Source: Phycisphaerales bacterium Planc_01 (GTDB lineage: Bacteria > Planctomycetota > Phycisphaerae > Sedimentisphaerales > Anaerobacaceae). From it: a DNA stretch of 64,000 bases. Each line of letters begins with the position of its first letter. The stretch's first letter is position 1. The stretch spans positions 124,001-188,000 of the forward strand of contig LVBB01000148.1 in NCBI GenBank assembly GCA_001603075.1, in the 5' to 3' direction. Under the pieces are notes generated by a model, which saw only the letters and a program-made list of their open reading frames with translations, did not search any database and was not told the origin of the DNA. Position numbers and translations under genes: made by a program. Of this stretch, positions 1 to 64,000 are shown piece by piece.

Positions 1-293
1 TTCTCGGTGATCCATCGGGCCCAGCCCGGCCAGGTCTCGACCTCGGCCTCCGTCGGGCCGGCGTCGTGGCTGTTGGCGCTGAATGGCTCGACCGTGTCCA
101 CACCGTGGTTGACGAAGTGCCGCCCGCACGCCATCGCCACCCATGTGTCGCCGGCGGCCACCATGTGCGTGCAGGCGTGAAACGCGAAGATCAGCATCGC
201 CAGCCAGCCGACTACCACCGACAAGCGGGAGAGCGTCGAGCGTCCCTGCGTCGTGAGCAATGTGCCTGCCTCGCCGGTCTGGTTTTCCGCCAT
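1..293 (-). CDS. N-terminal part of an integral membrane protein (runs off the window)
   Basis: Only the first 97 codons are present. Reading from ATG at 293, the peptide begins MAENQTGEAGTLL, followed by a hydrophobic segment at about residues 22-38 (VVVGWLAMLIFAFHACTHM), which is a likely first membrane helix. After it comes an extracytoplasmic loop with GDTWVAMACGRHF and a Trp-rich stretch ending in WPGWARWITE. A helix followed by a loop carrying an acidic residue and many aromatic residues resembles the start of GT-C type membrane glycosyltransferases, but that is only a resemblance. The start is supported by GGAAAG 7 nt upstream and by a good promoter at 335-363. The C-terminal part lies outside the window, so the function is left open. 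Confidence 0.6.
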   Translation of the reverse strand, partial: MAENQTGEAGTLLTTQGRSTLSRLSVVVGWLAMLIFAFHACTHMVAAGDTWVAMACGRHFVNHGVDTVEPFSANSHDAGPTEAEVETWPGWARWITE

Positions 294-334
294 TCGCCTA
301 CTTTCCAACAGGTTTCGACTCATAATATCGCAGA

Positions 335-363
335 AGGATACGTTCTTCTGCTTCTATCGTCAA
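335..363 (-). promoter_or_regulatory. sigma-70-like promoter for the membrane protein gene
   Basis: On the minus strand TTGACG (358-363), a 17-nt spacer and TATCCT (335-340). The -10 lies about 40 nt upstream of the ATG at 293. The rest of the 294-502 gap shows nothing else. Confidence 0.45.
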
Positions 364-502
364 GAACGGCCCCCCGGCTGTTGCCCTTTGTCGAAAACTC
401 TGCGTGGACCGCGAATAGGGCCGTGGCGGCGCGTGCGACAGCCTTTGCCAGAGGACGCGATGCTCCAGCCCCCGCCGCTTGCCTATCGATGGGCGTGACG
501 GC

Positions 503-1696
503 TCAGCGAGCCAGCCACTGCTCCAGTCGGTCGAGGCCCTTGGTGATATTCTCCATCGAGCAGGCGAAGCTCAGCCGAACGTTGTCGTCGCAGCCGAATG
601 GCAGGCCGGGAACCAGAGCCACGTTGGCCTGTTCGAGCAGGGCCGTGGCGAATTCCATGCTGCTGGTGATCTTCGCGCCGCCGATGGTCCGTTCGAAGTG
701 GACGCTGACGTCCGGGAAGCAGTAGAACGCCCCGGCCGGCTCGGCACACTGAAGCCCCTCGATGGCGTTGAGCCGCTCGGCCATGTACCTGCCGCGCTTC
801 TCGAACTCGACCCGCATCGCCTCGATCGTCGCATCGGCCTCCGGGCCCATCGCAGCGATCGCCGCGTATTGGGCGAACGTCACCGGGTTGGAGGTCATGT
901 GGTCCTGGAGTCGGGACATCGCCTTGATGATGTCCAGCGGCCCGGCGGTGTAGCCCAAGCGCCAGCCGGTCATCGAAAAGGCCTTGCTCAGGCCGTTGAG
1001 CGTCAGGGTCCGGCCGAACGCGTCGTCACTCAGCGCCGCGAAGCTGATGAACTTCGAGTCGCCGAAGATCAGCTTCTCGTAGATCTCGTCGCTCATCACG
1101 CAGACGTTCGTGCCTTCGAGCACCTTGGCCAGCGCCCGCAGCTCGTCGGGGGTGTACATGAAGCCGCCGGGGTTGCTGGGCGAGTTGATGATGAGCATCG
1201 CCGTCTTGGGCGTGATGGCGGCCTTGAGCTGCTCCGGCGTGATCTTGTAGCTGTTGGCCTTGTCCGTCTCGACGATCTTCGTGACGCCGCCGGCCAGCTT
1301 GATCGCCTCCGGATACGTCACCCAGTACGGCCGCGGCAGCAGCACCTCGTCGCCCGGATCGAGCACCGCCTGCATCGCCTCGTAGACCGAGTGCTTGCCG
1401 CCGATGTTGACGACGACCTGCTCAGGGGCGTATTTCAGCCCGTTCTCGCGTTCGAGCTTCCTGGCGATGGCGGCCCGCAACTCGATGATGCCCGCGGCGG
1501 GCGTGTACTTGGTCTTGCCCTCGTTGAGGGCCTTGATCGCGGCGTCCTTGATGTACTGCGGCGTATCGAAATCGGGCTCGCCCGCCCCGAAACCGACCAC
1601 ATCGATCCCCTGCGCCTTCAGTTCCTTGGCCCGGGCCGTCACCGCGATCGTCGCCGAAGGCGGCACGCTCTTCGCTCGCTGACTGACTTTGATCAT
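503..1696 (-). CDS. Aspartate aminotransferase family, class I PLP-dependent
   Basis: 397 residues, full length for subgroup I-gamma aspartate aminotransferases, which move the amino group of aspartate to 2-oxoglutarate with PLP in the cytoplasm. Visible motifs are GFGAGEPDFDTP near residue 36 (substrate-binding loop), INSPSNPGG near 170 with the PLP-contacting Asn, SDEIYEKL near 203, and NGLSKAFSMTGWRLGY with the Schiff-base lysine at K238. The C-terminus carries the substrate-carboxylate Arg in NVRLSFACS. ATG at 1696 has a GAAAGG-type site upstream, and a promoter lies at 1742-1770. The gene is apparently monocistronic. A related aminotransferase with another amino-acid preference (for example glutamate-prephenate) cannot be excluded from sequence alone. 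Confidence 0.9.
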   Translation of the reverse strand: MIKVSQRAKSVPPSATIAVTARAKELKAQGIDVVGFGAGEPDFDTPQYIKDAAIKALNEGKTKYTPAAGIIELRAAIARKLERENGLKYAPEQVVVNIGGKHSVYEAMQAVLDPGDEVLLPRPYWVTYPEAIKLAGGVTKIVETDKANSYKITPEQLKAAITPKTAMLIINSPSNPGGFMYTPDELRALAKVLEGTNVCVMSDEIYEKLIFGDSKFISFAALSDDAFGRTLTLNGLSKAFSMTGWRLGYTAGPLDIIKAMSRLQDHMTSNPVTFAQYAAIAAMGPEADATIEAMRVEFEKRGRYMAERLNAIEGLQCAEPAGAFYCFPDVSVHFERTIGGAKITSSMEFATALLEQANVALVPGLPFGCDDNVRLSFACSMENITKGLDRLEQWLAR

Positions 1697-1741
1697 CCAA
1701 ACACCTTTCTCACAGGGTTCTCATTCCAACAACAGCCGCGT

Positions 1742-1770
1742 CATTAAACCCAAATCCGCCCCCCCGTCAA
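1742..1770 (-). promoter_or_regulatory. sigma-70-like promoter for the aminotransferase gene
   Basis: Minus strand TTGACG (1765-1770), 17-nt spacer, TTAATG (1742-1747), about 46 nt upstream of the start at 1696. It is back to back with the promoter at 1796-1823. Confidence 0.4.
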
Positions 1771-1795
1771 GCGAATTCGCCCGGGGGGACGACCC

Positions 1796-1823
1796 TTGAC
1801 GGGGCGAAGGATAGCGGTAGGAT
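1796..1823 (+). promoter_or_regulatory. sigma-70-like promoter for the kinase-potassium operon
   Basis: TTGACG (1796-1801), 16-nt spacer, TAGGAT (1818-1823), about 83 nt upstream of the kinase ATG at 1907. It is the only plausible promoter ahead of the five-gene operon. Confidence 0.4.
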
Positions 1824-1906
1824 GGGCCGCGGATGAACGATTTCACTGCTGATAGCCGATCTCCACATGCCCCCCGGGAAGCCGGTGGCAGCGAGAGGCA
1901 CCGTCA

Positions 1907-3775
1907 ATGAAATGGACATTACGCACGAAGATACTCTTGGGCTATGGTATCGCCCTTGCCCTGATGGTGGTCATTCTTGCGTGGTCCTACGCCAATCTGC
2001 GAGGACTGGGCAGAGCCAGCAATGCCATTCTTACGGAGAACTACAACAGCATTCTGGCCGCTGAGAACATGATCAACGCCATCGAACGGCAGGACAGCGC
2101 CATCCTCCTGCTGATCCTGCGCTATCAGGATGAGGGGCTTCGACAGTTCGCAGAGAACGAAAGTCAATTCCTGCAGTGGCTGGCCCGTGCGAAGGACAAC
2201 ATCACCATCGAGGGCGAAGCCGAGATCGTGGCCGCGATCGATTCGGGGTACGGGGCATATCTGGGCCGCTTCTCCCGGTTAAGCCTTTCGCTACGAACGG
2301 AACCAGCCGACGTGAATACGCTCTACCACGAGACGGTGTTGCCTTCGTTCAAATCGGTTCGTGATGCGTGCATTCACCTGCGCGAGATCAACCAGAAAAC
2401 GATGTTCGAGGCCAGCGAGCACGCTCGATATGTGGCCACGCGCGCGATCGTGTCGATGCTGACCCTCGGCATGGTGGCGATTGGAGTCGGACTGGCGTTC
2501 AGCCTCCTGCTTTCAGCCCTGTTGACCAAACCTCTGTCGCGGATCATCGCAGCCACGCACAAGATCGCCGAGGGCGATTACGATGTCGAAGTCGGGCGCG
2601 CCTCGTCGGATGAGTTGGGGCGACTCGCGACCGACTTCAACCTCATGACCAGGAAGCTGCGCGCGTACAGGGACTTGAACGTCCAGGAAATCGTCTCTGA
2701 GAAACAAAAGAGCGAGGCAATCATTCGCAGTGTCGATGACGGTCTCGTGGTGGTCGACACAGACTTCAAGGTGGCCGATATCAACCCGGCCGCGACGGCG
2801 ATCTTCGAAAGACGCCGACTCGACGTCGTCGGAAAGCACTTTCTCGAGCTCGTCAGCAACGAAGAACTACTCGGCGACATGCGGCAAGTTTGTGAATCGG
2901 GGCGGACACCGTCGGTCCCGGAAGCGGGCGAGAACCTCCTGAGCATTGAACGCGGCAGCCAGCAGCGGCACTATCAGTTTTCCATCACGCCCGTGAAGTC
3001 GGCGGACGCGGGGGTCATCGGCGTCGTACTCGTGCTCCGGGACGTCACGCGGCTCAAGGAGCTGGATCGGCTCAAGAGTGAATTTGTAATGGCCGCCTCG
3101 CACGAACTGCGGACTCCGCTGACGAGCATGAGCATGAGCGTAGAGCTTCTGCGGGAAAACGCGGCCGGCAAATTGAACGACAACGAACGTCAATTGCTCG
3201 AAGCCGCCCATGAGGAGATGCAGCGGCTCAGAGCTCTGGTCAACGACTTGCTCGACATCTCGAAGATCGAAGCCGGCAAGATGGACATGGCATTCGATCG
3301 GACGCCCGTCGCCATGCTGCTCGAAAAGGCGGTCGCCATGCTCAAGAACCAGGCGGACGAGAAATCCATCGAGTTGTCGTTCAAGATCGCCGAAGACCTG
3401 CCCGATGTCAAGGTCGATGCAAACAAGATCGCATGGGTGCTGACCAACCTGATCTCCAACGCGATGCGCTACACCGACACGGGAGGGTCCATCCGGCTCA
3501 GCGCCGAGGCGATCGGTCCGCAGATTCAGGTTTCCGTCACCGACAGCGGCGCCGGTATTCCCTACGAGTACCAGTCGCGTATCTTTGACAAGTTCGTGCA
3601 GGTCAAGACCGACAAATCGGTGGGGGGGACCGGCCTGGGGTTGGCCATCTGCAAGGAAATCGTGCGAGCGCACGGCGGTACGATCTGGGTCGATTCGGTC
3701 CCCGGCCAAGGCAGCACTTTCACGTTTACGATCCCGGTGGTAGAATGGGCGGGAAATGAAAGGACCAGAAGATGA
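1907..3775 (+). CDS. Membrane sensor histidine kinase (HAMP-PAS-HisKA-HATPase)
   Basis: 622 residues. An N-terminal membrane helix (about 8-27) is followed by an extracytoplasmic, mostly helical sensor region (about 30-175), then a second helix (about 183-207) and a HAMP linker (TKPLSRIIAATHKIAEGDYD). A PAS domain at about 265-370 ends in VVLVLRDVTRLKELD. The phosphoacceptor is H399 in FVMAASHELRTPL. The ATPase domain has the N box (LTNLISNAMRY), DSGAGIP and GGTGLGLAICKEIV. The layout resembles KinB/NtrY-type kinases. It overlaps the next gene by 4 nt (ATGA), so the response regulator is its likely partner. Three ion-transport genes follow, so the signal may concern potassium or osmotic state; that is inference. 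Confidence 0.9.
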   Translation: MKWTLRTKILLGYGIALALMVVILAWSYANLRGLGRASNAILTENYNSILAAENMINAIERQDSAILLLILRYQDEGLRQFAENESQFLQWLARAKDNITIEGEAEIVAAIDSGYGAYLGRFSRLSLSLRTEPADVNTLYHETVLPSFKSVRDACIHLREINQKTMFEASEHARYVATRAIVSMLTLGMVAIGVGLAFSLLLSALLTKPLSRIIAATHKIAEGDYDVEVGRASSDELGRLATDFNLMTRKLRAYRDLNVQEIVSEKQKSEAIIRSVDDGLVVVDTDFKVADINPAATAIFERRRLDVVGKHFLELVSNEELLGDMRQVCESGRTPSVPEAGENLLSIERGSQQRHYQFSITPVKSADAGVIGVVLVLRDVTRLKELDRLKSEFVMAASHELRTPLTSMSMSVELLRENAAGKLNDNERQLLEAAHEEMQRLRALVNDLLDISKIEAGKMDMAFDRTPVAMLLEKAVAMLKNQADEKSIELSFKIAEDLPDVKVDANKIAWVLTNLISNAMRYTDTGGSIRLSAEAIGPQIQVSVTDSGAGIPYEYQSRIFDKFVQVKTDKSVGGTGLGLAICKEIVRAHGGTIWVDSVPGQGSTFTFTIPVVEWAGNERTRR

Positions 3776-4467
3776 AGACCCGATCGGTTCTGATCGTCGA
3801 TGATGAGAAGAACATTCGCTTGACCTTGGCGCAGTCACTCGAAGCCCTGGAACTGGAGATCGACACGGCCGTCAACGGCGAAGAGGCCCTTGCGAGGATG
3901 AAGGACAAGAGCTTCTGTCTGATGCTCCTGGACCTCAAGATGCCCGGGATGGACGGCCTGGAGGTACTGCGATGGGTCAGCGAGAATCGGCCCGACGTGC
4001 GCGTGATCGTCATCACGGCGCATGGGAGCATCGACTCGGCCGTCGATGCCATGAAGTACGGCGCCGTGGACTTCATTCAGAAGCCCTTTTCTCCTAAAGA
4101 AATCCGCGATCTGGTGTCGAAGGTCCTCGACAGAAGCACGCTCACCGAGCCGAAAGCCCATGATTACGACGCCCGGATCGAAATGGCCAAGAAGTGTGTG
4201 GGCGAAAGACAGTTCGAGGCGGCCGCCGAGCACGCGCGCAGCGCCATCGCCATCGACGCCTCCCGTCCGGAAGCATTTAACTTTCTGGGCGCCCTCCACG
4301 ACGTTCGAGGCAGCCGCCTGGAGGCCCAGAAGAACTATCGCGCCGCTCTTTCCATCGACCCGACGTATGAACCGGCCCGCGTCAATCTTTACCGCTCGAC
4401 AAACGCCAAGCCCGGCGGCAGCGTGGCATTCGTCCGGGAAGAGGCGGGACCGGAGAAGGAAGGCTAA
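3772..4467 (+). CDS. Response regulator with C-terminal TPR region, no DNA-binding domain
   Basis: 231 residues. The receiver domain (about 5-120) has the acidic pair D10/D11, the phosphoacceptor D54 in LLDLKMPGMDG, T82 and K104 in DFIQKPF. This is followed not by a DNA-binding or sigma-54 domain but by a helical region (about 140-215) that reads as two tetratricopeptide repeats (CVGERQFEAAAEHARSAIAI and GSRLEAQKNYRAALSI). The output is therefore probably a protein-protein contact. Its start overlaps the kinase stop, and its TAA directly abuts the ATG of the first TrkA gene, so translation is probably coupled. The natural reading is a regulator that acts on a protein target, possibly within the same operon. 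Confidence 0.85.
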   Translation: MKTRSVLIVDDEKNIRLTLAQSLEALELEIDTAVNGEEALARMKDKSFCLMLLDLKMPGMDGLEVLRWVSENRPDVRVIVITAHGSIDSAVDAMKYGAVDFIQKPFSPKEIRDLVSKVLDRSTLTEPKAHDYDARIEMAKKCVGERQFEAAAEHARSAIAIDASRPEAFNFLGALHDVRGSRLEAQKNYRAALSIDPTYEPARVNLYRSTNAKPGGSVAFVREEAGPEKEG

Positions 4468-4926
4468 ATGCCGGCGGACAGAAGCCTTTTCATCATTGTC
4501 GTGGGTTGCGGACGGCTCGGCACCTATCTGGCCGACCATTTGAGCCATGAAGGTCACAGTGTGGTCGTGATCGACACGAACTGCGCGGCGTTCGCCTACC
4601 TTTCGGCCGAGTACAGCGGCTTCAAGGTCGAAGGAGACGCCACGGAATTGGCCGTGCTCAAGCAAGCCAAGATCAACGAAGCGGACATCGTCGTCGGTGC
4701 CACCCACAATGACAACGTCAATCTCATGATCGCCCAGATCGCCCAGAAGGTCTTCAACGTGCCCAAGGTCATGGCAAGGATTCTCGAACCCCAGCGCGAG
4801 AAGCTCTGCCACACGCTGGGCATCGTGACAATCTGTCCAACCACCCTGGCGGGCGACGGAATCCTCGCATCGATACGAGGGTTCTCGATCCCGGCGCAGG
4901 AGGGAGCTGACCCATGCACACCGTGA
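4468..4926 (+). CDS. TrkA-N type NAD-binding potassium channel regulator (short)
   Basis: 152 residues forming one RCK/TrkA-N Rossmann domain: VVGCGRLGTYLADHL is the dinucleotide-binding glycine motif, VVVIDTN carries the acidic residue at the end of strand 2, and VEGDATE follows. No TrkA-C domain is present; the protein ends soon after the Rossmann fold. Proteins of this type bind the cytoplasmic side of Trk/Ktr potassium transporters and gate them in response to NAD(H), ATP or c-di-AMP. The gene starts immediately after the preceding stop and overlaps the next gene by 13 nt. It may work as a heteromeric partner of the longer TrkA-like protein encoded next. Confidence 0.85.
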   Translation: MPADRSLFIIVVGCGRLGTYLADHLSHEGHSVVVIDTNCAAFAYLSAEYSGFKVEGDATELAVLKQAKINEADIVVGATHNDNVNLMIAQIAQKVFNVPKVMARILEPQREKLCHTLGIVTICPTTLAGDGILASIRGFSIPAQEGADPCTP

Positions 4927-5579
4927 TCGTCGGCGGCGGAAAGCTCGTCTACTTCCTGTGCCGTTCCTTCCTGGCCAAGGGCTACCAGGTTACGATCGTC
5001 AACCGCAGCGCAGCCGAGTGCACGTGGCTGGCGCGACAGTCGAAGGCCACCATTGTGCTCGGCGACGGGAGCGACCCACGGATATTGCAGGAAGCGGGCG
5101 CCACGACGGCCGACGCCGTCCTGGCGGCAACACCGAACGACGAGGACAACCTGGTGATCTGCCAGTTGGCTTCCCTCCGTTTTGGCGCGCCCCGAACGCT
5201 CGCCCTGGTCAACGATCCCGATAATGAGGCTACGTTTCAGAAGCTCGGCGTCACCTCGGCGTTTTCGACAACCCACCTGGTCTCCAGCCTGATCGAACAG
5301 CGTGCGGGTTTCGAGGAAATCACGGCGATGACTTCCGTGGCCGAGGGAAAGGTCAACGTGACCGAAGTCCTCGTCAAACCCACGTCGCCCGTCGTCGGTC
5401 GAGCGCTGGCCGAGATTCAATTGCCGGACAATTCGCTCATTGGGTGCGTCCTGCGCGACAGCGAAGCTATCGTGCCTCGCGGCTCGACGACACTGAAGCC
5501 CTTGGATCGCCTTGTCGTGATCACGCTTCCGGAGAACCATGGGCAGGTGCTCAGAGCGCTCACCGGCGACGATACGTAA
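4914..5579 (+). CDS. trkA: TrkA family potassium uptake protein (TrkA-N plus TrkA-C)
   Basis: 221 residues. The TrkA-N Rossmann domain occupies about 1-130 (MHTVIVGGGKLVYFLCRSFL, then ATIVLGDGSDP) and a TrkA-C domain about 140-215 (VLVKPTSPVVGRALAEIQLP, then LIGCVLRDSEAIVPRG). It is the usual peripheral regulatory subunit for the TrkH channel encoded 15 nt downstream. GGAG sits 7 nt before the ATG. The glycine motif GGGKLV departs from the canonical GxGxxG at its last position, so nucleotide binding may differ from that of the upstream paralogue. Confidence 0.88.
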   Translation: MHTVIVGGGKLVYFLCRSFLAKGYQVTIVNRSAAECTWLARQSKATIVLGDGSDPRILQEAGATTADAVLAATPNDEDNLVICQLASLRFGAPRTLALVNDPDNEATFQKLGVTSAFSTTHLVSSLIEQRAGFEEITAMTSVAEGKVNVTEVLVKPTSPVVGRALAEIQLPDNSLIGCVLRDSEAIVPRGSTTLKPLDRLVVITLPENHGQVLRALTGDDT

Positions 5580-5594
5580 GACCAAGGAGCGACT

Positions 5595-7094
5595 GTGCGA
5601 CTCAGGACCAATTTGGCGCAGCAATACGCAGGCGTTCTTCACTACACCGGGCTGATCCTCGTTCTGGGCGGTTTGCTGATGTTGTGTCCGCTTGCGGTGT
5701 TGGTTGCGTGGCCGCAGGAGAGCCGTCACGCCGCTGCCTTCCTCATCCCGGCGGCGGTGCTTTGTGTCGTGGGCGCCGTCCTGTGGCGCGCCTTTCGCGC
5801 CGCCGGCACCAGGGGCCTCTCCGCTCAATACGCCGGTGTCGTCGTTCTGCTGAGTTGGCTTACCATCTGCCTGTTCAGCGCCTGGCCGTTGGCGGCCGCA
5901 CTGAAGATGAGTTTCACTCATGCCTTCTTCGAGTCCGTCAGCGGATGGACGACGACCGGCCTGTCCGTCGTGGACGTCACGCAGACCCCGCACCTGATCC
6001 TGCTCTGGCGCAGCATCATGCAACTGGCCGGAGGGGCCGGATTCGCCATCATCATGCTGGCGGCCCTCCTGGGGCCCGTCGGGCCGGCGCTGACTCTGGC
6101 GGAAGGACGGACCGACCAGTTGGTCCCTCACGTTCGCCAGTCCGCCAAGCTGGTCCTGTTGCTGTACGCCGGTTATGCTGCAGCAGGTGTGACGGCCTAT
6201 GCCCTATCGGGCATGAGCGTCTTCGATGCGATCAACCATGCGTTTGCAGCCATCTCAACCGGCGGGTTCTCCACGCGGTCTGAGAGCATCGGTCATTGGG
6301 ATTCGCCGCTGGTGGAGGCTGTCAGTATCCCCCTGATGGTGCTGGGCAATATGAACTTTCTGACCGCTTATCTGCTCTTTCGCGGAAGGTTCAGGGCGGT
6401 CTCGCGCAGCGGCGAATTGCGTCTGATGGCGGTCCTGCTGCCGGTCTGCATGCTCTGTCTGCTGTTCTCGGTCTGCCTGCCGCTGTACGCGACATTGGGA
6501 AAGAGCGTTCGTGTGGCGGTGTTCGAAACCTTCACCGCCTTGACCACCACGGGGTTCTCCACCGTCAGTTACGACCGATGGGGTTCGGAGAGCATATTCA
6601 TACTGATCGTTCTGATGCTGGTCGGTGGCGGCGCCTGTTCGACGGCCGGCGGCATCAAGCAATACCGCGTCTACGTTCTGTTCAAGACAGTCACGTGGGA
6701 CATTCGCCGGGCACTGTTGCCCAGGACCGCCGTGGTAGAAAATCACATCTGGCAAGGCGAAAGCAAAGACTTCATCAGCGAGGACCGCCTCCGCCGAGTG
6801 GGCACGTTCGTGTTTCTCTACCTGGCCACCTACTTCCTCGGCGTCGCCATTGTCGCGGCCCACGGCTACGGCGTCAAAGAGTCACTTTTTGAGTTCGCCT
6901 CCGCCCTGGGGACGGTGGGCTTGTCCGTTGGCGTAACCAGTTCGCAGGCGCCTCGCCTCGTGCTCTGGACCCAGATCGCCGGCATGTTCCTCGGCCGTCT
7001 CGAGTTCTTCGTCGTGATCGTAAGCCTCGTCAAGATAGCCGAGGACGCGCTGTCCATGCTCTCTCTCGGGCGAGCGAGAGAAGGAAGGAATTGA
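5595..7094 (+). CDS. trkH: TrkH family potassium uptake transmembrane protein
   Basis: 499 residues with about ten membrane helices and the four pore-loop repeats of the Trk/Ktr/HKT superfamily. Pore-like sequences include VSGWTTTGLSVVD, FAAISTGGFSTR, FTALTTTGFSTVSYD and ASALGTVGLSVGVT, each with the selectivity-filter glycine. The hydrophilic stretch GGGACSTAGGIKQYRVYVLF is also typical of TrkH. The start is GTG at 5595 with AAGGAG 5 nt upstream. It is the last gene of the operon, and with the two TrkA-type proteins it forms a cation (K+) uptake system in the inner membrane. The next gene is convergent and only 26 nt away. Confidence 0.93.
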   Translation: MRLRTNLAQQYAGVLHYTGLILVLGGLLMLCPLAVLVAWPQESRHAAAFLIPAAVLCVVGAVLWRAFRAAGTRGLSAQYAGVVVLLSWLTICLFSAWPLAAALKMSFTHAFFESVSGWTTTGLSVVDVTQTPHLILLWRSIMQLAGGAGFAIIMLAALLGPVGPALTLAEGRTDQLVPHVRQSAKLVLLLYAGYAAAGVTAYALSGMSVFDAINHAFAAISTGGFSTRSESIGHWDSPLVEAVSIPLMVLGNMNFLTAYLLFRGRFRAVSRSGELRLMAVLLPVCMLCLLFSVCLPLYATLGKSVRVAVFETFTALTTTGFSTVSYDRWGSESIFILIVLMLVGGGACSTAGGIKQYRVYVLFKTVTWDIRRALLPRTAVVENHIWQGESKDFISEDRLRRVGTFVFLYLATYFLGVAIVAAHGYGVKESLFEFASALGTVGLSVGVTSSQAPRLVLWTQIAGMFLGRLEFFVVIVSLVKIAEDALSMLSLGRAREGRN

Positions 7095-7120
7095 CGATCT
7101 GGCCGTCTGAACGGTCGCCG

Positions 7121-8074
7121 TCAGGCGGCGCCGATGCCGGCGAAGAGGCGGCGGGTGGCTTGGGTGCTTTCCTTGAACGCCTCCAGCGGGGTCATCGCGT
7201 TGGGCGAGCCGGTCTCGATGGCCTGCTCGAGGACGACGTGCGGGCGGACGGACGCCTGGCGCAGCATCTCGGCCAGGGCACGATAGTCGATGTCGCCGGG
7301 GCCGAACGCCTCGGTCCAGACGCCGCCCTGCGACTGGCGCAGGTGCAGCTCGCTGATGCGCTTGCCGTAGAGCTTGACGACGTCGAACAGCGCGACCTGC
7401 GAGTTGCCGGCGCCGCGATAGACCCAGTGGGCGTCGAGGCAGAGCGTCACGTTCGCCGGGTCGGTGCCGAGCATCATGTGGTGGAACTCGCGTGCGGCCT
7501 GCCGCAGCTCCATGTCGTGGTTGTGGTAGGCCAACGTGAGCCCCAGCTTCTTCAACTCGGCTCCAAGCCGGTTCAGTGCCGCGGCCTGCACCTTGAGTTG
7601 TTCGTCGTTCTTGTCCTGCGCGCCGCCCCACGCAAGCGGGTTGGGATTGGTCACGACGATCCGGGCCCCGGCCTCTTTGGCCCTGGGGGCGACGGTGAGG
7701 ATCTGCCGGATGCTCTCGTCGGCCCGGTCGGCCTCGTGCAGCAGGCTGTTGACATAGAACGACCGCATCTCCAACCCGTGCTTCTTCAGCAGCGGCGCCA
7801 AACGCTCGACCTGCGCGACGTCGGCAAACGAGGGCTCGAACCCGTTGAGCCCGCTGGCGGCCACCTCGGCCAGACCCTCATCGAGCGACTGGTCGAAGTT
7901 GCGGCCCTGCCGCTGGTAGAACACCGACCAGGAGTAGGCGTTGCAGGCCACGTGCAACGTCGCGTTCTGCGCAGCCGTTGCCGACCGGGCCAGGACCGGT
8001 GACAGCACCGCCGCCCCTGTCGCCCCAATCACATCGCCCAGGAACATCCGCCGCGTCATCCTTCGCTCTGCCAC
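7121..8074 (-). CDS. Tat-exported sugar phosphate isomerase/epimerase-like TIM barrel
   Basis: 317 residues from a GTG start at 8074, chosen because AAGGAGG lies 8 nt upstream; ATG at 8059 is the alternative. The N-terminus is a twin-arginine signal (MTRRMFLGDVIGATGAAVLS) followed by an AP-endonuclease-2/xylose-isomerase type TIM barrel. Seen in it are GLNGFEPSFADVAQVERL, YHNHDMELRQ (metal-binding His region), VTLCLDAHWVYRGAG and HLRQSQGGVWTEAFGPGDIDY with the usual late acidic and His ligands. Such exported barrels are common beside Gfo/Idh and DUF1080 genes in planctomycetes. The substrate is unknown. The gene has its own promoter at 8129-8157. Confidence 0.8.
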   Translation of the reverse strand: MAERRMTRRMFLGDVIGATGAAVLSPVLARSATAAQNATLHVACNAYSWSVFYQRQGRNFDQSLDEGLAEVAASGLNGFEPSFADVAQVERLAPLLKKHGLEMRSFYVNSLLHEADRADESIRQILTVAPRAKEAGARIVVTNPNPLAWGGAQDKNDEQLKVQAAALNRLGAELKKLGLTLAYHNHDMELRQAAREFHHMMLGTDPANVTLCLDAHWVYRGAGNSQVALFDVVKLYGKRISELHLRQSQGGVWTEAFGPGDIDYRALAEMLRQASVRPHVVLEQAIETGSPNAMTPLEAFKESTQATRRLFAGIGAA

Positions 8075-8128
8075 GATGCCAACCTCCTTCTTCCAACCCT
8101 GCGAGTGTCGACTATGGTACGGACACCA

Positions 8129-8157
8129 AATATGGGGCCTTCTCACGACAAATGCAA
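8129..8157 (-). promoter_or_regulatory. sigma-70-like promoter for the isomerase-like gene
   Basis: Minus strand TTGCAT (8152-8157), 17-nt spacer, CATATT (8129-8134), about 55 nt upstream of the GTG at 8074. Confidence 0.4.
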
Positions 8158-8208
8158 GATGATAGGCTTGTCTTTCGTGAATGACACCACTCCGAAGGAG
8201 AACGGCAG

Positions 8209-10332
8209 ATGCAACATGGGACGATCCGAATGCAAACGCTTGTCGCGGCGCTGTTTCTTGGCGGGTGGCTCAGCGGTCTTCGGGCCGCACCGGGCCCGGT
8301 GGCCATCGAGCCGCACTCGACGCAGGTCGGCAAGTACGAGAAGCTCGAACTGACGCTGAAACCGCAGCGGAGTTACGACAATCCCTTCGATCCGTGCGAG
8401 GTGGCGATCGACCTGATGGTTGAGTGCCCCAGCGGGAGATCCCTCGTTCTGCCGGCCTTCTTCGGCCAGGACTACGAGCGGAGGGACTTGCCCGGAGACG
8501 GCAAGGCGGTTGCGTGGTGCTATCCCGTCGGCCGAGGGACCTGGAAGGCGCGATTCGCGCCGGCCGAGACGGGAACGTTTGCGATCCGGGCCCGCCTGAG
8601 AGACCGCGAGGGCCAATCGCTCTCGCAGGCCATCCGCGTCGAGTGCATCCCATCACAGAGCCGGGGGTATCTCCGCGTCGGTCGGAAGGACCCGAGATTC
8701 CTGGAATTCACTGAAGGCGATCCCTTCTTCGCCGTCGGCCAGAACCTCGCGTTCATCGGCGAGAGCCAGTACGTCAACGTCCCCAAGACTGAGGCGATCT
8801 TCGCCGAACTGACGCGGAACGGCGCGAACTTCGTGCGGATCTGGACCTGCTGCGAAGACTGGGCCATCGCCATCGAGGCCCGCAAAAGCGCGTGGACGCG
8901 TTCATGGAACCGTCAATCGCCCATCGTGCCTTTGCCGGATGGTGAGGGCCGATGCGTCGTAATCAAGGGTGTGGACGGCACATCGATCGAGGTATCCCCT
9001 TCGCACCGTGTCGCCCTGCGTCCTGACACGAGCTACACGCTTCGCGGCCGGTTCAAGACCGAGGGTGCAACCGGCCTGCAAGTCCGGGTTGGCGACCACC
9101 GCTGGCAGGCACCCGCCGAGGCAGGCACGTGGGATACCTTCGAGAAGGAGTTCACCACTGGCGCGAACGAATACTGGCTGGGCCGCACGACCATCGCCCT
9201 TTCCGGTGACGGCACCGCGTGGCTGGCCGAGCTATCGCTGAAAGAAAGTGCCGACGGCGCCGAACTGCTCTGGGAGGCGGAGGTCAACCGCCCCGTACGC
9301 GGCTTTTACATTCCGCTCGACTGCTTCATGCTCGATCAGATCGTGCAGGCGGCCGAGCGAAGCGACATCTATCTGATGCTCTGCGTCCTGACGCGCGACC
9401 TGTACATGAACTCGTTGTCCGATGCCAGCAGTGCGGAGTACGACCAGGCCATCGCGGACGCGAAGAACTTCCTGCGACACGCCGTGGCCCGCTGGGGCTA
9501 TTCGACCAGCGTCGGCATGTGGGAGTATTTCAACGAGATCGATCCAGGCAAGCCAACGGATCGCTTCTACGGAGAACTCGGCCGCTATCTCGACGAGATC
9601 GACATCTACCGTCACTTGCGGACCACCAGCACGTGGCACCCGTCGGCGCGCGACTGCCGGCTGACGGCGCTGGACGTCGCGCAGTCGCACCACTATCTGC
9701 GGCCGGGCCAGGACGACTTCAAGGACGAGGTCGGCGCGATCCTCGACAAGGCGGCCTTCCTTCGCGAGCACGCCCCGCAGAAGCCCGCCCTGCTCGGCGA
9801 GTTCGGCCTGGCCACCGACAAATGGGGGCTCAGCGACCACATGAAGCAGGACGTCGAGGGCATACATTTCCGCAATGCGCTGTGGGCGTCGGCCTTTTCC
9901 GGACCATCGGGCACGGCGATGTTCTGGTGGTGGGAGCTGTTGGATCAGCAAAATGCCTACCACCACTATCGGCCGCTGGCGGCATACATGGAGGACATTT
10001 CGTTCGCGGGACTGACGGCCACGACGGCGACCGCGTCCGACGCACGTCTGCGTGTGCTGGGCTACCAGGGCAGCGATCGCGCCTATCTCTGGCTGTCCAG
10101 CAGAGATGCCGCGTGGTGGAATGTCGTCGTCGCCGGGCAGCGGCCGCAAGAGGTCGCGGCGGCAACGCTCGAAGTCGAAGGTCTGGCGCCGGGCGTGTAT
10201 GCCGTCCAATGGTGGGACACGCGCCAAGGGGTCTGCATCGAGACGCAGCACATTCAGTGCGAGCGGAGTCGGTTGAGCGTTCCCGTGCCGGCGCTACGCA
10301 GCGACGTCGCCTGCAAGATCGTACGCCCCTGA
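8209..10332 (+). CDS. Secreted clan-A glycoside hydrolase with N-terminal DUF5060-like domain
   Basis: 707 residues. A signal peptide (about 1-26, ending GLRAA) precedes a beta-sandwich of DUF5060 type (about 28-150: KYEKLELTLKPQRSYDNPFD, LPAFFGQDYER). A split TIM barrel follows, with a carbohydrate-binding-like insert at about 240-345. The barrel core begins with YLMLCVLTRDLYMN. The putative acid/base is E443 in MWEYFNEIDPG and the putative nucleophile is E531 in ALLGEFGLATD, the usual clan GH-A pair. The C-terminus is a small beta domain ending in YAVQWWDTRQG. AAGGAGA lies 8 nt ahead of the ATG. It is probably an extracytoplasmic polysaccharide hydrolase; the exact family and substrate cannot be given. 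It is convergent with the lipoprotein gene, with one base between the two stop codons. Confidence 0.8.
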   Translation: MQHGTIRMQTLVAALFLGGWLSGLRAAPGPVAIEPHSTQVGKYEKLELTLKPQRSYDNPFDPCEVAIDLMVECPSGRSLVLPAFFGQDYERRDLPGDGKAVAWCYPVGRGTWKARFAPAETGTFAIRARLRDREGQSLSQAIRVECIPSQSRGYLRVGRKDPRFLEFTEGDPFFAVGQNLAFIGESQYVNVPKTEAIFAELTRNGANFVRIWTCCEDWAIAIEARKSAWTRSWNRQSPIVPLPDGEGRCVVIKGVDGTSIEVSPSHRVALRPDTSYTLRGRFKTEGATGLQVRVGDHRWQAPAEAGTWDTFEKEFTTGANEYWLGRTTIALSGDGTAWLAELSLKESADGAELLWEAEVNRPVRGFYIPLDCFMLDQIVQAAERSDIYLMLCVLTRDLYMNSLSDASSAEYDQAIADAKNFLRHAVARWGYSTSVGMWEYFNEIDPGKPTDRFYGELGRYLDEIDIYRHLRTTSTWHPSARDCRLTALDVAQSHHYLRPGQDDFKDEVGAILDKAAFLREHAPQKPALLGEFGLATDKWGLSDHMKQDVEGIHFRNALWASAFSGPSGTAMFWWWELLDQQNAYHHYRPLAAYMEDISFAGLTATTATASDARLRVLGYQGSDRAYLWLSSRDAAWWNVVVAGQRPQEVAAATLEVEGLAPGVYAVQWWDTRQGVCIETQHIQCERSRLSVPVPALRSDVACKIVRP

Positions 10333-10333
10333 C

Positions 10334-10954
10334 TCAGACAACGTCGGCCAGGTCCCGTTCCAACTCCGCCAGGATCGTCTGGAGACAATGGTCGAAGCCG
10401 GCGATCAGACCCTCCGGATCGGCCGTCCTGGCGTCGGAGGCGGCCCGATACGACTTGGCGAAGACGACCTCTGGATCGATTCCGCTCTCGGTGCGGAGCA
10501 GGAAGAACCGCATCTCGACCACGGCCTTGGGCGCCGCCTTGTCACGAAAGTCGCCGTAGAGAGCGGTGATGTTGGCCTCGATCCGATGCGTGGGCTCGGC
10601 GCCGCTGCCGGAACTGAGGACCTGGGCGAACAGCCCGGACCCCGCCAGCCAGTCGCGCGTCTTCTCCGTGACCATCACGGCCGGAGCAATGAGAAACTCG
10701 TTGTAGGAATCCGACTCGTAGCGGTGCTCGTCGAGCCGATAGACCAGCCCCCTGCCGGCATACGCCGCATCGATAGTGAACCGGGGCACCGCCAGTATCG
10801 CCTTGCCTTCACGGGCGACCGGCGCGGCTTGCCTGGGCGCTTCGAGCATGAAGAAACGCCGACTCGCCGAGGTCGGTCCGGAACAGCCCGCCGGGGCAAG
10901 CGAGCAGACTGCCGCAACAAGATACAGGGCCGATCGGGTCCATGTGCGCGTCAT
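10334..10954 (-). CDS. ABC-type transport auxiliary lipoprotein (PqiC/MlaD-associated type)
   Basis: 206 residues with a lipoprotein signal peptide and lipobox (SLAPAGCSG), so probably anchored in the outer membrane. The body (RRFFMLEAPRQ, ILAVPRFTIDAAYAGRGLVYR, YESDSYNEFLIAPAVMV, THRIEANITALYGDF) fits the LolB/PqiC-like auxiliary lipoproteins that accompany MCE-domain ABC transporters. Its ATG overlaps the MlaD stop by 4 nt (ATGA), which ties it to the mla operon as the last gene. It most likely receives or hands over lipid at the outer membrane. Confidence 0.85.
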   Translation of the reverse strand: MTRTWTRSALYLVAAVCSLAPAGCSGPTSASRRFFMLEAPRQAAPVAREGKAILAVPRFTIDAAYAGRGLVYRLDEHRYESDSYNEFLIAPAVMVTEKTRDWLAGSGLFAQVLSSGSGAEPTHRIEANITALYGDFRDKAAPKAVVEMRFFLLRTESGIDPEVVFAKSYRAASDARTADPEGLIAGFDHCLQTILAELERDLADVV

Positions 10955-12036
10955 TTGTACGCCTCCGATTCACGTGGGGGTTTGCTGAAGAACAGCTCCG
11001 AAGGACGGGCCCTGAGACTCTCGGTCAGGTCCCGCAGATTGTCGGAAATCTCGCGGAAGTTCCCGATGATAACCTCAATTTCCGGCTTCTCGGTTGCGAC
11101 GAGCCGGTCGATGCTCGCCAGGGCCCGGTTGAGCCGGGCGACCACCTCCGGCAGGTTGGTCCCGCCGGCCATCCCCTCGGGCGCCGCCAGCAGACGCCGA
11201 AGGTTGTCGTTCGTGACGCGGACCTCTGCGATCAGGCGCTTCGCCTCGCCGCTCAGCGCCGGAACGTTGGCGTCGGTAACGGTCTGATCCAGCGAGGCCA
11301 GCAGCCGCCGCGTCGCATCGCTGATGCCCTCCGTATCGAGCGATTGGACCTTCTGCCTCGCCTCGGCCAGAAGACCCGTGGCCTCCTCGCTGACCCGGGC
11401 CAGATTCGCTTCGCCCACGGCCTTCTCGACGGCGACGAGCGTCTGACGGAACGAATCGACAAGCCCCTCGAAGTCGATCTCCTGCAAGCGAATCAGAATC
11501 TTGTCGAGCGAGTCCTTCAGGGTCGTCAGTTCGCTCGGCGCCGACGGGATGTAGATGTGCTCGGGCGTCCACGGCACCTCCAGGACGGGGAAACGAGCGG
11601 GATCGAGATAGTTCGCTTCGAGATAGCCCTGCCCTGTGAGGATGTTCGAGTTGATGCGGACCCGCAGCCCACGTGCGATCATCTGTTCGAGGACGGATTC
11701 GGTCCGATCGACGGCGAACTGGGGCATCGTCTCCCGTGGCACGAAGAAGACGACGCGCACGAAAGGCTCGAATCCGGACAGCCGCCCGTTCTCACGCGGG
11801 ATCTCGTATGTGCCGCCGGCAAACGCAATGGTCTCGACCTGGCCGATGCGAACGCCGCGAAACTCGACGGGCGAGCCGACGGTCAGGCCCGTGATGGATT
11901 CATTGAAGTAGGTCTCGAACTTCAGCTTGCCCGGAGCGAAGAGACCGGAGCCGAAGATGACCACGGCGACCAGCAGCAACACCGTCGCGAGAATGACGAA
12001 GACGCCGATCTTGAAGTAGCTCGGTTTCCTTCCCAT
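10951..12036 (-). CDS. mlaD: MlaD/MCE family lipid-transport protein
   Basis: 361 residues from ATG at 12036; a TTG six codons earlier is possible but less likely. A single N-terminal membrane anchor (YFKIGVFVILATVLLLVAVV) is followed by an MCE domain (LKFETYFNESITGLTVGSPV, then FRGVRIGQVETI). A long mostly helical C-terminal region (about 170-350) repeats motifs such as LDKILIRLQEIDFEGL, LLASLDQTVTDANVPALS and LNRALASIDRLV. MCE proteins form hexameric rings that carry phospholipid across the periplasm. The long helical tail resembles the tunnel-forming or coiled-coil tails of longer MCE proteins. It sits 58 nt downstream of the ATPase gene. Confidence 0.88.
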   Translation of the reverse strand: MGRKPSYFKIGVFVILATVLLLVAVVIFGSGLFAPGKLKFETYFNESITGLTVGSPVEFRGVRIGQVETIAFAGGTYEIPRENGRLSGFEPFVRVVFFVPRETMPQFAVDRTESVLEQMIARGLRVRINSNILTGQGYLEANYLDPARFPVLEVPWTPEHIYIPSAPSELTTLKDSLDKILIRLQEIDFEGLVDSFRQTLVAVEKAVGEANLARVSEEATGLLAEARQKVQSLDTEGISDATRRLLASLDQTVTDANVPALSGEAKRLIAEVRVTNDNLRRLLAAPEGMAGGTNLPEVVARLNRALASIDRLVATEKPEIEVIIGNFREISDNLRDLTESLRARPSELFFSKPPRESEAYK

Positions 12037-12094
12037 CAAACCAATCCGTCCCAATCTCTGTATTGACGAATGCAGAACACGTTTCCGGCCGCCC

Positions 12095-12865
12095 TCATAC
12101 CGCCTCGCCCGACGACTGACGGTTGAAGAACTGACGCACCCACGGATCGTCGCTGCGGTCGCGCAGGTCCTGGGGCCGGCCGGCGGCGATAATGGTCTTC
12201 CGTTCCTTGTCGAGCATGATCACACGGTCGGCCACCGTGAAGATGCTCGGCAGTTCGTGGGTCACGATAACGAATGTGATCTTCAGCGTGCGCGACAATT
12301 CGACGATCAGATCATCGAGCTGCGCCGCGGTGATCGGGTCCAGCCCGGCCGACGGCTCGTCCAGGAAGACGATCTTCGGATCGAGGGCCATCGCCCGGGC
12401 GATCGCCGCGCGTTTACGCATCCCGCCGCTGAGCTCCGAAGGCATCCGATGCCCCGCCTCCTGGAGCCCCACCACCTTCATCTTCATCCGGGCGATCGTC
12501 TCCATCGCTCCTCGCGGCAGGCTCGTGAACTCCTCCAGAACCAGACAGATGTTCTCGATCAGAGTCATGGAGCCGAACAGCGCGCCGTTCTGATAGGCCA
12601 CCCCGATCCGGCCTAACAGGGCGCGACGCTCCTCGCCGGTGGCGGTGACGATGTCGGTCCCGTCGACAAGGATGCTCCCGGTCATCGGTTGATGCAGTCC
12701 AATCATGTGCTTGAGCAACGTGCTCTTGCCGCACCCCGAGCCGCCCAGGATGCAGAAGACCTCGCCGGCGCGCACCTCGAACGCCACGTTCTGAAGGATG
12801 ACGTGGTGGTCGTAGCCCACGGTCAGATCGCGGACCTGAATGATCGGCGCATTGGAAGCCGTCAT
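12095..12865 (-). CDS. mlaF: MlaF-type ABC transporter ATP-binding protein
   Basis: 256 residues, a single complete ABC ATPase: Walker A GGSGCGKST near residue 40, Q-loop in AYQNGALFGSMTL, signature LSGGMRKRAAIARAM, Walker B VFLDEPSAGLDP and the switch His in FVIVTHELPS. The sequence ALFGSMTLIENI after the Q-loop is typical of the MlaF branch. It energises lipid movement by the MlaE permease, whose gene ends 3 nt upstream, so the two are almost certainly co-translated. The C-terminal tail ends RQFFNRQSSGEAV. Confidence 0.92.
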   Translation of the reverse strand: MTASNAPIIQVRDLTVGYDHHVILQNVAFEVRAGEVFCILGGSGCGKSTLLKHMIGLHQPMTGSILVDGTDIVTATGEERRALLGRIGVAYQNGALFGSMTLIENICLVLEEFTSLPRGAMETIARMKMKVVGLQEAGHRMPSELSGGMRKRAAIARAMALDPKIVFLDEPSAGLDPITAAQLDDLIVELSRTLKITFVIVTHELPSIFTVADRVIMLDKERKTIIAAGRPQDLRDRSDDPWVRQFFNRQSSGEAV

Positions 12866-12868
12866 CCG

Positions 12869-14032
12869 CTATATCCCCAGGTAGTAATACACCACGGCGA
12901 AAACCCCATCGGCCAGGACGATGGCCACGATCCCACTGACGACGGCGCGGGTCGCCGAATCGCCGACGGCGCTGGGGCTGTTGCCGGTCTGCAGGCCCCG
13001 CAGGCATCCGATGCCCGCGATCAATGCGCCGAAAACGACGGTCTTGACCAGCCCGCCGAACAAGTCACCCAGACTTGCGGCCTGCTGAATCTCCTCGACG
13101 TAGGTCGTCACCGGGTAACCGAACGACCGCATCACCAGCCCGCAGCCGATCAGGCCGAACAGCATGTTGAACAGGGTCAGCAGCGGCATCACGCCGACGG
13201 CTGCCACCATCCGGGGCAAGGCCAGAAACCGAACGGGGTCCACCCCCATCGTGACCAGGGCATCGACCTCTTCATTGACCTTCATGGTCCCCAGTTCAGC
13301 GGCAAATGCTGACCCACTGCGGCTGGCCAGAATGAACGCCGTGATCAAAGGGCCCAGCTCACGAAACAACGAGATGGCGACAAGATCGGCGACGTAGATC
13401 TCGGCGCCGAACTTTCGCATGGCGATCGCCGACTGAAAGGCCAGGATCAGCCCGATCAGGAAGCCCATCAACGCGACGATCCCGACGGCATTGGCCCCGG
13501 CTTTTTCCGCGATCAGGAAGGTATCGGCCCAGCGCAGACGACTCGGACGAATCAGAACGCCCAGCAGCCGAACGAAGATCTCCCCCAGGAAACCGACCTG
13601 GGAATGAAAGCCCATGACGAATTCATGGGCGGCCTGGCCGAGGCCATTGACCGAGCGGATCAGCAGACCGGGCCCGCGCGCCGGCGCCGACGGCCGACCG
13701 GGATCGAACAGCTTCATCATCTCGCCGAGATCGTCCCGCAGCCCCCGGATGCGAAAGCCCCCTTTTCCGTCTTCCTGGGCGGCACGCAGTTCGAAGAGCA
13801 GGGCCATGCCCGCGGCATCGAGACTCTCGACGCCCTTGGCGTCGATCTCGATGACAGACGGTTTCCGTTCGGCGAGATTCCGCATCACTTGAGGCCAGAG
13901 GCCCTCAACGCTGTCGGCGTTGAGCGTCCCTTTCAAGGTCAGACGCACCCCGCCACCGTCGAGCGGTTCCCAGTCCAGACTGGCGGTATCGGAACGTGCC
14001 ACGGCTTTCCTTGCCATCGTCTTTCTTCGCAT
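12869..14032 (-). CDS. mlaE: MlaE-type ABC permease fused to an N-terminal STAS domain
   Basis: 387 residues. The first 100 or so form a STAS domain (LTLKGTLNADSVEGLWPQVM, then SVIEIDAKGVESLDAAGMAL). The remainder is the MlaE permease with about five membrane helices and the family signature LFRELGPLITAFILASRSGS followed by AFAAELGTMKVNEEVDAL. In E. coli the STAS protein MlaB is separate; here it is fused to the permease, an arrangement known from other MlaE proteins. The start is ambiguous between ATG at 14032 and an ATG five codons later, and neither has a strong ribosome site. The promoter is at 14129-14157. This is the first gene of the four-gene lipid transport operon. Confidence 0.9.
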   Translation of the reverse strand: MRRKTMARKAVARSDTASLDWEPLDGGGVRLTLKGTLNADSVEGLWPQVMRNLAERKPSVIEIDAKGVESLDAAGMALLFELRAAQEDGKGGFRIRGLRDDLGEMMKLFDPGRPSAPARGPGLLIRSVNGLGQAAHEFVMGFHSQVGFLGEIFVRLLGVLIRPSRLRWADTFLIAEKAGANAVGIVALMGFLIGLILAFQSAIAMRKFGAEIYVADLVAISLFRELGPLITAFILASRSGSAFAAELGTMKVNEEVDALVTMGVDPVRFLALPRMVAAVGVMPLLTLFNMLFGLIGCGLVMRSFGYPVTTYVEEIQQAASLGDLFGGLVKTVVFGALIAGIGCLRGLQTGNSPSAVGDSATRAVVSGIVAIVLADGVFAVVYYYLGI

Positions 14033-14128
14033 CCATGCCCCAACGCGCCAGACCGGCGGAATCGCCTATCGCGCGTCCCCTGCCGCCCGAATCGCCCACC
14101 GGCCGACGAGCCGCCGCAGAGATGCCTG

Positions 14129-14157
14129 ACTATACTGTGGCCACAGCCCCGAAGCAA
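14129..14157 (-). promoter_or_regulatory. sigma-70-like promoter for the mla operon
   Basis: Minus strand TTGCTT (14152-14157), 17-nt spacer, TATAGT (14129-14134), about 97 nt upstream of mlaE. Confidence 0.45.
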
Positions 14158-14302
14158 GTTCCATCCGGCCGCCCGTGTCTGCAGAACAGGGCGTAGGGAC
14201 GCCCATACGTCCAATAGGTCCATTAGGATTTGTCCTCCGGTCGGCGTAAGAAACCCACGACAGCGGCAGACAGGGGGAGAATAGATCAAGCCCAAGGATG
14301 AA

Positions 14303-14377
<75 letters not shown>

Positions 14378-14392
14378 GTCGTCGAAACACGT

Positions 14393-14421
14393 AGTATAGC
14401 ACGTGTCGCGAAGGACTGCAA
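14393..14421 (-). promoter_or_regulatory. sigma-70-like promoter for tRNA-Pro
   Basis: Minus strand TTGCAG (14416-14421), 17-nt spacer, TATACT (14393-14398), ending about 15 nt before the tRNA. The -35 lies right at the end of priA (stop at 14423). Confidence 0.5.
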
Positions 14422-14422
14422 G

Positions 14423-16783
14423 CTATAACAAGTTCACCGGGTCGATGTCAACAGCAATTTTCACCGCCGGCCGAATTGGCGGCGACGTCCGCAGTTCGGC
14501 GAACAATCTGCCCATGATCGCCGGGGTGGGCGTCTGGACCACGATCTGGAGGCGGTGGAACCGCTGGATTCGGCTGATGACCGCAGGCATCGGCCCGCGA
14601 ACCTTCACCTGCAAGGCGTGTCGGGCGACGGCATCGTCGATTCGCAGGCGCATTTTGTTGGCGGCCTCCTCCAGGCGATCGTACGTCTCGTCGCGCATCA
14701 CGATCGTCGCCAGCCGCCACAGCGGGGGCAGCGTGCAAATCTCACGGTGTTTCATCTCCTCGTGCACAAACCCCTCAAAATCATGCTTGAGGGCGAATTG
14801 GATCGTCGGCTGGTCGGGGAAGTAGGTCTGGACGAAGACGGTGCCGTGTTTTTCCGAGCGTCCGGCTCGTCCGGCCACCTGCGAGATCAGTTGGAACGTC
14901 CTCTCGTTGGAGCGAAAGTCCGGTAAATACAGACAGGTGTCGGCGCTGACGACGCCGACCAGTGTGACGTTCGGGAAATGCAGGCCCTTGGCGAGGATCT
15001 GGGTGCCCGCGAGAATGTCGATTCGGCCCTGGCCGAACTCCTTGAGCAGGCGGTAGTAGTCCCGGCTGGCCATCGAGTCGCTATCGACCCGTCGGACGCG
15101 GGCCGCCGGGAACCTGGCCGCCAGCTCTTCTTCGAGCCGCTGCGAACCCAGGCCGATCATCGTCATCGCCTTGCCGCACACGGGGCAGTTGCGCGGAACC
15201 AGTGTCTTGGCCAGGCAGTGGTGGCAGATCGCGTAGCCGAAGTCCATGTGCCAGCCGGTGACCGTTTTCATCGGCGACGTCGTGCGCGGCGTCTTGTGAA
15301 AGGTCAGGGCCGCGTCGCAGTTGCGGCATTGCAGCGTGTGCTTGCAGGACGGGCAGAAGACGAAGTTGCTGTAGCCCCGCCGATTCAGCAGCAGGATCGC
15401 CTGCTCCTTTCTGGCCAGCGTCTCGGTCAGGTGCTGCACCAGCGGCCGGCTCAGCAGGTCCAGCCGGTCGGCGACGGCCTCCCGCGACCGCATGTCCACG
15501 AGCTTCATCTCGGGCATCGGCAGGTCCATCACGCGTTTGGGTAGCCGGACCAGCGTGAAGCTGGATTTGGTCCGGCTGTTGTGGAGGCTCTCCAGCGACG
15601 GCGTGGCGCTGCCGAGGATGCAGTGGGCCCCTGCCAGTTGTGCCCGCTTGATCGCCACGTCCCGCCCGTGGTAGCGAGGGACCGTGTCCTGCTTGTAGCT
15701 CGGTTCATGCTCCTCGTCGACGACGACGATCCCGAGGTTGGGCAGCGGCGCGAAGATCGCCGACCGGGCCCCGATCACCACATCGGTTTCGCCCGCGCGG
15801 ATCTTCTGCCATTGGACGTTGCGCTGGCCGGCAGTCAGACCCGAGTGCATCACCGCGATCCGCGCGAAGCGCGCACCGAACCGCTGGACGGTCTGGGCGG
15901 TCAGCGCGATCTCCGGCAGAAGCACGATAGCCGCCTTGCCCCTGGCGAGCACTGTCTCGATCGCACGGATGTACAGTTCGGTCTTGCCGCTGTCGGTCAC
16001 GCCGTGTAGAAGCGTGACACCAAAACGGCCCGACTCGATCTGCCCCACGATCTGTGCAAGGCCCTGCCGCTGATCGGCGTTCAGCACGACCTCGCGTTCG
16101 GGATGGGCCATCGATTCGGGCGCCACGGGCAACGCGCTGAGGACCTTTCTCACGGCGACCTTGACGATCCCCTTCTCCGCAAGACGTTTGACCACAGGCG
16201 CACGGCAATCCACCGCCGCGACCAGCTCATCCACCTCGACCGCCGAATCGACCGTCACCGCCTCCCGCTCGCTCAGAAAACTGACGATCTGCTTCTGCTT
16301 GGCGCTGCGAAGCTCGGCGGCGACCTCTTCGGGCGATGCGGCCAGGTACACGCACCGCTGCTTCTTGACGCCCGCGGCTCGCTTGACCGCGCCGGGCACC
16401 ATCGCCGCCAGCACCTGCCCCAACGGACAGACGTAGTACTCGCCGATCCATCGCGCCAGCTCCATCAGGTCGGGCCCGAGCAGCGGCTCGTCGTCAAGGA
16501 CACGGGCCACCCGCTTGAGACGACTCTTGCCCCCCCCGCCGGCGAAGGCCTTCTCAGCCGCGACGTCGGACTCGACACAGAAGCCGACCTCGGGCTTGTT
16601 GCCCCGGCCGAACGGCACCTCGACTCGCCGGCCCACCTCGATGGGCCAGAGCGCATCGGGCACGAGGTAGTCGAACTCCGTGTCGGCCGCGGAAGCCAGA
16701 GCCACGCGGATGATGTGCGTGCCCGCCGGCTCGGGCGGCTCCTGCGAGGCGAACAGGCTGGGCGTCACGTGCCTCTTCGTCAT
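14423..16783 (-). CDS. priA: Primosomal protein N' (PriA helicase)
   Basis: 786 residues from ATG at 16783, close to the usual PriA length; a longer reading would overlap the upstream gene. PriA restarts stalled replication forks. Visible are the N-terminal 3'-DNA-binding region (ALASAADTEFDYLVPD), Walker A GVTDSGKTE near 260, and DEEH in VVVDEEHEPSYKQD near 353. Two pairs of zinc-binding Cys motifs lie between about 475 and 540 (FCPSC, CRNC, CHHC, CPVC), and the helicase C region includes GTQILAKGLHFPNVTLVGVV and SQVAGRAGRSEKHG. The second residue of the usual GVTGSGKTE motif is Asp here. It follows the CGGC-domain gene by 10 nt. Confidence 0.95.
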   Translation of the reverse strand: MTKRHVTPSLFASQEPPEPAGTHIIRVALASAADTEFDYLVPDALWPIEVGRRVEVPFGRGNKPEVGFCVESDVAAEKAFAGGGGKSRLKRVARVLDDEPLLGPDLMELARWIGEYYVCPLGQVLAAMVPGAVKRAAGVKKQRCVYLAASPEEVAAELRSAKQKQIVSFLSEREAVTVDSAVEVDELVAAVDCRAPVVKRLAEKGIVKVAVRKVLSALPVAPESMAHPEREVVLNADQRQGLAQIVGQIESGRFGVTLLHGVTDSGKTELYIRAIETVLARGKAAIVLLPEIALTAQTVQRFGARFARIAVMHSGLTAGQRNVQWQKIRAGETDVVIGARSAIFAPLPNLGIVVVDEEHEPSYKQDTVPRYHGRDVAIKRAQLAGAHCILGSATPSLESLHNSRTKSSFTLVRLPKRVMDLPMPEMKLVDMRSREAVADRLDLLSRPLVQHLTETLARKEQAILLLNRRGYSNFVFCPSCKHTLQCRNCDAALTFHKTPRTTSPMKTVTGWHMDFGYAICHHCLAKTLVPRNCPVCGKAMTMIGLGSQRLEEELAARFPAARVRRVDSDSMASRDYYRLLKEFGQGRIDILAGTQILAKGLHFPNVTLVGVVSADTCLYLPDFRSNERTFQLISQVAGRAGRSEKHGTVFVQTYFPDQPTIQFALKHDFEGFVHEEMKHREICTLPPLWRLATIVMRDETYDRLEEAANKMRLRIDDAVARHALQVKVRGPMPAVISRIQRFHRLQIVVQTPTPAIMGRLFAELRTSPPIRPAVKIAVDIDPVNLL

Positions 16784-16793
16784 GGCGCTCGCC

Positions 16794-17225
16794 TCACGAA
16801 TGGTATCGCCCCTCGCGCCTGCGCTTCTCGGAGGTGGTGCTGACAACGCTGGCATCCAGCACGTCGAGGCCAATCCGCGCGATCAGGGTCCGGATGTAGT
16901 CGAGATGCGGGCACGGCGGCGCGTGGTAGTTGTCGTTGGTGATGCACGAGGACAACTGTACGACGATCTGCTCTTTGGTGATGCCTTCCTTCTTGGCGAT
17001 CGTCCGCAGAAACTGGGTGAGCTTTCGATGCACGGCGCGTCCGCAGCAGCCACCGCACGTCATCGAGAGCATTCGATACGCCTTGTCTTTCGGATAGGAC
17101 GAGAAGCCGCCGGTCCGCTCGTGAAAGGCCTTCTCGCAGAGATACCCGGGACAGCGTTCCTTGACGATGTGGCACTGCACCAGGACGATGTACTGCTTCT
17201 GCGTCAGGTCGATTGAATCAGGCAT
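16794..17225 (-). CDS. CGGC domain-containing protein
   Basis: 143 residues from ATG at 17225, selected because AGGAG lies 7 nt upstream inside the end of the preceding gene. It is cysteine-rich: CHIVKERCPGYLCEKAF near residue 17, SMTCGGCCGRAVHRKL near 52 and SSCITNDNYHAPPCPH near 90. This matches the CGGC domain, a small probable metal-binding domain of unknown function found in anaerobes. It overlaps the upstream deacylase gene by 8 nt and precedes priA by 10 nt, so the three are probably one transcript, though a functional link to PriA is not implied. Confidence 0.8.
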   Translation of the reverse strand: MPDSIDLTQKQYIVLVQCHIVKERCPGYLCEKAFHERTGGFSSYPKDKAYRMLSMTCGGCCGRAVHRKLTQFLRTIAKKEGITKEQIVVQLSSCITNDNYHAPPCPHLDYIRTLIARIGLDVLDASVVSTTSEKRRREGRYHS

Positions 17226-18285
17226 TGCCCTTCTCCTGGGGCCGGTCGGATGGGGGGGGCGGCACAGGCGAGGTCGCCTCGTCGCTCCGGCGCGGGCCAA
17301 TCATGCCAAACGCCATAATCGGCGCGCCGGGGAACGCCACCGACGAATCGGAATGGCCCAGGACGATCCCATCGTCCAGGGCCAGGATCGTGTCCTGCAG
17401 CTTGCCGAACGTGTTGAAGATTCGCGCCACCGGCTGGCCCTTGCGGACGAGGTCGCCGGGCCGGGCGATGAAGCGAATGATCCCGCTGGTCGAGCTGACC
17501 GGCTTGTCGCAGAACTTCAGCATACGGTCGCGGGCCGAATCGGGTATATCGAGCGCGAACGGTGCGGCGACCGCCTCCATCATCCCCAGGTGCGACAGGA
17601 TGCCGAGGATCGAGCGAACGCCATAATCGACGTTGGTCTCGTTAACAACGTACGACTCGCCCAGTTCGAACGTCAGCGCCGGGATGCCCTGCTGCAGGAG
17701 GCTGTAGGAAAAGCTCGTCGGGGCCGCCTCAGTCTCATGGACGACGGGGAAGCCCGACTGGTTCGCGATGGCGACCGCCGTCTCATAGGCCGGCTCGCAC
17801 CGTGCCCCCGGCGGCATATCGAGCAATGCGTAGGGGATCGACTTCATCCAATCGTTGTGCAGGTCCAGAACGAGACCGGGACGGGTCTGCTTGATCGTCG
17901 TGAACACCTTTTCGGCGATCCGCTCGGCCAGCGATCCGTTGCGGTCGCCCGGAAACGAGCGGTTCAGGTCCTCGCGGCTCATCGTGATGTTGCGCGAGGC
18001 CGATTCAAATCCGATCGGGTTCATCAGCGGAAAGGCATAGAGCGCGCCCTTGAGCAGCTTTCGCCTCCTGACCGCTTTGAAGACCTCCTGGATCGTCACG
18101 ATCCCCGTGACTTCGTCACCGTGGATGCAGCCCGCCAGCCAGACGACGGGGCCGCGCTTGGGACTCTCGATGGCCATGAACGGCAGCCGCCGGCGGGACA
18201 GATCGGAGCCGGTCATGATCTTCTGGAACGAGAACTTCACCTTCTGCGGGGTCTGCGTCATCGGCCTGGCCCTGTCCGGCTTCAT
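17218..18285 (-). CDS. Succinylglutamate desuccinylase/aspartoacylase family zinc hydrolase
   Basis: 355 residues. The fold is that of M14-like zinc deacylases: WLAGCIHGDEVTG supplies the first zinc His and Glu (about residues 55-58), LNRSFPGDRNG is the family loop with the substrate-binding Arg, and VLDLHND supplies the second zinc His. TFELGES holds a late Glu that fits the catalytic base. The C-terminal part from about 265 (SSTSGIIRFIARPGDLVRKG) is a barrel-sandwich/lipoyl-like domain typical of this group. The substrate could be an N-acyl amino acid or a peptide and cannot be fixed. No clear promoter was found upstream; the 18286-18521 gap otherwise appears empty. Confidence 0.82.
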   Translation of the reverse strand: MKPDRARPMTQTPQKVKFSFQKIMTGSDLSRRRLPFMAIESPKRGPVVWLAGCIHGDEVTGIVTIQEVFKAVRRRKLLKGALYAFPLMNPIGFESASRNITMSREDLNRSFPGDRNGSLAERIAEKVFTTIKQTRPGLVLDLHNDWMKSIPYALLDMPPGARCEPAYETAVAIANQSGFPVVHETEAAPTSFSYSLLQQGIPALTFELGESYVVNETNVDYGVRSILGILSHLGMMEAVAAPFALDIPDSARDRMLKFCDKPVSSTSGIIRFIARPGDLVRKGQPVARIFNTFGKLQDTILALDDGIVLGHSDSSVAFPGAPIMAFGMIGPRRSDEATSPVPPPPSDRPQEKGNA

Positions 18286-18521
18286 CGCGCTACCCCCCTA
18301 CCGATCTTCGCCGAGCCCCGACAGATCGAGCCAGGCCCGATGGACATCAAGACCCCGATGATGACACCGTCAGCGTTCGTTCCTGGTCGCATGGCCGCCC
18401 GTTCATGCTCTGCACATCGAAACTCGGCAGATACCATACCCCGGCCGCCCCGACCCGTCAACGCCCGGCGTCCACTCGCGAAACGCCGAGCGATACGCCT
18501 GGCCACCCGCTTGGCGGACGA

Positions 18522-19307
18522 TCATGGCTCATAGCCGAGCCGACCCCAGGCGGCGCGCTGGACGCGTTGGATGTCGGGATTGTCAGGCAGTGCGATCAGA
18601 GAGCCGTAATCGCCTTCGCGCCGGGCGAGCTTGGCCGTGCGCGGGTCCTGCCACTTCCAATACTCGGCATGACCGTCGGCGAAGCTGAAGTTGGTGCCCT
18701 CGCCGTGGCGCGTGGGCGGCGAATCCCACCAGGAGGCTTGGTTGTAGAAAATGGTCCAACTCTGCGTGCTGGTCTTGCCCTCGTCGACGTAGACCATGCG
18801 CTCGCCCGGCCGTTTGATCTGCGAGCGGTTCCGGATGTAGACCTCCTTCGGCACGCCCGGAATGCTCTGCATCGCCCCGTTCATGCAGTCGACGATCGCG
18901 TACGTATTGACCTCGCCGCGAATGCCGGTGGGGCACTTGTAGATCTTGAGCTGGCCGACGTAGGGCCACATGGCCCCGTCCTGAATGCCCTGGATGCGCC
19001 GCTCCACATCGGTCCAGCCATCGTGAAAATAGAGCCAACAGGGCTCCTCGCTGTCGTTGTGCCCCTCGGTGTTTTCGACCGTACAGGCGTTGACGATCTT
19101 CTGATCGTTGTCGTCGGCGTACATCACCCAGGCCAAGCCGAACTGCTTGACGTTGCTCAGGCACACGGCCCGCTTGCCCTGCTCTCGTGCCCGCGAGAGG
19201 GCCGGCATCAGGATCGCCATCAGCACCGCAATGACCGCGACCACCACCAGAAGCTCGATCAACGTGAACGCCCTTCCCGCCTTGCCGTTTCTGCGAATCG
19301 TCACCAT
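18522..19307 (-). CDS. Pseudopilin-like secreted protein (prepilin N-terminal methylation motif, DGH tail)
   Basis: 261 residues from ATG at 19307, which has AGGAGG upstream. The N-terminus carries a type IV prepilin cleavage/methylation motif ([20 protein letters not shown]) and one hydrophobic helix. The body ends with the planctomycete motif [13 protein letters not shown]. Such proteins are very numerous in planctomycetes (DUF1559-like, H-x9-DG families) and are thought to be exported by a type II secretion or pilus-like machine; none of that machinery is encoded here. A second member lies at 46192-47013, with a close match from FTLIELL to AREQGKR. Specific function unknown. A likely promoter is at 19439-19468. 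Confidence 0.85.
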
Positions 19308-19828
19308 AGAACCTCGCGACCTCCTTTCCCCCTTTGGTCCTGCGCTGTCCATGTTGCCGCAACGCCCATGACTTTGGCTCCCGTCGTCCGACGCCGGCCG
19401 CCCCCCAGCCGGGGAGGCTTCTGCACGTGACGGCCTCCATGCTACCCGAACGCCCGGCCCGATCTCAACCGTTTGCATCGCCGAATCAACGAATATCTCA
19501 GCCGAATCGATGAGGCTCGGCCTCATATGCGGGCTCCGGCCGATCTGCCCTCTGCCGCCCGCCGACGGCTGTCAAGTTGGCGTGTGCGGCGGCCGGGCAC
19601 CTGCCGGAATTGGCACGAGTAACAGCAGACTGTGGCGTTTCGACAGCAGATGACACGATCTGAATTAACTATAAGATAAATGGCCACAGGCACTTAAGGT
19701 GTATCCGGCAAATTGAAGTGCCGTGGCAAGGGTTGCTGGTATATCTTTTGCAAGAGAGATGGTGCTGTACGCGGTGCGTATGGCCTGAGAACGTTTATAA
19801 CGCATGCAAATTAAGGAGGCACGCAATT
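19308..19828. other. 521-nt divergent intergenic region upstream of groEL1
   Basis: The first half (19308-19600) is GC-rich and holds the promoter of the pseudopilin gene. The second half (about 19650-19810) is markedly AT-rich for this genome, with TATAAG at 19670-19675 and TTTATAA near 19794-19800. It is the likely control region of the chaperone block. I could not find a CIRCE element (TTAGCACTC-N9-GAGTGCTAA) or a convincing sigma-32 or sigma-54 promoter in it. No ORF in the region looks coding. Confidence 0.6.
19439..19468 (-). promoter_or_regulatory. possible sigma-70-like promoter for the pseudopilin gene
   Basis: Minus strand TTGAGA (19463-19468), 18-nt spacer, TAGCAT (19439-19444), about 130 nt upstream of the ATG at 19307. 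Confidence 0.3.
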
Positions 19829-21496
<1,668 letters not shown>

Positions 21497-21547
21497 TCCG
21501 GCACCCAAGTCGGTAACCGTAAGCGTTCTGCTCAAAGGAGTGAACGA

Positions 21548-22942
21548 ATGACTGACAGACTGTACAGCCAAGCGGCAATGACGCGTGTGACCGTCGCAAG
21601 TCTGTTGCTGGCGGTTCTCATCGGCGGCTGCGGGCAAGACGTCCGCCTCGGCCGGGCCCAGAAGAAGGCCCTGACCGACGACGAGCGCATGGCCTGGTGG
21701 CGCGACGCGCGGTTCGGCATGTTCGTGCACTGGGGCTTGTACGCGGTCCCGGCCGGCACGTACAAGGGCAAACGCATCGACGGGATCGGCGAGTGGATCA
21801 TGAATAGCGCCCCGATCCCGATCGAGGAGTATGAGAAGTTCGCCGACGCATTCAATCCGATCGGCTTCAACGCCGACGAGTGGGTGCGCCTGGCCAAGAA
21901 CGCGGGCATGAAGTATATCGTGATCACCAGCAAGCACCATGACGGCTTCTGCCTGTGGGACTCGAAGGTCACCGAGTGGGACATTGTGGACGCCACGCCG
22001 TTCGGCCGGGACATCCTGGCGGAACTGGCGGCGGCCTGCAAGAGGCACAAGATCAAGCTGTGCTTCTACCATTCGATCATGGACTGGCACCACCCTGACG
22101 CCCAGGCGCCGTTCTATCCGAACTACAACGATACGAACCGGTCGAACCCGAACTTCGACCGGTATGTCGAGCAGTACATGAAGCCCCAACTGGCCGAACT
22201 GCTGGCCAACTACGGGCCCCTCGGCGTGATGTGGTTCGACGGCGAGTGGATCAAGGACTGGACCGAGCCCAAGGGCAAGGAGCTGTACGCCTGGCTGCGC
22301 GAACTCCAGCCGGATCTGATTATCAACAATCGGGTGGGCAAAGGCCGCAAAGGGATGGAAGGCCTCAGCGCCGGTGACGACTACGCCGGCGATTTCGGGA
22401 CACCGGAGCAGCAGGTCCCTGCGACGGGGCTTCCCGGCGTGGACTGGGAAACCTGCATGACGATGAACGACACGTGGGGCTACAAGGCCTACGATGAGAA
22501 CTGGAAGTCGAGCGAAGACCTCATTCGCCATCTCGTCGACATCGCCAGCAAAGGCGGCAACTTCCTGCTCAACGTCGGACCGACCCCTGAGGGCCTGATC
22601 CCGGCGGCCAGCGTCGCGCGGCTGGAAGCGATGGGCAGATGGATGGCGGTGAACGGCGAGAGCATTTACGGCACTACCGCCAGCCCGATCGGCCGGCCTT
22701 CGTGGGGCCGATGCACAGCCCAGGGCAACCGTCTCTATCTGCATGTCTTCGACTGGCCCACCGATGGAAGGCTGTCGCTGAGTCTGCCCGGCGCAGGCGC
22801 CGTCCAGGCCCATCTGCTGGCCGACAGAAGGAAGGCCCGACTGCCCGTGGCGATCCATGGTGACACGATCGTCGTCTCCGTGCCCTCCGAGGCGCCCGAC
22901 GCCGTGGCCAGCGTCGTCGTTCTGACCGGAAACAACCAATAG
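21548..22942 (+). CDS. Alpha-L-fucosidase, GH29, predicted lipoprotein
   Basis: 464 residues. A lipoprotein signal peptide ends in VLIGGCGQ, with acylated C28, so the enzyme is exported. The GH29 catalytic barrel follows: WWRDARFGMFVHWGLYAVPA, YIVITSKHHDGFCLWDS, CFYHSIMDWHHPD, and the predicted nucleophile D231 in GVMWFDGEW. The region VGKGRKGMEG to DWETCMTMNDTWGYK is the usual second half of the barrel, followed by KGGNFLLNVGPTPEG and a small C-terminal beta domain. AAGGAG lies 6 nt before the ATG. It removes terminal L-fucose from glycans. The gene sits between groEL1 and groES in the same direction, a very unexpected position; a second GH29 lies at 52672. Confidence 0.92.
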   Translation: MTDRLYSQAAMTRVTVASLLLAVLIGGCGQDVRLGRAQKKALTDDERMAWWRDARFGMFVHWGLYAVPAGTYKGKRIDGIGEWIMNSAPIPIEEYEKFADAFNPIGFNADEWVRLAKNAGMKYIVITSKHHDGFCLWDSKVTEWDIVDATPFGRDILAELAAACKRHKIKLCFYHSIMDWHHPDAQAPFYPNYNDTNRSNPNFDRYVEQYMKPQLAELLANYGPLGVMWFDGEWIKDWTEPKGKELYAWLRELQPDLIINNRVGKGRKGMEGLSAGDDYAGDFGTPEQQVPATGLPGVDWETCMTMNDTWGYKAYDENWKSSEDLIRHLVDIASKGGNFLLNVGPTPEGLIPAASVARLEAMGRWMAVNGESIYGTTASPIGRPSWGRCTAQGNRLYLHVFDWPTDGRLSLSLPGAGAVQAHLLADRRKARLPVAIHGDTIVVSVPSEAPDAVASVVVLTGNNQ

Positions 22943-22991
22943 AACAATAGAAACTGCATCGAAACACTTGTTGGTGAAGGAGTAACAGGAT

Positions 22992-23282
22992 ATGAAGCTC
23001 AAACCGTTGGATGACAGAGTGGTGATCAAGCCGTTGGAGGCCCAGGACAAGACCGCCGGCGGGATCTTCCTGCCCGATACCGCCAAAGAAAAACCGCAGA
23101 TCGGCAAGGTCGTGTGGATGGGGCCGGGCAAGGTCCAGGACGACGGCAAACGCGCCCCCATGTCGGTCAAGAAGAACGACGAGGTCATTTACCCCAAGTA
23201 CATGGGCAACGACATCGAGATCGACGGCCAGAAGTACGTGATCCTTCGCGAGAGCGACCTGCTGGGCATCGTGGACAAGTAA
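22992..23282 (+). CDS. groES: Co-chaperonin GroES
   Basis: 96 residues, full length. Starts MKLKPLDDRVVIKPLEAQ and contains the mobile-loop region DKTAGGIFLPDTAKEK that contacts GroEL, then GKVVWMGPGK and IYPKYMGNDIEIDGQKYV. AAGGAG lies 8 nt before the ATG. It caps the GroEL cage. It is 68 nt upstream of groEL2, the usual groES-groEL order, so copy 2 is its direct operon partner, though it may serve both GroELs. Confidence 0.96.
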   Translation: MKLKPLDDRVVIKPLEAQDKTAGGIFLPDTAKEKPQIGKVVWMGPGKVQDDGKRAPMSVKKNDEVIYPKYMGNDIEIDGQKYVILRESDLLGIVDK

Positions 23283-23350
23283 GGCGCAAACGGCAACGGT
23301 ATGACCTCCCGGCCCGCCGGGAAGAACGGACTAAGTGAGGAAGAAGAACA

Positions 23351-24973
<1,623 letters not shown>

Positions 24974-24990
24974 CTGAGACCCCGGCACGT

Positions 24991-26815
<1,825 letters not shown>

Positions 26816-26820
26816 TCATC

Positions 26821-27144
26821 ATGCCGACGTATGAGTATGCATGTGATAGTTGCGGGCACGAGTTCGAGGAATTCCAGCCCATTACGGCCAAGCCGCTTCG
26901 CAAGTGTCCCGAGTGCAAGAAGTCGGCGTTAAGACGGCTGATCGGCACCGGCGCGGGAATCCTGTTCAAAGGCTCCGGGTTCTATCAGACCGACTATCGC
27001 AGCGACAGCTACAAGAAGGCCGCCCAGAGAGACAACGGCAGCACCTCGGCCAAGAGCAGCGACAAGAGAGAAACCAAGACCGAGACCAAAGCCGCTCCGA
27101 CCGAGCCTGCCGCAAAGAAGACCGAAAAGAAGAAATCCGCCTGA
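26821..27144 (+). CDS. FmdB-type zinc ribbon protein
   Basis: 107 residues. The N-terminal zinc ribbon MPTYEYACDSCGHEFEEFQP with CPECKKS at about 30 is the FmdB/CxxC_CXXC_SSSS family, followed by LRRLIGTGAGILFKGSGFY. The rest is a Lys/Glu/Thr-rich disordered tail (KRETKTETKAAPTEPAAKK). GGAG in the end of grpE serves as ribosome site. Function unknown in the family; its regular presence near grpE/dnaJ in such genomes suggests a regulatory or proteostasis role, which is inference. Confidence 0.85.
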   Translation: MPTYEYACDSCGHEFEEFQPITAKPLRKCPECKKSALRRLIGTGAGILFKGSGFYQTDYRSDSYKKAAQRDNGSTSAKSSDKRETKTETKAAPTEPAAKKTEKKKSA

Positions 27145-27166
27145 TCCCACCGACGGCCGATGCACG

Positions 27167-30100
27167 TTATGGAAGCGGCAGGACCCCCGGGTCGGCGACG
27201 CCCGGCGAGCCGTCCACAACGCTGCTCGGCTGCCAGGCTTCCTTCCGCGACCACGCCTCCAGATCGGGGTCTGTCACATCGGTCCTCGTCAGGGAAAAAC
27301 CCCTGCCGTCGGTACTGTCGTACCAGTCATCGCGATAGGCAAAACGGTGCACGACGGTTCCCATCGCATCGACCAGCTCGACTGTCTCGCCGCCGTTCGC
27401 CAGTCTGCCGGCATACTGGCCTGCGACGGGCAACCCCGGCCCGTACTTGGCCTCGAAGGCGGAGATGTCACCGACTACCAGGCAGCAGGCCCCCGGCGTC
27501 AGCTCAAAGCTGGGGAAGACGAAGTCGATTCCATCTGTGAAGCGAACAAGGTTCAGATGAATCGTCTCGTCGGCGATGTTGGTCAACTCCACGTACTCGG
27601 CGCCGGCCGTGTCCATCGGGTGATACATGATCTCGCTGATCCGCAGACCTTCGACCACAGGTCCCACCGCAAACGTCGCATCATGGACGGCGCTCCAGGC
27701 GCCGCCATGCAGGACACGGGCCCGAATCCGCGTTGACTCGGTCAGAAGGAGGGGGCCGGCGTAGGCGATTGCCCCGGCGTGGATCCCTGCTCCCGCCAGA
27801 CGAGGGTCGCTGCCGTCGATGGTGTAGTAGATTTCGCCCGCAGGGGCCGCCATCGCAAGGAGGAAGCCATTGTCGACGGCCCCGCCGTGCTGGTTGAAGG
27901 AGGGCGCCTCGACATTCGGATACCAGCCTTTGGCTCGGAACTGGCCAAGAACAATATCCGCGCGTTTCGGAAGGTACTCGTCGAGCAGGTATCTGACTTG
28001 GGGAAGCCAGTCGTCGTCTCTGGTTCGCGGTTTGGTGACCTTCGTATCTCCCCAGCGGGCAGACTCGGCGACGACCGCCAGGTCGATCGTGTCCTTGCGC
28101 GCGGTCAGCAGGCTCGCCGCGGCCGCCGGCGTCATGACTCCGTCGTTGAAGAAGTGCTCGTAGACGCGATCGGCAAAGCGCATCCTGTACTCGGGCTGAG
28201 CGGTAAGCTGTTGATGCAGCCACTGCGGGTTGAAGTACTGCGATTGCTGTCCCGCACTGTAGGGTCCCGTGCGATTCTCGTTGACGTTGAACATCGTATG
28301 CTCGCCGTCATGTCGAAAGAACTTGAAGCCGTCGGGATTCGTGCGGTCGTAGACGGCGTAGAAGTTGTTTGGACGGGAATTCTGCAGAAAGCTCGATATC
28401 GGCGCGTCGAGATCGCCGACGTAGAACGTGCAGATCATATAGTCGATCAGGTTCTCGACGTCGACGAGCCGTTCGTAGTCGGGGTTCGGCGTGCCGTCGG
28501 GGTCGAGCCCCTGGACCTGGTAGTACGCGGTATCGGTGCTGAAGCCCTTCGAGGCGGCCTGCCAAAGGCGATTGTAGGCATCCAGATTCCCGTCGGTGGT
28601 ATGGATGGTGTAGGGCGCCCCCGGACCGGCGTCCACCTTGGCCACGTCATAGTCCTCCACTTCGCCCCCGAGATACGACGCAGCGTAGCGGGCCTCGGAG
28701 CGTTCCTGGGTCTGGTAGATCCCCCAGTACTGGCCGTTCAGGTACAGGTGGTAGTATCGGCTTCTGGTATAAGGCTGTCCTGTCGCCCCCTGCAGATCGC
28801 GGCTGAACACGTCGCGCAGCAGGCTGTTCTTGCCGCCGTTGTCGTCGCCCATGCTGCCCTTGAAGGCCCAGGAGTAGTTCTGCTCGCACCGCAGGTCCAC
28901 CTTGTCGAATTCGTCGATGCCTTCCTCTTCGAACAAGGGGTACTTCAGTTTCGATGCGCCGTACTCGGCCCGAAAGAACAGGCGAAATCCGTGCTTGGCG
29001 TTGTCGGCCGAGCGACCGTAGCCGCCACGAATGCGCAGGCCCGCATCGATCTGAAATCCCCTGGTTCCGTCCGGGTAGATCAACTCCATAGAGACCGGCC
29101 GCTCCCACGCGGGGCCGTCCTGCAAAGCATTCACATAGATCCCCGTGCTCGAATGGAACAGGTGGGCCAGGTCCGTCACCAGCGAGATCGTGGGGATCGC
29201 AAGCAAAGCATCATCCACCAGGTCCTTGTACCTGGGGTCGTTGACCACCTCGGGGTCCATGCCGTAGTCGATGACCTGGCCACCGCCCATGCCGGGAAAC
29301 CAACCGCCGCCGGTCTGGGCCACGGGCGCCGGCCAGCCCGTGCCGGGGCTCTGGCCGTACGGCGACTGGACAATCACGTCGGCGACGAAGATATAGGTCT
29401 GTGTGCCGATGGGCGAAGGCTTCCACCCCGGTCTCAGCGCGACGGCCCGCAGACACGTGGTCCCGCGAATCTCTATCGGTCCCTTGTACACCTGACCGGT
29501 GAGCCCCCGGCCACCGGGCTGCCCCGGCTCGCCTGCATCCAGCGAGTAGTAGATCGTCGTCTCCGGCGTCGGAGTACTCAGGGTGACGGTGAACGCATCG
29601 TCGTAGAACCCCCTCTCATGGCTGAATCCGATCGGCTCGACGAGGCCCTCATAAGCCCCTTCGTTCGCTGCACCCGGTGTCGGCGTCGCGAAAAACTGCC
29701 ATGGGTCCTGTCCGTCGGGATAGCGGCCGTACGACAGATCCGTAGCCAACGCCGGGAAACTTACGCCGTCGATCAAGGTCGTTCCGTCGACGTCGAACAG
29801 GCCGACGTCCTCGCCGTCGGCAGCAAGCTTGAAACTCGCGTGAAGTCCTTCGTCGGCCGTGTCGCCGTCGGCCCAGATCACGATGTACCCCTGTGGGGCC
29901 ACCGTCGTCAAGGCGGGGACGCCGTGGGGCACCTGCCAGTTCGTCGGGTTCGCCAGATTGTCGGTCAGGTACATGCCGGCCAGATCGACAGGCGCATCCC
30001 CATAGTTGTAGATCTCGATCCAATCGTCATACTGGCCCTGCGGGTCCTGCCCGGCCGCGACGTTGGACGCCACAATCTCGTTGATCGCCAACGAGACACC

Positions 30101-30184
30101 TTCCTGGGCAGCCAGGCGACCCGTCATCGCCGTGGCGATACACATCGCGCCCGCTGCCAAGGTCAGGATCGACGATCGGAACAT
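27167..30184 (-). CDS. Secreted CotH-family protein with lamin-tail and chitobiase-like domains
   Basis: 1005 residues from ATG at 30184 (GGGAGG 6 nt upstream). Signal peptide to about residue 26. An N-terminal lamin-tail domain (INEIVASNVAAGQDPQGQYD, IEIYNYGDAPVDLAGMYLTD) is followed by a chitobiase C-terminal-like beta domain (GFYDDAFTVTLSTPTPETTI). The CotH kinase-fold region spans about 330-670, including GLRIRGGYGRSADNAKHGFR, LYLNGQYWGIYQTQERSEAR and FKFFRHDGEHTMFN. A second chitobiase-like domain (AAPAGEIYYTIDGSDP) and a second lamin-tail domain (RISEIMYHPMDTAGAEYVEL) close it. CotH proteins are atypical kinases of spore or surface proteins. Here the role is unknown, probably extracellular. 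Confidence 0.85.
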   Translation of the reverse strand: MFRSSILTLAAGAMCIATAMTGRLAAQEGVSLAINEIVASNVAAGQDPQGQYDDWIEIYNYGDAPVDLAGMYLTDNLANPTNWQVPHGVPALTTVAPQGYIVIWADGDTADEGLHASFKLAADGEDVGLFDVDGTTLIDGVSFPALATDLSYGRYPDGQDPWQFFATPTPGAANEGAYEGLVEPIGFSHERGFYDDAFTVTLSTPTPETTIYYSLDAGEPGQPGGRGLTGQVYKGPIEIRGTTCLRAVALRPGWKPSPIGTQTYIFVADVIVQSPYGQSPGTGWPAPVAQTGGGWFPGMGGGQVIDYGMDPEVVNDPRYKDLVDDALLAIPTISLVTDLAHLFHSSTGIYVNALQDGPAWERPVSMELIYPDGTRGFQIDAGLRIRGGYGRSADNAKHGFRLFFRAEYGASKLKYPLFEEEGIDEFDKVDLRCEQNYSWAFKGSMGDDNGGKNSLLRDVFSRDLQGATGQPYTRSRYYHLYLNGQYWGIYQTQERSEARYAASYLGGEVEDYDVAKVDAGPGAPYTIHTTDGNLDAYNRLWQAASKGFSTDTAYYQVQGLDPDGTPNPDYERLVDVENLIDYMICTFYVGDLDAPISSFLQNSRPNNFYAVYDRTNPDGFKFFRHDGEHTMFNVNENRTGPYSAGQQSQYFNPQWLHQQLTAQPEYRMRFADRVYEHFFNDGVMTPAAAASLLTARKDTIDLAVVAESARWGDTKVTKPRTRDDDWLPQVRYLLDEYLPKRADIVLGQFRAKGWYPNVEAPSFNQHGGAVDNGFLLAMAAPAGEIYYTIDGSDPRLAGAGIHAGAIAYAGPLLLTESTRIRARVLHGGAWSAVHDATFAVGPVVEGLRISEIMYHPMDTAGAEYVELTNIADETIHLNLVRFTDGIDFVFPSFELTPGACCLVVGDISAFEAKYGPGLPVAGQYAGRLANGGETVELVDAMGTVVHRFAYRDDWYDSTDGRGFSLTRTDVTDPDLEAWSRKEAWQPSSVVDGSPGVADPGVLPLP

Positions 30185-30359
30185 ACTCAACCTCCCTTTT
30201 CAGTCTGCCGGGCATTGCCTTCGGCCGGTCTTTCGGAATACCCCGTTCTCAGCGCACGAAAGCACCCCGGCCACTCCACCCATACGCAAAAGGTGGTCAG
30301 ACCCGGCGGGCAGGTTACACATCGTAGCGGGCAATTCCAGGAATATGCCGGCTCACCGT

Positions 30360-31715
30360 CTATCGGCCCGGATCAGGCGTGGCAGCCGGAGCGATCCAAT
30401 CGTAGGTCGGGACCGTCCGCCCGTCGCGGAGTTTCAGCCCCGCCGCACACATCGGCGAGATCCCGTCCGAGCCGTCCGGCCGCGTCGCAATCCCGACGAT
30501 TCCGAGATCGGCGACCGGAACCACCTCGCCGGGATCGGAGCGCCCGTTGCCGTTGCGGTCGAACCAAGCCGACAGCCCGTCCAATTCGGCCGCATCCAGC
30601 CGGCCGTTTCGGTCGTCGTCCAGCACGTCCATCGCACGGTAGCCGTTGTGGAAGAACATCCACCACGTCACCGAGCCGAACATCTGCCGGCCGGAAGTGA
30701 TTTGACCCTTCCGGCCGGGGTCCCAGACGAGGAAGCCCGTCGTGGGCGTAACCCATGGCCGCTTCTCTGCTCGGCCGTCGCCGTCCAGATCGAACGAGAC
30801 GGTCGTCGCCGGGGCCAGCAGATCGGCCAGAGATGACGCCCCTTCCAGGGCGAACACAATGGGCGTCACCGCCCCGACGGGCAGCGCCTCGAACGTCGCC
30901 AGATTGGCCTCGATCTCACCGATCTTCTCCTGCACCTCCGCTGGGATGGCCGGCTCGGCTTTCCACAGGCGCACGAACGCACTGCCGGCCTCATAGCTGA
31001 TGATGCCGCCAAGACCGTGGATGGGCAGCCATTCGAGTCCCAGGTCGTCTCGGATCGACAGCCCGTAGGCCAGCAGGTAGGTCTCCCGGACCGCATTGAG
31101 CAGAATCGCCCTCAGGGCCGGCGGCATAAGAGCCGGACCGGTCTCGGCGAAGAACTCCAGGTACTGCTCGCCCAGGCTGGCCTGGCCCAGAACGTACAAC
31201 GCGTTGTTCGGATCGAGCGAGGCGGCGCGATAGAAGTTCCATTGTGCAGCGCCGGCATGCTCGATGAGTCGATCGGTTGTGGGCGGTTTCGGCTGCCACT
31301 CGGCGGCGGTCAGTTCGGCCTCGACCACACCGACCCGCTCGTAGAAGGCCGAGCGATTCGCGTCGGTCAGCTCGGCGACAGACTTGATGCCGAATTCCTC
31401 CATCGTGATCCGCATCGCCTCGGCGCGACGGGCTCCGTCGAGATAGTCCTCCCACCACCAATGCTGAATCACCGCTGGCGGCACCTGCTCGTTGAAGGCG
31501 CCGACGAGGAAAGCCTTGTTGGCGAAGGCCAGGTAGTGAATCCGTCCGAGCGTGTAGTAGCCGGCGGCGTCGTTCGGCTCCTCGGCGATGTAGGCCTCGG
31601 CATTGGCGATCAGGCGTTCGGCCGGGATGTAATCGGGCCGAGCCCACCGCCCCGCCGCAGCGGACGCGAACAAACCAACAAGTAGAACACCGAAACCCAA
31701 TCGCAACATCTTCAT
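30360..31715 (-). CDS. Secreted helical (TPR-like) protein with three calcium-loop motifs
   Basis: 451 residues from ATG at 31715 (GAGGG 7 nt upstream). Signal peptide to about 22. Residues 30-250 are helical and include a TPR-like segment (EEPNDAAGYYTLGRIHYLAF) and WNFYRAASLDPNNALYVLGQ. Then come three DxDxDG-type calcium loops: DLDGDGRAEK near 309, DDDRNGRLDAAE near 366 and DRNGNGRSDPGE near 386. EF-hand or dockerin-like loops are common in planctomycete extracellular proteins. I do not recognise the family and assign no function. The promoter at 31815-31844 overlaps the end of the preceding oxidoreductase gene, so it is a separate transcript. Confidence 0.8.
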   Translation of the reverse strand: MKMLRLGFGVLLVGLFASAAAGRWARPDYIPAERLIANAEAYIAEEPNDAAGYYTLGRIHYLAFANKAFLVGAFNEQVPPAVIQHWWWEDYLDGARRAEAMRITMEEFGIKSVAELTDANRSAFYERVGVVEAELTAAEWQPKPPTTDRLIEHAGAAQWNFYRAASLDPNNALYVLGQASLGEQYLEFFAETGPALMPPALRAILLNAVRETYLLAYGLSIRDDLGLEWLPIHGLGGIISYEAGSAFVRLWKAEPAIPAEVQEKIGEIEANLATFEALPVGAVTPIVFALEGASSLADLLAPATTVSFDLDGDGRAEKRPWVTPTTGFLVWDPGRKGQITSGRQMFGSVTWWMFFHNGYRAMDVLDDDRNGRLDAAELDGLSAWFDRNGNGRSDPGEVVPVADLGIVGIATRPDGSDGISPMCAAGLKLRDGRTVPTYDWIAPAATPDPGR

Positions 31716-31814
31716 GGTCACGCCCTCACCCAGGATGAAATCTCATCGGAAACACCCCCCAACGGCCCCTTCGCACGACCTGACGCGAACGCCGTCCGGG
31801 TTCCATCGGCTTTG

Positions 31815-31844
31815 ATTATAGCATGGCGGCCGGCCCTCGGTCAA
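31815..31844 (-). promoter_or_regulatory. strong sigma-70-like promoter for the calcium-loop protein
   Basis: Minus strand TTGACC (31839-31844), 18-nt spacer, TATAAT (31815-31820), about 100 nt upstream of the ATG. The best -10 match in the window. Confidence 0.5.
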
Positions 31845-33400
31845 GATCGCCGGGCCCGACTGCCGGCCATCGACTCGGCGATGCGCATCGCGGCTTTGAT
31901 GCCGTCGGCGGCGCTGGAGATGATGCCGCCGGCGTAGCCGCTGCCTTCGCCGACGAGATAGAGGTTCTCGAAGCCGCTACAGAGGCCCGTCGCGTCGCGG
32001 ACCGCCTGGATGGGCGACGAGGTCTTGCTCTCCAGTCCGAGGATCGTGCCCGTCTCAAAGCCCTTGATCTTGCGGGCGAAACTCCCCAGTCCCTCCCGAA
32101 TCGCATCGCTGACCGGCGAAGGCAACATCTCCCACAGCGAGGCGGGTCTCAACCCGAGCGGATAGCTCGATTCAGGGACATCGGACGGCGCCTTTCGATT
32201 CATAAACTCGCTGATGCGACAGGCCGGGGCGGCATAGCCGTTGGCGTACTCGTAGAAGCTCGCCTCCAGCGACCCAAGCCAGTCGAGCGCCTCGGCCGGC
32301 GCGATGGGCCTGCCCAGCAGCGATTCGATATTCACGGCGGCGACGCATGCGGCGTTGGCGAACCGCCCGGCCCGCCGATAGCAGCTCATGCCGTTGACGA
32401 TGTTGGTGTTCGCATAGGCGGTCGCCGGGATCACCGCCCCGCCCGGACACATGCAGAACGTGTAGACGGGCAGATGCCCCTCGCTGTTGAAGGTCAGGCG
32501 GTATTCGGCGGCCTTGACGCCGGGCAGGCTCGTCCGGCCCCACTGGGCAAGGTTGATCCGCTCCTGCGGATGCTCGACCCGACAACCGATGGCAAAACTC
32601 TTCGTGCGAAACGGTACACCCCTACCGATCAACATGCGATAGGTCTCGTGAGCCGAGTGGCCCGGCGCGATGACGTAGAAATCAGCCTCGACATGACCCG
32701 ACGATGTCACTGCCTCGACGATGCGGCCCCGCTCGATCGTCAGGTCTTCGAGCATCGTATCGAACTGCATCCGTCCGCCGAGGGCGAGGAACTCTTCTCG
32801 CAGCCGCTTGACGATCCGCCGCAGGTTGTCGCTGCCGAGGTGCGGATGGGCCATGTAGGCGATCTCTTCGGGAGCGCCGGCGTCGATGTAGCTGGCCAGG
32901 ATGAACTGCCGCTGTCGCGTGATGTGCTTGCTGCGCGAGGTGAGCTTGCCGTCGGAGAAGGTCCCTGCCCCACCTTCGCCGAAGGCGTAGTTGCAGGAGG
33001 GATTGAAGAGGCCCGTCTTCTCGAACGTGCGAATGCCCTCGGCTCGCATGTCCACGTCCGAGCCGCGCTCGATGAGCGTCGTCTGGACGCCGGCTTTCTG
33101 AAGGACCAGCGCCGCGAAGAAGCCGGCCGGACCGCTGCCGACGACCAGGGCCTTCCGGCCCGGCGCAACATGCGGAATGCACAGCGGCGCAGGTGTCTCC
33201 GGGACGCCGCCGTCGATCTGCTCCGAAGCGACCCCGACGCGAACGAGCCAGTGGATGTCGCTCTTGCGGCAGGCGTCGAGGCTCTTGTGCTCAATCGTAA
33301 AGGAGAAGTCCGTCAGCTTCAGAGTCCGTTCGATTCGCTCGCGCAGCATCTCCTCGTCGTAGTCGGTGGGAAGCTTCAGTGAAATCGTTCGGTATCCCAT
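31841..33400 (-). CDS. FAD/NAD(P)-dependent oxidoreductase, COG2509-like
   Basis: 519 residues from ATG at 33400. It starts with a small ferredoxin-like alpha/beta domain (TISLKLPTDYDEEMLRERIE) followed by the FAD-binding GxGxxG motif in ALVVGSGPAGFFAALVLQKA near residue 85. Further on are CNYAFGEGGAGTFSDGKLTS and GHSAHETYRMLIGRGVPF, and the late FAD motif NLYLVGEGSGYAGGIISSAA. This domain order is that of uncharacterised FAD-dependent dehydrogenases of COG2509; the physiological substrate is unknown. It lies 32 nt downstream of the LOG-family gene and is probably co-transcribed with it. Confidence 0.85.
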   Translation of the reverse strand: MGYRTISLKLPTDYDEEMLRERIERTLKLTDFSFTIEHKSLDACRKSDIHWLVRVGVASEQIDGGVPETPAPLCIPHVAPGRKALVVGSGPAGFFAALVLQKAGVQTTLIERGSDVDMRAEGIRTFEKTGLFNPSCNYAFGEGGAGTFSDGKLTSRSKHITRQRQFILASYIDAGAPEEIAYMAHPHLGSDNLRRIVKRLREEFLALGGRMQFDTMLEDLTIERGRIVEAVTSSGHVEADFYVIAPGHSAHETYRMLIGRGVPFRTKSFAIGCRVEHPQERINLAQWGRTSLPGVKAAEYRLTFNSEGHLPVYTFCMCPGGAVIPATAYANTNIVNGMSCYRRAGRFANAACVAAVNIESLLGRPIAPAEALDWLGSLEASFYEYANGYAAPACRISEFMNRKAPSDVPESSYPLGLRPASLWEMLPSPVSDAIREGLGSFARKIKGFETGTILGLESKTSSPIQAVRDATGLCSGFENLYLVGEGSGYAGGIISSAADGIKAAMRIAESMAGSRARRS

Positions 33401-33432
33401 GAGAAGACCACCCTGCGGTCGAACGTGAGCAT

Positions 33433-34023
33433 TCACTCCAGGCCGCTGCGAAGGGCCCACTGCGCCTTGTCCACTCGCGGGGCCTTATAGTCTGTCAGCC
33501 GGGCCAGCAATTCATCCGGCGTCGGGGCCACGAGCAGCAGATCGTGATGGGCCGGGGCGATGAACCCCTGGACGGTGGCGTGATCGACGAACCGGATCAA
33601 ATCATCGAAATACCGCGCCACGTTCAACAGGCCGACCGGCTTGGCGTGAAACCCGAGTTGGGCCCATGTCAGGACCTCGAACAACTCCTCGATCGTGCCG
33701 AACCCGCCCGGCAGCGCGATGAACGCGTCGGCCAGCTCGGCCATCAGGGCCTTGCGCTCGTGCATGTCGGCGACGATCCGCATGTCCGTCACATCGTTCA
33801 GCGCCAGGTCCATCTCGTGCAGGGCTTTCGGAATCACGCCGGTGACGCGGCCGCCGTGCTCCAGCACGGTCCGTGCCAGAACACCCATCATGCCGATCCG
33901 CCCGCCGCCGAAGACCAGGTGCAACCTCCGATCGGCAAGGGCCTTGCCCATCATGCGTGCGGCGTCGGCGTACTCAGGCCGCCCCCCGACCCCACTGCCG
34001 CAATAGACACACACTCGTTTCAT
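33433..34023 (-). CDS. LOG family protein (TIGR00730, nucleotide 5'-monophosphate phosphoribohydrolase)
   Basis: 196 residues from ATG at 34023. The Rossmann-like fold begins RVCVYCGSGVGG and has the LOG signature ALPGGFGTIEELFEVLTWAQ, that is PGGxGTxxE, the active-site phosphate and ribose loop, together with VFGGGRIGMMGVLARTVLEH. Family members release the base from nucleoside 5'-monophosphates (cytokinin activation in plants; in bacteria often pyrimidine/purine nucleotide N-glycosidase). First gene of a two-gene unit with the FAD oxidoreductase. Its promoter at 34089-34117 carries a palindrome. Confidence 0.9.
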   Translation of the reverse strand: MKRVCVYCGSGVGGRPEYADAARMMGKALADRRLHLVFGGGRIGMMGVLARTVLEHGGRVTGVIPKALHEMDLALNDVTDMRIVADMHERKALMAELADAFIALPGGFGTIEELFEVLTWAQLGFHAKPVGLLNVARYFDDLIRFVDHATVQGFIAPAHHDLLLVAPTPDELLARLTDYKAPRVDKAQWALRSGLE

Positions 34024-34088
34024 TCCCACGGTTCCAAACACCAGGAAGACCACCACACAGAGACACCGCCGCCCAGGCAGCGGCACCG

Positions 34089-34117
34089 AGCGTAGTGGGG
34101 CAGCCCCACCGTGTCAA
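34089..34117 (-). promoter_or_regulatory. sigma-70-like promoter of the LOG gene with palindrome in the spacer
   Basis: Minus strand TTGACA (34112-34117), 17-nt spacer, TACGCT (34089-34094). The spacer contains the perfect 15-bp palindrome GTGGGGCAGCCCCAC (34095-34109), a good place for a repressor or MerR-like activator site. Confidence 0.45.
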
Positions 34118-34146
34118 ACGGAATCACACGACGGTCCGAAGTCCGA

Positions 34147-34175
34147 TTGACATGAAGATGGTCGAAAGCGACAAT
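34147..34175 (+). promoter_or_regulatory. sigma-70-like promoter for the DUF3795 gene
   Basis: TTGACA (34147-34152), 17-nt spacer, GACAAT (34170-34175), 73 nt upstream of the ATG at 34249. It is divergent from the LOG promoter with 29 nt between the two -35 boxes. Confidence 0.45.
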
Positions 34176-34248
34176 GGATGCGGCGGCGTCGTGGACGACA
34201 CGTGCGCGGTCGCGTCCGCCCCAATCCTGTGGATAAGGAGTGCGGCTT

Positions 34249-34653
34249 ATGGAACCGATTGTGGCCAAGTGCGGCTATCGTTGCGACCTGTGTCTGTTCT
34301 TCGAGGCCAACCTTGCCGGCGGGCCGGGCCCCGACAGGATCAGCGCGGCGTTCGCCAGGTACTACGACTGCCAGCTCGCACCCGAGGCGATCCGGCCGTG
34401 CAAGGGATGCCACGAAGGCGCCGAGGCGCCCGACAAGGACTGCCGGGTGTACCCGTGCGTTCGCGAGAAGGGCCTGCAAAACTGCGGGCAGTGCCCTGAG
34501 TTCGGCTGCGAGACGCTCAAGACGCGCATGGACGTGGTGGAGGAATGCCTCGCGAAGCATCCGGACGTCAGCGAGGAAGACTACCGGCTCTTCTTCGGCC
34601 CCTATCTGAGCCGGGCGGCCCTGACCGAGATCCACCGATCTGCACGCGACTGA
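34249..34653 (+). CDS. DUF3795 domain-containing cysteine-rich protein
   Basis: 134 residues from ATG at 34249, which has AAGGAG 8 nt upstream; the in-frame GTG at 34240 overlaps that site and is less likely. Cysteines occur in pairs: CGYRCDLCLFF, PCKGCHEGAEAPDKDCRVYPC and NCGQCPEFGCETL. This is the DUF3795 pattern, small cytoplasmic proteins common in anaerobes that probably bind zinc or an iron-sulfur cluster; no function is established. It stands alone with its own promoter. Confidence 0.8.
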   Translation: MEPIVAKCGYRCDLCLFFEANLAGGPGPDRISAAFARYYDCQLAPEAIRPCKGCHEGAEAPDKDCRVYPCVREKGLQNCGQCPEFGCETLKTRMDVVEECLAKHPDVSEEDYRLFFGPYLSRAALTEIHRSARD

Positions 34654-34677
34654 ACGCACGCCGCCGACCGTCCCGGC

Positions 34678-35160
34678 TCACTGCGCCAGGAACCGCGCGG
34701 CAAAATCGTCAAAGGGAACATCGGCGAAGTACCTGCCGTGAACCCCGCGCGCCAGCTCCATATCGTCCATGTCGTCGTATTGCGGATACCGCTCGCGGAC
34801 CTGGGCCACCGTCATCGCCTCCAGCATCCGGCGGATCGGGACATCTTGCGGCGCGACGGCCGGCGGATATACGCGCACTTTCATCCTCCGAAGCTCGGCG
34901 GCTTTGCGGTCCATCTGTCGGGCCGTCATCGTGTCCGGGTCGAACGTATACCGGCGCTGCCGCCAATAGGCGGCGTTGCGAATCGCCTGCGCCCGCGCGA
35001 ACATCTCATCACACGTCATCGTGTTGGCATCGAACGCAAACCCCTTGGCCTTCCAGCTCCTGGCGCAAATCGCCGCCCGCGCACGAGGATCGCGCATGCG
35101 GGCCGAACAGCCCGCGATCAGTCCCGACAAGGCCAACAGGATAACGATACGGTCTAACAT
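34678..35160 (-). CDS. Small lipoprotein with an internal duplicated motif, unknown function
   Basis: 160 residues from ATG at 35160 (GGAG 6 nt upstream). Lipoprotein signal with lipobox LSGLIAGCSA. The mature part contains two related segments of about 35 residues: GFAFDANTMTCDEMFARAQ and RYTFDPDTMTARQMDRKAAE. They share F-D-x-[ND]-T-M-T-x-x-x-M and are followed by a third, weaker element near MLEAMTVAQVRERYPQYD. I do not recognise the family. It is convergent with the DUF3795 gene (24 nt apart). Confidence 0.7.
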   Translation of the reverse strand: MLDRIVILLALSGLIAGCSARMRDPRARAAICARSWKAKGFAFDANTMTCDEMFARAQAIRNAAYWRQRRYTFDPDTMTARQMDRKAAELRRMKVRVYPPAVAPQDVPIRRMLEAMTVAQVRERYPQYDDMDDMELARGVHGRYFADVPFDDFAARFLAQ

Positions 35161-35199
35161 GGCAGACTCCATCGATTCAAGACCACAACCATTGACGCG

Positions 35200-35489
35200 G
35201 CCATGATATACCCATCATCAGCTTCTGTCCACCCCCCTTCCGGACACGATGTCACTCTGTTCTCCCTCTCGCCCACGAAGTCCCACCTGGCATCGGGAAA
35301 GGTCTGGATCGCTTGCCTCTCGGCCGTGGTTTTGCCGGTGCCTGACACTTCAAGTCCAGCCCGGGGTCTCGAGTCCCAGATGCTCGTGGTGGTGTTCCCT
35401 CCAACGTTCCAGCCGACGAGGCCGCCGAAGACAGGGTCTCCCCCCACCCGGCCGAAGACCAATCCGCTCGGCAACGACGGGCCGAACAC
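35200..35489 (-). pseudogene. Decayed C-terminal remnant of a GLUG-motif surface protein
   Basis: On the minus strand one frame reads FGGLVGWNVGGNTTTSIWDS, then SGTGKTTAERQAIQTF and PDARWDFVGERENR. This matches the planctomycete and archaeal GLUG-repeat pattern (GGLVGxN..G.V..SFWD, GGTGKTTAEM, TF.DAGWDFVGETENG) with damage: FWD became IWD, AEMQ became AERQ, and the expected ENGTEDIWW end is lost. There is no signal peptide or start region, and the rest of such a protein (usually over 500 residues) is missing. The flanks 35161-35199 and 35490-35567 show nothing else. Confidence 0.6.
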
Positions 35490-35567
35490 GCAACCTGCGA
35501 TTCGCAGCTACTGCGCATGACCTCGGACGGCTGCTTTGAGTGGCAAGCCCAAGAAAGCCGTTCGGGC

Positions 35568-35642
35568 TCAAGTCATCTGGTGCCAAAGGACCATATGCAC
35601 GATGAAGGCGCCGATCAGGAATATCCATCCGAGCAGCTTCAC
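35568..35642 (-). CDS. possible 24-residue hydrophobic mini-protein
   Basis: A GTG at 35642 opens VKLLGWIFLIGAFIVHMVLW and ends HQMT-stop, a single amphipathic-looking membrane helix. The same frame is open further upstream back to a stop overlapping the end of the Gfo/Idh gene (reading AWNPQPSSAGV before the GTG), so it could also be the end of a larger lost membrane protein. It lies 82 nt downstream of that gene on the same strand. Evidence is composition only, with a weak GGCGGGGG ribosome site. Confidence 0.25.
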   Translation of the reverse strand: MKLLGWIFLIGAFIVHMVLWHQMT

Positions 35643-35724
35643 AACCCCCGCCGAAGAGGGTTGCGGGTTCCATGCTCCATGGCCCAGTGCCTCGGCGACG
35701 AGAGACGGCGGTTGTCTCGGCGGC

Positions 35725-36846
35725 TCAGTCGGTCAGGGTGAAGGCCGGGAGGCGGACGATCTTGCCGCCCTTCTGGGCCGACTGGTGGGCGCAGAGACCG
35801 ACGCAGGTCCAGTTGGCGCTGGTGACGGCGTTGGGCCGCGGGTCGCGGTCTTCGAGCAGCGCCGAGACGAATTCGTTGACCAGGTGCGGGTGCGATCCGC
35901 CGTGGCCGCCGCCCTGGATAAACGAGAGGTGTCCGGCGTCCTGGATCGTGCGCGTGAACTTGCGGATCTCTTCCGGCAGCCGCTGGGCGTAGTCGGGAAC
36001 CCGCACGCGCGAGGGAATCTCCGGCTCGGGCTTCTTGGCGGTGTGAAGGACGTGCTCTTCGCCCTCGACGAGCGTCCACTCGAAGCTCTTCTTCGAGCCG
36101 TAGACGTCGAAGCTCTCGCGATACTGCCGGGCCGTGTCGAACAGGAACCGCCAGATGTGAGCGGCGACGTCCGAGTCCTTGACCTTGATATGACACGACT
36201 CGATGGCGAACCGGTTGCCGCTCTTGCGGGCCAGCCTCGCGTTGATGGCGCCGGAGCCGAAACAGGAGACGTACTCGGCCCGGCCGTCGACCAGGCCGAG
36301 CACGGGCGAGACCACGTGCGTGGCGTAGTGCATCGGGATCATCCGCTCCCAGTACTCGGGCCAGCCCTCCATGTCCTGCGGGTGCGACGCCTGCATGTAC
36401 TGGACCTTGCCCAGCTCGCCCTTCTCGTACATCTCCTTGAGGAACAGGAACTCCCGGCTGTAAACCACGGTCTCGGCCATCATGTACTTCAGCCCCGTCT
36501 TCTTGACGAGCGAGACGATCTGTTTGCACTCTTCGACGGTCGTCGCCATCGGCACGGTGCACATCACGTGCTTGCCCGCCTCCAGCGCCGCGATCGACAT
36601 CGGCGCGTGGTCCGGGATCGGCGAGTTGATGTGGACGAAGTCGATCGCCGGATCGGCCAGCAGCTTGGCGTAGCTCGTGTAGCGCTTCTCGATCCCGCAG
36701 GCGTCGCCGATCTCGTGGAGCTTCGCCTTGTTGCGCCGGCAGATCGCCTCCACATGAGCGTTCGGATGCCCCTGGTAGATGGGAATGAACTCCGCTCCGA
36801 ACCCGAGCCCCACGATCGCCACGTTGACCTGTCCGCTCTTCGCCAT
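35725..36846 (-). CDS. Gfo/Idh/MocA family oxidoreductase (cytoplasmic)
   Basis: 373 residues from ATG at 36846, with AAGGAG 8 nt upstream; longer readings are not supported. Rossmann domain NVAIVGLGFGAEFIPIYQGH, then HINSPIPDHAPMSIAALEAG and KHVMCTVPMATTVEE. The usual EKP motif is replaced by TVPMA here, so the lysine normally seen after Glu is missing. The C-terminal substrate domain includes GWPEYWERMIPMHYATHVVS and IQGGGHGGSHPHLVNEFVSA. NAD(P)-dependent sugar or inositol dehydrogenases are typical members; no export signal is present. Own promoter at 36914-36942. Confidence 0.85.
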   Translation of the reverse strand: MAKSGQVNVAIVGLGFGAEFIPIYQGHPNAHVEAICRRNKAKLHEIGDACGIEKRYTSYAKLLADPAIDFVHINSPIPDHAPMSIAALEAGKHVMCTVPMATTVEECKQIVSLVKKTGLKYMMAETVVYSREFLFLKEMYEKGELGKVQYMQASHPQDMEGWPEYWERMIPMHYATHVVSPVLGLVDGRAEYVSCFGSGAINARLARKSGNRFAIESCHIKVKDSDVAAHIWRFLFDTARQYRESFDVYGSKKSFEWTLVEGEEHVLHTAKKPEPEIPSRVRVPDYAQRLPEEIRKFTRTIQDAGHLSFIQGGGHGGSHPHLVNEFVSALLEDRDPRPNAVTSANWTCVGLCAHQSAQKGGKIVRLPAFTLTD

Positions 36847-36913
36847 GATCCGCTCTCCTTCGCTTGGGATGTCAAGAGGGCCGTTCGGCGCCGGCCGCAT
36901 CGGTACCCCCACC

Positions 36914-36942
36914 AGACTACCGGCCCCGGCGGCACGCGTCAA
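36914..36942 (-). promoter_or_regulatory. sigma-70-like promoter for the Gfo/Idh gene at 35725-36846
   Basis: Minus strand TTGACG (36937-36942), 17-nt spacer, TAGTCT (36914-36919), about 68 nt upstream of the ATG. Confidence 0.45.
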
Positions 36943-36982
36943 AGACAAAGCCTCGCCCCCCAGGGCGTCGGTAGGGATTCTC

Positions 36983-37011
36983 TTGCCGGCGTCCGCGAGA
37001 AATGGTATTAT
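36983..37011 (+). promoter_or_regulatory. sigma-70-like promoter for the LamG protein gene
   Basis: TTGCCG (36983-36988), 17-nt spacer, TATTAT (37006-37011). The predicted transcript would have a leader of about 250 nt. Confidence 0.45.
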
Positions 37012-37268
37012 AGTAAGGAAAGCCGCTGGTGGCCGACAGAGGGTTACTGCCACAGGTGGCCCAGATGGAGGATGTTTGGTGATTGCAGCATGAGGCTGCC
37101 AGTCGATTGTCGAGCGGAGTGACGAGCGATTCTGGCCTTGGGCAGTCTTCCATTCCACGTCTGCGCGACCGGGGGAGATGTTCCCTGTCCGGACAACGGC
37201 GGCAACGGTTCGCACGGTCCGAACCGGGCAGAAACACCACGGATCAAGCAAGTTGGAGGACAAGAAGA

Positions 37269-40208
37269 ATGGGTAACAGAGTCGTCTTTTCGCTACTGTG
37301 CCTGCTGGCCTTGAGTATCGCCGGCCAGGCGGCCACATTCACCCTCGTGGACCTGCCGGCCGGCGGCACCGACGCCGCCATCGGCATCGACAGCAGTAAG
37401 ATCTACACTCATGCGTTCGATTTCGGCACCAGCCCGGTCGCCACCATCAATGGGGTGACCTTCGAAGCGGGCCCGAGCGCCAACATCATAGCGGCATATG
37501 CGGGCACCAGCGCTCAAGGATACGGCTATACGGTAAGTGACACCCGAAGCTCTGTGGCGGTCAGCGTGCACGCCGGCAGCGACCCGAGCACGCAGGTGGA
37601 CGGCGCTTCGGTCGACCTGTTCTACGACATGATCTATCATTCCGCCTCGACGACGATCGGCGCGGGTCTTGTACTGGTCCTCTCCGATCTGACACCGGGC
37701 GTGACCTATTCGGCGCGCCTGTACTACCGTTCGTGGGGCACAGGGGAAACCGCCCGCACGATCACCTGCCAGGCCGACGGCGAGAGCAACGGCGTGTTCG
37801 CCGAGTCGATCGACATCGAACTCGACGGCGGCGGCGCCCACTATCTCGACTATACCTTCACCGCCGACGACACGGATGTGGAGTTCCGGTTCCTCACCAA
37901 CGACGACAACAACGGCATCCACGTCTACGGCTTCACGAATGAGGTGCTCGGTTCGGACCGCGCGACCGTTCCCAGTCCAGCGGACAAGGCCGTCGACGTA
38001 TTCCGGGAAGCGCGGCTGAGCTGGAAGCCGGGTGACTCGGCCGTTGCACACGACGTCTACCTCGGCGCCTCGTACGACGAGGTCGCCGCCGCCACCGTCG
38101 CAGACCCGCGCGGCGTACTGGTCAGCCAGGGGCAGACCGTCGTCGGTTACGATCCGGGCCGGCTGGAGTTCGGACGGACCTACTACTGGCGCGTGGACGA
38201 GGTCGGCGGAACACCCGCCGATGCGGTCTCTGCCGGAAACGTCTGGACCTTCACGGTCGAGCCGCTGGCCTACACCGTAGAGAGCATCGTTGCTACGAGC
38301 AACGGCCTCTTCGAGACCACCACTGGGCCGGAGAACACCATCAACGGATCGGGCCTCAACGCCCAGGATCAGCACTCGAACCTCGGCGACGACATGTGGC
38401 AGACCAGGCAGGACGGCGACACGCCGCTCTGGATTCAGTATGAGTTCGACCGCGTGCTCAAGCTCCACCAGATGCTGGTCTGGAACTACAACGTGCAATT
38501 TGAGTCGATCCTCGGCTTTGGGGTCAAGGACACGACGATCGAGTATTCGACCGACGGCGCCGACTGGACGATGCTGGGCGACGTGACGCTGGCCCAGGCG
38601 AGCGGCACCTCCACCTATACCGCCAATACGACAATCGATCTGGCCGGTGTGGCTGCGAAGTACGTCCGTCTGACCGTCAACAGCGGCTGGGGCACGATGA
38701 ACCAGTACGGCCTCAGCGAGGTCCGCTTCCTGCACATCCCCGCCTTCGCCCGCCAGCCACAGCCAGCCTCCGGCGCCGCGAACCTGGCACCGGAGATTGC
38801 GCTGACTTGGCGACCGGGCCGAGAGGCCGCACGGCACGATCTGTACATCGGCACCGACGAACAGGCCGTGGCCGACGGAACAGCGGACGTGACGACCGTG
38901 TCCGAGCCACGGTACGACGCCGCCCTCGAGCTGGCACAGACCTACTACTGGAGAGTCGACGAGGTCAACGAGGTCGAAGAGCCTGCTGTCTGGGCCAGCG
39001 AAGTATGGACCTTCTCCGTCGCTGACTCCATCGTCATCGAGGATTTCGAAACATACAACGACGACGACAACCGCATCTACGACACGTGGCTCGACGGTTG
39101 GGTCAACGACACCGGCTCCACCGTGGGCTACTTCAACTCGCCGTTTGCGGAGACAACGCTGGCCCACAGCGGCAAGCAGTCCATGCCGCTGCTCTACGAA
39201 AACACCAACGGCATCTCCGTGTCCGAGACACAGCGGACGTTCGAGGTCTCGCACGACTGGTCTGTCCACGGCATCCGGAGCCTGTCGCTGGTCTTCTTCG
39301 GCGATCGCGCCAACACCGCCGGACAACTCTACGCCAAGATCAACGGCACGAAGGTGCTCTACGGCGGTTCGGCCGAGGATCTGAAGATCGCCGCCTGGAT
39401 CCCGTGGACGATCGACCTGGCCGGACTGAACGTGCGTAACGTGACCACGCTGACGATCGGCATCGAAGGCGCCGGCGCCATGGGGACGCTGTTCATCGAC
39501 AACATCCGGGTCTATCCCTATGCGAGCGAACTGGTCGCACCGGTCCAGCCGGACGACGCGAGCCTGGTCGCGTACTACCCTCTCGACGGCAACGCCAACG
39601 ATGTTGCGGGCGGCCGCCACGGCACCATCTCCGGGACTCCGGACTTCATGCCCGGCTTCCAGGGCCAGGCCCTCGACCTCGCCAGCAACGCGACGGTGCC
39701 GCAATACGTTTCCGTGCCGTACTCCGACGCCTTCGCCCTGAACTCGTTCACCGTCGCCGCCTGGATCCATGTCAAAGATCTGGATGCGCTGCGGGCGATT
39801 CTCGGGACACGTTTCAACAGCGACAACACGTTCGACGTCAAGGTCGAGGCGACGCGCGTTCACGGCGACATCGGCGACGGCAGCGCCTGGCTCAATACAA
39901 GCGTCGACATCCCGGCGGCGCGCGGCGGAGTGGTTGGCACGAACGCCTGGCACCACATCGCCTATGCGATCGATGCGGCGGCCGGGACGGCCGATCTCTA
40001 TCTCGACGGCGTGTTGTCGACGACCGTGACTTTCACGGGGACGCCGCTTCTCATGAAGCCGGACCAGGAACTTCGCATTGGAAACTGCTCCGGAACCGAG
40101 TACATGAACGGCATGATTGACGAAGTCCGCATCTACAACCGCGCGCTGACCATGGCCGAGGTCGCCGCCCTCGTGGGCCGGCCCGGACCGATCTACACAG
40201 GATTCTGA
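37269..40208 (+). CDS. Large secreted multidomain protein (discoidin, FN3-like, LamG domains)
   Basis: 979 residues from ATG at 37269 (GGAGG upstream). A signal peptide ends near GQA (residue 20). In order: an N-terminal beta domain (20-225), an FN3-like module (AVAHDVYLGASYDEVAA, YYWRVDEVGG), and a discoidin/F5-8C domain at about 340-490 (DDMWQTRQDGDTPLWIQYEF, LAGVAAKYVRLTVNSGWGT). A second FN3-like module (RHDLYIGTDEQAVADG) and a carbohydrate-binding-like domain (IVIEDFETYNDDDNRIYDTW) follow. The last is a LamG jellyroll at about 760-970 (LVAYYPLDGNANDVAGGRHG). No enzyme domain is visible; it probably binds glycans at or outside the cell surface. No PEP-CTERM anchor at the end. A strong hairpin follows at 40265-40298. 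Confidence 0.85.
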   Translation: MGNRVVFSLLCLLALSIAGQAATFTLVDLPAGGTDAAIGIDSSKIYTHAFDFGTSPVATINGVTFEAGPSANIIAAYAGTSAQGYGYTVSDTRSSVAVSVHAGSDPSTQVDGASVDLFYDMIYHSASTTIGAGLVLVLSDLTPGVTYSARLYYRSWGTGETARTITCQADGESNGVFAESIDIELDGGGAHYLDYTFTADDTDVEFRFLTNDDNNGIHVYGFTNEVLGSDRATVPSPADKAVDVFREARLSWKPGDSAVAHDVYLGASYDEVAAATVADPRGVLVSQGQTVVGYDPGRLEFGRTYYWRVDEVGGTPADAVSAGNVWTFTVEPLAYTVESIVATSNGLFETTTGPENTINGSGLNAQDQHSNLGDDMWQTRQDGDTPLWIQYEFDRVLKLHQMLVWNYNVQFESILGFGVKDTTIEYSTDGADWTMLGDVTLAQASGTSTYTANTTIDLAGVAAKYVRLTVNSGWGTMNQYGLSEVRFLHIPAFARQPQPASGAANLAPEIALTWRPGREAARHDLYIGTDEQAVADGTADVTTVSEPRYDAALELAQTYYWRVDEVNEVEEPAVWASEVWTFSVADSIVIEDFETYNDDDNRIYDTWLDGWVNDTGSTVGYFNSPFAETTLAHSGKQSMPLLYENTNGISVSETQRTFEVSHDWSVHGIRSLSLVFFGDRANTAGQLYAKINGTKVLYGGSAEDLKIAAWIPWTIDLAGLNVRNVTTLTIGIEGAGAMGTLFIDNIRVYPYASELVAPVQPDDASLVAYYPLDGNANDVAGGRHGTISGTPDFMPGFQGQALDLASNATVPQYVSVPYSDAFALNSFTVAAWIHVKDLDALRAILGTRFNSDNTFDVKVEATRVHGDIGDGSAWLNTSVDIPAARGGVVGTNAWHHIAYAIDAAAGTADLYLDGVLSTTVTFTGTPLLMKPDQELRIGNCSGTEYMNGMIDEVRIYNRALTMAEVAALVGRPGPIYTGF

Positions 40209-40532
40209 AACTGAATCGGGGTCGGGCCCTCGCCTGACGACCCGACGCAATGAATGTCCCACATCGAGGGCAGGGTATCCGCAAGGGCCCTGCCCTCGCC
40301 ATTTCCGCCCCGTCCCGCCACGCACATGCTGATTCCGGCCCATCGCGGTTCCGACGTACCTCCCAACTGCGACGGCACGGGAGGCATCGATTTTCAGCGG
40401 AGTTTCCGCGCTCTCTCTGCCGATACATAGTGGAGACGGATACAACAGTATGTCAGTCGCCGCCGGCGGTCGGAAGGTTCACCGCGTCGTCTTCGGCGAA
40501 GCGTAGCCGGCAACCGCAAATAGGGGGATATT
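40209..40532. other. 324-nt intergenic region between LamG protein and subtilisin genes
   Basis: Begins with two hairpins: GTCGGG/CCCGAC near 40217-40243 and the 11-bp stem at 40265-40298. The remainder up to the peptidase start contains no convincing promoter or ORF. Confidence 0.5.
40265..40298 (+). terminator. strong hairpin after the LamG protein gene
   Basis: CGAGGGCAGGG (40265-40275) pairs perfectly with CCCTGCCCTCG (40288-40298) around a 12-nt loop; only a weak T-containing tail (CCATTTCC) follows. Probably a transcription terminator or 3'-end stabiliser 57 nt after the stop. Confidence 0.55.
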
Positions 40533-42668
40533 ATGGTCCACAAATGGTTATGGGAACTTCTGCTTTCCGCCGCCGTCCTGGCCTCGACAACAGCCACAGG
40601 CCAGCCGAGGCGTTCGGAAGAGTCTCGCGACGCCTACATCGTGCAGGTCAGCCGGTCGGCTGATGCGTTGCAGGCCGGCCGCGGGGTGGCCCAGCGCACC
40701 CGAGGCCAACTCGGTCATGTGTATCACAGATCCATGCGTGGGTTCTCGATTCAACTGCCGCCGGGGCAGAGCCGAGACGACATCCTCAAGCTGCCCGGCG
40801 TGGTCCGCGTTGAGCCCGACATCCGCATCCGGACCGCCGCCCAGACCCTGCCCACCGGCGTGGCTCGAATCGGCGTAGATCGCCATCCTGCAATCAAGAT
40901 CGACGGCATCGACGACCGGCTGGATGTGGATATCGCAATCATCGATACGGGCATCGACATCGACCATCCCGACCTGCGCGTCGTCGGCGGGCGGCGGTTC
41001 TATACGCGACGCTGGTCGTCGGTCCAGGACAACCGGTACGACGATGCGAACGGACATGGCACGCACTGCGCGGGAATCGCCGCCGCCATCGACAACGACA
41101 CCGGCGTTGTCGGCGTCGCACCGGGGGCCCGCCTGTGGGCGGTCCGCGTGCTCGATGCCAATGGCGAGGGGTATCTGTCCGACCTGATCGCCGGGATCGA
41201 ATGGGTCACCGAACGCGCCGGCACGATCGAGGTGGCGAACCTGAGCCTGACCGCCACGGGCAAGAGCGACATTCTGCGTGAGACGATTGCGAACAGCGTC
41301 GCAGCCGGCGTGGTGTATGTCGTCGCGGCCGGCAACGACGGCGCCGACGTGTACGGGGCCGACGGGGTCTTCAACACGAATGATGACGTGATTCCCGCGG
41401 CCTATCCCGAGGTCGCCACGATCTCGGCGATGGTGGACACCGACGGCCAGCCGGGCGGTGTCGGTCCGGCCCATAGCGAGGGCGAAGACGATACCTTCGC
41501 CGGCTTCAGCAATCTCAGCCGCAGCGTAGTACAGGGCAACCCCGTGGTCTCGCCGGGGGCCGCCATCGACCTGATGATGCCCGGCGTGGCCATCCGGTCG
41601 TGCTGGACGGGTGGACGGTACGCCACCGCCAGCGGGACCAGCATGGCGGCGCCCCACGCGGCGGGACTGGCGGCCCTCTACATCGCCGAATACGGTCGCG
41701 CCTACGATGCCGCCGGCGTCTACGCCATTCGCCAGGCCCTGATCGACCGCGGCGCCGACCAGGCCGGTGAAAAGCGACTGAGTCAGCCCGAAACGGAACC
41801 CGACGACCGTCCCGAACCGCTGGGCTGGGCCGGTAAGAGGGAGCAGGCGGCCAACGAGCCGCCCACCGCGGACTTCTCATTCATCATAGACGGATTGACG
41901 GTCGAGTTCACCGATCAGAGCATCGATGAGGACGGCCCGATCATCGCCTGGACGTGGGACTTCGGCGATGGAACGACGTCAACCGCGCGGGACCCCGACC
42001 ACACGTATGCCGTTGGCGGAACGTACACCGTAACACTGACGGTGACGGACGACCGTGACGGTGCCGATACCGTGTCCGAGGAGGTCACCGTCAGCGAACC
42101 TGCCAATCAGAGCCCGACGGCCGATTTCTCATTCGTCGTGGACAGGTTGGCGGTCGCATTCGCCGACGAAAGTATAGACGAAGACGGCGAAATCGTCGCA
42201 TGGGCATGGGATTTCGGCGACGGAACGACTTCGACGGAACAGGACCCCACGCATCGCTACGCCGTCGGCGGAGTCTATACGGTGACGCTGGTCGTCACGG
42301 ACGATCGCGGCGACATGAATTCCATCGGTCGAGACCTCGTCGTGTCCGAATCCACAAATCCTTCACCCACCGCCCATGTCACCATCGAGCTGAGCACCAG
42401 ACGTCTGCTGAGATCGTGGCGGGCCGTTGCGGTGATTACTATCGAGACCGTCGGCGAGCCGCTGGCCGATGCCGACGTATATGGCCGCTGGCAAGGCGCG
42501 GCTTCCGGCTCCGTCCTGGGGACCACCGAAGCCGACGGGACGGTACTATTTCAGACCGCATGGCTGAAATCCCGCGACGATGCCACATTGGTCGTGGAGG
42601 CCGTGATCAAGGGCGAGGAGGAGCACGTGCTTTCCGGCCGGACCTCCGACACGGTCTCGCCCCCGTAG
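40533..42668 (+). CDS. Secreted subtilisin-like serine peptidase (S8) with two PKD domains
   Basis: 711 residues. A signal peptide (to about 24) and a propeptide (to about 110, including YIVQVSRSADALQ and VVRVEPDIRI) precede the S8 catalytic domain. The triad is D138 in AIIDTGIDIDHPD, H175 in DANGHGTHCAGIAAAID and S370 in ASGTSMAAPHAAGLA. Two PKD domains follow at about 445-525 and 530-610, each with AWTWDFGDGTTST or AWAWDFGDGTTST and GGTYTVTLTVTDDRD. A C-terminal Ig-like beta domain closes it. The ATG has GGGGG about 6 nt upstream. It is likely an extracellular protease bound to polymer or matrix. Confidence 0.92.
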   Translation: MVHKWLWELLLSAAVLASTTATGQPRRSEESRDAYIVQVSRSADALQAGRGVAQRTRGQLGHVYHRSMRGFSIQLPPGQSRDDILKLPGVVRVEPDIRIRTAAQTLPTGVARIGVDRHPAIKIDGIDDRLDVDIAIIDTGIDIDHPDLRVVGGRRFYTRRWSSVQDNRYDDANGHGTHCAGIAAAIDNDTGVVGVAPGARLWAVRVLDANGEGYLSDLIAGIEWVTERAGTIEVANLSLTATGKSDILRETIANSVAAGVVYVVAAGNDGADVYGADGVFNTNDDVIPAAYPEVATISAMVDTDGQPGGVGPAHSEGEDDTFAGFSNLSRSVVQGNPVVSPGAAIDLMMPGVAIRSCWTGGRYATASGTSMAAPHAAGLAALYIAEYGRAYDAAGVYAIRQALIDRGADQAGEKRLSQPETEPDDRPEPLGWAGKREQAANEPPTADFSFIIDGLTVEFTDQSIDEDGPIIAWTWDFGDGTTSTARDPDHTYAVGGTYTVTLTVTDDRDGADTVSEEVTVSEPANQSPTADFSFVVDRLAVAFADESIDEDGEIVAWAWDFGDGTTSTEQDPTHRYAVGGVYTVTLVVTDDRGDMNSIGRDLVVSESTNPSPTAHVTIELSTRRLLRSWRAVAVITIETVGEPLADADVYGRWQGAASGSVLGTTEADGTVLFQTAWLKSRDDATLVVEAVIKGEEEHVLSGRTSDTVSPP

Positions 42669-42698
42669 CAGCAGCCAAGAGGCGAAGGCCGACGGCAT

Positions 42699-42830
42699 TC
42701 AGGCGACGATCCGCCGAGGCACGCCGAGCGCCGGCCAGCCCTTGGTGGCGTCGTAGATGTGGCCGTTGAGGAAGCATTCCGTCTCGCGCCGGGCCCGGGC
42801 GCCCCACGCGAAGAGGTTTTCATGGTCCAT
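42699..42830 (-). CDS. possible 43-residue ORF or fragment, unknown
   Basis: ATG at 42830 with GAAGG 7 nt upstream opens MDHENLFAWGARARRETECF, continues LNGHIYDATKGWPALGVPRR and ends IVA-stop. The frame stays open further upstream (reading RDDCSVRVDLSACEGPA before the Met), so it may equally be the surviving C-terminus of a longer, truncated gene. The composition is protein-like, not low-complexity. It is convergent with the subtilisin gene, stop to stop 30 nt apart. No family recognised. Confidence 0.35.
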   Translation of the reverse strand: MDHENLFAWGARARRETECFLNGHIYDATKGWPALGVPRRIVA

Positions 42831-43063
42831 CGCCGGGCCTTCGCAGGCCGAAAGGTCAACTCGAACGGAACAGTCATCACGTCCGTCAGGCCGTGGACAG
42901 CATTGCCGTTTCATCGCAGTGCTCCATGCAAGAACTGTGGCTCTCGTGCCGGAATCATCCGATCCCCTATCCATGTAGACGCCGCATCGACCGTTTTCTA
43001 ACGCCAAAATCAGAATTTCAGCCGAGAATCTCAGAGAGGCCGCAGAGTGATCGGGCCGCAAGA

Positions 43064-43088
43064 CGCTCTAATAGAGGCGACGTTTTTT
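43064..43088 (+). terminator. possible intrinsic terminator
   Basis: A short bulged hairpin CGCTCT-aat-AGAGGCG (43064-43079) is followed after three bases by a run of six T. No annotated gene ends close upstream on the plus strand (the subtilisin stop is about 400 nt away), so it may close an unannotated transcript or be fortuitous. Confidence 0.3.
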
Positions 43089-43110
43089 CCCCAAACAGCC
43101 GGGTACGGTA

Positions 43111-43138
43111 TTGCGTTCTCCCGGTGCGACGTCATAAT
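43111..43138 (+). promoter_or_regulatory. possible sigma-70-like promoter for the gene at 43349
   Basis: TTGCGT (43111-43116), 16-nt spacer, CATAAT (43133-43138), about 210 nt upstream of the ATG. Confidence 0.3.
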
Positions 43139-43348
43139 GGTCATATAGGAGCGGGCTGGCTGCCGTCAATCCAACCCGCGCGAGAAGCGGTCTTTGATGA
43201 GAGGCTGCCATGACAGTGGGATTGCGGGGCATTTCAGCCTGCGTTGAAATGGACCCGCCATAGGCTGATGCATATGGGCTGATGGGAGTGAGTTGACGTG
43301 TGCCAACGAAGAACTCGCCCCGCGTGATGGACGGCCCGGAGGTGAACC

Positions 43349-43798
43349 ATGAGAACGATTTCCACCCGAACCGGCATCCTCGTGATTGTCTCGTTTTCCG
43401 TGGTCGCATTCAGTCTCTCGTTCGCCCTTTCGAGGCTGCCCAGACGGAGTGAGTGGGAGCGATACCGCATCGAGTATCCGGAGAGAGCGATCCGGGCCAA
43501 TCTCAGACAAGTGGCCCTGGCTGCCAGCGTCTATCTGCGAAGCCACAACGCCCAGGAGGTCACCTACGCCGACCTTTTGCGTGACGGCCAGGTCATCGAC
43601 CGACCGATCAGACCGGTGTTGGGCGAGGACTACCGCACGGTCCGTCTGTCACGAACCGCCACGAAGGTCGAGATCCAAACGAAAGACGGTCAGACAGTCA
43701 CCTGCGAATTCGGAAGCCTTGGAGTCGGCGGCATCGGCCCCAGCCCCGTCGGCCTGCCGCCGGCAAACGATCTGAATGCCTACCGTGACACAAATTGA
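43349..43798 (+). CDS. Small membrane-anchored protein, pseudopilin-like helix, unknown function
   Basis: 149 residues from ATG at 43349 (GGAGGTG 5 nt upstream). One N-terminal hydrophobic helix (GILVIVSFSVVAFSLSFALS) continues into an amphipathic helix (AIRANLRQVALAASVYLRSH). A beta-rich part follows (TVRLSRTATKVEIQTKDG, VTCEFGSLGVGGIGP) and a short tail. A long helix followed by a small beta sheet is reminiscent of pseudopilins, but the FTLIE methylation motif is missing. No family recognised. Convergent with the beta-helix gene downstream (38 nt). Confidence 0.65.
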   Translation: MRTISTRTGILVIVSFSVVAFSLSFALSRLPRRSEWERYRIEYPERAIRANLRQVALAASVYLRSHNAQEVTYADLLRDGQVIDRPIRPVLGEDYRTVRLSRTATKVEIQTKDGQTVTCEFGSLGVGGIGPSPVGLPPANDLNAYRDTN

Positions 43799-43836
43799 GG
43801 CGGCGGCCGCCGGCCCACCGATACATCTCATGCCCG

Positions 43837-45951
43837 CTACAACGAACGACGTGCCGGGTCGCGCGGGCCGATGGCGGTCACGTCGATCTGCCGGAAACCC
43901 ATCTTCATCGCGGGTGAATCGGGCTTGAGCCGAAAGTCGTGGTTGCCGGGATCGACGAACAGCGGGTCGGCATAGACCGAGCGCGTGTCCTTGCCCGTCT
44001 GCCGCCATTGGTCCCAGGTCATGCCGTTGAACGAGACGTCGTCGAGCTTCTGCGTCGGATTGAAGTAGACATTCCAGTCCATATCGAACGTGCTGGTCGT
44101 CTCGCGCGTGCCGCTGCCGTCCTTGGGATGGAAGTAGAACGTGTACAACTTGTCCTTCCAGTTGCCGTCGAGCAGCTTGCCTTCCGTCCAGTAGACGATG
44201 TTGTTCTCGAAGAAGACGCTCTTGTGCGGCTCGACCCGGCTGCGGCTGAGCTGCTGGAGCCGGCCGAACGCGAAGATGTTGTTGCGGACCGTCACCTCCT
44301 TGCAGAAGTGGATGTTGTAGCCGGCGAACTTCGTGTTGTAGACGACGTTGTTCTCGACGAGGATGTGGGAGGAGCCTTCGTCGTTGTAGATGCCCCAGCC
44401 GCCGTAGTGGTTGGCCTCGACGTCGTGAATCAGATTGTTGCGGATCACCGTCCCCGGCGAGATGCCCAGTGTGTAAATCGCCCCCATGTCGGAGAGCAGA
44501 CCCTGACCGATGTGGTGGATGTGATTGAATTCGACGACGTTGTCCCGGCTGATGCTGCGCTGATAGCCCCAGACCCAGCCGATCGAAACGCCCGTGTACC
44601 AGCCGTGATGGATCGCGTTGTGGGCGACGTGGTTGCCGCTGGTGTTCATCAGGAGCACGCCGACGGCCGAGGGGTAGTCCTCGCCATAATACTGCAGTAC
44701 GTTGTCGGTGATGATGTTGTTGCCCGTGCGCTCAAGCGGGTGGTCCCGCTCGGTGCCGCCGTTGACGCGAAACCCGCCGGCGGCGATGTGGCTGATCTCG
44801 TTGTATGTGAAGTGGTTGTCGGTGCAGCCGAGGCCGATCTCGAAGGCGAACGTGCCGATGTTCGCCACGCGGCAGCGATCGAAGCGGCATCGCCTCGTCC
44901 CGGTCAGCGTAATGGCGGCTGGAACGCCGGCCGAGCCCTGCCGGTCGTTCGAGTTGCCCGGCGGTAGGCGCCAGTTCGTGTACTCGAACGACAGGCCGTC
45001 GAAGGCAATGTGCTCGACATACTGCCGGTTGACCGGGTCGCCCTCGAAGCGGAGGAACGCGGGGGCAAACGGCGCGATGACCTCGGCGCTCTTGAGATCG
45101 TCGCCGGGGCGCGGGATGATGTACAGCACGCCCGTGCGGCGGTTCAGGTACCACTCGCCCGGCTCGTCGAGGCCCTCGAAGACGTTTTCGACGATGTAGC
45201 GGGCCCCGTCCTCGCTGAAATCGTCCGTGAAGACCTTGCCCGCCTTGTGTTTGAACGTCACGAGGTTCTTCTCGGTGTCGATCATCTGGATCGGCAGGTG
45301 CGAGTCGGTCCAGAAGTGGTAGACGATCACCTCCACGTCGTCGAGATTCGTCCAAGCCGGGTCAAGGTCGCCGGGCGCAAATTCGAACGACTGGCAGTCC
45401 TTGTGGTAGTGGGCCGTCTTGGGGGTGCCTTCGGGACAGCCGGCCACGCGCAGGAACCCCTCGTTGGGGATGCGGGCACGACGGTATTGCCGGCCGTTGA
45501 TGTAGAGCTGGCGAAAGTCCCACTGGCCTGCCTTGACGGCGGGCACGTCGGCCGTCCAGACGCCGTCTTTCTGCCTCGTCCAGCCGGCGATCCGGCGGCC
45601 ACCGGTGATCACCGGCTGCTCGCTGGCGTACGCGCGATAGAGCACCGGACAGGCGGCGGTTCCCGAATCGGCCGATTCGAGCACCAGCGGTTCGGCCAGG
45701 GCGTGATGGCCCCCTCGCAGGTAGACCGTCACGGGGGCGTCGAGAGATCCGCCGACCTTGAGCTGGCGCACGGCGTCCCTGGCGCGTTCGAGGGTGCGGA
45801 ACGGCCGGTCAATGTCCGTTCCCGTCGTGGCGTCGTCGCCGGCCGGCGAGACGTAGAACGTGTGCCCGGCTTCGGCCGGGAGGCACAGGGCAAACATCGG
45901 GACGAAGGCACAAAGACAGGCGAGGGTCTTACAGCGTGCGGCGTTCCGCAT
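43837..45951 (-). CDS. Secreted right-handed parallel beta-helix protein
   Basis: 704 residues from ATG at 45951 (AAGGAG 7 nt upstream). Signal peptide ends near PAEAG (about 28). The start HTFYVSPAGDDATTGTDIDR followed by PFRTLERARDAVRQL is the standard opening of planctomycete and Bacteroidetes beta-helix proteins. A galactose-binding-like insert (about 100-230) is followed by the helix, with rungs such as FDRCRVANIGTFAFEIGLGC, NEISHIAAGGFRVNGGTERD and FNHIHHIGQGLLSDMGAIYT. These proteins are usually polysaccharide lyases or hydrolases; no catalytic residue is proved here. Its promoter is back to back with that of the pseudopilin-GH106 unit. Confidence 0.85.
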   Translation of the reverse strand: MRNAARCKTLACLCAFVPMFALCLPAEAGHTFYVSPAGDDATTGTDIDRPFRTLERARDAVRQLKVGGSLDAPVTVYLRGGHHALAEPLVLESADSGTAACPVLYRAYASEQPVITGGRRIAGWTRQKDGVWTADVPAVKAGQWDFRQLYINGRQYRRARIPNEGFLRVAGCPEGTPKTAHYHKDCQSFEFAPGDLDPAWTNLDDVEVIVYHFWTDSHLPIQMIDTEKNLVTFKHKAGKVFTDDFSEDGARYIVENVFEGLDEPGEWYLNRRTGVLYIIPRPGDDLKSAEVIAPFAPAFLRFEGDPVNRQYVEHIAFDGLSFEYTNWRLPPGNSNDRQGSAGVPAAITLTGTRRCRFDRCRVANIGTFAFEIGLGCTDNHFTYNEISHIAAGGFRVNGGTERDHPLERTGNNIITDNVLQYYGEDYPSAVGVLLMNTSGNHVAHNAIHHGWYTGVSIGWVWGYQRSISRDNVVEFNHIHHIGQGLLSDMGAIYTLGISPGTVIRNNLIHDVEANHYGGWGIYNDEGSSHILVENNVVYNTKFAGYNIHFCKEVTVRNNIFAFGRLQQLSRSRVEPHKSVFFENNIVYWTEGKLLDGNWKDKLYTFYFHPKDGSGTRETTSTFDMDWNVYFNPTQKLDDVSFNGMTWDQWRQTGKDTRSVYADPLFVDPGNHDFRLKPDSPAMKMGFRQIDVTAIGPRDPARRSL

Positions 45952-46027
45952 GAGTACTCTCCTTCGTTTCGTTGTGCGTTTCTGGACGCTCCGTCCCCTC
46001 AGACGCCGACGATAGGCGACGCCACAA

Positions 46028-46056
46028 CGTATAGCACAGAACCTGCCTGGCGTCCA
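46028..46056 (-). promoter_or_regulatory. sigma-70-like promoter for the beta-helix gene
   Basis: Minus strand TGGACG (46051-46056), 17-nt spacer, TATACG (46028-46033), about 77 nt upstream of the ATG. Confidence 0.35.
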
Positions 46057-46102
46057 GAGCGGCGCCGAACAACGAACGACGACGTTCTTGCCGGTTTTGC
46101 GC

Positions 46103-46131
46103 TTGCGTCCTGCCCCAGGACGCGGTAGACT
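46103..46131 (+). promoter_or_regulatory. sigma-70-like promoter for the pseudopilin-GH106 unit
   Basis: TTGCGT (46103-46108), 17-nt spacer, TAGACT (46126-46131), 60 nt upstream of the ATG at 46192. A CCTGccccAGG inverted repeat lies in the spacer. Confidence 0.4.
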
Positions 46132-46191
46132 ATCGGTGAGCGCTTGTTGCGATGTGTGGCGTAGCTGTCCTGAGAAGGGAGGGATACTCGC

Positions 46192-47013
46192 ATGACGTCG
46201 AATCATCAGGTGGAGCGGGGCATGGCAGGGTTCACACTGATCGAGTTGCTGGTCGTCATCGCGATCATCGCCGTGCTGCTGAGCATCCTGCTTCCGGCGC
46301 TGGGGGCCGTTCGCGAACAGGGGCGCCGACTGGTCTGCGGCCAGAACGAGAAGAACATGGGGCTGGGTCTGTTCGCCTATGCCAACGACTACGACGGCAA
46401 GCTTCCCATGAATGAGGTCGACCGCTGGCTGTTCGACGTCTCCTACTGGACCACGGACATCATCATGAAGACGGGTGCCTTCGACCGACACACCTTCTAT
46501 TGCCCGTCCTGGAAGCAGCGGGACAGCATCCTGTTCTGGCGCTATGGAGAGAACCTCCCGGCCGGAACACCCGAGAGCTATCTCGCGCCCGAGCCCACGG
46601 CCGAGGCGACGCGAAAGGACTATCATCGGATCATGGGGTATTACTGGCTCATCGACACCAAATACGGCGGCGGCCGAGAGTTGGACCCGTTCAGCTATGA
46701 TGGCCCCAAGAAGCAATGGGTCAAGTCCACCACCTCCACGAAGTACAAAGCACCTCCAGCAACCGTCGAACTGATCACTGACGTGACCGCCAGCGACGGA
46801 CCCAATCGGCAGACATCCGACTTCACGCAGGCCACGGGAGGCTGTTGGTCGCGCTGGCAAGTATACGACAGGAGCAACCACATCAGGAACAGCACCAAGC
46901 CTTCCGGAGGCAACATCCTCTTCCTCGATGGCCATGTCGACTGGCGCAAGTTCGATGAAATGGAGGTCCGCTGGCGCACTGGAACCTCCGACAATCCCTC
47001 GATGTGGTGGTAG
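46192..47013 (+). CDS. Pseudopilin-like secreted protein, coupled to GH106 gene
   Basis: 273 residues; GGGAGGG lies about 8 nt before the ATG. Prepilin motif [20 protein letters not shown] with the cleavage Gly at about 14, then [20 protein letters not shown]. The C-terminus has the DGH-type tail [20 protein letters not shown]. It is a clear relative of the protein at 18522-19307. The last 10 nt overlap the start of the GH106 gene, so the two are translated together. This suggests that this pseudopilin and the hydrolase act in one process, perhaps export or surface display, which is inference. Confidence 0.85.
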
Positions 47014-50000
47014 ATTTCGTGGCTTGGCATCGCTTCTCACACGTCTTGACTGCGATCCTCATTCTGTCGCAGGTGTGGTCTCTCCGCGCGGGCACCGAAG
47101 ACCCTCTGCAGGCAGGATTCCAGGAGCCGCCGCTACCGGCGCGACCGTCGGTCTACTGGGCGTGGGTCAACGGCCTGACGAACCATGACCGTATGACAGT
47201 CGAACTGGAGGAGATGAAGGCCAAGGGCATCGGTGGTGTGTATATCTTCGATATCGGGGCGCGCGATCCGGCGGAGATCGTACCGGCCGGTCCGGCGTTC
47301 ATGGGGCCCGAATCGCTGGAGGCCATCGGCCACACCGTTCGCGAAGCGACCCGGCTCGGCATGGAGGTGGGCCTGGTCACGTCCAGCAGTTGGAACTGCG
47401 GCGGGCCCTGGGTCCCGCCCCGGTATGCCAGCATGGGCCTCTACCATTGCCAGATCACCGTGACAGGCCCGATGCGCCTCGATGGCCCTCTGCCTATGCC
47501 CGCCCTGCCGGCCGCTGCGCCGCGAGGGCCCGACGGCAAGCCGGCGTATGTCAAGGACACGGCGGTGCTGGCGATCCCGTCACCCAAGCGGTTGGCGGGA
47601 CACGAATTTGTCTTCGAACTCGCTCCGCCAGGGACACATACCGTCGACCGCGTAGTCCTGTACAACACACCCAGCGGCGACGAGAAGCGCTACGGCCCGA
47701 TGCACCTGTTTGCCAGGGACTTCGCGGTCTACGCGTCGCCCGAAAGCACGGAGCCGAACAGCTTCCGCCAGATTGTGCGGGCAGCGCTCGAACCCATTAC
47801 GGAAGCCCAGACGTTCCGCTTCGAGCCAATCGAAGCCCGCTACGTCAGGCTCGTCGCCCTGTCGGGGCACAACGTCAGATTCGACCGGGTGCAGTTGGGC
47901 GAGTTCGAGGTCTATTCGACCGACGGCGTCAACGTCGCCAATGCCTATCACCCCGACGGCAGCAAGACCGCCGCCAGTCTGCTGCACAGCAGCTCCGCCC
48001 TGGGCAGCGAGACAGAGCAGAACTGGACCGCCGCCAATATCCACGACGGCGCCAAGTCGGGCGCGGCCGGAAGCTGGTCGTCCGCCGGTCCGCCTCCGCT
48101 GGTGATCGAAGACCCGCAAGAGATCATTGACGTGACGAACCGCGTCGATGCGAACGGGCATCTCGATTGGGACATCCCCGAAGGCGAATGGATCGTGATG
48201 CGGTTCGTCTGCGCCAATACGGGCCTGTCGCTGAGGCTGCCGAGCCCCAACTCGGGCGGGCTCGCCATCGACCATTTCAACGCCGAGGCGACGAGGTTCC
48301 ATTTCGAGTACCTGCTGAACAAGCTCCACGAGGAACTGGGAGACTTCAAGGACACGGCGCTCAAGCAGATGTACGTGTGCAGCTACGAGCTGAGCGGCTC
48401 GACGTGGACGCCCGATTTCCTGGCCCAGTTCGCCCGGCGGCGCGGGTACGACATGACGCGGTACCTGCCGCTGCTGGCCGGCTGCACGCTGAAGGACCAC
48501 GAGGCGGCGCGGCGATTCGATTACGACTATCGAAAGACGCTGGGCGATCTGCTGGTCGATGCCTTTTACAGGACCGCTGCAAAGTTGTCGAACGAACATG
48601 GCCTGCTGCTCTGCGCCGAGGCGGGCGGGCCGGGACCGCCCCTGCACCAGGTGCCCGTCGACGCACTGAAGGCCCTTGGGACGCTCGACATCCCGCGAGG
48701 CGAGTTCTGGAAGGAGCACAACGTCTGGGTCGTGAAGGAGACCGCCTGCGCCGCGCACATCTACGGTAAGAGCCAGGTCGATATGGAGGCGTTCACGAGC
48801 TGGCGGCACTGGCAGGATGGGCCCTTCGAGCTCAAGCCCATCGCCGACCGCGCCTTCTGCGACGGTGCGAACCACTTCACGTTCCACACCGCCGCACATA
48901 ACCCTTCGGCGACGGACCGGCCGGGCTGGGTCTATCACGCCGGCACGCACATCGGCCCGAGCATCGCGTGGTGGCCCAAGGCCAAGCCCTGGATCGACTA
49001 CCTCTCGCGGTGCTCCTACATGCTCCAGCAGGGCCTGTTCGTCGCCGACGTGTGCTATTACTATGGGGATCAGGGCTTCAACTTCGTGCCGCCAAAACAT
49101 ATTGATCCGTCTCTCGGGTTTGGCTACGACTACGACGTATGCAACGCGGAGGTGATCCTGACGCGAATGAGCGTCAAGGGTGGTCGCCTGACGTTGCCCG
49201 ATGGAATGAGTTACGAACTGCTGGTCCTGCCCGACCGCGACGACATCGACCTGGCTGTATTGAAGAAGATCGAGCAGTTGGTCGCCGACGGCGCGACGGT
49301 CGTCGGGCCCAAGCCCATCCGCTCCAACGGCCTGGCCGATTTCGCCCGCCGGGACACCGAGGTCCGCACGATCGCGGATCGCCTCTGGGGCCCCTGCAAT
49401 GGCACAACGGTCAAAGAACATGCCTGTGGCAAAGGTAAAATCATCTGGGGCAGGGATCTGAGAGTCATCCTGAACGACCGCGGTGTCGGTCCCGATTGCA
49501 GCGTCGCACCATTCACCAGCATCATGCCGCATCCGGTTGACTATATTCATCGTCGCTCATCTGGAGCGGACATCTACTTCGTCGCCAACCTCACCCGATA
49601 CGCGCATGTCGGCATGTGGATATTTCGCGTGAAAAACCGAGTGCCATATTTGTGGATGCCTGATACAGGTGAGGTTCACCTCTGCAGTTACCACCGGCAA
49701 GACCACGCAACGACGAGTGTCAGTCTGGGCTTGCCTCCCTACGGGAGCGCTTTTGTGGTCTTTCGGGATGAGGACGACCTGGGGATGGCGACCGAGAATC
49801 CCGCGCGGGCGTCAACACGTCGTCGTGAGATCAGCGGACCGTGGGAGGTGCGGTTCCCCGCAGGATGGGGCGCACCGGCGTCGAAGACGTTTGACGAGTT
49901 GATCTCGTGGACGCAGGCGGACGAGGACGGCATCAAGTACTTCTCGGGGATAGCGTCTTATCACAACACGTTCGACGTCAACGCCGGCCAGATCGCGCCG

Positions 50001-50324
50001 GGCAAGCGGATCGTTCTCGATCTGGGCGAAGTGCGATTCGTAGCTGAGGTCTACGTCAACGGGCAGAGCCGGGGCATTCTCTGGAAGCCCCCCTTCCAGG
50101 TCGATGTCACCGGCGCTGTCAAGGCAGGCACAAACCAACTCGTCGTCGAGGTCGCCAACACCTGGTCGAACCGACTCGTCGGTGATGCGCAATCGCCCGA
50201 AAGCCCAAGGTTCTGCCGGACCAATATCGACAGGTCCCTGACGTGGCAAGTCCCCTGGAAGGACACCCCCCTGCTCGACTCGGGCCTCCTCGGCCCCGTC
50301 AGACTGATTGAGATATCCGAGTGA
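47004..50324 (+). CDS. GH106-type (alpha-L-rhamnosidase-like) glycosyl hydrolase, secreted
   Basis: 1106 residues. N-terminal signal ([17 protein letters not shown]), then the GH106 opening [39 protein letters not shown] and [21 protein letters not shown] galactose-binding-like domain lies at about 180-380 ([20 protein letters not shown]). The barrel continues with [40 protein letters not shown] and [22 protein letters not shown]-terminal GH2-like sugar-binding sandwich ([20 protein letters not shown]) ends it. Family members cleave alpha-L-rhamnosides of pectin-like or algal glycans. The start overlaps the pseudopilin stop by 10 nt. Confidence 0.9.
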
Positions 50325-50512
50325 CCCCCATTCTCAGGCTTTGCATCGTCTATCTGGGGCACCGCAGTCACGGCGCTCGACAGCAGCTCCTCGTACCACG
50401 AAACGCCAGCGAATACCCGGCCGGGATTTCCCTTGCAGAACCCGAGGATTATGGGAGAATGGCAGCGAATGAAGCAGACACGTCAGCCTGTTTGTTCCAG
50501 CGGGGCGCGGAA

Positions 50513-52612
50513 ATGTGTATGAGACCACACCTTCGTTCGCACGGAGTCGCACTGATCCTTATCCTCATCAGCGCTGCCATCGGGATGCGCGCAAAGGAGC
50601 CGATAGAGGACGAACCAGATTGGTGGACCATGCAGCGCGACCTCGTCAGCCTGATCGCTGATCAGAACCTCGACATTATCGATCTGGCGCAGGCGGCCGC
50701 CGGCATATCGCCCCAGACGGGCCGGGTGGCCATGTTCAAGTTGAATGTGCTGATGCGCGCAGGCATGCATGCGGACGCAGCCAAGGCACTCAGAGAACTG
50801 AAGTTGCTCTGCCCCGACCTGGACAACTACCAGGTCACGCAGATCTACTATGCCGCCTGTGACGAGTTCCTGGCATGGGAATTGGCCCAGAGGGTGGTCG
50901 AGGTTTTCGCGGATAACGTCTCTGAGTTGAACCTGGAGAATCGGCTCCTGGAGCACCTCTTGGAGTCCGGGCGCAACATCGAGGAGATCGACCGCTGGTT
51001 GGCGGGTATGCCTACAGGCCGGGATGGGTTCTGGATCAAAGAACGACTGCGGTTCAGCAACGTTCACGGCCGAGCGCAACGCCTGATCGAGGAGCTGACT
51101 GGGCACATCAGGCGAGACCCAAACAACATTGAGCATGTCATTGTTTTCCTGGATGGTCTGGCCGGCGCGCGACATACCGGACAAGAAAGTTGGGACCTGT
51201 CATGGCTGCCCGAAACGATTCACCCACGCCTGGCCACGCAGATGGAGAGGATCGCCTCGCGACTACAGATGCTCGCCCAATGGCAGACCTCTGCAACCTT
51301 CTACAGACAGGCGGTTGACATGTCTCTGACGGACGAGGAAGTGCAGGACCGCGGAGCGAATCACCAGATGTACATGCCGCCCGAGAAGGTGCGAGCCGCC
51401 TTCGACGCACAAGTCCGGGATGGGCTGGCCAAGTGTCTCCTCGAAATGGACCGAGCCGAGGAGGCGCAGAAATGGATGGTCGAATCCGCCGACATTCGCG
51501 CCGAGCACGGGTTCGGCCTCCATGCCCTGTTCGCCGGTCAAGTCCAGCAGGCCAGCGGCCAGCGCGTCATCGAGCGCCGGATGTGGGAGGAAGAAGAGCA
51601 GCGAGCCGACGACCCGGAGTACTGGCGCCGACGTGCTCTGTACTACCGCGGCCGAAACGAACCGGATCAAGAGGAATATGCGTTGCAGAGAGGCTTGGCT
51701 CTCACCACACCACAGCCTCGTCCGCAGACGGCGTCCAAAGGATACACGGACATGCGCCGCTGGCTGCTCGGTGACTACGCCCATTTCCTCATGCGGATGG
51801 ATCGAACGCCTGAGGCGGTAGCCCTGTTGCGAAGCGAGATCGAACAGGCGCCCGCTGAGGCTCTGTCGGCAGAGAGAGCGGCCAACTTGCTGGCCTTCAC
51901 ATTCGAGAAACATGTCACCGCCGGCGACGCACTGCTATGGACCTGGCTGGCACATCGCCCCAAGTGGGAGCACACGGAGAGCCGCCTGCTTTGGCGGATG
52001 CTGGAAAGCGTCCCGCGAGAGGGTTTGGAGCCATATTTCGAGCAGGCCGAGTCTTTGGCCAGCCAAGCCGACCCGAGCCGGGCGACCGCGCTGGGTTGGA
52101 TCATGAATCGCATGGGACATCCGAAACGCTCCATTGCTCTGCTGGAGTATGCGGTCGAGAAGGCTTCTAACAGCGAACTCAGGGAGGAGGCCACGTTCAC
52201 GCTCTTCGAGTCGTGTCTGGACGCGGGCCACTGGAAGCGGGCCGAACAGATCTTCCCGGAGGCCCGCAAGCGACTCTCACCGACGGAAGTACCCACTTGG
52301 TGTTCCCGCATCGCCGCCGTGGCTGGCCAAGCAGGAGATCGAGACGATGCGCTGCGCATCTGGAGGGTAGCCGCCCGATTGAACCCTTCGGACCTGACGT
52401 CTCTGCCCGCTCTCGCCGCTGCAGGATTACACGATCAGCTTGCTGCCTTCTACTGGGACATGGCCACCAAGCTGCCATCTTCAGAGACTCCGCCGCGGGC
52501 CTTGACGATGCTTGGCGATCGCGTCATCGAATCCGAGCCGGCCCCATCTGAAGCGATACCTTTTCCCTTGCCCCCAAGGGTCTCACCGATCACAATGACT
52601 CCCACAAGATGA
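50513..52612 (+). CDS. Secreted helical-repeat (TPR-like) protein
   Basis: 699 residues from ATG at 50513 (ATG at 50519 equally possible), chosen because a signal peptide follows (SHGVALILILISAAIGMRA). A GTG at 50321 would overlap the GH106 stop but adds 64 residues with no signal peptide. The body is almost entirely alpha-helical with TPR-like pairs, for example LVSLIADQNLDIIDLAQAAA, LMRAGMHADAAKALRELKLL and IMNRMGHPKRSIALLEYAVE. No catalytic motif is visible. It lies between GH106 and GH29 genes on the same strand; it may scaffold an extracytoplasmic complex. Family not identified. Confidence 0.75.
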   Translation: MCMRPHLRSHGVALILILISAAIGMRAKEPIEDEPDWWTMQRDLVSLIADQNLDIIDLAQAAAGISPQTGRVAMFKLNVLMRAGMHADAAKALRELKLLCPDLDNYQVTQIYYAACDEFLAWELAQRVVEVFADNVSELNLENRLLEHLLESGRNIEEIDRWLAGMPTGRDGFWIKERLRFSNVHGRAQRLIEELTGHIRRDPNNIEHVIVFLDGLAGARHTGQESWDLSWLPETIHPRLATQMERIASRLQMLAQWQTSATFYRQAVDMSLTDEEVQDRGANHQMYMPPEKVRAAFDAQVRDGLAKCLLEMDRAEEAQKWMVESADIRAEHGFGLHALFAGQVQQASGQRVIERRMWEEEEQRADDPEYWRRRALYYRGRNEPDQEEYALQRGLALTTPQPRPQTASKGYTDMRRWLLGDYAHFLMRMDRTPEAVALLRSEIEQAPAEALSAERAANLLAFTFEKHVTAGDALLWTWLAHRPKWEHTESRLLWRMLESVPREGLEPYFEQAESLASQADPSRATALGWIMNRMGHPKRSIALLEYAVEKASNSELREEATFTLFESCLDAGHWKRAEQIFPEARKRLSPTEVPTWCSRIAAVAGQAGDRDDALRIWRVAARLNPSDLTSLPALAAAGLHDQLAAFYWDMATKLPSSETPPRALTMLGDRVIESEPAPSEAIPFPLPPRVSPITMTPTR

Positions 52613-52671
52613 GCACGTCCTCATCATAGATACGCATATCCTGTTCGAAAAGAGAAACGAAGGAGAGCACC

Positions 52672-54072
52672 ATGAGCAGATCGACACCCCCCCTGCGAAC
52701 CCCCGTGACAATCGCGCTGGCGATGGCACTGGCCGGTTCGCTGTTCGTTCAGAGCACGTATGCCGAGACCCAGGAACAGCGGGACGCTCGAATGCAGTGG
52801 TGGCGGGAGGCGCGGTTCGGGATGTTCGTCCACTGGGGCCTGTATTCCGGCCTGGCCGGAACGTGGAACGACAAGCCCGTCGGTACGCGCGGCGGGATGG
52901 AGTGGCTCCAGCAGCGGGTCCGCGCCGACACGTGGGAGTACGCCCATCAGGCGGTGCCGAAGTTCCAGCCGGCCGAGGGCTTCGCCACCGAATGGGCGAA
53001 GCTCGCCAAGGAGGCGGGCTGCCGCTACGTGGTCTTCACGACCAAGCACCACGACGGGTTCGGCCTGTTCGACTCGCAGTACACCACCTACGATGCCCGC
53101 GACCTCGTGGGCCGCGACCTGTGCAAGGAGATCACCGATGCGATCCGCGCCGAAGGGATGAAGGTGGGCTATTACCACTCGGTCATCGACTGGCACCACC
53201 CGCAGTACGACTACGACAAGGCCAACCAGTTGCCCCACCCGCTTCGCGGCCGGCCCTCGCCGAACGGCCCGCGCCACCACGACATCTACGTGGACTATCT
53301 GCACCAGCAGGCCCGCGAGCTGTTCAGCAACTACGGCACGCTCGACGTCATCTGGTGGGACTATTCCAAGGAGGGCAACGAGGGGCCGTTCTGGCGGTCG
53401 GATGAGCTGATGGCGATGGCCCGGCAGTTGCAGCCAGGGATCATCTCGAACAACCGCCTCTATCACATCCCGGACATCGAGAAGGACGACTCCTCGGACC
53501 GGCTGCGAAAGTGGAAGCCCGAGCACGGCGACTTCACCACGCCGGAACAGACCATTCCCGCGACCGGCATCCCCGGCGTCGACTGGGAAGTCTGCATGAC
53601 GATGAACACCACCTGGGGCTACTCCGACCACGACGACGCCTGGAAGTCCAACGAGACGTTGATCCGCAACCTCGTCGACATCGTCTCCAAAGGCGGCAAC
53701 TACCTGCTCAACATCGGACCCAAAGGCGACGGCTCGATCCCTCACCAGAGCATCGACTCGATGCGCGTCATCGGCAAGTGGATGGCCGTCAACGGCGAGG
53801 CGATCTACGAGACGACCGCCAGCCCATTCGAGCAGCCCGCCTGGGGCCGCTACACGAAGAAGCCGGGCAAGCTCTACGCTCACATCTTTACGTGGCCGGC
53901 CGACGGCAAGCTGTTCGTCCCGCTCACGGGGCAGCGCATTGCCAAGGCCTACCTGCTGGCCGACGCCGGCCGCGCGGCGCTCAAGACGCAGACCACTCCG
54001 GACGGCGTGACGATCCAACTGCCCAGCCGGGCGCCGGACGCCATCGCTTCGGTGATCGCAATCGAGTACTGA
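52672..54072 (+). CDS. Alpha-L-fucosidase, GH29, secreted (second copy)
   Basis: 466 residues with signal peptide (IALAMALAGSLFVQSTYA). GH29 motifs: WWREARFGMFVHWGLYSGLA, YVVFTTKHHDGFGLFDS, GYYHSVIDWHHPQYD, and predicted nucleophile D230 in LDVIWWDYSKEG. In most members this is WFD(G), so the Trp-Trp-Asp-Tyr context differs from the copy at 21548. Also DWEVCMTMNTTWGYSDHDD and KGGNYLLNIGPKGDGSIP. GAAGGAG upstream of the ATG. Three nt separate its stop from the next ATG, so it is coupled to the GH-A gene. Confidence 0.92.
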   Translation: MSRSTPPLRTPVTIALAMALAGSLFVQSTYAETQEQRDARMQWWREARFGMFVHWGLYSGLAGTWNDKPVGTRGGMEWLQQRVRADTWEYAHQAVPKFQPAEGFATEWAKLAKEAGCRYVVFTTKHHDGFGLFDSQYTTYDARDLVGRDLCKEITDAIRAEGMKVGYYHSVIDWHHPQYDYDKANQLPHPLRGRPSPNGPRHHDIYVDYLHQQARELFSNYGTLDVIWWDYSKEGNEGPFWRSDELMAMARQLQPGIISNNRLYHIPDIEKDDSSDRLRKWKPEHGDFTTPEQTIPATGIPGVDWEVCMTMNTTWGYSDHDDAWKSNETLIRNLVDIVSKGGNYLLNIGPKGDGSIPHQSIDSMRVIGKWMAVNGEAIYETTASPFEQPAWGRYTKKPGKLYAHIFTWPADGKLFVPLTGQRIAKAYLLADAGRAALKTQTTPDGVTIQLPSRAPDAIASVIAIEY

Positions 54073-54075
54073 CCG

Positions 54076-55512
54076 ATGAACAAGACACAACGAATCGTGC
54101 TGATTGTTGCCAGCATCATGCTGGCGAGGGCGAATCATGATTCGCCCCTACGCGCGGCGGCGCAGGACGACCTGGCCTCGTTCGTCGTCATCAGTCCACG
54201 CGACAACCGCTACTTCGAGCTGTCCAATGGCCGTCCTTATGTCCCCATCGGGTTCAATCTGGTCGATCCGCCCAGGGAACTGGAATTCGACCGTCTCTTC
54301 GAGATCATGGCGGCCAGCCGCATCAACTACGTGCGCGTCTGGCTGGGACACAACAACTGGAACGTCGAGCGCGACAAGCCCCTGCAATTCGATCCGGAGC
54401 GGGCCCGCGTCATCGACCGCTTCCTCGCGATGGCGAGGGCCAACGGCATCCGCGTCAAGATGTGCCTCGAACACTTCCGCGACATCCGCGCCGAGCGGCA
54501 GCGCTGGTCCGACAACACGATCTATCACAAGGCCAACGGCGGCCTCTACGAGAGCATGCACGAGTATCTCTCAACCAGCCGGGGTCGCGACCACTTCAAA
54601 GCCAAGCTCGACTGGTACGCCGAGCGCTATGGTGATGAGCCGGCGGTCTTCGCGTGGGAACTGTGGAACGAAATGGACGCGGTGCGCGATTCCGAGTGGC
54701 TCGACTGGACGCGGGCGATGCTGCCCGAACTGAAACGTCGATTTCCGCGCAACCTCGCCATCCAGAGCCTCGGCAGCTACGATGGGGAGAACAAACGCAG
54801 CAGCTATCGCACGCTGTGCCTGCTGGAGGACAACGACGTCGCCCAGGTGCATCGCTACCTCGACGAAGGCGCCGGCTGGGCGATCTGTCACGGCCCGGTC
54901 GATGTCCTGGCCGCGCAGTCCGTCCATGAACTGATCGCGTTTGACGCGGGCAAGCCGATCATCCTGACCGAGACCGGGGCCGTCAAGCCCCGGCACGCGG
55001 GCTGTTCGGAACTGTACGCCAAGGACCCCGACGGCACGCTCCTGCACGACATGCTTTTCTCGCCGTTCTTCAGCGGGGCCGCCGGGCCCGGCCACGTCTG
55101 GTGGTGGCGCCAGGCCATCGAGCAGCCGAACCTGTGGCATCACTTCGCACGGTTCGCCCGCACGGTCGAGGGGCTCGACCCGCCCGCCGAGGCGTTCAAG
55201 CCGGTCACGATCGCGCACGACCGGCTGCGCATCTACGGCCTGGCCGGCCGCAAGACATTCCTCGCCTGGTGCCGCGATGCACGCAACGACTGGCGAACCG
55301 AACTGGTCGAGGGCCACAAGCCCGATACGCTGAGCGACGTCCGGATCGACCTGTCGAGCATCCCGATTCCCGCTGGGGCAAACGTGCAGCTTTACGATCC
55401 CTGGACCGACACGCGATCTGAAGTAACGCCCCGCGACGGCACCGTCACCATCCCGTCGCTGCGCCGATCCGCCGTCCTGCGCGTCGAATCGAGGATACTG
55501 CCTGCTCGGTGA
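54076..55512 (+). CDS. Secreted clan GH-A glycoside hydrolase (GH5-like)
   Basis: 478 residues with signal peptide (IVLIVASIMLARA). TIM barrel with early motif YVPIGFNLVDPPRELEFDRL, RINYVRVWLGHNNWNVERDK and IRVKMCLEHFRDIRAE. The acid/base is predicted as E199 in AWELWNEMDAVRD and the nucleophile as E299 in IILTETGAVKPRH, exactly 100 residues apart. After the barrel, a small beta domain (NVQLYDPWTDTRSEVTPRDG) as in the related protein at 8209. Directly after the fucosidase, so probably acts on the same glycan. Substrate unknown (beta-mannan, beta-glucan or fucose-decorated polymer). Confidence 0.82.
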   Translation: MNKTQRIVLIVASIMLARANHDSPLRAAAQDDLASFVVISPRDNRYFELSNGRPYVPIGFNLVDPPRELEFDRLFEIMAASRINYVRVWLGHNNWNVERDKPLQFDPERARVIDRFLAMARANGIRVKMCLEHFRDIRAERQRWSDNTIYHKANGGLYESMHEYLSTSRGRDHFKAKLDWYAERYGDEPAVFAWELWNEMDAVRDSEWLDWTRAMLPELKRRFPRNLAIQSLGSYDGENKRSSYRTLCLLEDNDVAQVHRYLDEGAGWAICHGPVDVLAAQSVHELIAFDAGKPIILTETGAVKPRHAGCSELYAKDPDGTLLHDMLFSPFFSGAAGPGHVWWWRQAIEQPNLWHHFARFARTVEGLDPPAEAFKPVTIAHDRLRIYGLAGRKTFLAWCRDARNDWRTELVEGHKPDTLSDVRIDLSSIPIPAGANVQLYDPWTDTRSEVTPRDGTVTIPSLRRSAVLRVESRILPAR

Positions 55513-55532
55513 GCACGATGGAGAATGGAACC

Positions 55533-56333
55533 ATGAGCAAGACGGAGATCATCTTGTTCAGCCTCGTCCTCGCAACCGCGGGTTGCGGCACGTTGCCGGA
55601 CGGCAGCCGATGGGGCCAGAATGCCTTCACCTGCTTCGACTCAGACCGCATCGCCAAGGCGGCCAAGAACGCCTTCTTCAGTCCCCACACGCTCATCCCA
55701 CTGGCGGGCGCAGCAATGTTCGCCATCGACGACTTCGACGAGAGAGTCTCCGACTGGGCGACCGATCATACCCCCGTCTTCGGCTCAGAAGAAGACGCCC
55801 GGCAAGCCAGTAATGATCTCAAGACCTTCCTGGCCGTCGAGACCCTGGTGACGGCGCTGGCCACCCCGAGCGGCGACGAGGCCGGACCGTGGGTATACGC
55901 CAAGCTGAAGGGATTGGCCGTCGAGGGTGGCGCGATCGGGCTGACACAGACTCTGACCGGGGCGATGAAGAGCGCAATCAGCCGGGACCGCCCGAACCAG
56001 GAAAACGACAACAGCTTCCCCTCGGGCCACAGCTCCTCCGCCTTTGCCTACGCCACGCTCTCGAACCGGAATCTGGATTCCATCGACCTGCCGACAGGCG
56101 TTCGACCGGTGCTGCAGACCGGCAACGTCATCCTCGCTGGCGGCGTTGCGTGGGCGCGAGTCGAGGGACGCAAGCACTACCCATCGGACGTCCTGTTCGG
56201 CGCCGCGCTCGCGCACTTCGTTACCGCCTTCATTCACGACGCCTTCATGAACCTTCCCGACCCGGACCGGGCCAGCCTGACGGCATTCCCTGTCGATGCC
56301 GGCGCCGGAATCCAGTTGGCCATTCGTTTCTGA
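55533..56333 (+). CDS. PAP2 superfamily phosphatase, predicted lipoprotein
   Basis: 266 residues from ATG at 55533 (GGAG 9 nt upstream; earlier in-frame starts at 55509 and 55518 are less likely). Lipobox LATAGCGT. The PAP2 phosphatase motifs are complete: KSAISRDRPN (motif 1), FPSGHSSSAFAYA (motif 2, catalytic His) and RVEGRKHYPSDVLFGA (motif 3). Membrane-associated members dephosphorylate undecaprenyl pyrophosphate, phosphatidic acid or sugar phosphates. Last gene of the run beginning with GH106, although a functional tie to the hydrolases is not obvious. Confidence 0.88.
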   Translation: MSKTEIILFSLVLATAGCGTLPDGSRWGQNAFTCFDSDRIAKAAKNAFFSPHTLIPLAGAAMFAIDDFDERVSDWATDHTPVFGSEEDARQASNDLKTFLAVETLVTALATPSGDEAGPWVYAKLKGLAVEGGAIGLTQTLTGAMKSAISRDRPNQENDNSFPSGHSSSAFAYATLSNRNLDSIDLPTGVRPVLQTGNVILAGGVAWARVEGRKHYPSDVLFGAALAHFVTAFIHDAFMNLPDPDRASLTAFPVDAGAGIQLAIRF

Positions 56334-56354
56334 GCGGATCAGCTCAGTTGTATC

Positions 56355-56383
56355 TATGGCCCTCGCGTCCGATCCGGTATAAT
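56355..56383 (+). promoter_or_regulatory. promoter for the exported Gfo/Idh gene
   Basis: Perfect TATAAT (56378-56383) with a weak -35 TATGGC (56355-56360) at 17 nt, about 78 nt upstream of the ATG at 56461. It marks a new transcription unit after the PAP2 gene. Confidence 0.4.
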
Positions 56384-56460
56384 GGCGAGTGCCATCCCCA
56401 AGGCTCCGTTTCACTACGCCTTGAGGCATGCCACCCAACCGACAGGGGAAAGGAGAACCG

Positions 56461-57774
56461 ATGGAGACGCAAGACAGATCGCGAATCGGCCGGATTTCGC
56501 GCCGACAGTTCCTCCGCAGTTCGGTAACCGCCGCCTCGGTGACGGCGCTGACGGCTGCGTTGCAGGCGCGGGCGTATGCAGGCGGGACCGCGGCCATGCG
56601 CATCGGCCTGATCGGCTGCGGCGGGCGCGGCGCCGGCGCCGCGGTCCAGGCGCTCAACGCCTGTCCGCGTGCCCGGCTCACCGCCATGGCCGACGCCTTT
56701 GAAGATCGGCTCAACCGAAGTCTTCAGAGTGTTTCCAAAGAGCACCCGGACCGCGTGGACGTGCCGTCCGACCGCCGCTTCTTCGGCATGGACGGCTACG
56801 CCCGCGTAATGGATTCGGACGTGGACCTCGTGATCCTGGCGACCCCACCCGGATTTCGCCCGCAGCAGTTCGAGGCGGCGGTGGCCGCGGGCAAGCACGT
56901 GTTCATGGAGAAGCCCGTGGCGGTGGACGTGCCCGGCATCCGCAAGGTGGCCGCCGCCAACGAGCGGGCCAAGGCCAAAGGCCTGGCCGTGGCGGTGGGC
57001 CTGAACATTCGCCACCAGAACAACGCCCGCGAGGTGATCGCCCGCGTCCACGACGGCGCCATCGGCCGGATCATGTTCCTGCGCGCCTACGGCACCAATG
57101 CCGGCGTGTGGGTCCATCGACGCCAGAGTGCCGAGAGCGAGATGGAATACCAGATGCGCAACTGGTACTACTTCAACTGGCTCTGCGGCGACCTGATCGT
57201 CGAGCAGACCGTCCATGCGCTCGATCTGGTCGATTGGGCCAAAGGCAACCACCCGGTGGAAGCTCGGGGCATGGGCGGACGGCAGGTGCGCGTCGGGCCC
57301 GACTGCGGCGAGATTTACGACCACCACGCGGTCGAGTACACCTATGGGGACGGGACCAAGATGTTCCTGTTCTGCGGGCACCTCCCCAATTGCTGGAGCA
57401 GCTTCGGCGGCATCGCCCACGGCACGAAGGGCCAGGCCGATCTGGGCAGCGGCGTGCTGGCCGTGCAGGGCGAGAAACCCGTTCGATTCGATCCGGGCGT
57501 CGCGGGCCATCAGGCCGAACACGACCACCTGTTTGCGGCACTCGACGCGGGTGAGGCGTACAACGAAGGCGACTACGGCGTCAGCAGCACGATGACCGCG
57601 ATCCTCGGGCGTATGGCGACCTACTCCGGGCAGATCGTGACATGGGACGACGCCATGAAGTCCGAGACCGATCTCGGTCCGGATCGTTACCATTGGGACG
57701 CCGCCCCTCCCGTCACGCCGGGCCCCGATGGGCTGTATGCCTGTGCCATGCCCGGCCGGACGAAGCCCTATTGA
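56461..57774 (+). CDS. Tat-exported Gfo/Idh/MocA family oxidoreductase
   Basis: 437 residues from ATG at 56461 (AAGGAG upstream). Twin-arginine signal RISRRQFLRSSVTAASVTAL. Rossmann domain MRIGLIGCGGRGAGAAVQAL. Cofactor/lysine motif HVFMEKPVAVDVPGIRKV, that is the conserved EKP. C-terminal domain with NWYYFNWLCGDLIVEQTVHA and LDLVDWAKGNHPVEARGMGG. Exported members are numerous in planctomycetes; they carry a tightly held NAD(H) and oxidise or reduce sugars outside the cytoplasm. Start of a unit leading to the kinase-reductase fusion, six-hairpin and DUF1080 genes. Confidence 0.9.
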   Translation: METQDRSRIGRISRRQFLRSSVTAASVTALTAALQARAYAGGTAAMRIGLIGCGGRGAGAAVQALNACPRARLTAMADAFEDRLNRSLQSVSKEHPDRVDVPSDRRFFGMDGYARVMDSDVDLVILATPPGFRPQQFEAAVAAGKHVFMEKPVAVDVPGIRKVAAANERAKAKGLAVAVGLNIRHQNNAREVIARVHDGAIGRIMFLRAYGTNAGVWVHRRQSAESEMEYQMRNWYYFNWLCGDLIVEQTVHALDLVDWAKGNHPVEARGMGGRQVRVGPDCGEIYDHHAVEYTYGDGTKMFLFCGHLPNCWSSFGGIAHGTKGQADLGSGVLAVQGEKPVRFDPGVAGHQAEHDHLFAALDAGEAYNEGDYGVSSTMTAILGRMATYSGQIVTWDDAMKSETDLGPDRYHWDAAPPVTPGPDGLYACAMPGRTKPY

Positions 57775-57824
57775 GCATTCCGCGTCGGCAGCAAGTGACA
57801 ACACGATAGAGGTATACCGAAACG

Positions 57825-60260
57825 ATGGCAGACGAGATCGACAACAAGCCCGGTCAATCGGAGATCCTGCAATTCGCTTCGCTGATCGCGCACCAGCTCA
57901 AGAGCCCGATCAGCACGATCAGCACCCTTCTGGACGTGCTGGCCACCGAGGTGGCGGGGCCGCTGACGCCCAAGCAGAAGGACCTGATCGCCCGGGCGAA
58001 TCTGCGATGCGACGAGGGCGTGGCCACCGTGCGGCGGATGCTGGCCATCGTCTCGGCCCTGGGGCGTCAGGAGCATATCGACGGCGTCGTGGATGTGGCC
58101 GGCATCGTCCGCAACACCCGGACGCGCTATGAAGAGAAGGCCATCGAATACGGGCTGACCTTCGTGGTGCAGGCGGAGGACGAGCCGGCGTATGTCCGTG
58201 GCACGGAGCCGGCCCTAACCGAAGCGCTGGACGCCCTGATCGACAACGCGTTCAAGTACACCCCGTCGCATGGCCAGGTCCGGCTGACGCTGACCGTCGA
58301 ACCGGCGAACCGCCTCATCCATCTGTGCGTGGCGGATTCGGGCGTCGGTATTCCAGAGGGCATGCGAGAGAAGGTCTTCGAGCCATTCCATCGGACCGCA
58401 TCGGCGCGCAGCTCGACGCGCGGCGGGGTCGGACTGGGATTGTCGTTCGTCAAAGCGGTCGTCGAGGCGCTGGGGGGCACCGTCCAGGCCGGCAAGGCCG
58501 ATCTCGGCGGCGCCCGACTCGACATCCAGCTTCCGATGGCCGACCCGAGCGAGATTGACAGCCTCACAGACAGCGGCAGAGCGAGCGCCATGAAGGTGGT
58601 GATCGTCGGCGGTGTGGCCGCGGGGCCCAAGGTCGCCGCCAAGGTGATTCGGCTGATGCCCCACGCCAGTGTCACGGTGGTCGAGAAAGGCCAGTTTCTC
58701 TCGTACGCCGGCTGCGGGCTGCCCTATTACATCTCGGGCCAGGTCAAGAACCATGCGGAGCTGATGAGCACGCCGATGGGGGCGCTGCGCGACGCGGTGT
58801 TCTTCCAGAAGGTCAAGAACGTGCGTATCCTCAGCCGAACGGAGGCCATCAAGATCGACCGCGTCGCCAAGAGCGTCCGTGTCAAGGAGCTTGGCAGCCG
58901 GAGGGAATTCGACCTGGAGTATGACAAACTGGTGCTCGCCACGGGCGCCTCGCCGATCCGGCCGTCGATTCCCGGCCACGACCTCGACAACATCTTCTGC
59001 CTGCACGGGGTCCAGGACGCCGAAGGGATCAAGGCCGGCCTTTCCGGCGACCGGGCGCGCGACGTGGTCATCGTCGGCGGCGGCCTGATCGGTATGGAGA
59101 CGACCGAGGCCCTGGCCCGCAGCGGGTGCCGCGTGACCATCGTCGAGATGCAGCCGCAGACCCTGGGGATCCTCGATGCGGAAATGGCGCGACTGGTCGA
59201 ACTGCATCTCGAATCCAACGGCGTCAAGGTCCTGACAAACACCAAGGTCTGTGCGTTCGAAGGCGATGGCAAGGTGCATCGCGTCGTGACGGATCGCGGG
59301 ACGCTGGCGGCCGATCTGGTCATCATGGGCATCGGGGTCCGCCCGAACACCGCCCTGGCCCGTGCGGCCGGTCTGCAGATCGGCGAGACCGGCGGGATCA
59401 AAGTCAGCGAGCAGATGCGCACGTCGGACCCTGACATCTATGCGGCCGGCGATTGCGTCGAATGCACCGACATCCTCACCGGCCGCCCCGCTTATGTTCC
59501 GCTGGGCTCGACCGCCAACAAGCAGGGTCGCGTCGCCGCGGTCAACCTCTGCGGGGGCGAGGACGCCTTTCCGGGCATCCTCGGCAGCACGATCTGCAAG
59601 GTCTTCGACTACTGCGTCGCCCGCACCGGCCTGACGGAGCGCGCCGCGAAGGAACTGGGCTACGCGGTGACGGTCGCGCTGGCGCCCGCGCCGGATCGGG
59701 CCAACTACCTGTCCACCGCGCGCCTGCTGTTGCTCAAGCTCGTGGTCGATCGCGACACGCGACGGCTCCTCGGCGTCCAGGCCGTCGGGCCCGGCGCCGG
59801 AGACAAGCGAATCGACGTGGCCGCCACCGCCATTGCCGCCGGCATGACGGTCGATCAAGTGGCGGGCCTCGACCTCGGCTATGCCCCGCCCTATTCGCCG
59901 GCGATGGACAATCTGATTACCGCCGCCAACGTCGCCCGCAACAAGCTGGACGGCCACATGGTCGGCGTCTGTGCCGAAGAAGTGCACCGGATGCTCCAGG
60001 ACAAGAAGGACTTTGTCTTTCTCGACGTCCGCACACCTGGCGAGCACGACCAGGTCCGTCTGCCCGGCGCGACGTTGATCCCGCTGGCGACGCTGCGGGG
60101 ACGGATCGAGGAGATCCCGAAGGACAAACCGATCGTGACGTTCGGCCAGATCTCGCTGCGCGGGTACGAAGCGGCGCTGATCCTCCGCGCCTCGGGCTTC
60201 GAGGACGTCCGTGTCCTGGACGGTGGCATTGCGATGTGGCCCTACGAAAAATTGCAGTGA
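57825..60260 (+). CDS. Histidine kinase fused to CoA-disulfide-reductase-like flavoprotein and cysteine-less rhodanese
   Basis: 811 residues, one uninterrupted frame. Residues 1-245 form a soluble kinase without membrane or PAS domain: H box FASLIAHQLKSPIS with H23 (Gln follows His instead of the usual Glu/Asp), N box ALIDNAFKYTP (N141), DSGVGIPEGM (171-180) and GVGLGLSFVK (201-210). Residues 256-710 form a pyridine nucleotide-disulfide reductase: KVVIVGGVAAGPKVAAKV, the CoADR-type single active Cys C297 in FLSYAGCGLPYYISGQ, VVIVGGGLIGMETTEAL for NAD(P)H and IYAAGDCVECTD. Residues 712-811 are a rhodanese domain (VFLDVRTPGEHDQVRLPGA), but the catalytic Cys loop reads TFGQISLRGYEA, with Gly774 at the Cys position. 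M256 could start a separate reductase, but it has no ribosome site. Probably a cytoplasmic redox- or CoA-thiol-responsive kinase. Confidence 0.85.
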   Translation: MADEIDNKPGQSEILQFASLIAHQLKSPISTISTLLDVLATEVAGPLTPKQKDLIARANLRCDEGVATVRRMLAIVSALGRQEHIDGVVDVAGIVRNTRTRYEEKAIEYGLTFVVQAEDEPAYVRGTEPALTEALDALIDNAFKYTPSHGQVRLTLTVEPANRLIHLCVADSGVGIPEGMREKVFEPFHRTASARSSTRGGVGLGLSFVKAVVEALGGTVQAGKADLGGARLDIQLPMADPSEIDSLTDSGRASAMKVVIVGGVAAGPKVAAKVIRLMPHASVTVVEKGQFLSYAGCGLPYYISGQVKNHAELMSTPMGALRDAVFFQKVKNVRILSRTEAIKIDRVAKSVRVKELGSRREFDLEYDKLVLATGASPIRPSIPGHDLDNIFCLHGVQDAEGIKAGLSGDRARDVVIVGGGLIGMETTEALARSGCRVTIVEMQPQTLGILDAEMARLVELHLESNGVKVLTNTKVCAFEGDGKVHRVVTDRGTLAADLVIMGIGVRPNTALARAAGLQIGETGGIKVSEQMRTSDPDIYAAGDCVECTDILTGRPAYVPLGSTANKQGRVAAVNLCGGEDAFPGILGSTICKVFDYCVARTGLTERAAKELGYAVTVALAPAPDRANYLSTARLLLLKLVVDRDTRRLLGVQAVGPGAGDKRIDVAATAIAAGMTVDQVAGLDLGYAPPYSPAMDNLITAANVARNKLDGHMVGVCAEEVHRMLQDKKDFVFLDVRTPGEHDQVRLPGATLIPLATLRGRIEEIPKDKPIVTFGQISLRGYEAALILRASGFEDVRVLDGGIAMWPYEKLQ

Positions 60261-60286
60261 GCAACACACAAGCGAGAGGCGATTCG

Positions 60287-61501
60287 ATGCTCCGACAATG
60301 CACGATGCTCCTGTTGGCCCTCGTCGCCGTTCCCCAGGCGACGGCCGATCCACCCGAGGCGGTCACTACGCTGTCCAAGGCCGTGACGTGGCTCGAAGCC
60401 GAGGCGCATCGCATCATCCGGGGCTCGGCGCGGACGATGGCCGACGGCACGACCGCGTTTCCACCCCAAGTGGGGATCGGCTACGAGGCGTTCTGGCTGC
60501 GCGACTTCGAGTATACGCTCGAAGGGTCCATCGATTCCTATTCCGACAAGGAACTGACCGATGCATGCCGGCTCTTCGTGCGCTGCCTCGATGCCGACGG
60601 CGCGGGCGTCGACTGCATCAAGTTCGACGGCACGCCGATCTACAAGCCCGGTTTCGGCTCGATGGGCGTCCATCCGGTCGCCGACGGCTCGCCGTTCACC
60701 GTGGCGGTCGCCTGGCACACATACCGCAAGACCCGCGAAGTGCAACTCGTTCGCGAGATCGTCGAACCGCTCGTCAGAACGATGAACGCGGTCCCGCGCA
60801 ATCCCGGCACCGGCCTGGTCCACATCGTGCCGGGCGAGCCGCAGGAGCGATGTCCCTATGGCTTCACCGACACGATTCGCAAACAGGGGGACGTGCTGTT
60901 CTGCTCGCTGCTGTATGTTCAGGCGTGCCGCCAGCTCGCCGACCTGCTGGAGACGGCCGGGCGCGACGGTGACGCCCGGCAGTGGACGGCCGAGAGCGAG
61001 CGAGTGACACGGAGCATTCGCAAGGTCTTCTGGGATGGGCAGGTCGGCCTGTTCCGCGCGGCGACGGTGTGCTGCCGCGAGCACGACATCTGGGGCTCGG
61101 CGTTCGCCGTCTATCTTGGCGTCGCCGACGCCGAGCAGTCGCAGGCCGTCGCGACCTATTTCCGCGATCGCTACGCCGAGATCGTCCAGGCGGGCCAGGT
61201 TCGCCACCTGCCCGGCGGCGTTTATTGGGAGAAGGCGGTCAGCCAGCGGGACACGTATCAGAACGGCGCCTATTGGGCGACACCGACCGGATGGTTCGTC
61301 TGCGCGCTCGATCGAGTCGATCCGGACTTAGCCGACCGGACCGTGATCGAGATGGTCAATGACTTCAAGGCCGGCGGCGCCTGCGAATGGGTCTTCGGCT
61401 CCACACGTCAGCTTCCGAACTATCTGGCCAGCGCGGCCCTGCCCCTGGCCGGCATTCGCGCGATGATCGAGCACAGGACCAATGAGAACCGCAATGATTG
61501 A
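60287..61501 (+). CDS. Secreted six-hairpin glycosidase-like protein
   Basis: 404 residues from ATG at 60287, where a signal peptide begins ([20 protein letters not shown]). The body is helical with alternating aromatic-acidic motifs of (alpha/alpha)6 glycosidases: [69 protein letters not shown] and [20 protein letters not shown]. The acid is probably an Asp or Glu in the WLRDFE or QNGAYW regions; this is a guess. Specific family not assigned. It lies 26 nt after the kinase-reductase gene and 13 nt before the DUF1080 gene. Confidence 0.75.
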
Positions 61502-61514
61502 TGGAGATCAAACC

Positions 61515-62240
61515 ATGAAGAAGCAAGCGATGGTTTTGCTGTGCGCCGCGACGCTGATGCCATCCACGACCTGGGCGGATGACCTCGTGTTGCCGCAGTT
61601 TCGTTCGCTGTTCAACGGCAAGGACCTGACCGGCTGGGTCAACGTCAACACCGCCGAGGACACCTGGAGCGTGCGGGACGGCCTGCTCGTCTGCAGCGGG
61701 CACCCCATCGGCGTGATGCGCAGCGACCGGCAGTACGAAAACTTCATCCTGCACATCGAGTGGCGGCACATGGAGGCGGGCGGCAATTCGGGCGTCTTCG
61801 TCTGGAGCGAGGGCACCGTCCCCGAAGGCAAGCAGCTTCCCAAGGGCATGGAAGTGCAGATGCTCGAACTGGACTGGGTCAACCAGAACAAGCGGCCGGA
61901 CGGCACGCTGCCGCCGATCGCCTACGTACACGGCGAACTGTTCGGTGCCGGCGGACTGGAAGCCACGCCCGACAACCCGCGCGGCACCCGCAGCAAGTCG
62001 CTGGAGAACCGCTGCAAGGGCAAGGGCCAGTGGAACGTCTACGACGTCGTCTGCGTCGACGGCACGGTCAAGCTGGCGGTCAACGGCAAGTTCGTCAACA
62101 GCATCCGCAATTCCTCCGTCAAGAAGGGCTATCTCTGTCTGGAGTCCGAGGGCGCCGAGATCCACTTCCGCAACATCTACATCCTCGAACTGCCGCCGGG
62201 CATCACCGGCCCGGAGAACACGGCCCCGGTCGTGCCATAG
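61515..62240 (+). CDS. DUF1080 (3-keto-disaccharide hydrolase) family protein, secreted
   Basis: 241 residues from ATG at 61515 (GGAGATC upstream). Signal peptide ([20 protein letters not shown], cleavage near AD). Single LamG-like jellyroll of the DUF1080 type: [77 protein letters not shown] and [16 protein letters not shown]. Several members hydrolyse 3-keto-glycosides produced by Gfo/Idh-type dehydrogenases, which fits the exported oxidoreductase three genes upstream. End of the plus-strand unit; the next gene is convergent (12 nt). Confidence 0.88.
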
Positions 62241-62252
62241 GTGCTGTGGACA

Positions 62253-63485
62253 TCACGGAAGCGCCCACATCGTCACGGCATCCTGGTCCTTCACAACGAT
62301 GCGATTGCCCGCCACCACCGGATGGGCATAACTCGGCGTCTGGGCGACCTTGATCTGGACGATCTGCTCGAATCTCTCGGCTGTGGGCTTGAAGACGATC
62401 AATTCGGAACTGCTGGGCAGCGCCATCAGACAGGACCCCGCATCCACGATCGCCCCAAATCCGCTGCGGTCGCGGGAGGTCGCGTCAGTCCAGGCGGTCC
62501 GTCCCGTCCGGGCATCGATGCAGAACAGATTGCCGCTGTTCGACAGGCCAAACAGAAGCCCGTTCCTGAGCACCGGCGTGTTGAACTGCGGCGCCAGGTC
62601 GGGATTGCTCCAAAGCTCCTCGGCGACAAAGGCGTCGCCTTGCCTGGCGATCTTCACCGCCTTGGTGCCGCGCCCGGCGCCCGTGTAGATCACCGTCTGG
62701 CCATCGACGATGGGCGTCGCGGCATTGTAGGCGCGACCCGCCGGTGCGAACGGCAACTGCCACAAGAGCTTGCCGTCGGCGGCCCCGACCCCGACAATGC
62801 TCCTCTCCGCCAACGTGACGATCTGCTTCGTGCCCGCCACTGTCAGCGGCACGGGGGAGGCGTACTCCGGCCCTTCGCCACCCCAGCGCCATTGCTCTTC
62901 GCCGCTCGCCAGGTCGAACGCGATCAGCGCGCCGTTGCCCTGCCCGCCGAGATGCGCGATGGCCATTCCATCGACGACGATCGGCGACATGCTCGTAAAG
63001 AACCGCGGCACGACTCGGGGGAACGGGTCCTTGCGCCACAGCACCTTGCCGGTCGCGGCGTCCAGGCAGGAGAGGACTCCGCCGACGCCCAGTGTGACGA
63101 CCTTGCCATCAGCGACTGTAGGCGAGCTTCGGGGACCCGGATGCCGCGCGGGCGCGCCGGTCACCTCCTGGGCCGCGTAGGCGTCCCGCCAAACCTGCTT
63201 GCCGTCGGCGGCGTTCAGGCACAGCGTGACCTCGTCACCGCCCTGTCGAGCGAAGACGTAGAGCTTTCCGCCCACGAGAGCGGGCGTCGCGTCGCCCTGC
63301 CCGACCGTCGTCGTCCATTGCGACGTCAATTCTGTCGGCCATTGTGACGGCGCAGCGAACCCGCTGACTTTGCCGTCGCGAGCGAGCCCCCGCCATTGCG
63401 GCCAGTCCTGAGCCGGAGCACCACAGGTGAGAATGAGAACCGCACAGCCGACCATGACAACCCTCGATCGATTCGTCCATTCCAT
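62253..63485 (-). CDS. PQQ-type beta-propeller protein, secreted
   Basis: 410 residues from ATG at 63485 (GGGAGG 5 nt upstream). Signal peptide (RVVMVGCAVLILTCGAPAQ). Opening WPQWRGLARDGKVSGFAAPS is the hallmark of planctomycete PQQ-like propeller proteins. Blades with the W-docking pattern follow: TLCLNAADGKQVWRD, LSCLDAATGKVLWRKDPFP, LIAFDLASGEEQWRWGGEG, VGVGAADGKLLWQLPFAP and LFCIDARTGRTAWTDATS. No quinoprotein dehydrogenase catalytic residues are visible, so a binding or scaffold role is as likely as enzyme activity. Promoter at 63559-63588. Confidence 0.85.
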   Translation of the reverse strand: MEWTNRSRVVMVGCAVLILTCGAPAQDWPQWRGLARDGKVSGFAAPSQWPTELTSQWTTTVGQGDATPALVGGKLYVFARQGGDEVTLCLNAADGKQVWRDAYAAQEVTGAPARHPGPRSSPTVADGKVVTLGVGGVLSCLDAATGKVLWRKDPFPRVVPRFFTSMSPIVVDGMAIAHLGGQGNGALIAFDLASGEEQWRWGGEGPEYASPVPLTVAGTKQIVTLAERSIVGVGAADGKLLWQLPFAPAGRAYNAATPIVDGQTVIYTGAGRGTKAVKIARQGDAFVAEELWSNPDLAPQFNTPVLRNGLLFGLSNSGNLFCIDARTGRTAWTDATSRDRSGFGAIVDAGSCLMALPSSSELIVFKPTAERFEQIVQIKVAQTPSYAHPVVAGNRIVVKDQDAVTMWALP

Positions 63486-63558
63486 GGCAACCTCCCATAC
63501 AAATCCTGGTTGTGCTTTTCGAGCACGCGGCAATCGATTCCGAGTGTTCTGGTATGCA

Positions 63559-63588
63559 ATCATACGAGCGCCCCTGCCCCGCAAGCAA
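63559..63588 (-). promoter_or_regulatory. sigma-70-like promoter for the propeller gene
   Basis: Minus strand TTGCTT (63583-63588), 18-nt spacer, TATGAT (63559-63564), about 75 nt upstream of the ATG. Confidence 0.4.
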
Positions 63589-63752
63589 GACCCAATCGCC
63601 GACCTTCTCAACAATCTCACAAACCCTTGCCAAGCCTGCAGATGAGGAGTGTGCGATGTCTTCCTCGACAGACGTCGTTCGCTATATCCCGTCGGTCGCC
63701 GAAGGCGAGCCGGAATTGACGCAGAGAGCGGATTCCGGTAGAGTGGCGACTG

Positions 63753-64000
63753 ATGACGAAACACAAACAGGACAACAGACCGCGATTGATGGCGCTGGAG
63801 GTGACGCGGCGGTGCCGGTTCAATTGTCGGCACTGTCGGGCCGATGCCGACGGCGCCGTCGTCGATGAACTGAGCACCGAGCAGTGGAAGAAGATCCTCG
63901 ACGCGGTGGCCGCCTGTGGCAAGTGCGTCGTCATCATGACCGGAGGCGAGCCCACCGAACGCGCCGATCTCGTCGAACTCGTGCGGCATGGACAGGACCT
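63753..64000 (+). CDS. N-terminal part of a radical SAM protein (runs off the window)
   Basis: The first 82 codons are present from ATG at 63753; an in-frame stop lies just upstream, so this is the only ATG start. The peptide runs MTKHKQDNRPRLMALEVTRR, then CRFNCRHCRADADG, which is the CxxxCxxC cluster motif of radical SAM enzymes, and later VVIMTGGEPTERADLVELV, where GGEP contacts SAM. The N-terminus looks like the radical SAM/SPASM type used in cofactor or peptide maturation (heme d1, PQQ or AdoMet-dependent hydrolase families), but the C-terminus is needed to decide. The ribosome site is weak. Confidence 0.85.
   Translation, partial: MTKHKQDNRPRLMALEVTRRCRFNCRHCRADADGAVVDELSTEQWKKILDAVAACGKCVVIMTGGEPTERADLVELVRHGQD

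Follow-up and report, generated by a model that had tools for sequence, protein, structure and literature searches.

A conserved fusion of a histidine kinase with a persulfide reductase-type flavoenzyme and a rhodanese domain: a candidate redox-sensing switch

Introduction

Little is known about how two-component systems sense thiol, persulfide and NADH redox state in bacteria without glutathione. In the window analyzed here, a stretch of 64,000 nucleotides from Phycisphaerales bacterium Planc_01, one reading frame joins a histidine kinase to a flavin-dependent reductase and a rhodanese domain. Is this a genuine single gene and, if so, does the enzyme act as the sensor of the kinase? A C-terminal input domain is an unusual placement for histidine kinases. 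A sequence-only reading of the locus had proposed that the flavoprotein is the sensor, had likened it to CoA-disulfide reductase (CoADR) and had placed the signaling partner elsewhere in the genome.

Results

One open frame encodes the kinase, reductase and rhodanese domains

The gene is a single open frame of 811 codons on the forward strand, with a predicted product of 86.3 kDa (Table 1). Pfam domains follow each other along the chain in the order kinase (HisKA, E 6.6e-6, 26.5 bits and just below the 26.9 cut-off; HATPase_c, E 1.9e-22), CoADR-type flavin reductase (Pyr_redox_2, residues 256-552, E 4.9e-67; Pyr_redox_dim, residues 591-696, E 4.9e-19) and rhodanese (PF00581, E 3.4e-14, 53.5 bits). 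The AlphaFold2 model of the whole chain (mean pLDDT 82) contains a two-helix DHp hairpin of moderate confidence (pLDDT about 56-68), an alpha/beta CA fold and a reductase-rhodanese unit, with a low-confidence linker at residues 247-253. The H box, N box, G boxes, single reductase cysteine and rhodanese fold that had been read from the letters are thus all present in one frame, as judged by the frame itself, Pfam and motif inspection.

Table 1. Features of the fused gene, with coordinates in the window
Feature	Position	Strand	Basis
Complete fused gene, histidine kinase - Npsr/CoADR-type reductase - rhodanese, 811 aa	57825..60260	+	Frame also uninterrupted in relatives
DHp (HisKA) domain, two predicted helices, residues 11-41 and 49-80	57855..58064	+	Pfam HisKA 15-74; AlphaFold2 helices
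His23 codon, predicted phospho-acceptor, motif HQLKSP	57891..57893	+	His23 and Gln24 invariant in 12/12 fused proteins of alignment A1
HATPase_c ATP-binding domain, residues 127-239, with N, G1, F and G2 boxes	58203..58541	+	Pfam and motifs
Junction/linker, residues 240-255	58542..58589	+	Lacks the (A)GGAG-7nt-ATG start signal seen in the linker of order-level relatives
FAD/NAD(P)H reductase, CoADR/Npsr type, residues 256-705	58590..59939	+	Pfam; 46% identity to 6pfz in structural alignment
Cys297 codon (SYAGCGLPYY), equivalent of catalytic Cys42 of A. fulgidus Npsr	58713..58715	+	Invariant in 14/14 rows of A1
Rhodanese domain, residues 717-805	59973..60239	+	Pfam
Gly774 codon, replacing the sulfur-accepting rhodanese Cys (Cys519 of A. 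fulgidus Npsr)	60144..60146	+	Alignment

The kinase half carries the expected motifs, including N141 (in DNAFKY), DSGVGIP at residues 171-177 and GGVGLGLSFV at residues 200-209. We compared the protein with its relatives in an alignment of 14 rows, 12 of them fused proteins and the others unfused (alignment A1). H23, N141, the tested G-box residues and C297 are invariant among the fused proteins. The residue that follows H23 is glutamine in all 12, compared with the usual glutamate or aspartate; an acidic residue at this position is usual in HisKA-type kinases and is no defining requirement, so the strength of autophosphorylation is uncertain. No known type of sensor domain, PAS included, precedes the kinase, which bears out the earlier observation on this point.

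The enzyme half is related to NADH-dependent persulfide reductase

The reductase half has a PNDOR fold with a single active-site cysteine and retains the FAD- and NAD-binding motifs. The catalytic residues Cys297 and Tyr686 are invariant across the fused and unfused proteins of the alignment, suggesting that the chemistry is kept. The best PDB match of the modeled reductase-rhodanese part is the NADH-dependent persulfide reductase (Npsr) of A. fulgidus (6pfz; TM 0.95 by target length, 46% identity), and the loop STPMGALR (residues 315-322) corresponds to the CoA-closing loop of that enzyme. By sequence and modeled fold, the enzyme half is an Npsr relative. Membership of TIGR03385, the NCBIfam equivalog of CoA-disulfide reductase, was rejected because the protein scores 422.1 bits against a curated cut-off of 578.8. 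The CoA-disulfide reductase label is therefore unearned, all the more as the nearest solved enzyme, A. fulgidus Npsr, uses NADH to reduce persulfides and polysulfide and has no activity on CoA disulfide (PMC7969121). No other close CoADR/Npsr homologue was found in the genome that contains the window.

Npsr from A. fulgidus is described as accepting sulfur first on its rhodanese cysteine (PMC7969121). The alignment shows that this cysteine is lost in the clade of the window protein: position 774 is Gly in the window protein, both congeners (G005, G002) and the relative from the same family (G035), Ser in G043, and Cys in all other fused and unfused rows. With the usual entry to the sulfur relay gone, the polysulfide handling that had been suggested for this protein is unlikely to proceed through the rhodanese domain. 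The protein of this clade is more likely to be specialized for sensing the state of NADH, flavin or CoA thiol than for bulk reduction of sulfane sulfur.

The fusion is conserved and patchily distributed

The uninterrupted fused chain was found in 11 related genomes at 98-53% identity. These comprise two genomes of the same genus (G005, 98%; G002, 89%), one of the same family (G035, 73%) and eight from other families of the order (53-58%). In G001 the fused gene is split across two contigs with a 125-base overlap. Among 392 genomes drawn evenly there was one more carrier, another member of the phylum (G376, 54%), and 84,980 scanned species genomes yielded further fused contigs labeled Phycisphaerales (L072), Lentisphaerae (L073, L077) and Planctomycetota (L075), as well as a second Planctomycetota-labeled contig on which the gene is truncated at its 5' end (L080). 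The distribution is patchy: within the genus, two of six genomes lack the fusion, as do most genomes of the family.

The frame is a genuine single-chain fusion. The chance that an assembly error or a frameshift joined two genes is negligible: the junction is in frame and open in each of 11 separate genomes, as it is in contigs published independently, so we rejected an artefact, and a two-gene version of kinase and reductase was found in none of the relatives searched. The earlier reading had allowed for a sequencing error or for homologues that are always split, and neither was encountered.

Two further contigs carry interrupted copies. On a Paceibacterota-labeled contig, which may be misbinned (L074), a stop lies between reductase and rhodanese around position 10110; on a spirochaete contig (L087, about 5350-7786), a TAG falls inside the H box (HQM*SP), from either mutation or sequence error. 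CoADR matches of about 825-830 aa in other relatives (for example G058, G023 and G003) are not kinase fusions, as their extra length lies behind the rhodanese domain.

Trees group the fused kinases in one clade

In a tree of kinase domains, all fused kinases except that of the spirochaete form one clade with 100/100 support, as would be expected of an established signaling protein. This clade also holds a kinase at a contig end of G005 that probably belongs to another fused copy: a kinase half and a reductase half (L152 and L070, on contigs C71 and C38 of G005) lie at two contig ends that share 6 bases in frame, probably representing a second fused paralogue. In the reductase tree, the fused proteins form two groups within a polytomy that also holds unfused relatives, which allows for either a single origin followed by losses or two origins.

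We found no histidine kinase beside the closest unfused reductases (L040/L041, L076, L078, L079, L081-L083, L085 and L086, several of these loci being short or ending near the gene), and on these partly short loci a two-gene ancestor with a separate kinase next to the reductase was rejected. The closest unfused reductase genes of family f4 (L068 and L069, in G044 and G048) have a thioredoxin-type gene 9 nt upstream. At L069, a gene for a PAS-sigma54 activator also precedes the unfused reductase, placing another type of regulator near the same enzyme.

Relatives carry a start signal at the kinase-reductase junction

The linker of seven of the eight more distant order-level relatives contains (A)GGAG and, after a 7-nt spacer, an ATG that is in frame and lies a few codons ahead of the reductase. 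GGAG occurs at the same spacing in G376, and AGGAG at a similar place in the contig-edge copy L070. GGAGA followed by ATG after 4 to 9 nt is found nowhere else in the tested fused frames, save once in L035, and the linker sequence is otherwise variable among relatives. The glycine codon at the junction is GGA, although GGA makes up only 5-31% of the glycine codons in those genes; the product of these shares is about 3.6e-6 when third positions are treated as independent. The window gene and that of G005 have no such signal at the junction, and G035 has no start codon near it.

These observations suggest that the order-level relatives with the signal probably also make a free reductase from the fused gene. 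On the simplest reading, the signal is the ribosome-binding site of an ancestral free reductase, retained in these relatives and perhaps still in use. The clade of the window protein has lost the signal and, on the same reading, would make only the fusion.

Some relatives encode a receiver, Rex and hydrogenase-type subunits nearby

In the window, the fused gene lies among what we take, from their translations, to be genes for carbohydrate use, and a gene for a Gfo/Idh-type oxidoreductase ends about 50 bases upstream. No response regulator was found within about 50 kb of the fusion. At 1856-4464 on the forward strand, the gene for a membrane-type histidine kinase precedes that for a response regulator extended at its C-terminus; we rejected this pair as the partner, as it is self-contained, 53 kb away and of another receiver clade. 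The claim that no response regulator lies nearby thus stands for about 50 kb in the window and fails for two relatives in which a receiver is directly upstream. In G035, a single-domain receiver gene ends 39 nt before the fusion, and in G049 the order is Rex, a GAF kinase, a receiver and, about 10 nt later, the fusion.

The G049 locus is divergent from a cluster for sulfhydrogenase beta/gamma-like, molybdopterin, Fe-S, NuoH-like and NuoB-like subunits. Similarly, Rex is directly upstream of the fusion in G060, with HydB, HydG and molybdopterin genes divergent, and G043 encodes on one strand the fusion, Rex, HydB, HydG, Fe-S, NuoH, NuoB, NuoD and NuoL. Given that G043, G049 and G060 have only one or two Rex copies each, adjacency by chance is unlikely. 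A hydrogenase, Rex or receiver neighborhood was found at 5 of 16 fused loci and at none of 11 unfused loci (p = 0.06, with G049 and G060 belonging to one family); it is a minority of the fused loci and is absent from the window's own genus. Elsewhere, a NiFe hydrogenase-receiver operon lies about 4 kb from the fusion on L074, genes for Mrp/NuoL-type antiporters precede it on L087, and in three f2 genomes (L060, L062, L063) the genes downstream and convergent to it encode carbamoyl-phosphate synthase, NAD synthase, a glutamate-synthase-type flavoprotein and a GXGXG-motif protein.

The nearest non-fused kinase, on contig C39 of G005, belongs to a REC-HK-Rex-HydB-HydG-NuoH cluster that is syntenic with the fusion-Rex-HydB-HydG-NuoH order of G043. 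The window genome itself (G000) has, on its contig C16 at about 43.8-49.5 kb (L240), the order Rex-ShyB-ShyC-ShyD-ShyA-maturation protease-receiver, an NAD(P)-linked NiFe sulfhydrogenase operon in which the protease is presumed from its sequence. The receiver is CheY-like, starts a few bases after the protease gene and is an orphan, with no kinase within about 6 kb; the same orphan receiver is present in G002 and G005. In a receiver tree with long branches and weak forks, it falls in a clade with the receivers beside fusions and the receiver of the G005 C39 cluster, and among the kinases sampled, no other from G000 joins the fused kinase in the fused/C39 clade. A partner elsewhere in the genome, as had been supposed, is plausible for the window, where this orphan receiver is a good candidate, and does not describe G035 and G049, where the receiver adjoins the fusion.

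Discussion

Conservation of the fusion, together with several relatives in which it stands beside a response regulator, Rex and hydrogenase-type genes, points to a probable redox-sensing switch with an enzyme as its sensor. That the flavoprotein is the sensor, as first proposed, is plausible. We give an even chance to the full reading, from sequence comparison, of a soluble redox-sensing histidine kinase that takes the flavoenzyme as its input and passes phosphate to a receiver, probably controlling NAD(P)H-linked hydrogen and sulfur metabolism. The reductase half, a dimer in relatives, would bind FAD, NADH and CoA, and the supply of NADH against persulfide or other thiol oxidants would set the state, redox or ligand, of its flavin, Cys297 and CoA. 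This state would be passed through the short linker to the dimeric HisKA helices, raising or lowering autophosphorylation of His23. Phosphate would then move to a free-standing CheY-like receiver, whose gene lies next to the fusion or within a hydrogenase operon, a placement that makes NAD(P)H-linked hydrogen or sulfur metabolism the most likely output, tuned together with Rex. In many relatives, the second start at the junction would probably yield free reductase as well. The glutamine after H23, the minority share of fused loci with such neighbors, the weak forks of the receiver tree and the C-terminal position of the input speak against this reading.

The same evidence can be read in other ways. 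An unlikely but serious alternative is that the reductase half is unimportant as an enzyme, and that it binds NAD(H) or CoA and switches the kinase by occupancy, not turnover. Loss of the rhodanese cysteine in the window's clade and its replacement by Ser in G043, the retained NAD and FAD motifs, the match to the CoA-closing loop and the recurrence of Rex, an NADH sensor, as a neighbor would all fit such a protein; however, the invariance of Cys297 and Tyr686, fused or unfused, suggests conserved chemistry, and most fused relatives keep the rhodanese cysteine. Signaling might also run in reverse, with the kinase or its phosphorylation state regulating the reductase, or the fusion might merely tether the enzyme to a hydrogenase signaling complex. 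The fully conserved enzyme active site is compatible with this, as is the junction start signal of relatives, which implies that the enzyme is also wanted alone. We nevertheless consider it quite improbable, because histidine kinases normally signal to receivers and a receiver is immediately upstream in two genomes.

Least expected of these readings is that the internal start yields the product that matters, the free reductase, with the long chain a by-product of evolutionary read-through. The recurrent junction signal and the choice of GGA within it are what such a history would leave behind, but the kinase motifs of the long chain do not vary, and the window's clade has lost the start signal yet kept the fusion.

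A more specific form of the enzyme-as-sensor reading is offered tentatively, being possible and rather less than likely: a working metabolic flavoenzyme would serve as the kinase sensor, so that turnover of NADH and persulfide (CoA thiol) would be converted to phosphorylation of the receiver of the hydrogenase operon, and in many relatives one gene would supply both the kinase-linked sensor and, from the internal start, the free enzyme. The fusion provides a candidate sensor enzyme attached to its kinase and, in relatives, placed beside a response regulator, Rex and hydrogenase-type genes, so that each step from input through kinase to output is open to study with purified proteins. Nature also offers two experiments on how an enzyme turns into a sensor, one clade having lost the rhodanese cysteine and another having conserved the junction signal.

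Comparison with known systems

The open-access literature, represented for some matches by title and abstract, yielded no description of the kinase-reductase-rhodanese architecture, in agreement with the first reading, which knew of no described system built this way, and no two-component link to Rex or sulfhydrogenase. The closest known proteins to the reductase and rhodanese half are the Npsr enzymes (CoADR-Rhd; A. fulgidus 6pfz, B. anthracis 3icr, S. loihica 3nta and the E. faecalis CoAPR 8a56), which share that whole half, the single catalytic cysteine and the FAD and NAD motifs. The window protein differs from them in its additional N-terminal histidine kinase and, in its clade, in the Gly that replaces the rhodanese cysteine. 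The kinase half resembles HisKA/HATPase_c sensor kinases (YycG/WalK, CovS/VicK-like, CpxA, HK853) in its H, N, G1, F and G2 boxes and its DHp-then-CA order. Unlike these, the fusion has its kinase preceded by no membrane, HAMP, PAS or GAF input and followed by a flavoenzyme, and it reads HQ instead of HE or HD at the H box.

The REC-HK-Rex-complex cluster of G005 C39 shares the nearest non-fused kinase clade, the receiver clade, Rex and a gene order that matches the one next to the G043 fusion, whereas its kinase lacks a reductase and has another kind of input, about 200 aa long and N-terminal. CbrA is an SLC5 transporter fused to a kinase. Such enzyme- or transporter-linked kinases resemble the fusion in having a whole functional protein as kinase input; in the fusion, this input is a soluble oxidoreductase and not a transporter, and it is C-terminal and not N-terminal.
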